This document shows positions 1 to 53,460 of a stretch of 53,460 bases of DNA, piece after piece. The stretch is from a virus: IMG/VR virus record IMGVR_UViG_3300032224_000722, positions 1 to 53,460 of that record; one strand, written 5' to 3'. The position numbers were made by a program, and so were the translations under genes. How positions within the stretch are numbered: the first letter of the stretch is position 1; each line of letters starts with the position of its first letter. A model generated the notes under the pieces. The model worked only from the letters and a program-made list of their open reading frames with translations. It ran no database searches and was not told the DNA's origin.

Positions 1-459
1 ACGTGATCCGTTATCAAATTCAATTGACTGTTTGTTATAACTTGTAACACCACAGCGAATATGATCAGGGCATAATTCGTATGCGTAACGAATACGTTGC
101 ATAATTTCTTGTGCGCCTGTGTACTTGTGCGCCGCAATCAATAGGGTTTGATCTGGATTGAACATTGCATACCATAGCAAGTATCCAACTGCTGTTGTTG
201 TTTTACCGCTCTGACGCGGCAACATGTTTACGTTGAATCTAAAGTTGTGTAAACTGTCAACTAAGGAATCTTGATATCCGTAGGCTTGATACTTTATTTT
301 ACCGCGGGTAGGATGCTGGATTGAAAAGAAGTGTTTTAGGAAATATTTGTGTCCTGTTTCTAAATTGGAACACTCTTGAAGGTCAAGTAAATCTTGCTCA
401 CTGAACTTTACAGTCTTGTGTGCTGTTTTGATTAACGTTGTATCTTTGTTTAAGGACAT
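1..459 (-). CDS. gp17: Terminase large subunit gp17, N-terminal part (cut by window edge)
   Basis: This is the packaging motor ATPase/nuclease that pumps DNA into the prohead. The 153 visible residues run from ATG at 459 without a stop to the left edge, so the C-terminal ATPase and nuclease parts lie outside. A Walker A loop (PRQSGKTT, residues 81-88) sits in the T4 gp17 style with Arg-Gln before SGKT, preceded by a typical Q-motif-like segment (YQDSLVDSLHNFRF) and followed by LLWYAMFNPDQTILIAAHK, the usual beta strand after Walker A. T4 gp17 is about 610 aa, so roughly a quarter is present. It is separated from the upstream gene by a strong hairpin terminator (474-501). There is no Shine-Dalgarno sequence; a TTAAATA box ends only 5 nt before the ATG, so its mRNA may be leaderless. 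The family call is secure; the promoter is inference. Confidence 0.93.
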   Translation of the reverse strand, partial: MSLNKDTTLIKTAHKTVKFSEQDLLDLQECSNLETGHKYFLKHFFSIQHPTRGKIKYQAYGYQDSLVDSLHNFRFNVNMLPRQSGKTTTAVGYLLWYAMFNPDQTLLIAAHKYTGAQEIMQRIRYAYELCPDHIRCGVTSYNKQSIEFDNGSR

Positions 460-464
460 GCTTT

Positions 465-471
465 TATTTAA
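465..471 (-). promoter_or_regulatory. Late-promoter-like box before gp17
   Basis: On the minus strand this reads TTAAATA, 6 of 7 positions matching the T4 late core ATAAATA, and it ends 5 nt before the gp17 ATG. It lies just past the terminator at 474-501, where a new promoter would be needed. If used like a T4 late promoter, transcription would begin at or beside the start codon. The short AT-rich motif could occur by chance. Confidence 0.35.
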
Positions 472-473
472 TG

Positions 474-501
474 AAAAAAATAGGCTCCGAAGAGCCTATT
501 T
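474..501 (-). terminator. Rho-independent terminator with TTCG tetraloop
   Basis: On the minus strand a perfect 10-bp stem (AAATAGGCTC / GAGCCTATTT) closes a TTCG tetraloop and continues into a T tract, seven T in total counting the stem end. It follows the stop of the 338-aa gene (520) and precedes gp17 (459), so it ends the gp18-to-338-aa side of the unit and insulates the terminase gene. Confidence 0.9.
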
Positions 502-519
502 GGAATACTATATTATAAA

Positions 520-1536
520 TTAATCGTATTTGTTATATTTGTCACGGACTTTATCTAAATCCTTGCCTTCTTTGCCTGCCTTAGCTAGAGCCTTCATACC
601 TTCTTTACCGTATTTCATCATGCCTTTTGCGGCCTTGCTCATTGTTTTCTTTTCGCCTTCGTTTACAAAGTCTTTATATTCGGACATTAGTTTTTCAGCT
701 AGACCAGGTTCGGCTGATTTAACTGTTTCAGTTGCGTGTGCCTTTAATGGATTGTCGCCACCACGTGCTGGAACTGTTTCAAAGTCACGTAGTCTGTTGA
801 TCACATCTGCAAATGCATTTGGATCATAAGCACGAGTTTGTTCTTTTGGGCTGTTGTCAAATAAACGTAGTTCTTCAGCTACGTCAAAATCTTCTGGATC
901 TTTCTCGCTTAGTTCATCTGCCATATCACGGACTTGGTCTGCCATAGCACCGACGTCACCGTTGGTTGGAGACTTGTCATCTACTTCGTGATCAATTTGA
1001 CCGCTAAAGTCTGCACCTATATCAGCGCCTAAGCCAGCACCCATTTCTGCTTCTTCATCTTCGATACCATCAATGTGACTTAATGCCTTGGCAATGTCAT
1101 TTTGTGGGCCGTCTTGTCCCATTGGCTCAGCTGTTAATGGTCCTTGACCTAAATGGTCTGGAGTACCTAAATGATGACCAGCATCTTTAACGCCTGCTAG
1201 GTTCATGATTTGTGTAAGCATACTAGCTACTTCATCGCCACTTGCGGCTGACGCATTTAAGCTAAAACTTGCTGATGGTTTTTGTTGCATACCCATTGGG
1301 CTTGGACCACCCATAATGCTCGGCATACCACATTCTGCAATACCTTCGTTCAAGCCTGAAAGTTTTTGTAGTTCTGCGATGCTGATTTGTTCAGTTACAA
1401 CAGTTTCACCTGTGTAGTTGTTCAAGCCAGTAACAGCGTTTTTACCGTTGAACTCTTGTTCTTGTGAAGCCTTTACAACGTTAGGATTGTTAGAATCCAA
1501 CTCTGCTAGGCGTTTCATTACGTCGATCATTTGCAT
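520..1536 (-). CDS. Acidic, low-complexity T4-like phage protein of unknown function (338 aa)
   Basis: I do not recognise a defined fold. The protein opens with a helix-like MQMIDVMKRLAELD. A Gly/Met/Ala-rich stretch follows (about residues 70-120), then a strongly acidic middle (about 155-240, many Asp/Glu and DE pairs). It ends in a very basic Lys/Ala/Gly-rich tail (KKTMSKAAKGMMKYGKEG) that finishes KVRDKYNKYD. Such a split of acidic middle and basic tail suggests a disordered scaffold or DNA/protein-binding accessory. It lies 2 nt after the 196-aa gene, with a good SD (AAGGA) inside that gene's 3' end, and is the last gene before the terminator. Its place between gp16 and gp17 suggests a role in head assembly or packaging; this is inference. 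Confidence 0.8.
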   Translation of the reverse strand: MQMIDVMKRLAELDSNNPNVVKASQEQEFNGKNAVTGLNNYTGETVVTEQISIAELQKLSGLNEGIAECGMPSIMGGPSPMGMQQKPSASFSLNASAASGDEVASMLTQIMNLAGVKDAGHHLGTPDHLGQGPLTAEPMGQDGPQNDIAKALSHIDGIEDEEAEMGAGLGADIGADFSGQIDHEVDDKSPTNGDVGAMADQVRDMADELSEKDPEDFDVAEELRLFDNSPKEQTRAYDPNAFADVINRLRDFETVPARGGDNPLKAHATETVKSAEPGLAEKLMSEYKDFVNEGEKKTMSKAAKGMMKYGKEGMKALAKAGKEGKDLDKVRDKYNKYD

Positions 1537-1538
1537 AA

Positions 1539-2129
1539 TTATTTCCTTGGATCATAGTCGGATTGTTGTACCGGACTAGTTGTGTTTTCCTTAGAGTCAG
1601 TGTTATATTGAACTTCTTTCTCTTTGGGAATTTGTTGGCCTTGCTCTTTGCGTTGGGCCTTAATTGTGTCATTCAATGCTTTTACAAAGCTCAAATTGTA
1701 TTCTGTGCCGTAGTATTTTTTACTGTCTACGCTTGGTGCTTCTTTAAAATCAGGATCTTGTAGTAGTGTACCTTCATGTGCCGCTTTAGGTGCTTGATAC
1801 TCTTCTGTTGGTTCAAATGGGTTGCGTACTACTATTTGGTCTCTGCCTATTCTTAAATTAGATGATAGATATTCATGAAGTTCCCACTGTGTTGTAGGAT
1901 AGTCTAAACTCACTTCGTAAATATTAACTTCGGCATGTTTGATTAATGGGAAGTCTAATGGAACTGATTGAATCGGTGTTTTGCCTGTTTTTTTGAAACT
2001 AGCTACTTGGAATTTTTGTAATAGTGCTTCTAGCGTTTTTTCGCTATCAGCAGATACGTCTCCGGCAATCTTGACTTTGAAGTCAAAAGTGCGTTTGCTT
2101 TCTGTTAAGTGTTCTTTAAATGATCTCAT
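1539..2129 (-). CDS. Conserved T4-like phage protein of unknown function (196 aa)
   Basis: The N-terminus MRSFKEHLTES resembles the short MxSFKEFLTE leader common on T4-type head-related proteins of aquatic phages. Residues 14-105 look like a compact alpha/beta domain (alternating strands FDFKVKIAG, VNIYEVSLDY, QIVVRNPF), while the last 60 residues are polar and probably disordered (KEQGQQIPKEKEVQY, then Ser/Thr/Gln). I recognise no catalytic motif. It starts 21 nt after the gp16 stop with SD AGGGAA and is followed 2 nt later by the 338-aa gene, so the three are probably one transcript. A head or packaging accessory role is inferred from context only. Confidence 0.8.
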   Translation of the reverse strand: MRSFKEHLTESKRTFDFKVKIAGDVSADSEKTLEALLQKFQVASFKKTGKTPIQSVPLDFPLIKHAEVNIYEVSLDYPTTQWELHEYLSSNLRIGRDQIVVRNPFEPTEEYQAPKAAHEGTLLQDPDFKEAPSVDSKKYYGTEYNLSFVKALNDTIKAQRKEQGQQIPKEKEVQYNTDSKENTTSPVQQSDYDPRK

Positions 2130-2150
2130 GTTTATCAGTTCCCTGGTATA

Positions 2151-2639
2151 TTATTTATTCATATTTTTAAGTTTTTCCAGGAGACTATTACGGTCAGAAA
2201 TGACGTAACCTTCCCCTTCGACCATGCCATCGTCTGACGGGCCGTTTTTCTTATCAATTGCCAGTTTCTTAAGCTGTAGATCTATCATTTTTAGCTTTTT
2301 ATCAATCTTATTGGATTTAGCTGTAATTGCGGCCTGTAACATAGTACCAGCTACTTCGAACATGCGAGCACCGTATCGAGCTTCTACATTCATACCTAAA
2401 TCCATTAGATCATCATATGCTTGCTCTGCTTTCGCGGCTAAACCATCTAGCTCAGAGTCGCTCATATCGCCCAATCCACGTACTTGCGGTAGGGCGGCCG
2501 ATATCTTATCAAACTGTTCTAGATTTTGTTGTAGATCAACGTGCTGTATTTCAGCCATTTCAATAGACTCCGGTTTTGCAACAGGTTCTATCTTTTTAGT
2601 AGGTTCTATGTCCAGTAGTTCTTCGAGCTTTTTAGTCAT
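2151..2639 (-). CDS. gp16: Terminase small subunit gp16-like
   Basis: The small terminase subunit recognises phage DNA and stimulates the gp17 ATPase. The 162 aa match T4 gp16 in length (164 aa) and plan: an N-terminal MTKKLEELLDI leader and polar linker, then a long central helical pair (about residues 62-125) rich in Lys, Ala and Met and ending IDLQLKKLAIDKK, then a short polar C-terminus with SDRNSLLEKLK. The core segment EARYGARMFEVAGTMLQAA corresponds to the gp16 family pattern RxYEVxGxLI. It lies 8 nt after gp4 and upstream of gp17 in the same direction, as expected, although two extra genes and a terminator separate it from gp17. Its SD is weak (AAGTAAAG). Confidence 0.72.
   Translation of the reverse strand: MTKKLEELLDIEPTKKIEPVAKPESIEMAEIQHVDLQQNLEQFDKISAALPQVRGLGDMSDSELDGLAAKAEQAYDDLMDLGMNVEARYGARMFEVAGTMLQAAITAKSNKIDKKLKMIDLQLKKLAIDKKNGPSDDGMVEGEGYVISDRNSLLEKLKNMNK
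2152..2159 (-). promoter_or_regulatory. Late-promoter-like box AATAAATA
   Basis: On the minus strand this is AATAAATA, 7 of 8 matches to the T4 late core TATAAATA, about 22 nt before the 196-aa gene's ATG (2129), with an AGGGAA SD in between. It overlaps the gp16 stop codon, so it could also be fortuitous AT-rich sequence. Confidence 0.35.
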
Positions 2640-2647
2640 AACTTTAC

Positions 2648-3088
2648 TTATCGTTTCTTTTTACCAGTATGGAAAATATCGGCTTCTGTTAAGACTCTGA
2701 ATGTAATGCCGCGGCCGCGAGCCCATTGTCGTGCCATTTCCCATTTAACTTGATTACGTACAAACTGTCCTTGATTGTAAGGATTTTTACCAACATTTTC
2801 TATCATAGTTTGATTCATTGGTTTTACTTCCCAAATCTCACTATGTTTCTTTTGCTTTTTATCAACATATACAACAAGAAAATCTGGAACATAAACTGTT
2901 TGCTTTCCTGTTAACGGATCTCTATATGGAATTTTAACTGCTTCGCTAGCCCACTGCTCTATGGATGCATTTTCATCGCACATCTTCATCACAGCGGCTT
3001 CCCAACTGCTACGATAGTACGGTGTGCCACCGCCTATATATTTTTCTGGGTTCTTTAATACGTAAGGACCCCGTGCTGTATTTCTCAT
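2648..3088 (-). CDS. gp4: Head completion protein gp4-like (PD-(D/E)xK nuclease fold)
   Basis: In T4, gp4 (gp50.4) acts on the packaged head before tail attachment. The 146 aa have the family's hallmarks: KNPEKYIGGGTPYYRSSWE at the N-terminus with a conserved Glu (E30), then VPDF with Asp69, then WEVKP giving Glu87-x-Lys89. E30...D69...E87-x-K89 is the pattern of PD-(D/E)xK nucleases of the TnsA type, so nuclease activity is plausible. The C-terminal NQVKWEMARQWARGRGITFRVLTE matches the family's conserved end. Its start abuts the stop of the upstream 124-aa gene (TAAATG), implying translational coupling. Length and motif order are intact. Confidence 0.88.
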   Translation of the reverse strand: MRNTARGPYVLKNPEKYIGGGTPYYRSSWEAAVMKMCDENASIEQWASEAVKIPYRDPLTGKQTVYVPDFLVVYVDKKQKKHSEIWEVKPMNQTMIENVGKNPYNQGQFVRNQVKWEMARQWARGRGITFRVLTEADIFHTGKKKR

Positions 3089-3463
3089 TTATGCTAAAAT
3101 ATTTCTTTGTACAGTTGCCACAGGAATAAATGTTTGTGCCATTCCAAGACTGCTTGATTTAAATCTATTGTAGTTTAGTAACTCTGTAACTAATGCAGAT
3201 ATCTGCACATTGTCTAATCCACCGAGGGTGTCGATAATTTCAAAAGGTTTATAACCATCTAGTTTAGCTTGTTTCATAATAATATATGAAATACTTTCTG
3301 AACTATGTTTATCAAATCCTCTGCTTTCAAAAAATCCAACACACGCATCGATAGTTGCCGCATCTAATGCTACAATAGGACTGCCGTATTGGTTGAATAA
3401 TTGGACAGTGGCTAGCGCACTATCTGTAGTTTTCATTTGAGGAATATTATTATATGTTGTCAT
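3089..3463 (-). CDS. Small conserved T4-like structural-region protein (124 aa)
   Basis: This resembles a small protein conserved in aquatic T4-like phages next to gp4 and the large tube-like protein; its function is unknown. The recognisable core is FFESRGFDKHSSESISYII followed by KQAKLDGYKPFEIIDTLGG and LVTELLNYNRFKSSSLG, mostly helical, with a short strand-like end VATVQRNILA. The start codon shares one base with the preceding stop (TAATG at 3461-3465) and the stop abuts the gp4 ATG, so it is tightly coupled to both neighbours. A virion or tail/baseplate assembly role is inferred from position. Confidence 0.78.
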   Translation of the reverse strand: MTTYNNIPQMKTTDSALATVQLFNQYGSPIVALDAATIDACVGFFESRGFDKHSSESISYIIMKQAKLDGYKPFEIIDTLGGLDNVQISALVTELLNYNRFKSSSLGMAQTFIPVATVQRNILA

Positions 3464-5211
3464 TATACACTCCAGTTGTCTGCAATATTAACCGATGCGG
3501 TAGCAACTACCGGTTGTGCTGTTACATTCGAATCCTGATTTCCTGCTACGTTTAATGCGGCACTGGCATCTTTCGGTCCCGTAGTATCTGTGTCTTTGGC
3601 CAGTGTCGGATTTTGTATGGAGGCAGAGTTAGCTGTAGTTATTGCATTCGCGATTAATGTCTGATTTGATTGTAGTACTGCAAGATTGCCTTTTAATTTT
3701 TCAGGATCTTGATATCCTTGTGAAGCGTATTGTGCATTTACTTCGTCGACTGCGGCTTGGCCACCTTTGGCTTGAGCAGATGCAACAGCTTGCTGATATG
3801 CGGCTTGCTGTGTAGTCGCGGCATCAATTTGATTTTGCATGTCATCAATAGATGAAGAATTTTGTATGGCTAGCGACTGTAACGTAGCCACGCTGGCTCC
3901 AGTTAGTATAGCAGTATCTATAGGAGACACGCCTGCACCTTGCCCAGCAGAAGCGATTCGACTAGTTGTTCCGTTAGTATTATCCTGTGTAGCACTCGAT
4001 CCAGTTACAGCTTTTTGTGTTGCTGAAGTTTCTCCGTTAGTACTCGAGTTTCCTCCTTTGAAGATACTCAGCGCCGCACCGACCGCACCAGCACCAATTC
4101 CGCTCGGCGCACCTGATGGAATATTTCCTCGAAGACCGATAGTTCCTAATACTCCGCCTAGCATACTGTAACCTTCTGCCTTAATTCCGGCCGCATTTAA
4201 TTTGCCTGCATTACCGACTAGATTAGCAACACCAAGTGCGGTGCCCAATATAGAAGTTGGTCCAGTATCATCCCCACCAAATATCGATTCAGCGCCTGCA
4301 ATAATACCACCAGGCCCGAATAGTGTGCCTGTACCACCGCCCTGGATACTTAACGGACTAGGTGTAGTATCATAATGGAATGTAGCAAAGCCAGGCGGAT
4401 TATCTCTTTTAACTTTTCCTTTTCCATAAAATACTGTTTCGTATTGTACGGCCATTTTGTTTTCTGACAAAGTATTTTGTGTTTGATCTAAGTGTGCATG
4501 ATCCCAGGATGTTACTAATGGGTTAATTAGTATATATGAGTTGAACACTGATCTGTTTAATTGATATAGGATAATAGCACGAAAGAACGGTTCACCTTGG
4601 TTGTTGTTTAATCCGTACGCATTAGGCGGTACAGGAGTTGTTGGTGCGTATTTTGTATTTCCGTATGCAGGATTTGTTGCTCCATTGGCAGAATCTGTTG
4701 TTGGACTGCTCGCACTTGCGTATCCGCTGTCTGCATAGTAGTATCTAAAATAACTTTGCCACAATTCGTTTGTGGTGTTACTCATATCGTCGTGGAAATT
4801 AATTGTTACCGGACTGTAATTTATTTTTGTTTGAATATTTGTATGTCGGTTGTACTGGTTTAACTGTTCTGTTTGAATTGTAAATTTTGGTAAGTCAACT
4901 GCCTTAACTAACATCCCAGCTTCTAGATTTTGATTCTTTCCATTGGACAGCACTCCCTTTACGTTTGCGCCGCCCAATACTTGGCCTATGGTACCTAGTA
5001 AACTACTCGATTTTCCAGCGCCTTGTGATATCGCTGTTTGTGCTTTGGGATTAATAACAAAATACGCATAATACATCCACCCTGCTTTAGGAGTGAGTGC
5101 ATACATGTTGTCTGTGTAAAGTCTAGCGGCATGCTGGAAGTCACCCATTGTCCCTTTAGGATGGGTAGCACCTGAAAAGACACTAGATAGAAAGTCACGT
5201 ATTCCTGGCAT
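3463..5211 (-). CDS. Large tail-tube/baseplate-like virion structural protein (582 aa)
   Basis: The N-terminal half (about residues 1-275) looks like the T4-like tube-initiator/baseplate-tube group: MPGIRDFLSSVFSGATHPKG, then LPKFTIQTEQLNQYNRHTNI and QTKINYSPVTINFHDD, which resembles the gp19 tube beta-sandwich core, then INPLVTSWDHAHLDQ and VQYETVFYGKG. The C-terminal half is Gly/Ala/Ser-rich low complexity (about 280-430) followed by a Gln/Ala coiled-coil-like stretch (about 450-530). It could be the gp48/gp54 counterpart (baseplate tube initiator) or another tube-like protein; I cannot decide. SD AAGGT lies about 12 nt from the ATG, behind a CTAAATA box and just past a terminator, so it heads its own unit with the 124-aa gene and gp4. 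Confidence 0.8.
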   Translation of the reverse strand: MPGIRDFLSSVFSGATHPKGTMGDFQHAARLYTDNMYALTPKAGWMYYAYFVINPKAQTAISQGAGKSSSLLGTIGQVLGGANVKGVLSNGKNQNLEAGMLVKAVDLPKFTIQTEQLNQYNRHTNIQTKINYSPVTINFHDDMSNTTNELWQSYFRYYYADSGYASASSPTTDSANGATNPAYGNTKYAPTTPVPPNAYGLNNNQGEPFFRAIILYQLNRSVFNSYILINPLVTSWDHAHLDQTQNTLSENKMAVQYETVFYGKGKVKRDNPPGFATFHYDTTPSPLSIQGGGTGTLFGPGGIIAGAESIFGGDDTGPTSILGTALGVANLVGNAGKLNAAGIKAEGYSMLGGVLGTIGLRGNIPSGAPSGIGAGAVGAALSIFKGGNSSTNGETSATQKAVTGSSATQDNTNGTTSRIASAGQGAGVSPIDTAILTGASVATLQSLAIQNSSSIDDMQNQIDAATTQQAAYQQAVASAQAKGGQAAVDEVNAQYASQGYQDPEKLKGNLAVLQSNQTLIANAITTANSASIQNPTLAKDTDTTGPKDASAALNVAGNQDSNVTAQPVVATASVNIADNWSV

Positions 5212-5236
5212 ATTAAAATATTACCTTATTGTGAAG

Positions 5237-5243
5237 TATTTAG
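5237..5243 (-). promoter_or_regulatory. Late-promoter-like box CTAAATA
   Basis: On the minus strand this reads CTAAATA, 25 nt before the ATG of the 582-aa gene and directly downstream of the gp19 terminator, where a promoter is expected. The same CTAAATA occurs before the sheath gene (9374-9380), which supports a shared late promoter type. Confidence 0.45.
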
Positions 5244-5247
5244 TCGT

Positions 5248-5278
5248 AAAAAAAGACCCAGGTAAAACTGGGTCTTTT
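5248..5278 (-). terminator. Rho-independent terminator after gp19
   Basis: On the minus strand an 11-bp perfect stem (AAAAGACCCAG / CTGGGTCTTTT) with a 6-nt loop (TTTTAC) runs into a T tract, seven T counting the stem end. It lies 20 nt after the gp19 stop (5299). Because the stem arms begin and end in A/T runs, it could also stop transcription from the other strand. Confidence 0.9.
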
Positions 5279-5298
5279 ATATTGTACTTGACTAAGAA

Positions 5299-5925
5299 TT
5301 AACCCGAAGCCAATGTGCCTAGTGTACGACCAACTGCTGTACCAATACCAATTGGGTTTCCGGCTGTGTCTGTTTGAATTGCGTTGTCAAACTTAATAGA
5401 CATACTAATATCTAATGCTTCTGAACTTGAGTAGTCTACTTGTTGGTATGTAATATCAGTTACGTAACAACCAATTAATTGGAATGTTTCTAAAACTGTT
5501 GGATCATATGCTCCGTTACCACCGTCTAAGATTTCGATTACAGTTGAAAACTTGTAATCAATACCTGAACTTGCACTTGCTTGCTCATAGAAGTCAAATT
5601 GCTTCTGAATCTGTTCGCCACATAACTTGCTTACTGCACTAGATTGATCATCACGTACAACTAGTGTAATCGGATCCCATGTGTATTTGCCAGCGTAGTT
5701 AACCTTTGAGTTATAAACATGAAGTTCTATATTTTCAAAGGTAACCTTTGGACGAGTTACGTTCATTACCTGCTTGGTGATTTCAGTTGTTGGCTTTGTG
5801 ACACCAAAATTCTGAAGTTGCACTCTAAAGCGATATTTCAGCTTTGGCATCAACAAGCCTTGACTGCTTGCACTTTGGCCTGCTGGTAATGGAACTGATA
5901 ATTTACTTAAACTTGCGATTGCCAT
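5299..5925 (-). CDS. gp19: Tail tube protein gp19
   Basis: This is the major tail tube subunit, forming the inner channel surrounded by the sheath. The 208 aa (T4 gp19 is 163) show the family's beta-sandwich signatures: PKLKYRFRVQLQNFG, VTRPKVTFENIELHVYNSK and GKYTWDPITLVVRDD near the middle, and the late YQQVDYSSSEALDISMSIKF, the conserved strand with Asp before SS. It directly follows gp18 (33-nt gap) as in T4, with a strong SD (AAGGAG) 9 nt before the ATG, and is followed by a terminator. A high expression level is expected from the SD and position. Confidence 0.95.
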   Translation of the reverse strand: MAIASLSKLSVPLPAGQSASSQGLLMPKLKYRFRVQLQNFGVTKPTTEITKQVMNVTRPKVTFENIELHVYNSKVNYAGKYTWDPITLVVRDDQSSAVSKLCGEQIQKQFDFYEQASASSGIDYKFSTVIEILDGGNGAYDPTVLETFQLIGCYVTDITYQQVDYSSSEALDISMSIKFDNAIQTDTAGNPIGIGTAVGRTLGTLASG

Positions 5926-5958
5926 CTTAAATGCTCCTTATTCCTATTATTTAACCTA

Positions 5959-8900
5959 TTAACCACCTGTTGACATCGAACCTAAATTGCCGGAAGCAAT
6001 AGCACCTGTATTCAACAAGCGAACTGGAACATAGATAAATTCCACTGCCTTGACTGGTTCAATTGCGATGTCAACCCATAACTCTGATCTATCAATTCTA
6101 GCAGGTGTATTATTGCTAGTATCGCAAACTACCAAGTAGTCATAGATTGCACGTTGTCCGACAAGTTCTAACAAGAAGCTGTCTACTGCGTTTTTAACTT
6201 CGCTACGTGTAATTTGATCGTTTGGTTCAAATAAGTATGGGCTTACTAAAATGCCTAACTGTCTACGTAGATATGCAACTAAGCGAGCAACGTTAATACG
6301 ATCTAACGAGCTAGCCGCAGGAGCACGGGTGTAATTACCAAAGTTAACAATTCCAGAACCTGTTAGAGTTGGGATTGGATTTACTTTAGTTTTTGCTAGT
6401 ACATCACGCAATGCTTGTGGCAATGCTGTTGTATGGAACTCGCCGGTTTGTCCGTCGATGTAACCAACTGAAGTAGCGTTATCTACATTACCGCGGCGTA
6501 CACCAGCTGGTGCAAACCATTCGTATGATTTAGCATCGCTGTTGATGAATGTACGTAGCATCATGTGGCTTGGCGGAACAACAATATAGTTTCCTGTATT
6601 ATCATTTGTGAAACCACTTGGATAGAAGAATGCCATATAGTCGTCATAACTTGTAGCACCAGTGTCGCCGTTATCAAATGCGCCGTTAGTGTTTAAGCCC
6701 CACGCTTGTAAGTCGGTTCCGTTCGCTTGTAAGCGGAATGGTGTATCACCAATTACAAAAGCTGTTTGTCCGCGGTCTGTGTTCATCGCAATTAAGTTTT
6801 GTACTGCTTCTGGATATCCAGGAGCGGCAATTAAGTTGAACACTAAACTGTCTGTATCACGAATAGTTTGGTTTGTATCGATTAGAGCTTTTAGAGCCGC
6901 TACTACGAAACCACGTTGTGCGTGACGACCAAATGAACCTGCACCATCTGGACGATTTGGACTTACAGTTACCCAACGTGCTGTTGCGTATGCTGTTGTT
7001 GAGTTTGAGCCATCCATTGGTTCTGTGTAACGTGGGTTAACACCGTTGTTAGCATAGATATTAATGTAATTTGCTTCGTAACGTTTTACGTTGAATCCTG
7101 AACGACGTAGATTGAACAAACGTGTACCACGTGGATAACCACCTGGATCTGGAGCGTCTGGATCTAAGAAGTCTGATCTTAATAGTGAAGCAATTGAAGA
7201 CTGCGCAGTTGTATAACCGTTTACGGCCCAACGTGCATCTGCAAACACCCAACCATTTGGACTTGTTTGATCTGTTGAATCTTGTTTGACCCACTTCAAT
7301 GTATTGCCGTTGTAAACATAAATGTCTAAACCATACATTTCGATATCTGAACGATCGATCCAAATCTCACCATCTGCAAGTGCTGTCTTGCCATCGCTCT
7401 GTGTTGTTGGGCGAGTAGAACTGATAATTGGACCATTTGGATCTGTTGCTGGGAATACATTTCTGTAACCTTTCCAATGTGTACCATCGTTGTACATGAT
7501 ATCAGCTTGGTCAGTAATACTGTCGTACCATAATGTGCCATCTGATGGAGGAGTTACAGGGGCATTCGGAGCCGCTGTAGTAATCAATGGGGCCCAGTTA
7601 CTTGCACGATAGTCAAATCCGTCTGGTTCGTTATCACCTAGGTGATAGAAGTTAGTCGAATATGCATTTGTCGGTTGATGTTGATCCCATGCTGTAAAAC
7701 CAATATTACCTAATACGTTGTTGGCGTCATTGAATTTGATATCGCCACCGGTTGCATGAGTGATTGTAATTGTATCATCACTGTTATGATGTGCTGTAAC
7801 GTTTGTTAGGCCAGCGGAGTTAATTGCTGTTACAACTGCACCAATCCATGTCTCTCCTGTTGTAGGAGTTTGAATTGTTACTGTAACTGGATTACCGTAG
7901 TTTAGTTGACCAACTAAAGTTTCTGCAATTTGCATTGTTGTTCCGTTAACTAGTACTGGAGCAACTGCTAGTGCCTTGCTTGTAATAGTTGTTGGAGCAA
8001 CTGCCGCACGTCTTTGAATTTCAAAGTTTAATGTAATCGGGCGTTGTGTTGAAGTACTTGCAAATCCGTCACCGTGATCATAATTAGCTTCGATAAACAA
8101 TGTTCCTACTGGAATATTTGTTCCGCCACCTGTCTTATCAATGTTGTATAATGCAGATGCGCTGGTATTGTAGATAGGCGCCGCAACTTGCGTAAATGAT
8201 TGCGTGTTGGCAGAGTACTGTTTAATGATCCAATGAGCACCACTATTTGGACTTGTTGTTTTTAAGTAAACAGATCCACTTGGTGCTGAACTGTAGTTAG
8301 GATATTGTGTATGCGGAGCAACAGTCATCTTTGGTCCTGCGTAAACACCTGCAGGAACTCCTAATGTTGCTAATGTTGTTGCATTACCTGCAACAGTCAA
8401 GCTACCTGGATATAAATCTGTGTACAACTCTATCTTACCTGAGCTGTTTGCTTTTGCGCCAATACCTTTTGAATGTAATGTGCTGTTAATACTTGCGGCA
8501 ATGCTTGCTACTGTACTTGCTGTTGTAACAGTAATTGAATTACCGTTAATTGTAACAGCGCCAGGAGAAGCTGAAAACGCTGGGTTACTTGATGTACCAG
8601 TAACTGCTGGCCAGCTTGTTTGCCATGTTGTTGAAACAAATGTTGCATTGTTGGCAGGGGATGCAAATGCTGTTTCACCGCTTGAACCAACTTGCACCCA
8701 GTTACCATTACTGTTTTTGTAATACGTGCTATTCATATCCATTGTATCTAATACAACTGCATATGAACCATTAGTACCTAAACTTGGTTTTGGAGTTACG
8801 CCATCTGCGCCGGCGGTGTTATTTGCACGATTTGAAGAGTCAATAACGATAGGAGTTTTGTTAGCAAATGTGCCTGTTGCAGAATTCCATTCAAACAAAC

Positions 8901-9339
8901 CAAATAATGTATTTGAAGTATCTAACCAGTATGAACCGTCTGCTGGAGGACCTGCTGGAGCAGATGCTTGCGCAGTTAGTTGACCTAAGTCGATGTTTGC
9001 ACGAACAACGTAAGCCTTTGAACTTACGCCCAATAAGCTGTAAGCGGCTTGTAAACCGTATTCGTTTAATTCGCCACCGTGGATCGGATTACCTTGTGTA
9101 TCTGTATAGAACAACGGTGTTCCAAAGGTATCTGTCAAATCACGTTGACTTGTAATTGTGTATACTTTTCCAGCGTTTGCAGGATCTGTTCCTTTTGCTA
9201 GGCCTGTGCCTGAAGCATTTGCTTTGTTTGCTTTCGAAGCAACAATAACTAGAGGTACTGTTCCAGGGGCGGCCGGAGTGTAAAAACTCTCGTCGATTAC
9301 GTTTACTTGTACGCCCGGTGATTGTAATGTTTTTGCCAT
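5959..9339 (-). CDS. gp18: Tail sheath protein gp18 with a ~600-residue insertion (1126 aa)
   Basis: This is the contractile sheath subunit. The N-terminus (SPGVQVNVIDESFY, LVIVASKANKA) and the C-terminus are classical sheath: SYEWFAPAGVRRGNV, the core LRRQLGILVSPYLFEPND and VDIAIEPVKAVEFIYVPVRL at the end. Between about residues 130 and 735 lies a large insertion. It holds several DG-x-x-W-x-D modules (PADGSYWLDT, PPSDGTLWYD, LADGEIWID) and two segments resembling flagellin IN motifs (about 253-330 and 455-550). T4 gp18 has 659 aa, so this one is unusually large. SD GGGAG sits about 12 nt before the ATG, with a CTAAATA box further upstream. The insertion presumably decorates the outer tail surface (inference). 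Confidence 0.95.
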   Translation of the reverse strand: MAKTLQSPGVQVNVIDESFYTPAAPGTVPLVIVASKANKANASGTGLAKGTDPANAGKVYTITSQRDLTDTFGTPLFYTDTQGNPIHGGELNEYGLQAAYSLLGVSSKAYVVRANIDLGQLTAQASAPAGPPADGSYWLDTSNTLFGLFEWNSATGTFANKTPIVIDSSNRANNTAGADGVTPKPSLGTNGSYAVVLDTMDMNSTYYKNSNGNWVQVGSSGETAFASPANNATFVSTTWQTSWPAVTGTSSNPAFSASPGAVTINGNSITVTTASTVASIAASINSTLHSKGIGAKANSSGKIELYTDLYPGSLTVAGNATTLATLGVPAGVYAGPKMTVAPHTQYPNYSSAPSGSVYLKTTSPNSGAHWIIKQYSANTQSFTQVAAPIYNTSASALYNIDKTGGGTNIPVGTLFIEANYDHGDGFASTSTQRPITLNFEIQRRAAVAPTTITSKALAVAPVLVNGTTMQIAETLVGQLNYGNPVTVTIQTPTTGETWIGAVVTAINSAGLTNVTAHHNSDDTITITHATGGDIKFNDANNVLGNIGFTAWDQHQPTNAYSTNFYHLGDNEPDGFDYRASNWAPLITTAAPNAPVTPPSDGTLWYDSITDQADIMYNDGTHWKGYRNVFPATDPNGPIISSTRPTTQSDGKTALADGEIWIDRSDIEMYGLDIYVYNGNTLKWVKQDSTDQTSPNGWVFADARWAVNGYTTAQSSIASLLRSDFLDPDAPDPGGYPRGTRLFNLRRSGFNVKRYEANYINIYANNGVNPRYTEPMDGSNSTTAYATARWVTVSPNRPDGAGSFGRHAQRGFVVAALKALIDTNQTIRDTDSLVFNLIAAPGYPEAVQNLIAMNTDRGQTAFVIGDTPFRLQANGTDLQAWGLNTNGAFDNGDTGATSYDDYMAFFYPSGFTNDNTGNYIVVPPSHMMLRTFINSDAKSYEWFAPAGVRRGNVDNATSVGYIDGQTGEFHTTALPQALRDVLAKTKVNPIPTLTGSGIVNFGNYTRAPAASSLDRINVARLVAYLRRQLGILVSPYLFEPNDQITRSEVKNAVDSFLLELVGQRAIYDYLVVCDTSNNTPARIDRSELWVDIAIEPVKAVEFIYVPVRLLNTGAIASGNLGSMSTGG

Positions 9340-9373
9340 TTACTAACTCTCCCAATAATGGTTTTATCAGTAA

Positions 9374-9380
9374 TATTTAG
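9374..9380 (-). promoter_or_regulatory. Late-promoter-like box before sheath gene
   Basis: On the minus strand this is CTAAATA, 34 nt before the gp18 ATG and in the 101-nt divergent gap shared with the plus-strand zinc-protein gene. It is identical in its seven bases to the box before the 582-aa gene. Confidence 0.45.
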
Positions 9381-9440
9381 CGTATACTCCAATTTTTATC
9401 TAGTTAAATACATGGAAAAGGGCACCAAAAAGGGCTTACT

Positions 9441-9776
9441 ATGAGACCATTATGTAAAACATGCGGTAAAAGGCCAGTGGCAATCAATTACCACAAAGAC
9501 GATAGAGTATTTTATCGCAAAACTTGCGATCATTGTGCCAGACATAGAGATGTAGGAAGGCCTAAGTGGCAACAGGCTGGCTACAGAAAGAAAGATAAAT
9601 GCGACCGCTGTGGATACACCAGCAAACACCCAGAACAGTTTGATGTATACTACATCGACGGGGAGCCGTCAAACACTAAGCTGGCAAATCTAAAAACGGT
9701 ATGTTCGAACTGCCAGCGGATCCTGCATATTTTGAAGCTACCTTGGAAACGGGGTGATTTGACACCAGATTTTTAA
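9441..9776 (+). CDS. Four-CxxC HNH-like zinc protein, probably non-catalytic
   Basis: This 111-aa protein belongs to a type conserved beside the tail genes of aquatic T4-like phages. Four CxxC pairs (C5/C8, C29/C32, C54/C57, C88/C91) should bind two zincs. The segment YYIDGEPSNTKLANLKTVC followed by SNCQ has the layout of an HNH endonuclease core (usually HHIDG...N...NL...C..CH). Here Tyr replaces the first His and Gln the last, so nuclease activity is doubtful and DNA or RNA binding more likely. The SD is AAGGG, 7 nt before the ATG. It is the only plus-strand gene in this stretch, and its last 101 nt overlap the 3' end of the minus-strand dNMP kinase. A regulatory role is speculation. Confidence 0.85.
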   Translation: MRPLCKTCGKRPVAINYHKDDRVFYRKTCDHCARHRDVGRPKWQQAGYRKKDKCDRCGYTSKHPEQFDVYYIDGEPSNTKLANLKTVCSNCQRILHILKLPWKRGDLTPDF

Positions 9777-10389
9777 CCTGGGCAAATAAGTCGTCTATAC
9801 TACCGTTGTTGTCTAAAACGGCATCAAACTCTGTTCCGACCCAAGCAGTTTCGCTGGCATGTATTTTATGCTTGTCTAGTTCTGCTTTGCCCAAAGCCCA
9901 AGAGGTATTGCGCACAGGACCTCGATTAAAGTTTATGGCGGCTTCGTACCATTCAGGTTCGGCGCCACGTACTACTCGTACTACAATTCCGCCAGCAGTT
10001 TTAATTGATTTAATTTCGTTTGGAAATCTGCAATCGCTAATAACAATGTCGTCAGTACTATTACGGAGTTTGTTTTCTAGACTGGCAATCCAAATATCAT
10101 CATGAAATGATTTACGGCACACTTCTGTGCCCCAATATTGTAACACCCAGCGTGGAGTAAGGTTGGGCATGCCAAGTCGTTCTGCCCACCACGGATCTAC
10201 TTGTTCACGCCACTCACGTGCTGATTTAGTGCGGCCTTCGAGCATGGTTCGGTCCCAGCCAAACACAGACGATACTGCATCTTTAAGACTGTTGGCAAAA
10301 CTTTCTCGCCTAAATTCGTGGAAATTTGTTAGATAGTCGGCAATAGTATCTTTGCCGGACCCGATAAAACCGCACACACCAATAATCAT
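9676..10389 (-). CDS. gp1: Deoxynucleoside monophosphate kinase (T4 gp1-like)
   Basis: This enzyme phosphorylates dNMPs, supplying nucleotides for phage DNA synthesis. The 237 aa (T4 gp1 is 241) begin with a P-loop, GFIGSGKDT (residues 7-15), followed by the lid/substrate part: FRRESFANSLKDAVSSVFGW, LTPRWVLQYWGTEVCR and DDIVISDCRFPNEI, all typical of phage dNMP kinases. The C-terminal 33 residues (SNHPVSKVASKYAGSAGSSN and on) are encoded opposite the plus-strand zinc-protein gene. The start has an SD-like TAGGGGA in the loop of a small hairpin and a sigma-70-like promoter upstream, consistent with earlier expression than the surrounding late genes (inference). Confidence 0.9.
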   Translation of the reverse strand: MIIGVCGFIGSGKDTIADYLTNFHEFRRESFANSLKDAVSSVFGWDRTMLEGRTKSAREWREQVDPWWAERLGMPNLTPRWVLQYWGTEVCRKSFHDDIWIASLENKLRNSTDDIVISDCRFPNEIKSIKTAGGIVVRVVRGAEPEWYEAAINFNRGPVRNTSWALGKAELDKHKIHASETAWVGTEFDAVLDNNGSIDDLFAQVKNLVSNHPVSKVASKYAGSAGSSNIPFLDLPA

Positions 10390-10410
10390 AGTATCCCCTA
10401 AGCTGATACT
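10390..10410 (-). promoter_or_regulatory. Hairpin presenting the kinase ribosome-binding site
   Basis: Immediately before the kinase ATG the minus strand can pair AGTATC with GATACT around the loop AGCTTAGGG, so the SD (TAGGGGA) lies mainly in the loop. The stem is only 6 bp. It could modulate translation, or it may be incidental. Confidence 0.35.
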
Positions 10411-10435
10411 ATATTTTATTACAAAGCGATTACAA
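10408..10435 (-). promoter_or_regulatory. Sigma-70-like promoter for the dNMP kinase
   Basis: On the minus strand TTGTAA (10435-10430) is followed after 16 nt by TATAGT (10413-10408), matching 4/6 and 5/6 of the bacterial -35 and -10 consensus. A start near 10400 would give a leader of about 10 nt. This is unlike the TAAATA boxes at structural genes and would allow host-polymerase expression of a nucleotide-metabolism gene. Confidence 0.4.
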
Positions 10436-10452
10436 TGTCAATGAGTTTTGGC

Positions 10453-11238
10453 TTAACCTACAACAAACCACATGGGTTTTTCGCCCGTGCCGTATGCCTT
10501 CATGTCAGCTTCTAATGCTTCGATTTGCGCGGCACCTTCACTTTTTAGTTGCGTACCGTTCAAAGTGGTACCACCTTGTGGGCCGGTAATTTGATTGAAT
10601 TTTTCACGTGCTTCACCTAGCATAAGTTTGCAGTTAGCAAGTGTATAGTCTTTGATCCATAGTCCTGCATACGGATCATCAAGTAGAGCAAAATCCGGAC
10701 GATGGTTATACAACCATAGGAGTACGTTTTCTTCGCCACGTGGACGTTGCATAATTGTAAGTTTGCGGGTCTGTGGATGATATGTAAATTGGATATAACT
10801 ACCAAACATTTTACCTACCATTTTTTGATACTGTGCAAACGCATAGTATGTGCCTAGTCCACCCATGTTACTTGATGACAGTAAATAGGTATTTGTATAG
10901 GCTAAATTAAATGGTTCAAACAATGTTCCGCCATCGCCACCACCACTTCTACTACCAATACTTCTACGGAATACATCACGTACCTCTACAACTTCATTGC
11001 CTAAGATATATTCGTTTTGATCCTGCTCTAGTGTTAAGAATCCGTAACTTTCTTCTACGGAGTTAGAGGATTTTTGACGATATTTTGCTAGCGCACGATC
11101 TATCGCTGTGTTATAGTCTTTTGGTTCAAGTTCTACATCCACCATATTTCCGCCCAGGAATGACTTAACATAGTCAATTATCTGCTGGCGTACCGGTGTT
11201 GTATCGTTTACTGGGTTTGGGGTGTTTGCTGTGCTCAT
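10453..11238 (-). CDS. gp13: Neck protein gp13
   Basis: This is a head-closure/neck protein that, with gp14, seals the packaged head for tail joining. The 261 aa carry the gp13 pattern: an N-terminal helical VRQQIIDYVKSFLGG, DYNTAIDRALAKYRQKSSN and EESYGFLTLEQDQNEYIL, the central FRRSIGS, YLLSSSNMGGLGTYYAFAQY and FTYHPQTRKLTIMQRPRG, and WIKDYTLANCKLMLGEAREK near the C-terminus. T4 gp13 is about 309 aa, so this is slightly shorter but complete. It diverges from gp14 across 29 nt instead of lying upstream of it in the same direction as in T4. No SD precedes the ATG; an AATAAATA box ends 5 nt away. Confidence 0.92.
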   Translation of the reverse strand: MSTANTPNPVNDTTPVRQQIIDYVKSFLGGNMVDVELEPKDYNTAIDRALAKYRQKSSNSVEESYGFLTLEQDQNEYILGNEVVEVRDVFRRSIGSRSGGGDGGTLFEPFNLAYTNTYLLSSSNMGGLGTYYAFAQYQKMVGKMFGSYIQFTYHPQTRKLTIMQRPRGEENVLLWLYNHRPDFALLDDPYAGLWIKDYTLANCKLMLGEAREKFNQITGPQGGTTLNGTQLKSEGAAQIEALEADMKAYGTGEKPMWFVVG

Positions 11239-11243
11239 ACAGA

Positions 11244-11251
11244 TATTTATT
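11244..11251 (-). promoter_or_regulatory. Late-promoter-like box before gp13
   Basis: On the minus strand this reads AATAAATA (7 of 8 to the T4 late core). It ends 5 nt before the gp13 ATG and is divergent to the gp14 box 1 nt away. If it is the promoter, the transcript would start at or within a base or two of the ATG. Confidence 0.45.
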
Positions 11252-11252
11252 C

Positions 11253-11260
11253 TATAAATA
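11253..11260 (+). promoter_or_regulatory. T4-type late promoter TATAAATA before gp14
   Basis: This is an exact TATAAATA, the T4 late-promoter core, followed by CGATACT and then the gp14 ATG (11268). The 7-nt gap leaves no room for an SD, and T4 late transcripts start about 6-7 nt beyond the core, so a leaderless gp14 mRNA is predicted. Confidence 0.6.
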
Positions 11261-11267
11261 CGATACT

Positions 11268-12491
11268 ATGCCAAGACTATCCCTTTACCGCCCCGAAAAA
11301 AGCAATGATTTTAAGTTCTTAGATCGTGTAATTGACGAGCAATTTCAAGTGGGCGGAACCGACATTTATGTCCACAAATACCTAGGATATGTAAATCCTG
11401 CCACAGGAACTGCAAGTCCAGCACAACCAGTTAGTTCTAACCCTATTGCGGAGTTAGGAATACAAGATGTCTTACTCATGGAAAACCGTGATAGGCACTA
11501 TGCACCCGACGTGTATGTAATGCGCGGAATATACCAAATGCAGGACTTAGATTTTAATCTAAGTCAGTTTGGTTTGTTTTTAAACAACGATAATATCATG
11601 TTACACTTTCACTTGCGTGGATGTGTAGAAACACTTGGTCGAAAAATGATGGCCGGCGATGTTGTAGAACTGCCGCATTTGCGTGACGAGTATTCTTTAG
11701 ATAGTACATCAGCAATTAAACGATTTTATGTTATACAAGAAGTTATGCGTCCGTCAAACGGGTTTAGCCAGACTTGGTTTCCGCATTTAATCCGTGCTAA
11801 GTGTGCTCCATTAGTCGACACACAAGAATACAAAGAAATCTTAGATGCCGTTAACACAGATTCTAACGGTATTTCAGATCCTAACGGAACTACATTAAGA
11901 GATATAGTTTCACAATATAAAGTTAGTATTGAAATTAACAATCAAATTCTTGCACAAGCAGAAGCAGATTCACCTTCTAGTGGATTCGACGATGCCGATT
12001 TATATGTTGTGCCTTGGGCGCCAGACGGAACAGTAGATACACAAGATATTAGTGACACCAGTATTGATAATACAAACTGGGACAACATAGATGCTTCTAT
12101 TGTGTTACGCTCTCCCGATCATACATACTTTGTACAACGCGGCATTCAGGAAGGTGGAATCCCACCAAACGGAGCCAAATATAGTGCAGGTATTGAATTT
12201 CCAAATCATCCTGTTAAAGGCCAATTCCATTTAAGGATAGATTATTTGCCTAATACATTGTTTAGATTCGATGGCGCTATTTGGGTCAAGTTTGAAGATA
12301 ATGTTCGCATGACGCTAGACGAGTTCGGAACTCAAGATGTGGCTCAGGGGACTGCACACGCAGGTAAACAAGTAAGAAGAACACAAGTTGCCGGATATAT
12401 TAATAATGCAAATACGGCAACTATCGCAGGTTCTACTGTACCAGAGCGTCAAAGTTTAAGTAACGCTTTAAGACCAAAGGCAGATAATTAA
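11268..12491 (+). CDS. gp14: Neck protein gp14
   Basis: This is the neck subunit that sits with gp13 below the portal. I take the start at 11268 (407 aa) because MPRLSLYRPEKSNDFKFLDR is the conserved N-terminus and the preceding in-frame codons lie across the promoter. The signatures QVGGTDIYVHKYLG, AELGIQDVLLMENRDR, MQDLDFNLSQFGLF and AGDVVELPHLRDEY (like the T4 gp14 PxD segment) support the call. T4 gp14 is 256 aa; the extra C-terminal part includes LFRFDGAIWVKFED, a DG-x-x-W motif also seen in gp15 and gp18. Its stop overlaps the gp15 start by one base (TAATG), so it heads a three-gene plus-strand operon. Confidence 0.88.
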   Translation: MPRLSLYRPEKSNDFKFLDRVIDEQFQVGGTDIYVHKYLGYVNPATGTASPAQPVSSNPIAELGIQDVLLMENRDRHYAPDVYVMRGIYQMQDLDFNLSQFGLFLNNDNIMLHFHLRGCVETLGRKMMAGDVVELPHLRDEYSLDSTSAIKRFYVIQEVMRPSNGFSQTWFPHLIRAKCAPLVDTQEYKEILDAVNTDSNGISDPNGTTLRDIVSQYKVSIEINNQILAQAEADSPSSGFDDADLYVVPWAPDGTVDTQDISDTSIDNTNWDNIDASIVLRSPDHTYFVQRGIQEGGIPPNGAKYSAGIEFPNHPVKGQFHLRIDYLPNTLFRFDGAIWVKFEDNVRMTLDEFGTQDVAQGTAHAGKQVRRTQVAGYINNANTATIAGSTVPERQSLSNALRPKADN

Positions 12492-13984
12492 TGGATCATT
12501 TTTACGACGGGCAAATACGACGCTACCTAACTCAGTTTATGAGAGTTATGAGCAACTTCTCATACAAAGATGCAAAAGGCAACTTGGTACAGATTCCTGT
12601 ACGCTACGGAGATATGAGCAGACAAGTGGCGCAAATACTCACAAAGAATTCTGAGAACACGATGCCATCGGCTCCGTTTATCAGTTGTTATATTAAGAAT
12701 TTAAAAATTGCTCGTGAACGATTACAAAACCCGTATTACGAAAACACGCTCAATGTTAGAGAGCGAGAAACACACTATGTTGATGAAAATCCCAGCAGTC
12801 CGACATACGGTGAAACTATAAATGAACAGGGCAACTTACAAGGTGGCAATTATACCATTAATCGTTTAATGCCTACACCATATGATTTAGAATTTCAAGC
12901 AGATATTTGGAGTTCAAATACTGATCAAAAATTACAGATCCTTGAACAAATATTAGTATTGTTCCGCCCTGCATTAGAAATTCAAACCACAAGCAACTTT
13001 GTTGACTGGACGAGTTTAAGTTATTTAGAATTATCTGATATGACTTGGTCGACTCGGGCTATTCCTCAAGGTGTAGAACAAGATATTGATATTGCTAATT
13101 TAGGATTTACTGCGCCAATTTGGATCAGTACTCCTGTTAAGGTAAAACAACTAGGCATTATTACAGATATTATTGCAAGTATATTTGTAGAACCAACTGG
13201 CACATTAAGCGAAAGCAAATACGACGATGGCGCATTCTTTAATGGACGTACACCTACTGCTATTGCAGGACACAACTTGAAAGATCATAATATTGTGGTA
13301 ATGGATAACACCGCAACATTAGGACCTGGAGTGAGTTGGTATAAAATTCTTGATGCTTATCCTGGTACATTTACTGCCGGATTAAGTCAAATTAGATTTA
13401 CAAAAGATCTAAGCACAGAAGTTGTTGCTACAATAACACTAAATCCAATTGATGAAACGCAGATGATTTTAAATATCGATGCATCTACATTACCTACTAA
13501 CAGCCAAGTACCTGCAAACAGTGGTAAAACTTATGTCGATGCTATTATAGATCCTACCAAATTTACAACTGATATCAACAACGTAGGTATTCGTTATCTA
13601 ATCTTAGAAGATATCAATCCTGCGTACAGACAAGTTCAATACATTGCAAATCCGGGATATGATTCTAATGACCCTGCTAGCCCCCAACAGCTGGTCAAGT
13701 TAGATGCAAATGGAAATCCTGTTTACATTAAACAATATCCGGATGCAGGTTATGCAGTGACTAATTTTAAAAATGCAGATAATTCAATATTTTCAGCAAA
13801 TGTAAATGACATTATTACTTGGGACGGCGAAAAATGGGTAGTTATATTCGACTCTTTAGCCGGGGTTACTCCTACTTACATAACTAATATACGTACTGGT
13901 TCACAATACGTATGGGACGGTGAACAATGGACTTCTAGTTATGAAGGCGAGTACAAACCAGGATATTGGCGTTTATTGTTATGA
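12491..13984 (+). CDS. gp15: Tail sheath stabiliser and completion protein gp15
   Basis: gp15 caps the finished tail and connects it to the neck. The N-terminal part (about residues 1-235) is the recognisable domain: MDHFYDGQIRRYLTQFMRVM, LVQIPVRYGDMSRQVAQIL, APFISCYIKNLKIARERLQ, then MPTPYDLEFQADIWSSNTDQ and QILEQILVLFRPALEIQTT, parallel to T4 gp15. The 497 aa greatly exceed the 272 aa of T4. The added C-terminal half contains WDGEKWVVIF and VWDGEQWTSSYEGEYKPGYW, aromatic DG-x-x-W elements shared with gp14 and the sheath insertion. The start overlaps the gp14 stop (TAATG); the stop overlaps the Nudix start (ATGA). Confidence 0.9.
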   Translation: MDHFYDGQIRRYLTQFMRVMSNFSYKDAKGNLVQIPVRYGDMSRQVAQILTKNSENTMPSAPFISCYIKNLKIARERLQNPYYENTLNVRERETHYVDENPSSPTYGETINEQGNLQGGNYTINRLMPTPYDLEFQADIWSSNTDQKLQILEQILVLFRPALEIQTTSNFVDWTSLSYLELSDMTWSTRAIPQGVEQDIDIANLGFTAPIWISTPVKVKQLGIITDIIASIFVEPTGTLSESKYDDGAFFNGRTPTAIAGHNLKDHNIVVMDNTATLGPGVSWYKILDAYPGTFTAGLSQIRFTKDLSTEVVATITLNPIDETQMILNIDASTLPTNSQVPANSGKTYVDAIIDPTKFTTDINNVGIRYLILEDINPAYRQVQYIANPGYDSNDPASPQQLVKLDANGNPVYIKQYPDAGYAVTNFKNADNSIFSANVNDIITWDGEKWVVIFDSLAGVTPTYITNIRTGSQYVWDGEQWTSSYEGEYKPGYWRLLL

Positions 13985-14406
13985 GTATAATTTGTAGTGG
14001 TGGAATTTTTTTAAGTAAGTCAACAAAGCGATTTTTATTGCTAAACAGAACAGAAGGCAAAACTGCAAACACGTGGGGTATCGTCGGCGGTAAACACGAA
14101 CCTAACGATCAAACTCCTTACGAAGCACTATGTAGGGAAATCCAAGAAGAAATTGGATTCCTACCGTCTATAGAAAAAACAATTCCTTTAGAACAATACG
14201 AAAGTAAAGATGGGGAATTTTATTACCATACCTACGTATTGTTAGTTGAGGACGAGTTTATTCCTAAACTAAATCATGAACACTCGGGGTACGCTTGGGT
14301 ATCTAAAGACAGTTGGCCTAAGCCCTTGCATTCTGGACTTAGGACCACACTGGGTAATAAAACTAACAGAGTAAAAATTGAAACTATTTTTGATGTGATA
14401 GGTTAA
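13981..14406 (+). CDS. Nudix (MutT-type) hydrolase
   Basis: This is a pyrophosphohydrolase acting on nucleoside-diphosphate-linked substrates; the exact substrate is unknown. I use ATG 13981 (141 aa), inside the gp15 stop (ATGA overlap). The Nudix box is GGKHEPNDQTPYEALCREIQ followed by EEIGF; REIQEEIGF (residues 52-60) supplies the metal-binding glutamates E53, E56 and E57. Between GGK and the RE there is one residue more than the usual G-x5-E-x7-REUxEE spacing, and the first conserved Glu is Asp/Gln. The N-terminal SIICSGGIFLSKSTKRFLLL is the usual first strand. Placing a Nudix enzyme in a neck-gene operon is unusual. Its stop shares the TTAA with the stop of the convergent oxygenase gene. 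Confidence 0.88.
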   Translation: MSIICSGGIFLSKSTKRFLLLNRTEGKTANTWGIVGGKHEPNDQTPYEALCREIQEEIGFLPSIEKTIPLEQYESKDGEFYYHTYVLLVEDEFIPKLNHEHSGYAWVSKDSWPKPLHSGLRTTLGNKTNRVKIETIFDVIG

Positions 14407-14993
14407 ATGTCAGTAGCTATTAAATTAAAGCTAATGCTAATTCTATCTTCGTCTGATAAGTTTTCTTCCACACCGTGATCTAACCAGCTTGGAAAAGCTA
14501 TGAATAGTCCCGGTACGGGTTGAAAACTATAACTCTTGTAATTGGCATCTACATCTTTAGCACTATAGAAATGCTGTCGTGCCGCAAGATTAGGATTAAT
14601 AAATGTTATCTTACCAGAGCGTGGTGGCGTTTTAATATATAGGGTACAGGCTAATACACTACGAGGATGTAAATGCGGGATCATGTATGCCCCGGGCGAA
14701 TTTACATTTACCCAGTAATTTAATAATGTCAACGGCGTAACAGATTCGTAGTCCTTGACTAGCATACCAGTACATTTTTCAATTATAGGCATTAGTACAG
14801 GATGGGCAATAGTAAGAACTTTGCTACTGCCACCTCCGCCACGCTTACTTGAAATATCTAGATTTGGCTGAGTTTTAACCATCTCTCTCGAAAATCTTTC
14901 TAATTCTGCAATATCTTCATCAGAGATTTCATTTGTAATAGTCCACACCGGCGTGGGGAAAATATTACTTAATTTAAGTTCAGATCCAGCCAA
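14403..14993 (-). CDS. 2OG-Fe(II) oxygenase-like protein
   Basis: The 196 aa resemble the phage 2OG-Fe(II) oxygenase family with the conserved opener LKLSNIFPTPVW. The double-stranded beta-helix core shows IPHLHPRSVLACTLYIKTPP (H107 and H109 as candidate iron ligands), FIAFPSWLDHGVEENLSDED (H173) and R184 in RISISFN, which would bind 2-oxoglutarate. A glycine run (RGGGGSSK, 51-58) lies in the N-terminal third. Such proteins hydroxylate or otherwise oxidise proteins, nucleic acids or small molecules; the target here is unknown. The start is TTG at 14993 and overlaps the upstream gene by 14 nt, so translation is probably coupled. It is the last gene of the adhesin/halogenase operon and converges with the Nudix gene. 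Confidence 0.85.
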   Translation of the reverse strand: MAGSELKLSNIFPTPVWTITNEISDEDIAELERFSREMVKTQPNLDISSKRGGGGSSKVLTIAHPVLMPIIEKCTGMLVKDYESVTPLTLLNYWVNVNSPGAYMIPHLHPRSVLACTLYIKTPPRSGKITFINPNLAARQHFYSAKDVDANYKSYSFQPVPGLFIAFPSWLDHGVEENLSDEDRISISFNLIATDI

Positions 14994-15642
14994 GTTGTTT
15001 TACCTGTAATGGAGTTGTACAGTCATTAACTGCTTTCTTTTCAGCCATCATTTCGCCTAACAAGGTTGCTTGTTGAGCTTGGAATGCCGCATTCTTAGCA
15101 AGGGCTTGGCTAGCTAACTCTCCAACACTAATACCGCTAGCCGCTGATAATGCAGATAACAATGGAGTTGGATAGTTAGGATTTGCTTGGACAGCCTGTG
15201 ATTCTTCTAACTGTTGTTGATGAGTACTTGCTTCTAACTTACTAGTCATGCTTCTCATGTTAGAAAATTTAACATCAAACTCGGCTTGAATTTCTAAGCA
15301 AGATAGATACTTATATCCTTTTAAGAATAAGTCAATATCTTCAGCAGAAGTTAAAGTAGGAAAGTGATGCATATGACCTTCAGCGATACTTTCTGGGTTA
15401 TGATCTGCAACAGTAGTAACAAGTGCAACACAACCGTCGTCTAGGACAGTATAGTTGATATGTGCAAACTCTGCAATTACTTGCGGATCAGTTAACTGTA
15501 CAATTTTATATTTTGCAATTTGATCTGCATTAAAATTTACAATAGGAAGATCTAACACTAACCAACCGTGAGTAGTGTATTTTGTATCTGGAGGTAGTTG
15601 GAATGTAAGTGGTTGATTCCAATCAATTTTCATTAAAAGCAT
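14980..15642 (-). CDS. Unknown protein in the halogenase-oxygenase cassette (220 aa)
   Basis: I do not recognise this family. Residues 1-115 look folded: strands MKIDWNQPLTFQLP, HGWLVLDLPIVNF, YTVLDDGCVALVTTVAD, then a His-rich AEGHMHHFPT and FLKGYKYLSCLEI. Residues 120-215 are helical and Ala/Gln-rich (ASTHQQQLEESQAVQA, ASQALAKNAAFQAQQATLL). SD AAGGT lies 10 nt before ATG 15642; a second ATG at 15633 is possible. The 3' end overlaps the oxygenase by 14 nt. Its place in the operon suggests a fibre-assembly or modification partner; HMHH could bind metal, which is speculation. Confidence 0.78.
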   Translation of the reverse strand: MLLMKIDWNQPLTFQLPPDTKYTTHGWLVLDLPIVNFNADQIAKYKIVQLTDPQVIAEFAHINYTVLDDGCVALVTTVADHNPESIAEGHMHHFPTLTSAEDIDLFLKGYKYLSCLEIQAEFDVKFSNMRSMTSKLEASTHQQQLEESQAVQANPNYPTPLLSALSAASGISVGELASQALAKNAAFQAQQATLLGEMMAEKKAVNDCTTPLQVKQLGWI

Positions 15643-15668
15643 GTTAGTAGGGACCTTGCTAAAAAGCG

Positions 15669-16355
15669 TTATTGTGCTGACCTTGCAATTTTGTCCTGTG
15701 TACCGTCTTGATTAAACTTGATCAATGTTTCTTGATCTTGTGCTGATCCTAACTGTGGTACTGGAATATATGCGGCCATTTCATTTGTAATCTTCAATGC
15801 TTCTTGTAGTGTTACATGGAAGATCTCTTCTGGTAAGTCCATCATCGCTTGCAGGTTACCTGTAGAAATTCTACCTGTAGATACAATATCTAATCCTGCT
15901 TGACGACCTAGACGTTTGACCCAGTAATCAATTTCGAGAGTATCTTTCATAGATAGCATCTCACCGATATCAAAATTATCATTGAAGTACTGTAATACTT
16001 CGTAAAAAGTAACCAATTCGTTTTTGATACGTTTAACTTCTTTTACATTTAAGTAAATCTTTTCTTCTACTTGATGGATTTCTAAATCAATTTCCATCTG
16101 ATATAAAGGATCAGTTTCACGCTCGCGCTTCTTTTTCAAGATTTCAATCTTAAGCTGATTCTTTTTATCTTCATATTCTGCTTTACGTAAATTTTCTTCA
16201 CGTACTTCTGATTCCATCACAACTTGTTGCAGTTGTTTAACGGGTGTAAGCTGTGAGTTAATAACAAACTGCTTCATTTGGAAGTCACTCATACCACGGG
16301 GTAGAGCTTCTACTAAATCAGCTATTTGCCAAACTTTCTTTTCTGTTGATTCCAT
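15669..16355 (-). CDS. Coiled-coil protein of unknown function (228 aa)
   Basis: I recognise no family. Residues about 35-125 form a strongly charged helix (EVREENLRKAEYEDKKNQ, LKIEILKKKRERETD, then EKIYLNVKEVKRIKNELV) that should make a long coiled coil. Helical segments on either side are YFNDNFDIGEMLSMKDTL and DLPEEIFHVTLQEALKITNE. It has SD AAGGAT with good spacing, and its start lies inside the halogenase gene (38-nt overlap). A scaffold or chaperone for the neighbouring enzymes or fibres would fit the shape and context, but nothing in the sequence proves it. Confidence 0.8.
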   Translation of the reverse strand: MESTEKKVWQIADLVEALPRGMSDFQMKQFVINSQLTPVKQLQQVVMESEVREENLRKAEYEDKKNQLKIEILKKKRERETDPLYQMEIDLEIHQVEEKIYLNVKEVKRIKNELVTFYEVLQYFNDNFDIGEMLSMKDTLEIDYWVKRLGRQAGLDIVSTGRISTGNLQAMMDLPEEIFHVTLQEALKITNEMAAYIPVPQLGSAQDQETLIKFNQDGTQDKIARSAQ

Positions 16356-17685
16356 TTTTAATCCTTATCTCTGTTATGTGCTTGTAATGATTTGGTAATG
16401 TTTTTTGTGCAAGATAAACTTGTACTTTAGCATCCTGTGTTACCTTAGGATAATAATGAGCTTCACCAAACCCCCTTAGCAATTCGTTCCATTGAAAATA
16501 AGGATAACCGTTATCGAGGTTATCTTCCTTCGTTGGATATTTATATTTAAGAGAACGCCAAAAATCCTGGAAGTCTTTTGAGTTACGGGCGGCTTCGCTT
16601 GCCGCTACCCAAAACGGCTCTTTTCTCTTGCTAAAGGCATAATGACTCAACACCACAACTTTAATATAGCGTATTTTTTCCTGTATTTCTGCGTTTGCCC
16701 ATGCATGGGTTTTGCGCCCTGTAATAACTTCAACGGCATATTCAATAGTTTTACCTGCTAAATGGATCGCTGTGGCTTCTAATGGTTCTATGAACCCGCT
16801 ACTCATACCCGCCGCAATAATATTACCTTTAATGATCTCTTTATAATAGCCAGGACTCATTGTGATCTTTCTAGGATTTTCAATGCCTGTTGCTTTGGTA
16901 AACTCTGTTCTAGCGTCTTCATCGTTAATAAACTGACTACTGTAGATGTATCCGTTACCAGTTCTTTCGTAGACTGGGATTTTAAAGCGCCACCCTGCTG
17001 TCATCCCTATACTAGATGTAAACGGCTCGTACTCTTTTTCTGGGTTCGTATAAGATTTTTGTCCTACTATTGCTGTATCTACTAATAGTTCATCGCTGTA
17101 ACTACAAAATTCGCTGTCTGTTTTGCTGATCAGTAAGCGACGGAATCCCGAGCAGTCAACGAACCAGTCTGCAACTACAGTGGTGCCGTTATCTAAGGTG
17201 ACGCTTTTACAAGTATTTCCGTCCATCTCAACTTCTGTTATCTCTGCGTGAGTTAGTGTAACACCCTTTTCTGTACTACGTGCTTGTAACAAATTAGCAA
17301 GCTCTGTCGCTACAAAGTGACATCCGTGCATACTGTTTTCGTGTAACCAAGGGCACTTATTATTATTGCCAACAGCCGCGGCTAAATCACTACCCCACAT
17401 TTCCCAGTCCGGGTCAGTTGATAACCAAAAAGGTTTTTCAGCAAAGTCGATAAATTTGATTCCTAATTTGACGCCGCCACCCGTGAGTGCAACTAACTCT
17501 GTGGCTTTAATACCTAGGTCGTTTAGCATTTTCATAATGCTAGGCCACGTTCCTTCACCTACGCCAATGGTGGGAATGTTTGGACTTTCAATTAAATGAA
17601 TTTGATAATTTGGAAACTTGTTAATAAGATAAGCGGCGGAAAGCCAACCAGCTGTCCCACCGCCCACGATGCATATTGTCGTCAT
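16318..17685 (-). CDS. Flavin-dependent (tryptophan-type) halogenase
   Basis: This is an FADH2-dependent halogenase of the PrnA/tryptophan halogenase family, which makes HOX at flavin and delivers it through an active-site Lys. I choose ATG 17685 (455 aa) because TTICIVGGGTAGWLSA gives the FAD GxGxxG fold at once. GVGEGTWPSIMKMLNDLGI is the family motif, K73 (in GGGVKLGIKF) matches the catalytic Lys79 of PrnA, and GFIEPLEATAIH (E300/E303) matches the region of Glu346. The WxWxIP signature is WRFKIP here (second Trp to Phe). PrnA has about 538 aa, so this is shorter. Related genes occur in marine cyanophages. It starts 11 nt after the propeller gene and overlaps the coiled-coil gene by 38 nt. 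The substrate is unknown. Confidence 0.92.
   Translation of the reverse strand: MTTICIVGGGTAGWLSAAYLINKFPNYQIHLIESPNIPTIGVGEGTWPSIMKMLNDLGIKATELVALTGGGVKLGIKFIDFAEKPFWLSTDPDWEMWGSDLAAAVGNNNKCPWLHENSMHGCHFVATELANLLQARSTEKGVTLTHAEITEVEMDGNTCKSVTLDNGTTVVADWFVDCSGFRRLLISKTDSEFCSYSDELLVDTAIVGQKSYTNPEKEYEPFTSSIGMTAGWRFKIPVYERTGNGYIYSSQFINDEDARTEFTKATGIENPRKITMSPGYYKEIIKGNIIAAGMSSGFIEPLEATAIHLAGKTIEYAVEVITGRKTHAWANAEIQEKIRYIKVVVLSHYAFSKRKEPFWVAASEAARNSKDFQDFWRSLKYKYPTKEDNLDNGYPYFQWNELLRGFGEAHYYPKVTQDAKVQVYLAQKTLPNHYKHITEIRIKNGINRKESLANS
16538..16545 (-). promoter_or_regulatory. TATAAATA inside the halogenase gene
   Basis: An exact T4 late core on the minus strand lies in the 3' part of the halogenase gene, about 180 nt before the coiled-coil gene start. 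It encodes Lys-Tyr-Lys-Tyr codons, so it may be coincidence, but it could provide extra late transcripts of the three downstream genes. Confidence 0.25.
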
Positions 17686-17696
17686 AAACCTACTTA

Positions 17697-18809
17697 TTAA
17701 GGTAGTGGACCGTAACAAGCACTTCCTGAAGATTGATTACGCTGACTATATACTGAGCCCAATACTTGGTGACTATCCGAAGGATAATATGTTTTAACAG
17801 AAACGTTATTTTGTGCGCCGTTATATCCTGCGATAAAGTAACCGTAGTCTTGTCCCATAACTGCACATTGCTCGCCGTTGTTATACTGTTGGCTAGGTGA
17901 ACTCGACCAGCTTTCGCTTGCAACGTTAAATCTTGACATAGCGGATGAAGCGTTTGGATTCATGTACCACTTGTAGTATTTTGTTGGCATCGCTTTACCA
18001 GCTTGACCGCCACCGAACGGAGCTTCACCTGTAGTTGCACCGGATGCTGTCATTGTGGAATAGTTCCATCTGTATGGACCACTTTGGCCTGGAGTAAAGT
18101 TATACCCGTAATTGTTTTCTGCAGGAACACCAGCACCATAGGAGTGCGAACCTGGAGTTGCATAACCAACACCCCAGCTGTTTGTTGTATAGTTAATATA
18201 GTTTCCTGTACCACCAATTTGGATCATACCGTATTGGTTATTAGCACCAGTTTTAGTACCATTATGCCAAGAGTTAGGTGAGTAAGAACCTGTTGGACGA
18301 TTTGAAATCGTTGTAAGCGTCCATGATGCCCAGTCTTGTATGTTTGCTTGAACGCTTGAGTTACCTTGGTGGTGATATGCGTACCACTCTGAACTATGCC
18401 ATCCACCATAATAATTTGTAAAGGACAATGTTTGTGGTTGTTCTAGAGCAACGTCACAACTGTGATGTACACGTAAAATTTGTGACCAAATACTTCCGCC
18501 TACATAACCACCAGATACGCAACCTTGTTGTAATACGATTTCGTTTTTATAATCGTTTGGTTTAGCTACAAACTTGTACCACGCATAGTAAGCCTGAGAG
18601 CCGCCTGATGAAATTGGAACGTAGGTGTTACCGGCAGGGCCAGTTGATGGATATCTGTTAGTTGAAAATACAAATTCGTTAATATCACTAACATATCCGA
18701 TATAACCCGGGGTTGCAGTCGCACTTAAATTAGTACGAGCAGTATACTTTGCAGGAATAATGTTTCCTGTGTTATCAATAACTAATAGTCCGTTGCTGTA
18801 AATTGCCAT
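17697..18809 (-). CDS. Kelch-like propeller adhesin (370 aa)
   Basis: The N-terminus (MAIYSNGLLVIDNTGNIIPA) is a fibre-type attachment segment. From about residue 120 come four or more degenerate blade-like repeats rich in Trp, Tyr, Gly and Asn: NQYGMIQIGGTGNYINYTTN, NNYGYNFTPGQSGPYRWNYS, YKWYMNPNASSAMSRFNVAS and QDYGYFIAGYNGAQNNVSVK. Each has the pattern Y-G-x(n)-N/S-x-Y/F-x-W-like of Kelch/galactose-oxidase-type propellers, which bind glycans. SD AAGGAA lies well before the ATG, with an AATAAATA box above it. It is followed after 11 nt by the halogenase. A receptor-binding role is inferred from composition and neighbours. Confidence 0.72.
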   Translation of the reverse strand: MAIYSNGLLVIDNTGNIIPAKYTARTNLSATATPGYIGYVSDINEFVFSTNRYPSTGPAGNTYVPISSGGSQAYYAWYKFVAKPNDYKNEIVLQQGCVSGGYVGGSIWSQILRVHHSCDVALEQPQTLSFTNYYGGWHSSEWYAYHHQGNSSVQANIQDWASWTLTTISNRPTGSYSPNSWHNGTKTGANNQYGMIQIGGTGNYINYTTNSWGVGYATPGSHSYGAGVPAENNYGYNFTPGQSGPYRWNYSTMTASGATTGEAPFGGGQAGKAMPTKYYKWYMNPNASSAMSRFNVASESWSSSPSQQYNNGEQCAVMGQDYGYFIAGYNGAQNNVSVKTYYPSDSHQVLGSVYSQRNQSSGSACYGPLP

Positions 18810-18832
18810 TTTGGTAAATTCCTTGTGTATTC

Positions 18833-21496
18833 TTATTTATTAAGCAGTTGGGTTACCAACGCTTTTAATTCGTCAATTTGCGCCTGTTGCGCTTGTATTG
18901 TATGCTCGTGTTCTTTGATAGCATTAACTAATAGTGGAACCACGCGATCATACTGTGCTGTTAGATAGTTTTCGCCTGATTTAGACTTAGATTCTGTTTT
19001 TAGATTCTCATCTTGATCAAATGGTGCCGGAACTACAACTTCTGGAATTACTAGATTAAGTTTCTGAGCACTTAAACCAAGTTTTCTGCGGTTGCCGACT
19101 ACTCCTAATGATTTTGCAATTTCGTTATCATAGTAGTAGAACCCCTCTAATTGCATTACTTTTGCAACTGCATCAGTAATAGGTCCTTCGATAATTTTTA
19201 ATCGTTCGTCTGACGTTGCAGAATATACGTCGCCGACAACATAAAGCGTACCACCGCAAGTTGAGTTGTTACTATCTAGTTGCCAGTACCATGGCCATTG
19301 ACCGTTAACCTGCGTCCATGCACCTGATCCTGCATCTGCGCCGGCACGTAGGACATATAACCTGTTGCTATTGTTGTGTAGATATGCGTTATTTTCGTCT
19401 GTATCACGGAAGTGGATTGTTGGAGCACCAGTTCTAATACCAATGTCGCCACCGGTACCGCTAGAACCGTTGTTAATATAAATGTTGTATGCTTGGTTAC
19501 CAGTGAATGTATGTGTACCAGTTGCGCTTACGTTACCGTTCGATGACGTTAAAGTCCAGTTGTCGCCGGTTCCGCTGTTCGAAATAAAGTTGTATGATTG
19601 ATCAACACGGAATCTATACCCGCTTGCCGTATTGCTACCATCGCCCCAACGCTGTAAGTTGATAGAACCCGATCCTGGACCTACTTGTAGTACTGCGCCA
19701 CCGCCTTCTATCGCGTTAGTTGTACCAACACCAAATCCAGCTGTACCAGCATAAAATCTTCCACCTGTGCCGCCCGCTGTATTGCCTGTTACAGTCAGCT
19801 TGCCGCCGGTTGGGTCAAATATCAAGTGACTAGAGTCAATATAGTCAGTTGTAATATTACCGCTAGTTGCGTTGGTAAACATTGGATAATAACCAGTACC
19901 AGTAGCAACGTTAGTAACGCTAGCCGCGGCCGGAGCCCACTGGATTCCGGAACCAGTTGTTTGTAAGAAGTATCCGTTAGTACCTGCAGTTGGGGTTGCA
20001 CCTGCATATAGCGCACCACTTAGTAATAAACCAGATGCTATACTTGCGCCTCCACTAACTACCAGCGAACCCGAACCTGCTGTTGCGCTCGCCGCCGTTG
20101 TTGCACTAATAGTTACGTTACCGTTAGCATCAATAAAGATACGTTGGGTGCCTGCGCCGTTAGCGATAACAATCTGACCGTTGGCACTAACTGTACCACC
20201 ACTGTTGTTACCAAGAATAACACAGTTGTCGTAGCCCAGTGCATTACCTGCATTGTAACCAATTAATACGTTGTTATTATTTGTTGAAATCGTTGAACCA
20301 GCGCCAAATCCAATTGCAGTATTGTTAATGCCGCTTGCCATCAATAGCAATGCGTTTGTACCGATAGCAGTATTACCACCGGTGACTAATGAACCTGAAC
20401 CTAACGCACGATAACCGATAGCAGTATTATTTTGTACGCTGGCGCCTGAGGCCGCAGATAACGCTGAGGTTCCTATACCTGTATTGTTTGAACCAGCTAC
20501 AATTAGCTGACCTGCAACGTTACCAACGAACGTATTGTTACCACCTGTAGTTACACCGTTACCTGAATTGTATCCTAAGAATGTGTTTGCCGTGCCGCCC
20601 GTTGTTAAACTTGCGCCTGATGAGTTACCGACTACAGTATTTGTTGTGCTGGCTAAGTTACCTTGTCCGATGCGTACTGAGTTAAAATAACTGTCTGCAC
20701 CTGCCCAGTGTGCGCCACCGGAACTAATACCACCATAGGTTGTAATAGCACCAGTTGATGTACTGGTTGCCGCTGTTGATTGTGGAATGACAATTTGATT
20801 GTATAACACATTCAATGAGTTGTATTGTGTAGCTACAGCACCCGCACTTTGGCTTGCGGCCGATACTAAGAATTTAAATCCGTTTGAATCTTGTAATTGA
20901 ATTTGACCGTTGAAGCCGGTGCCCATTACAGTATATGCAGAACCGTCTAGAGTATAGCTGTTAAAACCAATTCCACGATAAGAACCAGTTTGAAGTGCAA
21001 GACCAGTTAATGAGTTAGTGGTAAGATATGCCGCAACGTTTGTAGTTGTATTAACTGATAGGCCGTACGTGCTGGCCGCGCCGCCGACTGCTAGGTTAGC
21101 ACTTAGGTTAAACGATCCACCAATGTTCAAGTTACCACTGATGCCTACACCACCCAAAACCTGTAGTGACCCTGTACCTGTAGTTGTTGACTGTGTATTG
21201 CCGCCAACTGTGACATAACCCTGATATGGTGCTAGTTGTATTTGCCCTGTGCTGTTTACTGTGATACTTGGAATACCGCTAACGTCGTTGACTTGGAAAA
21301 ACTGTCCAGTCATACCATCACCGATGGTGTGTACCTGTCCCGCCGTTGCTTCCCAACTCAATGTACCAGCATCTAGCACACGGGCATACAAGGTCGCAGA
21401 TGAGCTTGCGCTACCGCCCTGGTACGCAACTATAGGCTCGGCTGTGCCAGAACCTATGTTTGGGGTTATTAAAATGTTACGATTACTGTATGCCAT
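18833..21496 (-). CDS. Tail fibre with C-terminal S74 self-cleaving chaperone (887 aa)
   Basis: This is a trimeric fibre protein. Residues 1-130 contain a head region and one TGTGSLQVLGGVGISGNLNI module of the type seen in the giant fibres. Residues about 279-435 are YadA-like head repeats (NTAIGYRALGSG, NTAIGFGAGSTI, NNVLIGYNAGNA), forming a left-handed beta-roll. The C-terminal 126 residues are an intramolecular chaperone autocleaving domain (peptidase S74): the catalytic Ser762 in SDERLKIIEG, then RKLGLSAQKLNLVIPEVVV, and a terminal coiled coil rich in Gln and Leu (EHTIQAQQAQIDELKALV). The chaperone is cut off after trimer assembly. It starts 23 nt after the LamG gene, with no clear SD but a GGTAAATA box. 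Confidence 0.92.
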   Translation of the reverse strand: MAYSNRNILITPNIGSGTAEPIVAYQGGSASSSATLYARVLDAGTLSWEATAGQVHTIGDGMTGQFFQVNDVSGIPSITVNSTGQIQLAPYQGYVTVGGNTQSTTTGTGSLQVLGGVGISGNLNIGGSFNLSANLAVGGAASTYGLSVNTTTNVAAYLTTNSLTGLALQTGSYRGIGFNSYTLDGSAYTVMGTGFNGQIQLQDSNGFKFLVSAASQSAGAVATQYNSLNVLYNQIVIPQSTAATSTSTGAITTYGGISSGGAHWAGADSYFNSVRIGQGNLASTTNTVVGNSSGASLTTGGTANTFLGYNSGNGVTTGGNNTFVGNVAGQLIVAGSNNTGIGTSALSAASGASVQNNTAIGYRALGSGSLVTGGNTAIGTNALLLMASGINNTAIGFGAGSTISTNNNNVLIGYNAGNALGYDNCVILGNNSGGTVSANGQIVIANGAGTQRIFIDANGNVTISATTAASATAGSGSLVVSGGASIASGLLLSGALYAGATPTAGTNGYFLQTTGSGIQWAPAAASVTNVATGTGYYPMFTNATSGNITTDYIDSSHLIFDPTGGKLTVTGNTAGGTGGRFYAGTAGFGVGTTNAIEGGGAVLQVGPGSGSINLQRWGDGSNTASGYRFRVDQSYNFISNSGTGDNWTLTSSNGNVSATGTHTFTGNQAYNIYINNGSSGTGGDIGIRTGAPTIHFRDTDENNAYLHNNSNRLYVLRAGADAGSGAWTQVNGQWPWYWQLDSNNSTCGGTLYVVGDVYSATSDERLKIIEGPITDAVAKVMQLEGFYYYDNEIAKSLGVVGNRRKLGLSAQKLNLVIPEVVVPAPFDQDENLKTESKSKSGENYLTAQYDRVVPLLVNAIKEHEHTIQAQQAQIDELKALVTQLLNK
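18834..18841 (-). promoter_or_regulatory. Late-promoter-like box before the propeller gene
   Basis: AATAAATA on the minus strand (7 of 8 to the T4 late core), 24 nt before the propeller ATG, with an SD (AAGGAA) in between. It overlaps the stop codon of the S74 fibre gene. Confidence 0.4.
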
Positions 21497-21519
21497 ATTA
21501 TTCCAATATTTACCTTAAA

Positions 21520-22173
21520 TTATAGTCCGTATCTGCCCTTGAGTGCAACATAAGATGCACGTACTTGGGATGCAGATAAGGCAGTATTCCAGAAAAGTGT
21601 AGGTCCAATTAGACCGTTGCACGGTCCTGATTGTACACCAACTTGGAATGTAGCATTATTACTTGATGGGCCACTTACAGTTCCCGAGTTATCTAATACT
21701 CCATTATAATAAAGACTACTTACCGCAGTACTACCGCCAGATGCTACTCCGGCAAATGTGCCAGTCCAACAATGCCAAGTGTTTAATGGTATTGTTGCGT
21801 TTGAATATAAATCTCCACCTGTACCGTATGTTTGCCAACGCATCTGTGTCAAGTTACCTGCGTATAAGTTAACGCTGTTAGAACCAGATACATAGTTAAA
21901 GAAACCGCCAGTTCTACTGTTTAAATTTAAAAACTGCATAACAGTAAACCCTGTTGAAAGATTTAAGTTATAACTTGCGCCGCTAACAATAGCACCAGCA
22001 GTGGCATTACTAAAACTAGCACTGGCATAGGTAATTGATGATAATGTTGCCGGTTGATTGTCTATTAGATTATAAGCAGTACTACCCGATCCGCTATAAC
22101 TTTTACTGTTATACGGATCTAGATAATATGCTAGATTTGTTAAGGGAATCTGTGGTCCGAATGTTGATGCCAT
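21520..22173 (-). CDS. LamG/concanavalin-like lectin protein (217 aa)
   Basis: This is a single jelly-roll lectin domain protein, probably a virion-bound glycan binder. The signature of phage LamG proteins is present: LTNLAYYLDPYNSKSYSGSG (conserved YLD near the start), GFTVMQFLNLNSRTGGFF, IPLNTWHCWTGTFAG (the NTWH..TGT strand), SLYYNGVLDNSG and the closing IGPTLFWNTALSASQVRASY then LKGRYGL, typical of the Laminin_G_3-type fold. SD AAAGGAT lies before the ATG, which comes 3 nt after the stop of the 4519-aa gene, so it is coupled to the giant fibre. Alternatively it is a soluble accessory adhesin. Confidence 0.85.
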   Translation of the reverse strand: MASTFGPQIPLTNLAYYLDPYNSKSYSGSGSTAYNLIDNQPATLSSITYASASFSNATAGAIVSGASYNLNLSTGFTVMQFLNLNSRTGGFFNYVSGSNSVNLYAGNLTQMRWQTYGTGGDLYSNATIPLNTWHCWTGTFAGVASGGSTAVSSLYYNGVLDNSGTVSGPSSNNATFQVGVQSGPCNGLIGPTLFWNTALSASQVRASYVALKGRYGL

Positions 22174-22176
22174 TTT

Positions 22177-25100
22177 TTATCCTTTGAACTCCGTGTTAAG
22201 TTTACCAATGTCTTTACGTTCTGCCCATACTGTGTAGAAGCACTTGCAAGGACCTCCTAACATCGAGTCGTTATCAATAAAGATTGAACCAGTTCCTGCA
22301 TCAATGCGTTCGACATATAATTTCTGGAACTTGCCAATAGGTGTTAGATCAACTGTTATAGTATCCATGTCAACTAACGATAACCAATAGTCCGGAAGTT
22401 GGATCACACGACCTTCTAACTTACCACGAACATATACACCGTTCTCTGGTCCTTCTAAGCTACCATATTGTAACTTGTAACCTTTCTTAGTTGGGTGATC
22501 TATTAAGAAGCTCTTAGCAGTTGCATATAATGTGCCACCGACGTATGCATTTCCACCAATACCAACTCCGCCGTTAACAACTTGCAATGCGCCTGTTGTT
22601 GTACTTGTTGAGTTTGTAGCATTGTTGATAATCAAGCTGTTTGGAGTAGAACCATACAAGCCTAAGTTGGTCATTAGTGTTGCAGTAGTAACAACCTGTG
22701 CATTGTTTACGGTTGCTGTGTTAGCAATATATAAACTACCACCTGCATAAATGTTGTTGTTTGCAGTTACTAGTGCGTTAGTGGTAACCTGGTATGGACC
22801 TGCTAGATAACCAGCTTCGCCTTGTGCGCCCCAGATATAAGCACCTGCACCGCCTGTACCAGCATAGCTAGTGTTTGTTCCACTTAATAAGGTATCGTAA
22901 CCTTGTGCTGAATATACACCAAATGTTGTAATTGCCGCACTTGGGGACGCCCAAACAGTAATTTGGCAACGGTACCAACCGTAGTATCCAACTGGATCTA
23001 TTCTAGCAGTAGTGTTGTATAATGGAGTAGGACCAGCTTGGTAAGCACCAGTGCTTAGGTTAAAATAAACACCATGTGCTGAGCCACCTGCATTTACATA
23101 CAATGCGATGAATGTACGTGTATTTGCCTTGGCATATATACTGAATGTTACAGGACCAGTTACTCCAGTTAATGTTTGTTGGAAGTAATGGTTACCAGTT
23201 GCACCAGATTCTGTTAATAATGTTGCGTTAGTTGTACCGTCTGGGCTTGTTGTAGCATTTAAACCTGCTGAGCCAGCAATCTTAGTCCAGTTACTGTTAC
23301 TTACTGACCAGTCCTGTGAATAGTACAATAAGTTATTGCCGCCTGATGCATATAAACTTGCACCAGAAACGTTGCTTGTACTTTCAATTGGACCGCCAAC
23401 TTGAACATATGATCCGCTATCGTCGTACGCCTTGTTGACAATTAATTTTTGTCCAACAAACAAGTTACCGTATAACGATCCACCACCGTAAACTTGCAAT
23501 GCACCAGATGCTGTTGAAATTGCAACAGTACCGCTAGTTACTGCAATGTATGGAGTACTTGTAGAAGATCCGCCTCCGCCACTACCACCTGATCCAACTA
23601 GTGAACCGTTAGCGTAAATGTTACGTGCATAAATGTCACGTACACCCATGTCGCCTGCGATAATAACAGCACCAGTAATTGTTGAGCTTGCTGTTGTAGC
23701 ATTTGTAAAGTTAGTTACACCAGGAACAGTTACAGCTTGTGTGCTGTTTGCGCTGAATACAATATTACCTGCACCGTCTGAAATAATAACGTTGTTGTTG
23801 CTTGAACTAATACCGCTACCGTTGTTACCACCAATTATAACGTTGTTACCACCGCTAGTAATTGATTGACCTGCTTGGTAACCTAGTAGTACGTTTTGTG
23901 ATCCGCCTGCTAATGTTAAACCCGATTGATAACCAATGATTGTATTTCTTGCACCGCTTGTAATTACGTTACCTGCTTGATAACCGATACCAATGTTGCT
24001 TGCGCCTGTATTAGTTACGCCTGCACCTGCTAGGGCGCCTTGACCGATAGCAACTACATAGTTACCTTGTGCAGTTTGAGCGGCTTGATAACCGATAGCA
24101 ACGCTTGAGCTACCAGGAGTACCACCGTTCATTGCCTGCGTACCAATCGCTACGTTATTAACCGTTGCGCCAGCATTTTGTAGAGCTTGTAAACCAATAC
24201 CGATATTGTAGTTACCAGAGCTTAAACTTGTTAACGCATTAGATCCAATACCTACGTTATATGTTCCACTTGCTACTGCGTTGATTGCACCGACACCAAC
24301 TGCAATGTTACTTGCAACTGCGCCGCCGCCGAGACCGACACGCATTGTGCCAATATAATGATCGCCACCGGAGTAGATTGTTCCTGCTACACCAACACCG
24401 CCTGTGACCTGTAATGCATTACCTGCTACTGCGGTAGTTGCCGATGAAGCGTTACTAATTGTAACAATTCCAGATGCACCTATCGTAGATTGGAATGTTG
24501 CGGCTCCGACTACAGTTGCATTACCACCAACCCATAAGTCTTTACTTAGGCCAATACCGCCCGTTGTGTATAATGCGCCGGTACTTGTTGAGGTAGCATT
24601 AGTTGTATTATTAATATAAATTGGGTTAGTTACTGTGCCGCCGTTAAACGCACCAGTAAATGATCCAATGTTAGCTGTTGTAACAATTTGATATCCGTTA
24701 ATCCAACCTGGGTTATCTAACCATAAGCTAGACGCTCCGATTCCACCTGTAACAATCAGTGCGTTGCCTGCCTTAGTACTTGTGCTTGCAAGAGCCGATG
24801 CAACAAATACTGCACCGGTAAAGCTCGAAGCAGATCCAACATAGAAGTTACCTGTTACACCTGCGCCACCTTGTACTTGTAATGCGCCACTGCTTGCGGA
24901 ACTTGCTACAGTAGCAGTTGTAATTACTAAACCAGTTGGTGTAATTTTAGCCACTTCATAGGAGTTCTGATTAGCAAAGTAAATGTTGCTCGAGAATCCA
25001 ATTGTAGTATCACCGGCTTGTGCGCTTGGACTAAAGTTAGCGGCTGACCCGTTAACTCCAATACGGAAGTCTGCTGTGTTGCCTGTGTTTGTTCTCGTGA

Positions 25101-28100
25101 TATTAAGAGCAACATATTGGCTTGCATTATTAGATAAAATTACATGTTCAGTGTTACCACTTTGAGCACGGAAGCTACCGCGTACATCTAATTTTGCTAG
25201 TGGTGTTGTAGGTGTTGTGATACCAAGGATCATATTTCCTGAAGTATCAATTAAACTACGAATCGTTAATGATGAACCATTTGAAGTGTATAAACCTAAG
25301 TTGCCTGATAAGCCGCTAACTGCACCAACAGCCGCACCACCCGCAGATAATGTTTGGTTTTGATTCATGAAGCCCAAACCAGCTACACCAATAGTAACTA
25401 AGTTACTACCAATCTGCCAGCGATAACCTGTTTCACTACCTTGAACTTCGTAAATTGCGTTTGCGCCACCACCACTTGTGATCTGTACACGTGAGCTATT
25501 GCCAGCGCCGACTACTGTGTCGCCGTTAACTTCAAGAGTTGCATTACCTGGGCTCACGCCTGGATTAGTTGTACCAACTCCAATCTTCTGTGCAAAGTAT
25601 ACATTACCACCAATATTCATACCACCAGTGATACTCGCGCCGCCTAATACTTGTAAGCTACCTGTTGCTGTTGTACCTAGTGTTACTGCTTGGTTAGCTG
25701 TACCGCCAATATTAGCGTAACCACCTGCCCAAATGTTTCCACCTATACCAACACCGCCATTGGTAACTTGGAATGCACCAGTTGTTGTGCTTACTGATTG
25801 TGTAGAGCTGTTGACAGTTAATGAACTGTTGATTGTACCACCGGAGAAATTGTTAATTGTTGCCGCTGTAACAATTTGTGATCCGTTAATGTAGCCGTTG
25901 TTTGCTAGATAGATACTGTAAGCACCAATACCACCAACAACTTGAAGAGCGTTGCTTGTTGTTGATATAGCACTTGATGTAGTACCTAAGATCATTGCGG
26001 CATTACCTACCCACAAGTTGTTACCTGTAGCAATACCGCCCTGTGATTGGATAGCACCAGTTTGTGTTGAGAATGCACTTGTTGTATTTGTGCTGGTCAG
26101 TATGCCAGTAATCGTACCGCCACTGAATTGATATCCTGCAATATTAGCCGCAGTAATAATTGGGCTACCTGCAACATAACCGCTGTTAGCGATGTTTAAG
26201 TATTGTGCGCCAACACCACCTGCAACATACAATGCGTTCTGTGTAACGTTAGCCTGTACCAGGTTAAACAATTGGCTTGCGATCGTGGCACTTGTACCGA
26301 TGTTTAAGTTACCGCTAACACCAACCCCGCCTGTTACAATTAATGTACCGTTAGTTGCCGTTGTTGATTGAGTAGCACCGTTAATTCTTGAGAACTGAAC
26401 GTATTGGGTGTTCCATGGAAGAGAAGCACTACCTAAATTAAATCCGCCACTTGTGCTTGGCGATAAGTTAGCGCCTGATTGCCATGTGCTAATACCGTCA
26501 AATAGTAAACTTGCATAAGTTGCTCCGACTGGACCAATTGCCAATCCTGAACTTGATGCAAGAGTAGCGTTAGTTGAACCGGTACTTAGATAGATTATCT
26601 TATCGTTAGTTTGAATTCTTGTGCTGTCAACGATAGTTTGAATGCCATCAACATACAAGTCACCTACTAGATGTAAACTACCACCGACCCACATGTCTAA
26701 TCCGACACCAACACCACCAGCTACTGTTAGCGCACCGGTTGATGTGTTAACTGCATTAGTTAAGTTGCTTAGATTTAGTGCATTGGAAATTGATCCGCCG
26801 CTGAATGAGTTAATTGTAGAGCTTGTAACAATCTGAGCGCCGTTGATATATCCAACGTCTGTTAAGTAAATGCTCTTACCGCCGATACCACCTGTAACTG
26901 ATAATGCATTACCTGCAATAGTCGTAGTGCTTGCTACTGAACTTGCTATGGTTGCAGTATCGTTTATAATAACGTTTTTGTTAACAGCAAGTCCACCGGA
27001 TACAACTACTCCAGCAAGACCAGCTGTAATTCCAGAGGCCGCTGTACTTGTAGTGAATGTTGTGTTTCCGCCGACATTTAAACTACCTAATGTAATTGTG
27101 TTGATATTGGTAAATGTATTATTAACACTTACCAAGCCACCGTTCATTGTAGCAACGCCGCCTACGTTCAAGTTTAGTAAAACGCCAGCGCCACCTTGTA
27201 CTCTCAACGCACCAGAAATATTTGAACTAGATTGTGTTGTTGTGTTAATGTACAACGGTGTCGTAATCGTACCACCATTGAACGCAATTGAACTTGCGTT
27301 AGCTGTTGTAATAATCTTGCCGCCAGCAATCCAACCTTCTTGTGATAGATATAAACGTGATGCACCAATACCACCAGTAACTTGTAATGCATTACCTGCG
27401 ATTGTACTTGTGCTATTGTTAGAACTAGTGATAAGTTCTGTAGGTGCTTGAATTTGATTCTGTAATACAAAATTACCAGCTGGAGTAAATCTAGCCCATT
27501 CAGCTACTGTAGGAGTTCCACCGTTATTGTAATAATTACCGCCTGCAAAAACTAATGCTTGAGCGATGCCTGCAAACTGTTCACCTACGCTAATCCAGTT
27601 TTCGAATGAGTTACCGCTATCACGACTTGTTTGAGTAATTTCAAACGTAGGAATATCTGCACTAAAGTTTGTTGCCCAGTTAGTTGATACCAAGCTCAAC
27701 ATATTGGAAATTGTGCTTGCAGACCCTGCCTGTGAATTTGGTGATACTAGATCGATACCAAATACAGGATTAGCATTACCAAAGCCAGTTGCGCCGATTG
27801 CAAATCTTGCAACTTCTGCGTTATTAACTAAAATTGCAACTGGTTGATTTGAATATGCGCCAAGTTGTACTGTTGATAAGTCTGCGGCAGGCCCAAAATA
27901 TCCTTGTGTTACAAATGTTGGATCAATAAAGTTATAAGAACCACCACTCCATACATTGCCACCAATGCCAGCGCCACCCTTAACAACTTGTAGTGCGCCA
28001 GTAGTTGTGTTCACTGACTGAGTCGAGCTGTTAATGATCAACACATTATTAATAGTACCACCAGAGTAACTATTCAATGTGTTAGCTGTTAGAATTGGGC

Positions 28101-31100
28101 TTCCATTTAACCAACCAGCAGTTTTAATGTTGATATAGTTTGTACCAATACCGCCGGCAACTTGTATTGCATTGCCGCCGATGGTCGCTGTATTAGACAG
28201 CGCACTGGTACTTGAGAATATGCCAGTAATTGTGGCAGTACTCATTTGAATATATCTAAACGATGCTGTTGTTTGGCTTGTGAATGTTCCCCAAGCAAAT
28301 GTCGCACCGCCAATACCAACTCCACCTGTTACAGTTAATGCACCAGTTATACTGCTCGATGCAACTGTAGTGGTTGTAATGTTGATTGGTTTGTTAATTG
28401 TACCGCCGTTGAACGCAAAGTTGCCAATGGTTGCGGTTGTAATAATAATTCCGCCAGCAATAGTACCGATAGTTCCGACGTTAATCATGTCGGCATAAAT
28501 GCCGCCAGTTACTAGTAGAGCGTTTGCGCCAGGAGTAGTTGTGCTTTCGGCGCTGTTTGCAATACTTACAATACCGCCAATATTTACGTTACCACCAATG
28601 CCAACTCCGCCGACTACTTGGAAAGCACCGCTTTGTGTATTTGATGATTGTGCCTGACTTGTGAATACTGTGTCAAATGGATTATTTGTAGTAACAACCT
28701 GCGATCCACCAACCCATGCACCTAGCTGTACATTTAAGGTGCCGCCAACGTATGCGCCACCGGTTACACCTAAACTGTTTCCGGTTTGTGTAGTTGTGTT
28801 AGAGTAATCACCAAGGATGTTAACCTTTTCGCCGATGTTGACTTGTTTAGCAATACCAACACCACCTGCTACTTGCAATGAACCAGTTTGTGTATTAGTA
28901 GACGGTGTATTAGCAGAAATAATAGCGTTAGCTGAATATACATTGCTCCATACTAGACTTGCTGAACCTAAATTATAGTTCAATGTTGTAGCTGGTACAA
29001 CACTTGCACCACTTGCCCAGCTAGTGTTACCGTCAAATAAGAATGAAGCTAGGGTAGCGGTTGATGCACCTATCTTAATACCAGATCCAGTTGCCTGGCC
29101 TGCTATAGTAGATGCAGAACTTAATGTTATTGTCTTATCGCCAGTTTGTATTCTTGTACTGTCAATGATAGTTTGAGTACCATCGATGAACAAATCACCC
29201 AAGATATGTAAATCTTTGCCAACCCATAAGTTAGCACCAATACCAACACCACCTACTACTTGTAGTGCGCCAGTTTGTGTATTTGTTGCATCGGTTGCGT
29301 TGGTAATACGCAACGCATTATTGATGTCACCACCACTGAAACTATTCAATGTTGATGTTGTAACAATTTGTGCGCCATTGATGAAACCGCTTGTTTGTAC
29401 ATACAGATTGTTTGCGCCAATACCGCCAGTAACTTGCAATGCGTTACCTGAAATACTAGTAGTAGTAAACAATGCATTATTAACAACAACAGTCGCCGTT
29501 GTAGTTGCACCACGTTTAGTTACAGAATCTAAGGTGCTTGTATTCCATAAAGTAATATCACCTGATCCTGCTGTTATTGAAGTATCTGTGCCGGCTGTGA
29601 TACTTGTTACACCAGTGTTAACAATGTTTACAGTACCAGTTGATGCACTAGCACTTAGGCCTGCGCCAACTGTAATTTGTGTTACACCAACGTTTGTAAT
29701 TGTCAATGTAGCAGATGGGCCTTTTATACTAGATGTACTTAAACTAATGCCCGTACCTGCATTTACATTAATAGAGGAAATAACACGGTCGTTGCCGTTA
29801 TCAAAAATTGCAGAGGCAAATAGTGATCCATATACGTACGAATTACCAACTATCCTGTTGTCGCCACCGACATATAAATTCTTACCAATACCAACACCGC
29901 CTACTACTTGTAGTGCGCCTGTTGCAGTTGAAGCACTTTGAGTTGGGTCAACATTGATTAATGGAGAGTGGATTGTTCCGCCGTCAAATACTGAAGTGTA
30001 TTGTGCTAGGTTCGCTGTTGTAACAACGCGAGCTGTTCCTACCCATGCATCTTGACTGATATATAAATGTGCGCCAGCGATGCCGCCAGTTGTTCCAATG
30101 CTATTACCAGAGATAGTTGCGGTGTTGAATACTGTGCTAGTCGAAGTAGCTGTATCAAAGTGTACAGTCTTAACATATAAATCTGACCATTGTGCAGTAT
30201 TAGAACCTAAACTAAAATACGTGTCAGTAAACGGAATAATGCCGCCCTTACTGATCCAATTGCCGCCGTAGCCACCGCCATATCCATCAAACAAGAAACT
30301 TGCCCAACGATCGGCTTCAAGCCCGTCATCTCTACCAACAACAAGTCCAGATCCTTGTGCAAGGATTGAGCTCACTGATAGTGTGCTTAAGAATATTACC
30401 TTGTTACCAATGTCAACACTTGTGCTGTTGATACTAGTAACAGTTCCTGCGACTGTTAAACTTCCTTGGATCGTTACTGGACCGCCAATATATGCGCCAC
30501 CGTTTGGAATGTTTAGTGCAGTTGAAGATGTACTAGTAATTTGTAATGGTGTTGTAATTGCTTGGCCGCCGACTAAATTACCAATCGTAGCGGACGTTAC
30601 AATTTGTGCTCCACCAATATAACCGTAATTACTAATATATAGATTTGATGCGCCGATACCACCAGTGACTGCTAGTGCATTACCTACAATAGTCGTTGTA
30701 CTAACGTTAGCATTAGTTAATGAAACTGCAACAGCTGATGAGTTTCCTCGACCAAGTGTTGTATCAAGTGTGCTTACATTATTAACTGTAATTGAACCAG
30801 TGTTTGATGTTACAGAAATATCTGTGCCACCATATAACGACTGAACACCTAAGTTAACAATATTAATAGTCGAAGTCGTACCCGATTTAGTTACGCTTGC
30901 ACCAATGTAGCTATCTGTAGTAGCTGTAATATTTGTTAGTACAGAGCCGCCACCTAAAAGATTTAAGTTGCCACCTACTGTTAAGTTTCCGCCGATACCA
31001 ACACCGCCATCAACAATTAACGCACCTGATTGAGTGCTTGTTGATTGTGCAAGATTAGTAATATGTAATGCGTTAGGAACTAGGCCGCCAAGTGCTGTAC

Positions 31101-34100
31101 CAATAGTTGCAGTTGTAACAATCTTAGCATTACCAATGTAGCCCCAATTAGCAATATATAATGTTTGTGCGCCAATACCACCAGTGTTTACTGTAATAGC
31201 ATTGCCAGCAACAGTTGTAGTACTTGATAGTGTACTTCCGACAAATATACTTTGTCCTACGCCAATGCCACCTACTACTTGTAGAGCACCGGTTGTAGTA
31301 GAAGTTGCATCTGTACTACCTGGAATTGTTAAATTCTGAACACTAAAATTACCGTTAACTTGCAAGTTACTTTGTACAATGGTCATTGTACCGGCAGGAT
31401 TAATATTAATGTTGCCTGCCGCACTACCTAATGTGTTTCCACTAATAAGCATTTGGCCAGCTTGTACACTACCTGGTAAAATATTTGTCGAATTTGTACC
31501 GTTACTAATTTGTAAACTTGCTAGACTTGTTAGATTTAAGTTTGAGCCACCAAAGCTGACATTACCAGTTGCTTGGCTTACATAGAAGCTACTACCGACA
31601 CGGAAGTCACCACTTTGATCAACAGTTTGATAATAAATCTTACCACCGTTGGTTTGTATCACTTCGTTGGCTTGTACCGCCAGGCTTGCATCATCAGTGA
31701 TGTCACCGCCTGCACCAATAAAGCTCATGTTGAACGCAATTAGTTTTAAGTCTGTACCAGTACCGTTAGCAATAACACCTTGGTTACCAAACACAGCCGC
31801 ACTACCAATAGAGCGTAGTTCAGCACCGAACTGATGATAGTCTGCTAGAACAACTTGTTTAGCACTTGCCGGACTGTTACCAGTTGAATAAATGTTTTGT
31901 GTTTCTGTAACATCTGTATCGAACTGTTGACCACCAGAGGCACCATTCATGTGCATCAATAATACAGTGGCGCTATCATATCCGAACGGGTTGCTAGCTA
32001 ATCCAAAAGAACTTGCGTAACGAGCAACATTACTTACACGGAATTCATCAATGTAACCAGTTAGATACCATTGACCGTTAGTTGAATCAGCACCAATGTC
32101 TAACGGATCATTATTAGTTACGCTAAACGTGACTCCTGTTTGACTTGCTTCGATATTGCCGTCTAAGAATGTTGTAAGTTTATTATTAGTAGTATCGCGG
32201 ACCATTGCAACATGATGCCACGCACCTGTTGTTATTGTGGTCGACCCTGTTAAGGTAACAGAGCTATCTAAACCTACTAGTACGCCTGCCGCACTAATTT
32301 GTAAACCAAAACTAGTTGACGGTGTTGATGGATTTCCTTTCTGGAAAATAGTCTGTGTTGTACCGATAGCCGATATGTTAATCCAACATTCAAATGTAAA
32401 TGCACCGACACCAAACTGCAATGATGAATCGCTAAGAATTTGTAAGTAATCGCTAGTCGCCGAATCAAATTTAGCACTTGCCGTACTAAACTTATAAGGG
32501 CTAATAACTGTTTGAGCACTACCGTACGGAGTAACTACTTTTGAGCTACCTGTAACTGCGGGTCTGAATCCGTAGGCCGGACCTGATATATAAACGTATG
32601 TACCATCGTTAGCCGCAATAGTTCCAAGAGCTAGAATAGGACCTAGAGGATCTGCATAGTATAATGTATCGCCGGCTGTAAATGTTCCGCTTATGTTTGC
32701 TAATTTTAATCGTGTACGACCAATACCGCCTACACCAGCTGAACCTGCTTGAGCATTAATTGCCTTGCTAGCAAAATAGAAGAATGTGTTTACTATTTCT
32801 GCACGGGCACCGTTAGTCATGAACAAACCAGTAGCGGCTGGAACAATGAATGTTACTTCATTGAACAGCATTGTTGGTTCTAGTGAGTTAGCATTTAGTA
32901 CGCTGGCATCTAAATATGCACCGTTACCTGCGTTTCCTGAGTTATAACCATACGGATCTAACGTAGTAGTTGTAGTACCTTTGGTTATGAAACTTACTCG
33001 TTCAACGTACGGAGATTTAGTAGTAATTCTTGCGCCTGTGGCAAATTTTACACCGTAACCTGGACTGAAATAACCGCCTACTACTAAATCGCTTAGAGTA
33101 GTTTCACCATTCATTAAGAAGCCAGACTGTGTGTTAGTTCCGCTTGTTGGCTGAACTATAGTTGCACGGAGGCCCGAACCTTCTACACTAACCCCGACTG
33201 GGATAGTTAATGGAAATGCTTCGTTGAACGTACCTGGACCAATATGTACAGTACCGCCCGACGTTACTACACTCAATGCTTTGGCAATAGTAAGAAATGC
33301 TGTTGCTGGTCTTAGACCATCGTTCGAATCGCTACCGTCTACACCAACGTAATAAACGTTAGCTGTATAATAATTTAAGTTAACGCTGTTAGCATAGATA
33401 TTTCCAGTATTTGGCTTCGTTGACAAATATAAGGATGAATTAGGACTTGTAATTGTTCCTACAAATTGTGTACCAGTAGTATAAACGTTTGATAAGAAGC
33501 TTGAATTGCCAGCAAATGAGTTTGCACCAGCCAAAACTGATAGGCTTTGGTTGATAACAACTGGGCCTTGAACATTTAAATTACTTTCAAATCCAACACC
33601 ACCGTCGACAATCAATGCGCCAGTCTGTGTACTTACTGATACAGTACTAGAAGTAATATGGATCGCATTAGGAATAATGCCACCTAAACTATTATTAATA
33701 GTCGCTGTCGTTAAAATCTCACTGCCGTTAATGACACCGGCTTTTTCCAACATAATACTATAAGCATAGATACCGCCAGGACCTGTGCCGCCTTCGCCTT
33801 TTAGATATAAAGCGTTAGTAGCGGAATTAGTAGTACTTGCAAGACTGTTGTTTAATACAATCTGATACGAACTTGTGTTGCTTCGAGCAGTAGTTGATTG
33901 TAATGTTGATAGATTTTGTATTGTAAGGTCATATGATCCGGAAATTGCTAGATCACCGTTCGGACCTACCGGAACTGCTAGAGTTCTAACACCAGTATTA
34001 ACAAGAGTAACTGCACCTGTTTGACTATTAACTGTGCCATTAGCAGAAATTCCAAGACCTGGAACAATACTTGTAACACCAGTATTTGTTAGTGTGACTG

Positions 34101-35736
34101 TTACTCCGGATGCAGTAGTTGATACTCCAACTGTAATACCAGTTGAACCAACAATACTTGCACTACCTAGAACTCTACGACCGTAATCATAAATCGCTGT
34201 AGAATATAAACTTCCATTAAAACTTGCGCCACCTGTGACAATTAAATCGCCTGTACCATAGCCCGTCGCCGCGTTTCCGCCTGCTAGTTTTAATACACCA
34301 AATTTAGCGGTACCTAAGTTACCGCCAGCAAGTGGGTTAGTTAATATTTCTGTTAAGCCGCCTGGCTGGACATCTGTTAAGTATGTAAATTCGCCGCTTG
34401 CACTTACTCGACCAAAGAACGCATGGTTATCAAATGTTGTGTTTGAACCTGTATTATAGTGAACAACAATACCGCGATCAAAAGTGTCGTTAATTGTTAG
34501 TGCTGTATTATCTTTGCCGGTACCGATATCGATTAATGGGCTTACAATAAATGTTTCTGTAGAGTTAACAGTAACAATCGTATATGTACCTAGTACATTT
34601 AAACTGCCGTATATAGTAGTATCGCCGGCGACGTGTAATGTTTTTCCAATCCAAAGATCTTGGCCAATACCCACACCACCATCTACAATCAGCGCACCAG
34701 TTTGTGTACTGACTGATGTTGTGGAATTATTGATCCGCAATGGATTCGCAATGTTTCCGCCGATGAATTGATTGATAGTGCTAGTTGTAACAATCTGTGC
34801 GCCGCCTTGATAGCTGGTATTAAGAACGTTAATACTACCAAAACTTGCGCCACCTAATACGTTAAGAGCATTAGATGTTGTGTTGTATGTCGGACCGGGA
34901 TTCGCAGAAGAAGTTGTAAGAGTTAAAACTTGATTAGTTAGTCCGCCGCGGGTAGTAACAGACTGTAATGTACTAATATCGCTGATTAAAACGCTACCAG
35001 TGCTACCGCTTAATTGAATGTCACTGCCAGCTACGACCTGTTGAACACCTACGTTGGTAATCGTGATATTACCAGTAGCTGTGTTAATGTTTATACCGGT
35101 GCCGCCGGTTAGACTTAGAACACCAGCATTGCTTAATGTAATTGAAGGATTAAGGGCACTTAATTGTCCACCACCACTTAAACCTGTTCCTGGAACTACA
35201 GTTAACAATGTAGGAACTTGATAGCCTAAACTGTAAATTGCGTTAGTTGCGCTGATAAAGCCGCCGACCCATAAATCGCGACCTATACCAATACCACCCG
35301 GTGTACTTAATGCACCTGTTGTGGTACTTGTTGAATTAGTTGTTGTATTGATAAGCAACGGTTCAGAGATGACACCACCTTTGAAACCGTCAGCTTGTGT
35401 TAAAATTTGTGAGCCTTTAATAAAGCCCAAGCCACCGATATTAATCGATCCAGCGTAGATACCACCGATAACTTGTAATGCGTTACCGTCTGGACTAATA
35501 GTCGATGTATTAATTGCAGAGCTAAGAACCTTAGCTACATCGCTTACTCTTAATTGTGCTAATGTAGCAGATGTAAGGACGTTAAGCTGGCCGCCAACGA
35601 AAACGTTGCCGCCGATGCCCGCTCCACCGGGTGTAGTGATTGCACCTGTCTGGGTGCTAGTTGAATTGTAGTTTGCTATGTTAGTAGCACGAACCACAAG
35701 ACCATTTTTGACTATAAAATCGTCATTGTAAGCCAT
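22177..35736 (-). CDS. Giant modular tail fibre protein (4519 aa)
   Basis: This is an extremely long fibre built of two alternating module types. Type A looks like STSTTTGALQVVGGVGIGGN; type B looks like GNALQVTGGIGASxLYI followed by GYINGAQIVTTATI, of which I count 16 copies. Embedded domains in order are: a beta-helix-like segment (YYVGVDGSDSNDGLRPATA, about 792-930), a LamG domain (about 1085-1270), a DQSGDFRVGSSFYVSQATG motif (about 1352-1392), YadA-like head repeats (about 3810-3990), a carbohydrate-binding-like sandwich (about 4132-4312) and a C-terminal domain (about 4407-4519, IDHPTKKG...LPDYW...LTPIG). There is no S74 domain. SD GGAGAGGG lies before the ATG. It probably forms the long host-binding fibre, or is the tail-side partner of the 2181-aa protein. 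Confidence 0.93.
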   Translation of the reverse strand: MAYNDDFIVKNGLVVRATNIANYNSTSTQTGAITTPGGAGIGGNVFVGGQLNVLTSATLAQLRVSDVAKVLSSAINTSTISPDGNALQVIGGIYAGSINIGGLGFIKGSQILTQADGFKGGVISEPLLINTTTNSTSTTTGALSTPGGIGIGRDLWVGGFISATNAIYSLGYQVPTLLTVVPGTGLSGGGQLSALNPSITLSNAGVLSLTGGTGININTATGNITITNVGVQQVVAGSDIQLSGSTGSVLISDISTLQSVTTRGGLTNQVLTLTTSSANPGPTYNTTSNALNVLGGASFGSINVLNTSYQGGAQIVTTSTINQFIGGNIANPLRINNSTTSVSTQTGALIVDGGVGIGQDLWIGKTLHVAGDTTIYGSLNVLGTYTIVTVNSTETFIVSPLIDIGTGKDNTALTINDTFDRGIVVHYNTGSNTTFDNHAFFGRVSASGEFTYLTDVQPGGLTEILTNPLAGGNLGTAKFGVLKLAGGNAATGYGTGDLIVTGGASFNGSLYSTAIYDYGRRVLGSASIVGSTGITVGVSTTASGVTVTLTNTGVTSIVPGLGISANGTVNSQTGAVTLVNTGVRTLAVPVGPNGDLAISGSYDLTIQNLSTLQSTTARSNTSSYQIVLNNSLASTTNSATNALYLKGEGGTGPGGIYAYSIMLEKAGVINGSEILTTATINNSLGGIIPNAIHITSSTVSVSTQTGALIVDGGVGFESNLNVQGPVVINQSLSVLAGANSFAGNSSFLSNVYTTGTQFVGTITSPNSSLYLSTKPNTGNIYANSVNLNYYTANVYYVGVDGSDSNDGLRPATAFLTIAKALSVVTSGGTVHIGPGTFNEAFPLTIPVGVSVEGSGLRATIVQPTSGTNTQSGFLMNGETTLSDLVVGGYFSPGYGVKFATGARITTKSPYVERVSFITKGTTTTTLDPYGYNSGNAGNGAYLDASVLNANSLEPTMLFNEVTFIVPAATGLFMTNGARAEIVNTFFYFASKAINAQAGSAGVGGIGRTRLKLANISGTFTAGDTLYYADPLGPILALGTIAANDGTYVYISGPAYGFRPAVTGSSKVVTPYGSAQTVISPYKFSTASAKFDSATSDYLQILSDSSLQFGVGAFTFECWINISAIGTTQTIFQKGNPSTPSTSFGLQISAAGVLVGLDSSVTLTGSTTITTGAWHHVAMVRDTTNNKLTTFLDGNIEASQTGVTFSVTNNDPLDIGADSTNGQWYLTGYIDEFRVSNVARYASSFGLASNPFGYDSATVLLMHMNGASGGQQFDTDVTETQNIYSTGNSPASAKQVVLADYHQFGAELRSIGSAAVFGNQGVIANGTGTDLKLIAFNMSFIGAGGDITDDASLAVQANEVIQTNGGKIYYQTVDQSGDFRVGSSFYVSQATGNVSFGGSNLNLTSLASLQISNGTNSTNILPGSVQAGQMLISGNTLGSAAGNININPAGTMTIVQSNLQVNGNFSVQNLTIPGSTDATSTTTGALQVVGGIGVGQSIFVGSTLSSTTTVAGNAITVNTGGIGAQTLYIANWGYIGNAKIVTTATIGTALGGLVPNALHITNLAQSTSTQSGALIVDGGVGIGGNLTVGGNLNLLGGGSVLTNITATTDSYIGASVTKSGTTSTINIVNLGVQSLYGGTDISVTSNTGSITVNNVSTLDTTLGRGNSSAVAVSLTNANVSTTTIVGNALAVTGGIGASNLYISNYGYIGGAQIVTSATIGNLVGGQAITTPLQITSTSSTALNIPNGGAYIGGPVTIQGSLTVAGTVTSINSTSVDIGNKVIFLSTLSVSSILAQGSGLVVGRDDGLEADRWASFLFDGYGGGYGGNWISKGGIIPFTDTYFSLGSNTAQWSDLYVKTVHFDTATSTSTVFNTATISGNSIGTTGGIAGAHLYISQDAWVGTARVVTTANLAQYTSVFDGGTIHSPLINVDPTQSASTATGALQVVGGVGIGKNLYVGGDNRIVGNSYVYGSLFASAIFDNGNDRVISSINVNAGTGISLSTSSIKGPSATLTITNVGVTQITVGAGLSASASTGTVNIVNTGVTSITAGTDTSITAGSGDITLWNTSTLDSVTKRGATTTATVVVNNALFTTTSISGNALQVTGGIGANNLYVQTSGFINGAQIVTTSTLNSFSGGDINNALRITNATDATNTQTGALQVVGGVGIGANLWVGKDLHILGDLFIDGTQTIIDSTRIQTGDKTITLSSASTIAGQATGSGIKIGASTATLASFLFDGNTSWASGASVVPATTLNYNLGSASLVWSNVYSANAIISANTPSTNTQTGSLQVAGGVGIAKQVNIGEKVNILGDYSNTTTQTGNSLGVTGGAYVGGTLNVQLGAWVGGSQVVTTNNPFDTVFTSQAQSSNTQSGAFQVVGGVGIGGNVNIGGIVSIANSAESTTTPGANALLVTGGIYADMINVGTIGTIAGGIIITTATIGNFAFNGGTINKPINITTTTVASSSITGALTVTGGVGIGGATFAWGTFTSQTTASFRYIQMSTATITGIFSSTSALSNTATIGGNAIQVAGGIGTNYINIKTAGWLNGSPILTANTLNSYSGGTINNVLIINSSTQSVNTTTGALQVVKGGAGIGGNVWSGGSYNFIDPTFVTQGYFGPAADLSTVQLGAYSNQPVAILVNNAEVARFAIGATGFGNANPVFGIDLVSPNSQAGSASTISNMLSLVSTNWATNFSADIPTFEITQTSRDSGNSFENWISVGEQFAGIAQALVFAGGNYYNNGGTPTVAEWARFTPAGNFVLQNQIQAPTELITSSNNSTSTIAGNALQVTGGIGASRLYLSQEGWIAGGKIITTANASSIAFNGGTITTPLYINTTTQSSSNISGALRVQGGAGVLLNLNVGGVATMNGGLVSVNNTFTNINTITLGSLNVGGNTTFTTSTAASGITAGLAGVVVSGGLAVNKNVIINDTATIASSVASTTTIAGNALSVTGGIGGKSIYLTDVGYINGAQIVTSSTINSFSGGSISNALNLSNLTNAVNTSTGALTVAGGVGVGLDMWVGGSLHLVGDLYVDGIQTIVDSTRIQTNDKIIYLSTGSTNATLASSSGLAIGPVGATYASLLFDGISTWQSGANLSPSTSGGFNLGSASLPWNTQYVQFSRINGATQSTTATNGTLIVTGGVGVSGNLNIGTSATIASQLFNLVQANVTQNALYVAGGVGAQYLNIANSGYVAGSPIITAANIAGYQFSGGTITGILTSTNTTSAFSTQTGAIQSQGGIATGNNLWVGNAAMILGTTSSAISTTSNALQVVGGIGAYSIYLANNGYINGSQIVTAATINNFSGGTINSSLTVNSSTQSVSTTTGAFQVTNGGVGIGGNIWAGGYANIGGTANQAVTLGTTATGSLQVLGGASITGGMNIGGNVYFAQKIGVGTTNPGVSPGNATLEVNGDTVVGAGNSSRVQITSGGGANAIYEVQGSETGYRWQIGSNLVTIGVAGLGFMNQNQTLSAGGAAVGAVSGLSGNLGLYTSNGSSLTIRSLIDTSGNMILGITTPTTPLAKLDVRGSFRAQSGNTEHVILSNNASQYVALNITRTNTGNTADFRIGVNGSAANFSPSAQAGDTTIGFSSNIYFANQNSYEVAKITPTGLVITTATVASSASSGALQVQGGAGVTGNFYVGSASSFTGAVFVASALASTSTKAGNALIVTGGIGASSLWLDNPGWINGYQIVTTANIGSFTGAFNGGTVTNPIYINNTTNATSTSTGALYTTGGIGLSKDLWVGGNATVVGAATFQSTIGASGIVTISNASSATTAVAGNALQVTGGVGVAGTIYSGGDHYIGTMRVGLGGGAVASNIAVGVGAINAVASGTYNVGIGSNALTSLSSGNYNIGIGLQALQNAGATVNNVAIGTQAMNGGTPGSSSVAIGYQAAQTAQGNYVVAIGQGALAGAGVTNTGASNIGIGYQAGNVITSGARNTIIGYQSGLTLAGGSQNVLLGYQAGQSITSGGNNVIIGGNNGSGISSSNNNVIISDGAGNIVFSANSTQAVTVPGVTNFTNATTASSTITGAVIIAGDMGVRDIYARNIYANGSLVGSGGSGGGGSSTSTPYIAVTSGTVAISTASGALQVYGGGSLYGNLFVGQKLIVNKAYDDSGSYVQVGGPIESTSNVSGASLYASGGNNLLYYSQDWSVSNSNWTKIAGSAGLNATTSPDGTTNATLLTESGATGNHYFQQTLTGVTGPVTFSIYAKANTRTFIALYVNAGGSAHGVYFNLSTGAYQAGPTPLYNTTARIDPVGYYGWYRCQITVWASPSAAITTFGVYSAQGYDTLLSGTNTSYAGTGGAGAYIWGAQGEAGYLAGPYQVTTNALVTANNNIYAGGSLYIANTATVNNAQVVTTATLMTNLGLYGSTPNSLIINNATNSTSTTTGALQVVNGGVGIGGNAYVGGTLYATAKSFLIDHPTKKGYKLQYGSLEGPENGVYVRGKLEGRVIQLPDYWLSLVDMDTITVDLTPIGKFQKLYVERIDAGTGSIFIDNDSMLGGPCKCFYTVWAERKDIGKLNTEFKG
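22180..22515 (-). other. C-terminal IDHP/LPDYW domain of the giant fibre
   Basis: About 112 residues beginning KSFLIDHPTKKGYKLQYGS, with GPENGVYVRGKLEGR, IQLPDYWLSLVD, TVDLTPIGKFQKLYV and a Cys pair (GGPCKC). I recognise this as a recurrent C-terminal domain of phage and bacterial surface proteins with the pattern IDHP...EGPE...LPDYW...LTPIG. It occupies the place where many fibres carry S74, so it may help trimer folding. Confidence 0.6.
22800..23345 (-). other. Carbohydrate-binding-like beta-sandwich domain within the giant fibre
   Basis: Residues about 4132-4312: LLYYSQDWSVSNSNWTKIAG, FQQTLTGVTGPVTFSIYAKA, HGVYFNLSTGAYQAGP, GWYRCQITVWASPSAAIT and AYIWGAQGEAG. This resembles phage CBM-like sandwich domains that start with Y-x-x-D/E-W and end IWGAQ.E. 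Receptor-glycan binding is inferred. Confidence 0.5.
23770..24310 (-). repeat. YadA-like head repeats in the giant fibre
   Basis: Residues about 3810-3990 hold short tandem repeats such as NVGIGSNALTSLSSG, NIGIGLQALQNAG, NIGIGYQAGNVITSG, NTIIGYQSGLTLAGG and NVLLGYQAGQSITSG. The pattern N-x-x-I/L-G-x-x-A-G every 14-19 residues is that of trimeric beta-roll heads, also seen in the S74 fibre. Confidence 0.75.
31930..32480 (-). other. LamG-type lectin domain within the giant fibre
   Basis: Residues about 1085-1270: SAKFDSATSDYLQILSDSSL, FTFECWINISAIG, LQISAAGVLVGLDSSV, GAWHHVAMVRDTTNNKLTTF, GYIDEFRVSNVARY and TVLLMHMNG. This is the standard LamG order (FD..DYL, TxExW, WHHVA..RD, YIDEFRVSN.ARY) and predicts glycan binding. 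Confidence 0.85.
32930..33362 (-). other. Right-handed beta-helix-like segment within the giant fibre
   Basis: Residues about 792-935: YYVGVDGSDSNDGLRPATAF, LTIAKALSVV, TVHIGPGTFNEAFPLTIPVG, VSVEGSGLRATIV and YGVKFATGARITT. The opener G-x-D-x-x-DG-x-x-PA-x-F-x-T-I is that of pectate-lyase-like/DUF1565 beta-helices. I see no clear catalytic residues, so lyase activity is uncertain. Confidence 0.6.
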
Positions 35737-35807
35737 TAGTTTCCCTCTCCACGTCTGGCAATAATTGCTGTATCAACTATTTACCAAAGAAAGAGAAACT
35801 TGGTGTT
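35737..35807 (-). promoter_or_regulatory. Intergenic region and late-promoter-like box before the giant fibre
   Basis: In this 71-nt gap the minus strand carries GGTAAATA (35785-35778), a TAAATA-type box about 40 nt before the giant fibre ATG, and an SD (GGAGAGGG) close to it. A weak imperfect inverted repeat (ACCAA...TTGGT) lies between the upstream stop and the box but has no T run, so I do not call it a terminator. Confidence 0.4.
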
Positions 35808-38800
35808 TTATCTGCTTAGTGAGGTACGGTGTACTTTAACTGTTAGGGCAGTTGGAGTGTAATTTGGAGTAAATGTTAGGGTAACCACAGCACCGTTTAA
35901 TTGTGCGTCAAACGAGCCCAAATCTCCGGTATTACTTGCCATACCGTATTCAGTGATATAACAGCTAGTTAATCCATCGTGGAATACTATTAATTCACTA
36001 ACGTACAGCTTGTTAGGTTGTCCTCCCGGAGTTACATCAACTACTTGCACAAAGTATTTGGCGCTTTGGTAATTTGCAATACCAAAACTATCCAAACTCA
36101 GCTGTGCCTGGGCACTTACAGTTGGGCTTGTATAGGTATAGATTTCACTATTACCGATGTTTAGGTAATTTCCGTTGATATCTCCGTTACCTTCGATATT
36201 TAAATCTCCACCTATTCCGACACCACCTGTTACTACCAATGCACCTGTAGTAGGACCGTTACTTACAGAGTTATCTCCGACATAAACTTTGCCGTTGTTT
36301 ACATATAACGCCCATGGACGGGTAATATTTGTAAATCCGTTACCTGCGGTTGGGCTATTTTTAATGTAAACTGTAGCTACATCGTTGTATGTTGTTGCTT
36401 GACCGCTGGTTGCACTTAGAGTAGGCTGACCGAATACGTTAACGTGTGCTGATCCAACAACTCCTTGCGAGTTTGTATCTTGGTATGTAGCATCTAGTAC
36501 TGCTATACCAACACCTTGTTGTCCCCATGCACCTCTAATTACAGTTCCAGAACGTGTAATAGTTCCAGTTGATACAATATTTCCAGTGTTGAGCGGTACA
36601 TTGACATTTACACTATTCTTAAAGAATTGCGTACTTGTTGTTCCTGCTACACTTACGTAAACTTGTTGTACTGCTGTTCCAGTGTCAACAACTGTTACAC
36701 TAGATGTACTTGCAAAAATCTTATCAGGATTTAATCCTAAGTATCCGCCGGCCGCAAGTACAGTTCCTTGTACGTATAAATTATTGGCAATACTTACTCC
36801 GCCTGCAATCTTAACAGCACCAGTTGTTGTACTTGTAGCTGTTGTAGCATTAGTAAACTGTGTAACACCTGTAATCACAGCACTTGGTGCGCTTACTGTT
36901 GCAGTATTTGCGGCAGTTAAATTAACTGTAGCGGCCTGTAATGTAATACTACCTGCATTGCCCGGGACATTAAACAATGCGCCGTCATTTGCAAGAGCGG
37001 TAATTGAACTTCCAGTGAATGTATAATCAGCTATAACTGCGGTTGTGGCATTTAACGATCCAATAACAGTTGCATTTCCGCCAACAAACAAGTTTTGACC
37101 AATACCTGCACCGCCGCCAACTACTAATGCACCGTTAGTTGCATTAGTCGATGTGGTGTTATTGTTAATAGTAACTGCGTTTGTAGTTACGTTACCGTGA
37201 TCAGTTACAGATTGTAAAGTTGCATAACTCCAAACCGTAACGGCTCCAGTTGCCGCGCTTACGTATGTATCTGTACCTGCTGTAAGTGCTGTTACACCTG
37301 CGTTGGCAATAAACAGAGATCCTGTACTTGTTGATAGTGTAATACCAGATCCAACTGCTGTAATATCAGTTACACCAACGTTACTGATCGTAATGCTTCC
37401 TGTACTTTGATCAACATTAATTCCAGTACCTGCTGTAGCACTTGTGACACCTAAGTTAACTAATCTTACAGATCCAGTTGAAGTACTTGCACCAGGTATG
37501 GTTCCGATTGCGCCAATACCTACACCAACAGTGATTGATTGAACACCAATGTTTGTAATTGTTACTAATGCACCAGTTGTAGTCGATAGTTGGATACCTG
37601 TTCCAGATGCTAGGTTAGTTAAACCTGTGTTGGTTAATGCGATAGTGACACCAGATGCTGTGGTTCTAGTACCTCCACTTAATCCAGGTCCTAACGCTAA
37701 ACTGATATTTGTGCTTAACGGAACACCGTTTTGCAAGAATGCGCTGGCATTAATTGCTCCGCCGGCATTGATGTCGCCACCAACACCCAATCCGCCTGGA
37801 CCAGTAATTACGATAGCACCAGTTGTTGTACTTGTAGAAGGTGTTAAGCTGTTGCTAACGATATCTTTATAAACAATACCGCCGTTAAAGTTACTTGCTG
37901 TAGAAATTAAGAAACCGTTTAATATCAAGCTACCGCCGATATATACGTCTTTATTAATTCCTAGTCCGCCTTGAATCTGTACTGCACCTGTTTGCGTACT
38001 GATTGTATTAGTTGGATTTGTAAATGTAACTTGTCCTGCAAGGGTTGAATTCCCGCCAACTCCAATACCGCCAGCAACCTGTAAGTCACCAGTAGTCGGA
38101 CTCGTTGAAGCCACTCCACCTAATAGGTGTACATCGCTGAATAGTGCGCCACCTATAGTACCAGTAGACGAAAATGGGTTTGGAACATCGGTAACACCGC
38201 CTGGCCAAATATTTGTTCGGAATGTAAACTTGCGAGTCAAGTGCTCCATACCAATAAATGCATGAGCATCTGCGGCAACGGTTGCGCCAGTATTGTAGTG
38301 AACTAATACACCTTTATCAAATCCGTCATCTGTAGTTAATGGTGCATTATTAATTCCAGTTCCTACATCGATAACTGGGTCATCAATAGTAACTTGAGTT
38401 GAATTAATAATAGTCTGCTGACCTTGAACTATTAGGTTACCAGTAATTAATGCAATGCCGCCAACTGTTAAATTGCCAACTGTACTTGTACCAGCAAATA
38501 GTGTGCCAACTGTGGCGCTTGAGCCAACAGTTAAACTACCGCCAATTGTTGCTGTATTATAAACATTAAGAGCTGTGCCGGTCGCAGTTAATGTGATCGC
38601 TTTATCAGTAACTGCGCCACGTGCTGTTACTAGTTGCAAAGTATCCACACTTGCAATCGCAACGGAACCAGTATTTGCTGTTAAATTAATGCCGCTACCG
38701 GCTGTAACATCAGTAACACCAACGTTACTAATTGTAACATTACCTGTTGTGTTGCTAATATTGATGCCTGTTCCCGAACGAGCACTTAGTACACCAGTGT

Positions 38801-41800
38801 TGGTAATTGTTACATTACCAGTTGCTGTGTTTACTGCGATGCCAGCACCTGCTACGTTGCTGAGTACACCAATGTTAGTAATTGTTAAATTTGCAACCGG
38901 ACCTGTAACAGTTCCGCCGCCACTTAATCCTGTTCCTGCTGTTAGGTTAACTGTGCTAATAACACGTATATTATTATCGTAAATTGCCGATGCACGGATT
39001 GTATCTGAAACAACAAAATTGCCACCTACACTTACGCCACCTGCAACTGTTAGAGCATTTGTAGCTGTATCTCCAATATAAACTGTACCGCTGTTTACAT
39101 ATAGAGCGTATGCTGTTCCGATACGAATGTTACTCGAGTTAGCTACTGGTGCGCCACCAATATACACAGTAGATGCTGTGCTGTATACAGTAGTATATTT
39201 GCTGTCAAATGTAGGAACGTCGATAAATGTCGCATTTAATGAAGTGTATGTGCCAAGACCGTCGAGATCGTAATATTTTGCACTTGGTAAGTTTAGACTT
39301 ACGCCGGCACCGTTCCAATTACTAGTTGCCCAATCACCTTCTCGAGCTAATGTACCGCCCAAATGTACACTCTTGGCAACGCCAAGACCGCCATAGGATA
39401 TCATCGCACCGCTTTGTGTGTTGTATGATTCAACTATTGAGTTTAATGTCAATGCTGTTGTGTTTAACAAGTTAGCAGGATCGCCAATCACTAATGGATA
39501 GTGAATAACGCCGCCATCAAATCCTGTCGGAGTCGCTGTAGTTAATACTTGGGCACCACCTGAATATAGTGTGCCGGCATTGATGTTTCCACCAACAATT
39601 AAGTTTTGTCCTATAGATACGCCGCCGTATACTACAAAAGCCGCAGAACTTGTGCTGGTCGCTGTTGTGCTGTTAGCTTGTATTAACGGATCACTAATAG
39701 TACCACCGTTAAAGTTTGCTAGTTGTGTTAATCCTGCGTCGGTGTAAATCTTGTGAGCGTAAATATCGCCGTTAAATCCAGCGCCGCCTGCAACGATCAA
39801 AGCTCCTGTTCCTGTTGATGTTGCACTTGTGCTTGCGTAAATTCTTACAGGTCCACCTAGGCTTGAATTTCCAACAACACCAAGGCCGCCTGTTACTGTA
39901 ACTGCACCTGTTGTCGGGCCGCTACTTGCAGTAGCACTACCGAATCCAACAATGCCACCAAAATATGAATCTCCAGCAACACCAATGCCGCCAGTTGAAA
40001 CTATTAACGCATGGTTAATTGTCTGAGTTGAGTTAGCACTGGCATTAGATAATGTAATTTTACCAGCAAGATATGAGTTACCTGCAATACCAACACCACC
40101 TAATACTTGTAGGTCGCCTGTATTGGTCGAAACTGAAACTGATCCGCCGACTAATCGTAATCCTCCAAATTGCGCTGTACCAAATGTACCTGTGCTTGCA
40201 AAGCTAGGAGCAAAGTTTTCGTAGCCGCCTGGATAAATGTTTACTTTGTATGCTAAGAACCCGGTGCTTGCATCGCGTCCTAAGAACGCATGATTGTCTG
40301 TTAATGTTGTGGCGCCGGTATTATAGTGTAATAATAATCCGCGATCTAATCCGTCATTAGTTGATAACGGAGTATTGTTAATTCCAGTACCAATGTCAAT
40401 TACAGGATCAATAACGTATGTATTTTGCGAGTCAACAATAGTTTGTGTACCTAACACAGTTAAGTTACCGCTCAATACTGTGTTGCCATATACACTTAAA
40501 TCTTTCTTAGTTGATAGACCACCTTCGATAAAGACTGCATTATTATAAAAATTGCTAGTATCGCTTGCTGTACTAGTTACGTGCAGACTTACAAACGTTG
40601 CAGTAAACGAATTACCAAATTGTAGTGCGCCACCAAGATTTAGGTTGCCGCCAATGAATACATCTTTACCAATTCCAACACCGCCAGTGACTACTAGGGC
40701 ACCAGTTGTTGTACTTGTTGATGTTTGTGTGCCTGATACAATAACTTGTTGTGCATTGATTGTACCTGCTGTTCCGCTAAATGTTAAGTTACCACCTAAT
40801 ACTAAATCTTTAGCGATGCCAACACCACCTGCTACAATAATTGCACCAGTAGTTGTTGATGTAGAATTAGTTATAGAACTTACGGCAAGTGTTGAAACAG
40901 ATAAGTCGCCACCGTTACCAGCAAAGTGTAATTGTCCGCCAATCCACACATCTCCGCCAATGCCAAGCCCGCCAGTAATAACTGCGGCTCCTGTTGTGGT
41001 GCTTGTAGAATTTGTGCTCGAAGTAACACCTAACGTAGAAACACGTAATTGATTACCTTGACCGCTGAATACTAATTGTCCGCCTAATACTAGGTCTTGT
41101 GCAATACCTACACCACCTGCAATAACAAGTGCGCCACTTGTTGTGCTTGTTGAGTTAGTTGTTGTTGTGAAGATTGAAGGACCAGTAACTGTTAAGTTAG
41201 TTGTAGTAATGCTACCTGCCGCAATACCGCCATTGGCTTGTCCGCCTGCACCACTTAATGTTAAATTACCACCAATTGTTAAATCTTTACCAATGCCCAC
41301 GCCACCAGTAACTACTACTGCACCAGTTGTTGTACTTGTCGAGTTAGTAGTCGATGCTACAAATATTTGTGTAGTTGCCTGTAAGTTAGTAAATGTCGCA
41401 GATCTTGGCCCTGTGTTACCAATGACCATATTATCGATAGTACCAGCATTACCTGCATTGATTACAACAGTACCTGTGCCAGTAGGTGCAATATTAACAT
41501 TGTTATTAACTGGATTCATTGTAACAGTACCAAGTACGCTAAATGCACCTGTGACTGTAAATGAGTTTACGTTAAAGTTTGTTGCTGTTAATAATGTAAA
41601 TTGACCTGTTCCTGGCTGTGTAACACCTATGTTTGTGTTCTCAATATTTTTATTGTAAATTGTTTGGGTGGTTAAGTCGTCAATGATCTCTAACCAATAC
41701 ACAGGGTCAACACCTAATGTATCAATCTTTCTAAATGATGTAAAGAAAAGTGTTCTAGTATATGTATCGCCAGCGATAACTGGAATAGCCGCGTGAGCCA

Positions 41801-42353
41801 TTTGTTGGCTTGTATTTCCGTCTGGTGATCTTATTAATGTAATTGCTGAACTAGCGGTAGTTGCTCCGATAATTGTAGATGTCTGTACATAATAGACACC
41901 ATTGTCTACTGGATTAGGCTGTGCTCTAACAACAATACGATCTAAATAAGTTAATTCAACACCGTCATAAACTACAGTACTTGTGCTTGTGTTTAAAGTA
42001 ATAGGACCAGTTGTTGCGGCCTTTGCTTCTGTTTTAAATCCGTTACCAATAATACCTTGAGGAATATTAACAGGACCGTTAAGTGTGATAGTACCAGTAC
42101 CACTTGGGTTTAGTGTTAAATTTCCGTCTGTTGTTTGACTTGTGATTGTTCCTGAATTAAAACCAATATTGCCTAAACTACTTGTAAATGTTGCAACGCC
42201 ATTTGCCCCTACTACAATCGTGTAACCTGTTGTTAGACTAGGAGTTGCACCCAAAGCGGCTTGCGCCTGGCTTAGTGTGATAAACTGATATCTTAATGGA
42301 GATAAACTACCACTTTTGGTTGTAGCTTTTGATCCGCTTAGTAGTGCTGGCAT
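35808..42353 (-). CDS. Modular tail fibre protein (2181 aa)
   Basis: This second long fibre is built largely of the type A module; I count about 19 (TTGAVVVTGGVGIGKDLTIG, SGALVIAGGVGIAQDL, TGALVVTGGVGIGGDLNI and so on). It also has a stretch of GVTSxxAGTGI repeats (TAGTGINVDQSTGSITISNV) and two copies of the cassette with VIDIGTGINNTPLSTNDGLD ... HYNTGATTLTDNHAFLG. The N-terminus (MPALLSGSKATTKSGSLSPL) is unlike the giant fibre. It ends in a beta-sandwich-like domain of about 95 aa with YQSAKYFVQVVDV, YVSELIVFHDGLTSCYITEY and VTLTFTP, recurrent in cyanophage structural proteins. SD AGGAA. Whether it joins the giant fibre end-to-end is unknown. Confidence 0.92.
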   Translation of the reverse strand: MPALLSGSKATTKSGSLSPLRYQFITLSQAQAALGATPSLTTGYTIVVGANGVATFTSSLGNIGFNSGTITSQTTDGNLTLNPSGTGTITLNGPVNIPQGIIGNGFKTEAKAATTGPITLNTSTSTVVYDGVELTYLDRIVVRAQPNPVDNGVYYVQTSTIIGATTASSAITLIRSPDGNTSQQMAHAAIPVIAGDTYTRTLFFTSFRKIDTLGVDPVYWLEIIDDLTTQTIYNKNIENTNIGVTQPGTGQFTLLTATNFNVNSFTVTGAFSVLGTVTMNPVNNNVNIAPTGTGTVVINAGNAGTIDNMVIGNTGPRSATFTNLQATTQIFVASTTNSTSTTTGAVVVTGGVGIGKDLTIGGNLTLSGAGGQANGGIAAGSITTTNLTVTGPSIFTTTTNSTSTTSGALVIAGGVGIAQDLVLGGQLVFSGQGNQLRVSTLGVTSSTNSTSTTTGAAVITGGLGIGGDVWIGGQLHFAGNGGDLSVSTLAVSSITNSTSTTTGAIIVAGGVGIAKDLVLGGNLTFSGTAGTINAQQVIVSGTQTSTSTTTGALVVTGGVGIGKDVFIGGNLNLGGALQFGNSFTATFVSLHVTSTASDTSNFYNNAVFIEGGLSTKKDLSVYGNTVLSGNLTVLGTQTIVDSQNTYVIDPVIDIGTGINNTPLSTNDGLDRGLLLHYNTGATTLTDNHAFLGRDASTGFLAYKVNIYPGGYENFAPSFASTGTFGTAQFGGLRLVGGSVSVSTNTGDLQVLGGVGIAGNSYLAGKITLSNASANSTQTINHALIVSTGGIGVAGDSYFGGIVGFGSATASSGPTTGAVTVTGGLGVVGNSSLGGPVRIYASTSATSTGTGALIVAGGAGFNGDIYAHKIYTDAGLTQLANFNGGTISDPLIQANSTTATSTSSAAFVVYGGVSIGQNLIVGGNINAGTLYSGGAQVLTTATPTGFDGGVIHYPLVIGDPANLLNTTALTLNSIVESYNTQSGAMISYGGLGVAKSVHLGGTLAREGDWATSNWNGAGVSLNLPSAKYYDLDGLGTYTSLNATFIDVPTFDSKYTTVYSTASTVYIGGAPVANSSNIRIGTAYALYVNSGTVYIGDTATNALTVAGGVSVGGNFVVSDTIRASAIYDNNIRVISTVNLTAGTGLSGGGTVTGPVANLTITNIGVLSNVAGAGIAVNTATGNVTITNTGVLSARSGTGINISNTTGNVTISNVGVTDVTAGSGINLTANTGSVAIASVDTLQLVTARGAVTDKAITLTATGTALNVYNTATIGGSLTVGSSATVGTLFAGTSTVGNLTVGGIALITGNLIVQGQQTIINSTQVTIDDPVIDVGTGINNAPLTTDDGFDKGVLVHYNTGATVAADAHAFIGMEHLTRKFTFRTNIWPGGVTDVPNPFSSTGTIGGALFSDVHLLGGVASTSPTTGDLQVAGGIGVGGNSTLAGQVTFTNPTNTISTQTGAVQIQGGLGINKDVYIGGSLILNGFLISTASNFNGGIVYKDIVSNSLTPSTSTTTGAIVITGPGGLGVGGDINAGGAINASAFLQNGVPLSTNISLALGPGLSGGTRTTASGVTIALTNTGLTNLASGTGIQLSTTTGALVTITNIGVQSITVGVGIGAIGTIPGASTSTGSVRLVNLGVTSATAGTGINVDQSTGSITISNVGVTDITAVGSGITLSTSTGSLFIANAGVTALTAGTDTYVSAATGAVTVWSYATLQSVTDHGNVTTNAVTINNNTTSTNATNGALVVGGGAGIGQNLFVGGNATVIGSLNATTAVIADYTFTGSSITALANDGALFNVPGNAGSITLQAATVNLTAANTATVSAPSAVITGVTQFTNATTATSTTTGAVKIAGGVSIANNLYVQGTVLAAGGYLGLNPDKIFASTSSVTVVDTGTAVQQVYVSVAGTTSTQFFKNSVNVNVPLNTGNIVSTGTITRSGTVIRGAWGQQGVGIAVLDATYQDTNSQGVVGSAHVNVFGQPTLSATSGQATTYNDVATVYIKNSPTAGNGFTNITRPWALYVNNGKVYVGDNSVSNGPTTGALVVTGGVGIGGDLNIEGNGDINGNYLNIGNSEIYTYTSPTVSAQAQLSLDSFGIANYQSAKYFVQVVDVTPGGQPNKLYVSELIVFHDGLTSCYITEYGMASNTGDLGSFDAQLNGAVVTLTFTPNYTPTALTVKVHRTSLSR

Positions 42354-42368
42354 TTTTAATTCCTAAAA

Positions 42369-42776
42369 TTATTGGTTAGCTGTTTCTAATACGCTTAATG
42401 TTAATTTGCAGTAAGTCGGCGAATCTGAATAGCATACAATACTGTCTAACTGTTCGATAATCATTTTACCTGGTATCATATTTGCAGAGTCGTTTGGTGG
42501 AATCTGAAACGCACTTACCATCTCTGTAGTTACGTTACCTGATTGACCACCGTTGCCCTGGGCGTCTGGCAGTACAGGAAGATTTCGATAATGGGCAAAT
42601 GTTACGGCGTGTACACCTTGTGCCACCGTTGAAGTAGTATATACATCAACGTTTGCAACGTTTGCCATTAGTATAATAGCCGTTGTTCCCACTGGTGCTG
42701 TATACACCCTTGCGTTTGTTGCTGTTGTTAAGATTACTGTTTTAGTCTTAAACGTGTTTAATGGAATTAGTGCCAT
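42369..42776 (-). CDS. Small virion structural protein (135 aa)
   Basis: This resembles a small structural protein found beside fibre genes in T4-like cyanophages. Residues 1-60 form strands (MALIPLNTFKTKTVILTTAT, VYTAPVGTTAIILMANVANV), a middle part has a polar loop (VLPDAQGNGGQSGNV), and the end runs IPPNDSANMIPGKMIIEQLD and CYSDSPTYCKLTLSVLE. It is a compact all-beta protein with no enzyme motif. SD AAGGAT. It is 12 nt after the giant repeat protein and 15 nt before the 2181-aa gene, so it is probably a connector or fibre accessory in the same transcript; that is inference. Confidence 0.8.
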   Translation of the reverse strand: MALIPLNTFKTKTVILTTATNARVYTAPVGTTAIILMANVANVDVYTTSTVAQGVHAVTFAHYRNLPVLPDAQGNGGQSGNVTTEMVSAFQIPPNDSANMIPGKMIIEQLDSIVCYSDSPTYCKLTLSVLETANQ

Positions 42777-42788
42777 TTTATATTATCC

Positions 42789-45700
42789 TTATAGTCCTTC
42801 AATTGCCAACACGAACGGTGTCAAGTTAGCGAATAGCGATTTAGTAAATGTTCTTCCTGATAGTACACCAGTTGCCTGGCTAATTACCAATCCTGGGCCA
42901 ATACGGAAGTCACCGTTTTGGTCAGTTGATGTAAAGAACACCTTACCATTATTTAATTGAACAGTTTCATGTGCCTGTATTGGATCGGCACGACCTACAT
43001 ACGGTAATGCACCATAGTTAGAACCTGCGCCAACGTACTCAAACAAGTAACCAGAAGCCGACATGTACGAACGTCTGTAGAAGTTAATTCTATTCTTGTC
43101 TGGGAATAGTGTTGCATCTGCCACGTTATCTTCAATCGTCACAAAGTGATGTGTACCTGCACGAGCAAAATAGCTCTGTCCTGCTAGTACTGTTTGATAA
43201 TTTCCGCCGTTTGCTAAGTCTGTAGCAATAGCATCAATAATCAATCCAACGTCACGTTTACACAATGCTTGATTATACTCAAACCCGTTATACTTTGCAT
43301 CAATGTAATTTAATGTACTAGTGATCAATGTGCTTGAATTTGCAACAATAATTGATTTAACTGGACTTACGTTTGAATCATACGCAGGAGCAGTTGGGTA
43401 TATAATTGTCGGAGCACCTGAGAAACCTTGTGCAATAATTTTAGTAATGATTCCAGTTAGGCTAGTTAATGTTGGTATAGCATTAGCGCCACCTAATAAA
43501 CTAGGATTAATATATTGAGCTGTTGTACTTTGATAATAACGAGTTGGAGTTGTATTTGTTACAATGTAACTAAACAATGTATTAACAAAGTTAAAGGCGC
43601 CAACTGTTTGATCTATCTCATTCGGAATCAAGCTCTCAGAACCAACAGTTTTAGCTCTCCAATATAGTGTTCCGGCATCGACTGACTGCCAATTGCCGCC
43701 GTACATTAAATCGTATAACATGGCTTCAACAACAAACTGTGTATCTCTCTTACATTTTGCTTTGTTGTATGTAAACACAGCATAGTTTTGATTGATCCAA
43801 GTAATTGTTTCGCTAGCAAGGGTATACTTGCTAGATTCAATTGCCGTAGCGGCAGTTGATGCATAGCCTGGCGAAGTAATTGTAATGTCTTGTATCAACG
43901 GAGTAGCTGTAACGCCATTTTGAACAATGTTGCTCATGTCTGTTACTAGGGTCGATATAGCGGTTGCCGCATTTGAACCCAATGTCAATCCAGCATTGAT
44001 ATACTGAGTAGCAGTTGTATAGCTTGTTGTTGGAGCAAGATTTCTAATAACCTTCTGAGCAACAGTATTAATGTAATTAATAGCAGATGTAACTTGTGGT
44101 CTCTGATTTGGAATAGTACTGACATTATTATTTGCACTATCAAAATATTGCAGGGCCGCATCTACACTCATAGCATTGCCACCATAGGTAATATCGTAAA
44201 TTAGCGCCTGTGTAAGGAAACCAAAATCTCTAAAATAGTTAGCTCTGTTATAAACGAAAGTGCTAGGATACAATTGATCAATATAAGCATTAGTTTGTGC
44301 TTGTATAAATGTTCTATTGGCTTCTATAATCTTAGCAGAATTAACTGCATTGGCATCTCCTTGGGTAAATCCTATAAAGGCAGGTGCCGCCGCAACAGTT
44401 GGGCTATTTGTGATTATGTTGACTATGTTACTGACTAGCTGTGTTGCTGTTGTTCCATTAGCCACTGTACCTAATGCTAGATTAGTTGTCTGTGTAACTG
44501 TATTTTGATAGGTAGTTACGGCAATGCCCTGGACAATACTAGGCAATATAGAACTGATATAATTAATCGCCGCAATAGTTTGTGAGCTTTCATTTGGAAT
44601 TGTGCTAGATGTAGTAGAGAACTTATAGTAATAAGCGCCAGTTTGTACAGCTTGTCGATTTCCGCCATATAAAAGATCAAATGCAACACTATCAATCTTG
44701 ATGCCTATATCACTTAAAAATGTTGCACCGTTGTATGTATAACCCGCAGTTTTTGTAGAGTCAACGTATGCCTTAGCTTCTGCTTGTAAGTATGCTTTGT
44801 TAGCTTCTAATAGAGCGTAAGCGTATTGGACATTTGTATCGGCACTTGATGTTGTTCCGTTTGGAACAATAGTGTCTAATACTGCTGAGGTACCGTTTGT
44901 AAGAATGTTAGTAATTACAGCAAACTCTGTTGCAATAGTTGATGTTGTTCCAGCTGATGCCGCAGGCAAGTTTGTAACTTGTGTTACGGTTGACTGATAA
45001 CGAATACCAGTGGTATCATTCAAAATAACTTTTTGTGCTAGACTTGAAACAAAGTTAATTGCGTTTGTTACAGTTGTTAACTCATTAGCAATGGTACCAG
45101 TGTAACCGTTAGTGTTCCAATACTCTAATCCAGAGAATGTAGTTTGACTTGTACTATTATGCAATAGGTCTTGAGCAACTGCATCTACGATAAGTCCTGT
45201 ATTACGATACCAGTTAGATTTGTTATAAGTAAAGCCACCAAATGTACTGTGAACATATCCTTCAACTTCTGCTTGAATAAATGATAGATTTCCTTGTAAC
45301 AATTGGCTCGCACTTGCATAACCAGAGTCTATGCCACTTGGCAATGGGTAAATTACTGTAGGACTTGCACTTAGACCATTTTGTAAAATATTGTTTATAA
45401 TTGTAATGTCATTAATAACTTTAGTAGTTGCAGTTGAGCTTGCGGCCACTTTTGGTAATTCTTCTATCTTGCTAGCAAGATGACTGAATGCTCCAATTGT
45501 TTCACTAAGTTCGTTTGCAATAACACCAGTTGCATTGCTTCGATAGTATGCTTGTCCTGCTTTAACAGCACGATAAGTTGAGCCTGTTAAAATATCTGCT
45601 GACACCGCATCTATTACATATCCAATGTCTCGAGTACATTTTGCTTGATCATATGTAAATGTTGGGTATGTATTATCAATCCATGCTACGGTTTCTTCAC

Positions 45701-48700
45701 GAATGAAGTTTATATTTCGCAAGATTAATTGTTTAGCACTACTAATTCCATTATCAATTCCTGGATAATCAGGTAGTACTAATGTAGCTTGTGCATCAGT
45801 GCCATTATTAATAATATTTTGAATCTGTGTTGCACCATTTGTTATATTAGAAATAGCTGAGCCAACACTACTAATACCTGATAAGTTTGTTACCAAGGAT
45901 GCGATATGAGATATTGCATCATTAGTTTGTGTTTTTTCGTTAGCTAGTGTGTATATACTACCTGGAACATTTCTTTGATATGCATTTCCGCATTTACGAG
46001 CTTGATAGTTACTTTGATAAGTTACATCATATTCAAAACCTAACAATATGTATCCTAGATCGCGAGCACATGTTTTGTGATCATATACAAAGTATTGATT
46101 GTTGATATAAGCCAGTGTTTCTGCTTGGAAGAACTCTTTATTTTGTAATAGCAACGATGCCGCACTTTCTGCGCCAGCTACAGGATTACCTGTACGAGTA
46201 GTTGTTTTTGGTGCAGAATCTAATCCGTTAACAATAATACTAGATAATGTATCAAACAATGTATTCATTGCCGGTATTGCAGATGCGCCACCAGTCAATG
46301 CTAATTGAGTTACCTGCGTTGTAGTATTTTGTAACGCAGTTGATAGTGTGTTTACAATAACTTTATCTGCTAAGTTAGCAATAAAAGAAATTGCCTGTAC
46401 TTCTTCAGTAGTTTGATCATTGCCCGTTGCGCTACCGTTTGCACTAATAAACGATGTGCCCGGAACAATTGGATCTGGTGCGCTTACAGAACTTAGAACT
46501 GTGTAATAGGCATTACCCGCTACATAGATTGTAAAGTATGTTGGATTATTTTCGTCGCCGCCACCTGTTTGTAGTGCTCTGCTTAGAGTAACACTTTGGA
46601 AGCCAACGTCAGCAACTACTGTACCTGTGGCGCAATAGTATGTTCCATCGATGTCGGTATAGTTACCAAACTGATCACGAATGTAAACACTTTGTCCAAT
46701 GGCAATACCGGTATTATCAATACCATTAATTGTAACAGTACCGGTTGAGATAGTTGAAGTATTAGGATTAGCTTGTAAGAATCCTGGCAATCCTTGATTG
46801 TTTATGTACCCTTCGGGGGCAATAACTTCCATGATCTGGCCAATGTGCGGACGATCATTAGGATCAGGACAATATACCTGTACGACCTGTTGACTTGGAT
46901 ATACACCGTTTGGATAGTATGGTAACTGTGGTGGGTTATACACTTCACCGAAGAAGTCTAATCGACCAAATCCTTTACTTACTAGACAGTAGTCACCAAA
47001 GTTGGCGTTAGAGTTAGTAATAGAACAAATACCACCGTTGTCAGTAATAACTGATGTTCCGCAGAAAATTGTAAACACAGAAACTAACTGTGCATATCCG
47101 TTGTTAGTAATCTTGATACCAACACCGCCTTGGTTAACTTGTGTATACGCATCGTAAACAAACGATTGAATCGGTGAGCGATCGCTGATCACAGCACCGT
47201 CTACAAGACTACCACCCATTGAGCCAAACGGATCAATTTGACGTTGAGCCCACTCATCTGGAATATCTTTATTTTGTGTTGGATAAACAGAAGTCTGACC
47301 AAAATACATTGTATAATTTGTACCAGATCCGACTGTATTCTGTGTTAGTCCAACAGTATATGTTCCATCTAAATTTTCTTCGATACTTGCAACGAATGGA
47401 GCAATATTCACATTATCGATTACTGGATCAAAACGTACAGGGAAGAAGCCCGATCCGTCGTATCCTTCTGGAGCCGCACTTGGTCCGTTTATTATAATAT
47501 TATTCATCATAGCTACTAGACTACTAATGCGCGGAACTGCATACTCGCCGCCTGTATAGTATGTGTTAATGATTTGATCAGCGTATGAGAATGCGTTAGT
47601 CAGTGTAGTATTTGATACTACTTTGCTAGCCACTGTTGCCAAATAGTTATAAGCCGCAGTAGTTTGTGTGATTTCACCTTGGATAACACTTACTGCACCG
47701 ACCCAGTATGTAACTGCGGCTTCGATTGACTTATGATTACCACCTAATAGGATGTCTTGACTAATTGCATCAAGTACTAGTCCAGTATCTCTGTAGCAAA
47801 GTTCTTGATCATAATTAAATCCGGTACTGTTATAGGTATAGTCTACCCATGCTACCATTTCTGCTTGCAAGAATGCACGATTGGCTTCTAAGATATTAAA
47901 TGCTCGTTGTACATTGATGTTTGCTGATTTTGTTAAGCTGATACTATTTGGAACTCCAGCAATACTTGGTCCGGTTGAAATAATTCCGGTAATGTTAGCA
48001 AAAATATTTTGTATCTGTGTTACTTCTGCTACACTAGCTACAGGTAATCCTGTTACTGGTAATGATTTATTTCCAGATGTCGGAGTTACTAGTTGACCTC
48101 TAATTAGTAGTTCAGCTACATCTCTAATATGATTGAATGCCGCTACGGTTTGTGGACCTTGATTTGGAATTTGTGTTGCGCCACCAGTGTATGAATAATA
48201 ATACACACCTGATTGAACTGCTTGTCTATTTCCGCCGTGTAATAGGTCAAATGCTACACTATCAACCATATAGCCTGCATCACGGAAACATTTATTTTTG
48301 TCGTATGTAAATCCAGCAGTTTTGTTAGCTTCAACCCATGATACTGTTTCTGCTTGTAAATATTGTCTATTTGCAACTAGTAAAGCATAGGCGTTGTTCT
48401 TGGTAATATCAGTTACTGCGGCTCCGTTAGGAATAATTCCGTCAGTGATAGGACGACCATTAACTGTGTAACTATTAATTACTTCTGTAATAATATCAAA
48501 GTCACCACCAATTTCTGCAACTTCAGCTTGTGTAGCAGGTGCTCCCAAGATTGTTGTCTGGGTGATGTTGTTTTGATAGCGAGCGCCAGTTGTGTCGTTT
48601 AATATAACTTTTTGTGCTAGGCTCTTTAAGTAGCTAACTGCACTAGTTGTGGTAGATAGCTCGCCACTAATTGTACCTGTGTAACCATTTTGACTCCAGT

Positions 48701-51700
48701 ACTGGATTGCCGCAAAAGTTGATTGACTGTATTGATTTGCAGGATATAACATGTCAAATGCAACTGCATCAACAATCAATCCTGTGTCACGCTTGCACTT
48801 GGCGCTGTCATACGGGAAGTTTAAGAAACTTTGATTAATATAAGAAATTACTTCTTCTTGAATAAAGCTTCTGTTTAATTGTATTAGCACTTCCGCACTT
48901 GCAAATGCTGGGTCAACTGCACTACCTATATGGATATCAGGTGCGGCTGAAGGACCGTTCTGAATAATATTTGTAATAATATTAGTGCCGTTAGTTAATA
49001 CGGTGCTAGCGATTGCTCCACCTGTTAGTGCTGTATTAATAACTTGAGCATTTGTGGCAGTAGTACCAATTAAATTTGGTGCCGGAGTATTACTGATAAC
49101 CAGCTGTGCTAGAGTATTGATATAATTGATAGCACCGATTGTTTGTGTTGTTTCACCTTGGATGACTGATGTTACACCTCTATAATATCCTAATCCTGAC
49201 TCAACTGCTTTTGCATTACCACCAAAAGATAAATCGTAGGCTAAGTTTTCAACAATAATACCAACGTCTCGGCGACATTTAGCCTGATCGTAAATAAAGT
49301 TTGGCATTGTGTTTACATAAGCAATAATTTCTGCTGTAATAAATGCTTTGTTTGCTTTTAATAATGCGTGGGCATTTTTTCTACTGTTGTCAGTTGATGC
49401 TGTTAGACCAATAGGAATTAATGCAGGTGCTTCTAACGGACCATTACTAATGATACGAGTTAATAAATCAATATCTGTCGTTAATTCTAGTGCCACAGTG
49501 GAACTTGCTTTTGCATTTTCATTCAACACTTGTGGTACTTCTGATTGATAGAAACTAGTTAGTGCCTGGCTTTGGACTACAGCACTTATTAGAGTTGACA
49601 TATATTTGTATGCCATTGTTGTCTGCGTTAGTTCATTAATCAGTGTTGTTGAGTTACTATCGTAACCAAAATATAATGTTCCAGCTTGTATCGCTTGACG
49701 GTTACCGCCACGCAGTAAGTCAAAACTTACACAATCAATCATGTAACCAACGTCACGATAACACTTAGCCTGATCGTACTCAAACGCTGTGCCGTACTGT
49801 GCATTAACATACGCAATAACTTCATTAACAATAAACGAACGGTTAGCCATTAGATAGTTGAATGCTTTTTGTGCATTAGTATCTGAACTAATAGTTAGGC
49901 TTATCGGAGTTGCCGCGGCCGCCGCAGTTGGTCCAATGTTAATAATATTTGTAATTTTATCAACTTTAGATTGCAAGTTAGTAATCTGCAATTGAGTTGC
50001 AATCGGCAAACCTAATTGTTGTGTACTTGGATTACCAGGTGATTTATTAATTGCTTGTCCTAATAAAATTGGACCTACAATTGATTTAATTCTAGCGTAT
50101 GCCGCGATAGTGTTTGCTTGTTCGCCTGGGATAGCACTTGCTGTATCAGAGAATCCGTAGTAGTAAACACCTGATTGAATTGCTTGTCTATTTCCGCCGT
50201 GTAAGATATCAAATGCAATACTATCAACGATGTATCCAGTGTCTCTAAAACACTTATCTTCGTTGTATGAAAAGACATTATAAGTTTTATCAATGTACGC
50301 AGTTAGTTCTGCTTTAATAAATTCTTTATTTGCTTCAATTATTTGAACAGCATTATATACGTTTGCGTTAGAACTTGGTACTAACGGAATCGATGTAGGT
50401 GAGCTTGCTACTAACGGGCCGTTCGCAATAATATTTTTAATTGTAGAAACATTATTTTGTAACAATGTAACTTCTGCGGCTGTTCCTGATGGTAAATTAG
50501 ATACCTGAGTGATTGCTGATTGGTATGGAACAACTGGCGTAGCCGTTGCAATACTTCCAATCAATGTGCTTAGATAAGTGTAAGCCGCAAGAGTTTGTGA
50601 TGTTTCATTTGCGATTGCACTTGAGCTCGGGCTGTAACCGTAGTAGTAAACACCTGATTGGATTGCTTGGCGGTTGCCGCCCCATTTCAAGTCAAATGCA
50701 ACTGAATCGACCATGAAGCCTACATCTCGAGCACATTTAGTTTTATCGTATACGAATCCAGCTGTCTTAGTTGCGTCAACAAATGCAACTGCTTCTGCTT
50801 CTAAGTATAATTTGTTAGCTTCTAATAATGCGTAGGCATTTAAGACACTAGTAGTTGTCTTTGGAGTAATGCCGTTAGGTACAATCTTATCAGTAATGTG
50901 GGCTGTGCCTGTACTCAATATGTTAAGAATTGTAGCAAACTCGCCAGCAATAGTGCTAGCTTCTGATGCTGTTCCTGCCGCATTGAAATTTGTTATTTGC
51001 GTCGATGTTGTATAGCGAACGCCGGTAGTATCATTTAATACAATACGTTGTGCCAGACTTGCGACATAACTGATCGCGGCCGTTGTTGTATTAATTTCAT
51101 TATTAATAGTACCAACATAAGATGTTTGATTCCAATATTGGATACCTGCAAATGTTGTTTGACTTGAGCCACCAAAATATAAATCTTGTACTAGTGCATC
51201 AACAATTAATCCTGTATCACGTTTACATTTAGCTTCGTTATATGTAAAAGTGTTATTCGCATAAGTTGCATCGATATATGCTGTAACTTCTTGCGTGATG
51301 AATTCTCTGTTAGAATGTAATAACGTTGCCGCGTTAATAACATTAGGATTTGAGCTACGTACTAGTCCGATAGGAGATTTAGGAGGAGCTTGGCTTGGGC
51401 CGCTTTGAATAATGTTTTCAAGAGTATCAACAAGCGATTGTACATAGAGTACTTCTGAATTAGATCCACCCAATCCGGAAGTAATTTGTGCTTCCCAAGT
51501 TTGGTATGGACTTGTTGAAAATCCTTGTATAACGCTTGGAAGAATATTTTTAATATGTGTGTAGGCCGCAAGTACTTGTGCAGTCTCGCCTGGGATTGCA
51601 GTTGAACTACCGTTGAATGAGTAATAATACACGCCCGACTGTACTGCTTGACGGTTACCTGTATATAACAAATCGAACGATACACTATCAATCATGTATC

Positions 51701-53460
51701 CAATATCTCGTTGCCATGTAGTACCGTTGTAGGTATACTCGCTTGTTTTAGTTGCTTCAAAGTAAGCCGTAGCTTCAGCGACCAAATATGCTTTATTGGC
51801 CTGTAGAATATTGTATGCATTAGTTACATTGTTGTTTCCGCTTGCAGTAATTCCGTTTGGAACAACTTTGTCAGTTATATGAGCTGTGCCGTTAGTTAGG
51901 ATGTCAACAATCAATGCAAAGTCTGTAGCCACTGTTGCTTTTTCAGAAGCTGTACCTGGAGTAAAACTAACGTTTTGTGTTACTGTTGACTGATATCGTA
52001 CACCACTTGAATCGTTTCCGATAACTTTTTGTGCTAGGCTTGACAGATAGCTAACTGCATTTGTAGTTGTTGTAAATTCACCACCGGTATATCCAGTTTG
52101 ATTCCAATAACTTAATCCTGAGAATGCAGTTTGACTTGATCCTTGGAACAATAAATCTTGTACTAATGCATCGACAATTAATCGTGTATCGCGTTCACAC
52201 TTGGCATGGTTAAACGGAAATACTCCGCGAATAACATCAACATACGCAACTGTTTCTGCTTGGATGTATGAACGATTTGCATTTAAAATATTGTAAGCAC
52301 GTACGATACTTGCTGTTGAGCTTGCAGTTGTATTAGGAATAACTTTATCAGTGACGCCAGCAGTACCATTATTAAGAATGTCAATGATAACACCAAAGTC
52401 ATTAGATATTAATCCTACTTCGTTGGTAGTTGCCGCAGGCAATGTAGTTACCTGTGTAATAGTACTTTGATATCTTGATCCAGCTGTTGAGTTTGTAACT
52501 AATTTTTGTGCAAGTTTACTTGCAAATAAAATTGCGTTAGTTGCTGTGATAATTTCGCTGTCAATTGGTTTAAAATATGTACCTTGATTCCAATATTGTA
52601 AGCCGGCAAAAGTAGACTGGCTGTCTGTAGTAGTTGGATATAACAAGTCAAATGCCAACGCATCGACAATCAATCCTGTGTCACGAGCACACTTAGCTTG
52701 ATCATAGATTGCGTACTGTGCATTAATGTAGGCAATAGTTTCTGCTTGTATAAATGCGCGATTAGCTTCAAGTAATCTAGCGGCATTTAAAATATTAGCA
52801 TTTGAACTCTTGGTCTGCGGAATACTTGTTGGAGCAGATGCAGATGAAGGACCGTTACTAATAATTGTAGTAATAACACCTAAATTATTTCTTAGTGTAG
52901 TTATTTCTGACGATGTAGCAGGTGTTCCTGTAGTCTGTGTGATTGCATATTGATACGTTGGATAAACTGTTGTATTAGATACAATGTCAGAAATTAAACT
53001 ACTGATATGACTATAAGCATTTAATGTTTGTGCCTGTTCTCCGGCGATCGCACTAGCTGTGCTTGAATATCCGTAATAGTAAACACCTGACTGAACTGCT
53101 TGACGATTTCCGCCGTATAGTAAATCAAATGCAATACTGTCAATCATGTAGCCTATATCACGAGCGCACTTTACGCCGTCGTAAGCGAACCCTGGATTAG
53201 TAAAATTCACATAAGCAATAGCTTCTGCTTGTAGATATACTTTGTTTGAAGCTAATAATGCAGATGCATGTTGTACATCGACATTGGTGCTTGCTGTGAT
53301 ACTATTAGGAGCAATGATATCAGTTACATGTGCTGTACCGTTGTTTAAAATATTTAAAATTACATCAAAATCTTTTCCAACCGCAGTTGCTTCAGCCGCT
53401 GTGCCCGGAGTTGGACTTGTAATTTGATTTGCCGCGCTTTGATATCGTGTGCCTGTTAGG
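42789..53460 (-). CDS. Giant repeat-built virion structural protein, N-terminus outside window (>3556 aa)
   Basis: The reading frame stays open to the right edge, so the real start is outside and the Met at 53210 is internal. It contains 19 copies of a ~155-165-residue repeat with an opener such as FAYDGVKCARDIGYMIDS, then IAFDLLYGGNRQAVQSGVYY, and a closing LLEANRAFIQAETIAYINA. Two subtypes alternate: GGNRQ..GVYYY and SSQTTFSGLQYW. Between copies 12 and 13 (about 46420-47466) a beta-rich domain of about 350 aa interrupts. After copy 19 comes a C-terminal part with VFFTSTDQNGDFRIGPGLVI and SQATG, as in the 4519-aa fibre. Related giant structural proteins occur in marine T4-like phages; the function (whisker, long fibre or tail sheath-associated) is not known. 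Confidence 0.9.
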   Translation of the reverse strand, partial: LTGTRYQSAANQITSPTPGTAAEATAVGKDFDVILNILNNGTAHVTDIIAPNSITASTNVDVQHASALLASNKVYLQAEAIAYVNFTNPGFAYDGVKCARDIGYMIDSIAFDLLYGGNRQAVQSGVYYYGYSSTASAIAGEQAQTLNAYSHISSLISDIVSNTTVYPTYQYAITQTTGTPATSSEITTLRNNLGVITTIISNGPSSASAPTSIPQTKSSNANILNAARLLEANRAFIQAETIAYINAQYAIYDQAKCARDTGLIVDALAFDLLYPTTTDSQSTFAGLQYWNQGTYFKPIDSEIITATNAILFASKLAQKLVTNSTAGSRYQSTITQVTTLPAATTNEVGLISNDFGVIIDILNNGTAGVTDKVIPNTTASSTASIVRAYNILNANRSYIQAETVAYVDVIRGVFPFNHAKCERDTRLIVDALVQDLLFQGSSQTAFSGLSYWNQTGYTGGEFTTTTNAVSYLSSLAQKVIGNDSSGVRYQSTVTQNVSFTPGTASEKATVATDFALIVDILTNGTAHITDKVVPNGITASGNNNVTNAYNILQANKAYLVAEATAYFEATKTSEYTYNGTTWQRDIGYMIDSVSFDLLYTGNRQAVQSGVYYYSFNGSSTAIPGETAQVLAAYTHIKNILPSVIQGFSTSPYQTWEAQITSGLGGSNSEVLYVQSLVDTLENIIQSGPSQAPPKSPIGLVRSSNPNVINAATLLHSNREFITQEVTAYIDATYANNTFTYNEAKCKRDTGLIVDALVQDLYFGGSSQTTFAGIQYWNQTSYVGTINNEINTTTAAISYVASLAQRIVLNDTTGVRYTTSTQITNFNAAGTASEASTIAGEFATILNILSTGTAHITDKIVPNGITPKTTTSVLNAYALLEANKLYLEAEAVAFVDATKTAGFVYDKTKCARDVGFMVDSVAFDLKWGGNRQAIQSGVYYYGYSPSSSAIANETSQTLAAYTYLSTLIGSIATATPVVPYQSAITQVSNLPSGTAAEVTLLQNNVSTIKNIIANGPLVASSPTSIPLVPSSNANVYNAVQIIEANKEFIKAELTAYIDKTYNVFSYNEDKCFRDTGYIVDSIAFDILHGGNRQAIQSGVYYYGFSDTASAIPGEQANTIAAYARIKSIVGPILLGQAINKSPGNPSTQQLGLPIATQLQITNLQSKVDKITNIINIGPTAAAAATPISLTISSDTNAQKAFNYLMANRSFIVNEVIAYVNAQYGTAFEYDQAKCYRDVGYMIDCVSFDLLRGGNRQAIQAGTLYFGYDSNSTTLINELTQTTMAYKYMSTLISAVVQSQALTSFYQSEVPQVLNENAKASSTVALELTTDIDLLTRIISNGPLEAPALIPIGLTASTDNSRKNAHALLKANKAFITAEIIAYVNTMPNFIYDQAKCRRDVGIIVENLAYDLSFGGNAKAVESGLGYYRGVTSVIQGETTQTIGAINYINTLAQLVISNTPAPNLIGTTATNAQVINTALTGGAIASTVLTNGTNIITNIIQNGPSAAPDIHIGSAVDPAFASAEVLIQLNRSFIQEEVISYINQSFLNFPYDSAKCKRDTGLIVDAVAFDMLYPANQYSQSTFAAIQYWSQNGYTGTISGELSTTTSAVSYLKSLAQKVILNDTTGARYQNNITQTTILGAPATQAEVAEIGGDFDIITEVINSYTVNGRPITDGIIPNGAAVTDITKNNAYALLVANRQYLQAETVSWVEANKTAGFTYDKNKCFRDAGYMVDSVAFDLLHGGNRQAVQSGVYYYSYTGGATQIPNQGPQTVAAFNHIRDVAELLIRGQLVTPTSGNKSLPVTGLPVASVAEVTQIQNIFANITGIISTGPSIAGVPNSISLTKSANINVQRAFNILEANRAFLQAEMVAWVDYTYNSTGFNYDQELCYRDTGLVLDAISQDILLGGNHKSIEAAVTYWVGAVSVIQGEITQTTAAYNYLATVASKVVSNTTLTNAFSYADQIINTYYTGGEYAVPRISSLVAMMNNIIINGPSAAPEGYDGSGFFPVRFDPVIDNVNIAPFVASIEENLDGTYTVGLTQNTVGSGTNYTMYFGQTSVYPTQNKDIPDEWAQRQIDPFGSMGGSLVDGAVISDRSPIQSFVYDAYTQVNQGGVGIKITNNGYAQLVSVFTIFCGTSVITDNGGICSITNSNANFGDYCLVSKGFGRLDFFGEVYNPPQLPYYPNGVYPSQQVVQVYCPDPNDRPHIGQIMEVIAPEGYINNQGLPGFLQANPNTSTISTGTVTINGIDNTGIAIGQSVYIRDQFGNYTDIDGTYYCATGTVVADVGFQSVTLSRALQTGGGDENNPTYFTIYVAGNAYYTVLSSVSAPDPIVPGTSFISANGSATGNDQTTEEVQAISFIANLADKVIVNTLSTALQNTTTQVTQLALTGGASAIPAMNTLFDTLSSIIVNGLDSAPKTTTRTGNPVAGAESAASLLLQNKEFFQAETLAYINNQYFVYDHKTCARDLGYILLGFEYDVTYQSNYQARKCGNAYQRNVPGSIYTLANEKTQTNDAISHIASLVTNLSGISSVGSAISNITNGATQIQNIINNGTDAQATLVLPDYPGIDNGISSAKQLILRNINFIREETVAWIDNTYPTFTYDQAKCTRDIGYVIDAVSADILTGSTYRAVKAGQAYYRSNATGVIANELSETIGAFSHLASKIEELPKVAASSTATTKVINDITIINNILQNGLSASPTVIYPLPSGIDSGYASASQLLQGNLSFIQAEVEGYVHSTFGGFTYNKSNWYRNTGLIVDAVAQDLLHNSTSQTTFSGLEYWNTNGYTGTIANELTTVTNAINFVSSLAQKVILNDTTGIRYQSTVTQVTNLPAASAGTTSTIATEFAVITNILTNGTSAVLDTIVPNGTTSSADTNVQYAYALLEANKAYLQAEAKAYVDSTKTAGYTYNGATFLSDIGIKIDSVAFDLLYGGNRQAVQTGAYYYKFSTTSSTIPNESSQTIAAINYISSILPSIVQGIAVTTYQNTVTQTTNLALGTVANGTTATQLVSNIVNIITNSPTVAAAPAFIGFTQGDANAVNSAKIIEANRTFIQAQTNAYIDQLYPSTFVYNRANYFRDFGFLTQALIYDITYGGNAMSVDAALQYFDSANNNVSTIPNQRPQVTSAINYINTVAQKVIRNLAPTTSYTTATQYINAGLTLGSNAATAISTLVTDMSNIVQNGVTATPLIQDITITSPGYASTAATAIESSKYTLASETITWINQNYAVFTYNKAKCKRDTQFVVEAMLYDLMYGGNWQSVDAGTLYWRAKTVGSESLIPNEIDQTVGAFNFVNTLFSYIVTNTTPTRYYQSTTAQYINPSLLGGANAIPTLTSLTGIITKIIAQGFSGAPTIIYPTAPAYDSNVSPVKSIIVANSSTLITSTLNYIDAKYNGFEYNQALCKRDVGLIIDAIATDLANGGNYQTVLAGQSYFARAGTHHFVTIEDNVADATLFPDKNRINFYRRSYMSASGYLFEYVGAGSNYGALPYVGRADPIQAHETVQLNNGKVFFTSTDQNGDFRIGPGLVISQATGVLSGRTFTKSLFANLTPFVLAIEGL
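43230..53460 (-). repeat. Tandem ~160-residue KCxRDxG protein repeats (19 copies visible)
   Basis: The repeats average near 490 bases between copies 1 and 12 and near 470 between copies 13 and 19. Each has F-x-Y-D/N-x-A-K-C-x-R-D-x-G, a G-G-N-x-Q or S-S-Q turn with Y-Y/Y-W, an E-x-x-Q-T helix start, a T-A-x-E segment, I-x-N-G-P/T-x-A and N-x-x-F-I-Q-A-E. Copies 4, 15, 16 and 17 lack the Cys. The half-repeat at the right edge shows the array extends further. Confidence 0.85.
46420..47466 (-). other. Beta-rich domain interrupting the giant repeat array
   Basis: About 350 residues between repeats 12 and 13, from YDGSGFFPVRFDPVIDNVNI to SANGSATGNDQTTEE. It includes VISDRSPIQSFVYDAYTQVN, GVGIKITNNGYAQLVSVFTI, FCGTSVITDNGGICSITNSN and FGRLDFFGEVYNPPQLPYYP. 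The repeated short strands and Asn/Gly turns look like a beta-helix. It has at least three Cys. Function unknown. Confidence 0.6.

Follow-up and report, generated by a model that had tools for sequence, protein, structure and literature searches.

On what do a halogenase and a 2OG-Fe(II) oxygenase act when their genes are packed among those of phage tail-fibre adhesins? This question is raised by a linear 53,460-base IMG/VR virus record (the window, meaning the whole stretch of DNA analysed), which carries the tail module of a large myovirus. The module encodes sheath, tube, head closure, Ad2 adaptor and sheath stabiliser proteins, several fibre proteins and a protein of 4,519 aa, part of which corresponds to a baseplate wedge. 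The best relatives of the sheath belong to PA5oct-type and other jumbo phages (~40-46% identity). The genes considered here are the following:

21520..22173, minus strand: LamG/concanavalin-like adhesin (PF13385, 4.5e-14)
18833..21496, minus strand: tail fibre with Peptidase_S74 intramolecular chaperone (PF13884, 1e-6; tail fibre phrogs)
17697..18809, minus strand: Tyr/Trp-rich adhesin, 370 aa, probable Kelch-like propeller, T4-GC351 counterpart (phrog_1417)
16318..17685, minus strand: predicted flavin-dependent (tryptophan-type) halogenase, 455 aa (PF04820, phrog_2928; ATG at 17685, stop at 16318)
15669..16355, minus strand: coiled-coil fibre-module protein p1409 of the T4-GC353 family, long alpha-hairpin (phrog_1409)
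14980..15642, minus strand: fibre-module protein p1604 of the T4-GC352 family, fold like that of DUF4376 chaperones (phrog_1604)
14403..14993, minus strand: predicted 2OG-Fe(II) oxygenase, 196 aa, TTG start (PF13759, phrog_81, TIGR02466)

The coordinates reproduce exactly the tight packing noted in the preliminary description: the halogenase gene starts 11 nt past the adhesin stop and overlaps the coiled-coil gene by 38 nt, and the p1604 and oxygenase genes overlap by 14 nt. A 26-nt gap separates the coiled-coil ORF (16355-15669) from the p1604 ORF (15642-14980). From the LamG adhesin through the oxygenase, all genes share one strand and either overlap or are at most 26 nt apart, so they are probably co-transcribed. 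A scan for promoters and terminators returned fewer sites than were found in shuffled sequences.

Identity of the two enzymes

The window halogenase matches PF04820 (3.2e-83, 280.5 bits, cut-off 21), phrog_2928 (1.6e-91) and PDB halogenases including VirX1 (1.9e-40), a structurally and biochemically characterised viral halogenase that accepts many small aromatics in vitro. The PF04820 profile also matches in several control genomes, and therefore the catalytic residues matter for the assignment. K73, FIEPLE and GGGTAG are all present and intact, as had been claimed, and K73 and E303 correspond in the alignment to PrnA K79 and E346. In an alignment of the phage set, the catalytic Lys is kept in 84/84 and the Glu in 81/84 halogenases. 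By profile and catalytic residues, the window gene is a flavin-dependent tryptophan-type halogenase of predicted activity. The WxWxIP motif reads GWRFKIP in the window protein; F replaces the second W of GWxWxIP in 22 of the 84 phage halogenases. A suspected kinship with LodB and QhpG was rejected, as the similarity is far below the cut-offs and reflects the common FAD fold. Scanning GTDB genomes for bacterial kin of the window halogenase yielded no relative.

The window halogenase is shorter than VirX1 (455 versus 530 aa). Between K73 and the HF motif it lacks 30-40 residues relative to VirX1 and most others, and 153 residues follow E303, compared with 177 in VirX1, which is itself without the C-terminal helical lid that encloses tryptophan in the free-tryptophan halogenases (PrnA/RebH/Thal). 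The wide pocket of VirX1 was ascribed to this absent lid (PMC7948982). By this precedent, the short lid regions of the window halogenase would probably leave an open pocket, and they make a substrate larger than free tryptophan plausible.

The oxygenase matches PF13759 (9.7e-22, 77.7 bits, cut-off 27), phrog_81 (3.4e-40), TIGR02466 (above cut-off) and the PDB entries 3bvc/2rg4 (8e-11). The homologues listed retain its segments HLHPR and LDHGVEEN..RIS, which are predicted to represent the HxH...H and Arg of PF13759. The TTG start is common to all window-clade homologues listed.

Conservation of the fibre module and of its enzymes

The adhesin upstream of the halogenase matches phrog_1417 (8e-11), and its position equals that of GC351 in P-SSM4. 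It had been called a propeller adhesin; the adhesin part of this description stands, and a propeller fold is suggested by weak Kelch matches (E from 4e-4 to 5e-3). The two genes between the enzymes, presented earlier as a coiled-coil gene and an unknown one, are members of the known phage families T4-GC353 and T4-GC352. The coiled-coil protein matches phrog_1409 (2.1e-36) and its neighbor phrog_1604 (9e-16), both align with cyanophage homologues, those of the coiled-coil protein being from P-SSM4, P-HM2, Syn19, S-RIM14 and S-CAM4, and HMM matches of 1e-13 to 1e-27 in five cyanophages establish the T4-GC352/353 homology.

The Kyanoviridae module T4-GC351-352-353 (P-SSM4, Syn19, P-HM2) resembles the window in that an adhesin and the two partner families are adjacent, but it has no halogenase inside, its GC352-GC353 order is reversed and GC354 comes next. 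Counterparts of the GC352/GC353 arrangement in S-RIM14 and S-CAM4 are likewise without an intervening halogenase. Among 80 loci fetched by the coiled-coil protein, the p1409-p1604 pair is nearly always adjacent and usually lacks a halogenase; after reduction of the set at 70% identity, 5/23 fibre modules have one within three genes. Because both families trail the adhesin in many halogenase-free phages, they belong to the fibre module, and the halogenase and the 2OG oxygenase are additions to it. The idea that the two middle proteins are helpers of the enzymes was dropped, as both occur without halogenase and 2OG genes.

AlphaFold (AF2) models of p1409 and p1604 are confident (pLDDT 87 and 89, respectively). 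In a Foldseek search of BFVD, the p1604 model retrieved its P-HM2 homologue (6e-9) and, weakly, DUF4376 proteins (E 0.04-0.5), which have been described as tail-fibre chaperones in Alteromonas phages (PMC10579305, PMC7289586). Membership of p1604 in DUF4376 by sequence was rejected, the Pfam DUF4376 profile matching 0/35 members, and thus 'chaperone-like' is used for p1604 as an analogy. PDB sequence and fold searches with p1604 and p1409 gave nothing significant.

The cassette is conserved and not a chance arrangement. Conservation of gene order in related phages, the check proposed in the preliminary description, was found in 15 + 4 contigs. The same order occurs in 15 further viral contigs as far as each reaches (halogenases 69-89% identical), which represent ~8 distinct halogenase sequences, some contigs coming from the same population. 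Most of these 15 loci run on into NUDIX, sheath stabiliser, structural protein and Ad2 genes. Four more distant loci (L113-L116), whose coiled-coil protein is 47-50% identical to that of the window, show adhesins followed by halogenase, coiled-coil, p1604 and 2OG genes in the window order and with overlaps; gene overlaps persist among the cassette relatives. All cassette genes are under purifying selection (dN/dS ~0.06-0.23), p1604 being the fastest-evolving (0.17-0.23). The values for the halogenase (0.06-0.09) and the oxygenase (0.06-0.08) are approximate because dS exceeds 0.8.

Halogenases adjoin fibre modules at no fewer than four positions of the halogenase tree, namely the window clade, L118, L168 and the Syn10/VirX1 group. 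Three arrangements were distinguished: adhesin-halogenase-p1409-p1604-2OG (window clade, L113-L116), three adhesins-p1409-p1604-halogenase (L118-L120), and p1604-p1409-2OG-halogenase-2OG (L168). The SH-aLRT support is 100 for the window clade of eight and 96 for L118 with a halogenase of L035; L168 lies elsewhere in the tree and Syn10/VirX1 elsewhere again, many deeper forks being weak. In L035, small Tyr/Trp/His-rich paralogous proteins precede a halogenase-2OG-halogenase array and may be fibre-tip-like; a PDB search with one of them returned nothing informative.

The gene context of VirX1 in a cultured phage provides independent support for the coupling of halogenases to fibres. VirX1 is CPUG_00131 of cyanophage Syn10 (530/530 residues align with PDB 6QGM), annotated as hypothetical. 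Ahead of the Syn10 halogenase pair lie a tail-fibre gene, fibre-like genes, two phrog_863 tail-fibre genes and a small gene. The order is tail fibres, halogenase, VirX1, with an 11-nt overlap between the two halogenase genes, and three 2OG-superfamily genes follow within 5 kb. VirX1 and the window protein are both PF04820 phage halogenases with the Lys and Glu intact, encoded behind tail-fibre genes and with 2OG genes around. However, the window protein has F at the second W of WxWxIP, falls on a separate branch and overlaps a T4-GC353 homologue. Tandem halogenases occupy comparable sites in S-RIM44, P-TIM40 and P-RSM6, where the fibres were recognised by record annotation, gene size and position.

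An association with 2OG genes extends to other phage halogenases. It was assessed among 146 genes located at most two places from 65 halogenase clusters, after exclusion of the shortest ORFs and the window type. The 2OG-FeII_Oxy_5 and 2OG-FeII_Oxy_3 profiles match 24/146 and 20/146 of these neighbors (some may match both). The 2OG families make up ~30% of immediate neighbors, and in 33/65 clusters a 2OG gene lies at most two places away, but these counts are not independent because multi-halogenase arrays in single loci contribute heavily. Most cyanophages carry up to five 2OG genes per genome (Sullivan et al. 2010), and therefore a chance neighbor should be rare. Among p1409 modules, a 2OG gene is present in 4/5 with a halogenase versus 4/18 without (Fisher 0.03, relatedness ignored).

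The preliminary description took the two enzymes, the coiled-coil protein and the unknown one, tightly coupled to adhesins, to share a joint task. The tight coupling of the halogenase and the 2OG oxygenase to adhesin genes is upheld, being conserved and recurring independently, including at the VirX1 locus; the two middle proteins do not belong with the oxidative enzymes but are long-standing partners of the adhesin. Phage halogenases themselves are known, and the literature searched does not describe their repeated coupling to fibre modules.

Candidate substrates of the enzymes

We propose as the best single explanation, with a probability of roughly 0.4, that the cassette is a fibre-maturation module in which the halogenase and the 2OG oxygenase act on amino-acid side chains in adhesins of the phage itself. 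Its fibre part would consist of the adhesin with p1604 and p1409 as assembly partners or putative chaperones. The halogenase would use FADH2 from a host flavin reductase, O2 and halide to form hypohalous acid; as the adhesin is assembled, its exposed Tyr or Trp residues, and possibly His, may thereby receive Cl, Br or I. The oxygenase would hydroxylate other residues of the same fibre, and the changed surface could affect how the virion binds its receptor, how stable it is or how well it escapes recognition. Support by precedent comes from the related halogenases SrpI and MibH, which halogenate peptide Trp. They share the enzyme class with the window protein and act on ribosomal peptides, but these are small precursors from natural-product clusters and not virion proteins. 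Counting against the proposal, we know of no modified virion peptide, and most fibre modules have no halogenase. Moreover, many phage halogenases sit elsewhere, in DNA-metabolism or tRNA regions (S-B64, S-PM2, P-SSM2), and some in biosynthetic-looking clusters (S-SSM7, L181). Given these varied contexts, several jobs are probable, and the claim about adhesins is limited to the fibre-module type.

Such clusters bring up the alternative, unlikely in our view yet deserving attention, that the two enzymes make or tailor a small molecule or surface sugar (an antibiotic, a signal or a capsule decoration) and that their location among fibre genes is incidental. Iyer et al. 2021 (PMC7824862) interpreted the halogenase cluster of S-SSM6a as serving secondary metabolism or capsule chemistry, carbamoyltransferase and sugar genes accompany the halogenase of S-SSM7, and the closest relative of the window (G001) has a second halogenase (L181) clustered with genes for radical SAM, sulfotransferase, epimerase and GT proteins. 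The activity of VirX1 on small aromatics fits as well. The S-SSM6a/S-SSM7 clusters resemble the window in combining a phage halogenase with 2OG enzymes; however, the window cassette and its neighbors contain no carbamoyltransferase or sugar-modifying genes of that kind, nor does the cassette contain peptide-synthesis genes. It consists of the adhesin, two fibre partners, the halogenase and the oxygenase only, and is conserved in this form.

The fibre/neck boundary might also be a hot spot for cargo, where a halogenase and an oxygenase with unrelated jobs share merely a late promoter. Differing halogenase/2OG sets do lie beside NUDIX and sheath stabiliser genes in divergent loci (L035, L066, L083, L089), halogenase insertion points vary within the fibre module, and 2OG genes are common in cyanophages. 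We nevertheless regard this explanation as quite unlikely, and the lasting conservation of the entire cassette weakens it: cassette order and overlaps are kept down to ~49% coiled-coil identity, while hot-spot cargo usually turns over, and the four tree positions and low dN/dS also speak against it. An improbable further option is that both enzymes are made along with the late gene products and act on the host surface, changing its proteins or receptors, perhaps to keep out superinfecting phages. Surface-changing gene clusters have been proposed for cyanophages, a DUF401 membrane protein stands beside some cassettes and an outer-membrane-barrel protein is found in L116. However, no sign of export is apparent in the halogenase or oxygenase sequence, and DUF401 was dropped as a halogenase partner, being present in halogenase-free modules too.

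In the literature searched, we found no physiological substrate for a viral halogenase, in agreement with the preliminary description; the recurrent location of halogenases at fibre modules, the VirX1 locus among them, suggests virion adhesins as one that can be tested. Somewhat more tentatively than for the window itself, it can be speculated that a dedicated post-translational modification system coded in fibre operons, acquired several times, yields halogenated and hydroxylated tail-fibre adhesins, and that these are also the natural substrate of VirX1. If so, halogenation of phage structural proteins would add a new type of chemistry to virions, with bearing on receptor binding, phage stability and aquatic halogen chemistry, and the enzymes would offer whole-protein halogenases for biocatalysis.

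The composition of the adhesins is consistent with their proposed modification. Tyr makes up 8.4% of module adhesins with a halogenase versus 5.3% of those without (6 versus 7 representatives, Mann-Whitney 0.002), a post hoc comparison in which the six halogenase-side adhesins stand for two or three lineages; the corresponding Trp contents are 3.1% and 2.1% (Mann-Whitney 0.035). The partner proteins p1409 and p1604, used as a control, show no such difference. Kelch propellers, however, use Tyr and Trp structurally, which counts against reading this richness as a sign of the substrate. Within the adhesin family, Y36, Y145, Y282, Y324 and Y342 are invariant or nearly so and are almost never replaced by Phe.

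Halogenase arrays and operons in viral contigs

Up to six divergent halogenases are interspersed with 2OG-Fe(II) oxygenases (2OG) within about 15 kb in the viral contig loci L041, L061, L066, L083, L088, L099, L100 and L101 (and in contigs G009 and G010). Part of these arrays adjoin the same NUDIX/sheath-stabiliser genes as are found in the window, and at L041:601-2565 GroES- and GroEL-like genes, recognized by eye, adjoin the NUDIX gene and the array. At locus L035 (875-4318), paralogues of about 170 aa that are rich in Tyr, Trp and His lie immediately upstream of a halogenase-2OG-halogenase arrangement; they are probable fibre-tip variants.

The window's closest relative, contig G001, possesses a second halogenase (L181:11671-12939) inside a long operon (L180:10240 to L181:18025), which also encodes nine radical SAM proteins along with sulfotransferases, epimerases, one GT2 and 2OG enzymes. 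This operon looks like surface-glycan or natural-product chemistry.

Other genes in structural and fibre neighbourhoods

Two enzyme genes lie in the window's conserved structural block, one for a deoxynucleoside monophosphate kinase (9676-10389) and one for a NUDIX hydrolase (13966-14406); both are retained in relatives. Phage-encoded, transporter-like DUF401 membrane proteins were found in the fibre neighbourhood of several loci, some holding a halogenase and some lacking one:
L115:9905-10942, DUF401 membrane protein
L118:13448-14449, DUF401 membrane protein
They also occur near fibres in L129-L131 and L136.

Annotation of known genes

The cyanophage Syn10 gene of the crystallised halogenase VirX1 (CPUG_00131, L183:8508-10100) is labelled 'hypothetical protein' in GenBank. 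The phrog_274 label 'DNA endonuclease V' is carried by proteins matching 2OG oxygenase families (e.g. L061:6330-6953), and is probably a propagated annotation error there; the S-SSM7 'denV' entry SSSM7_124 is grouped with this labelling.
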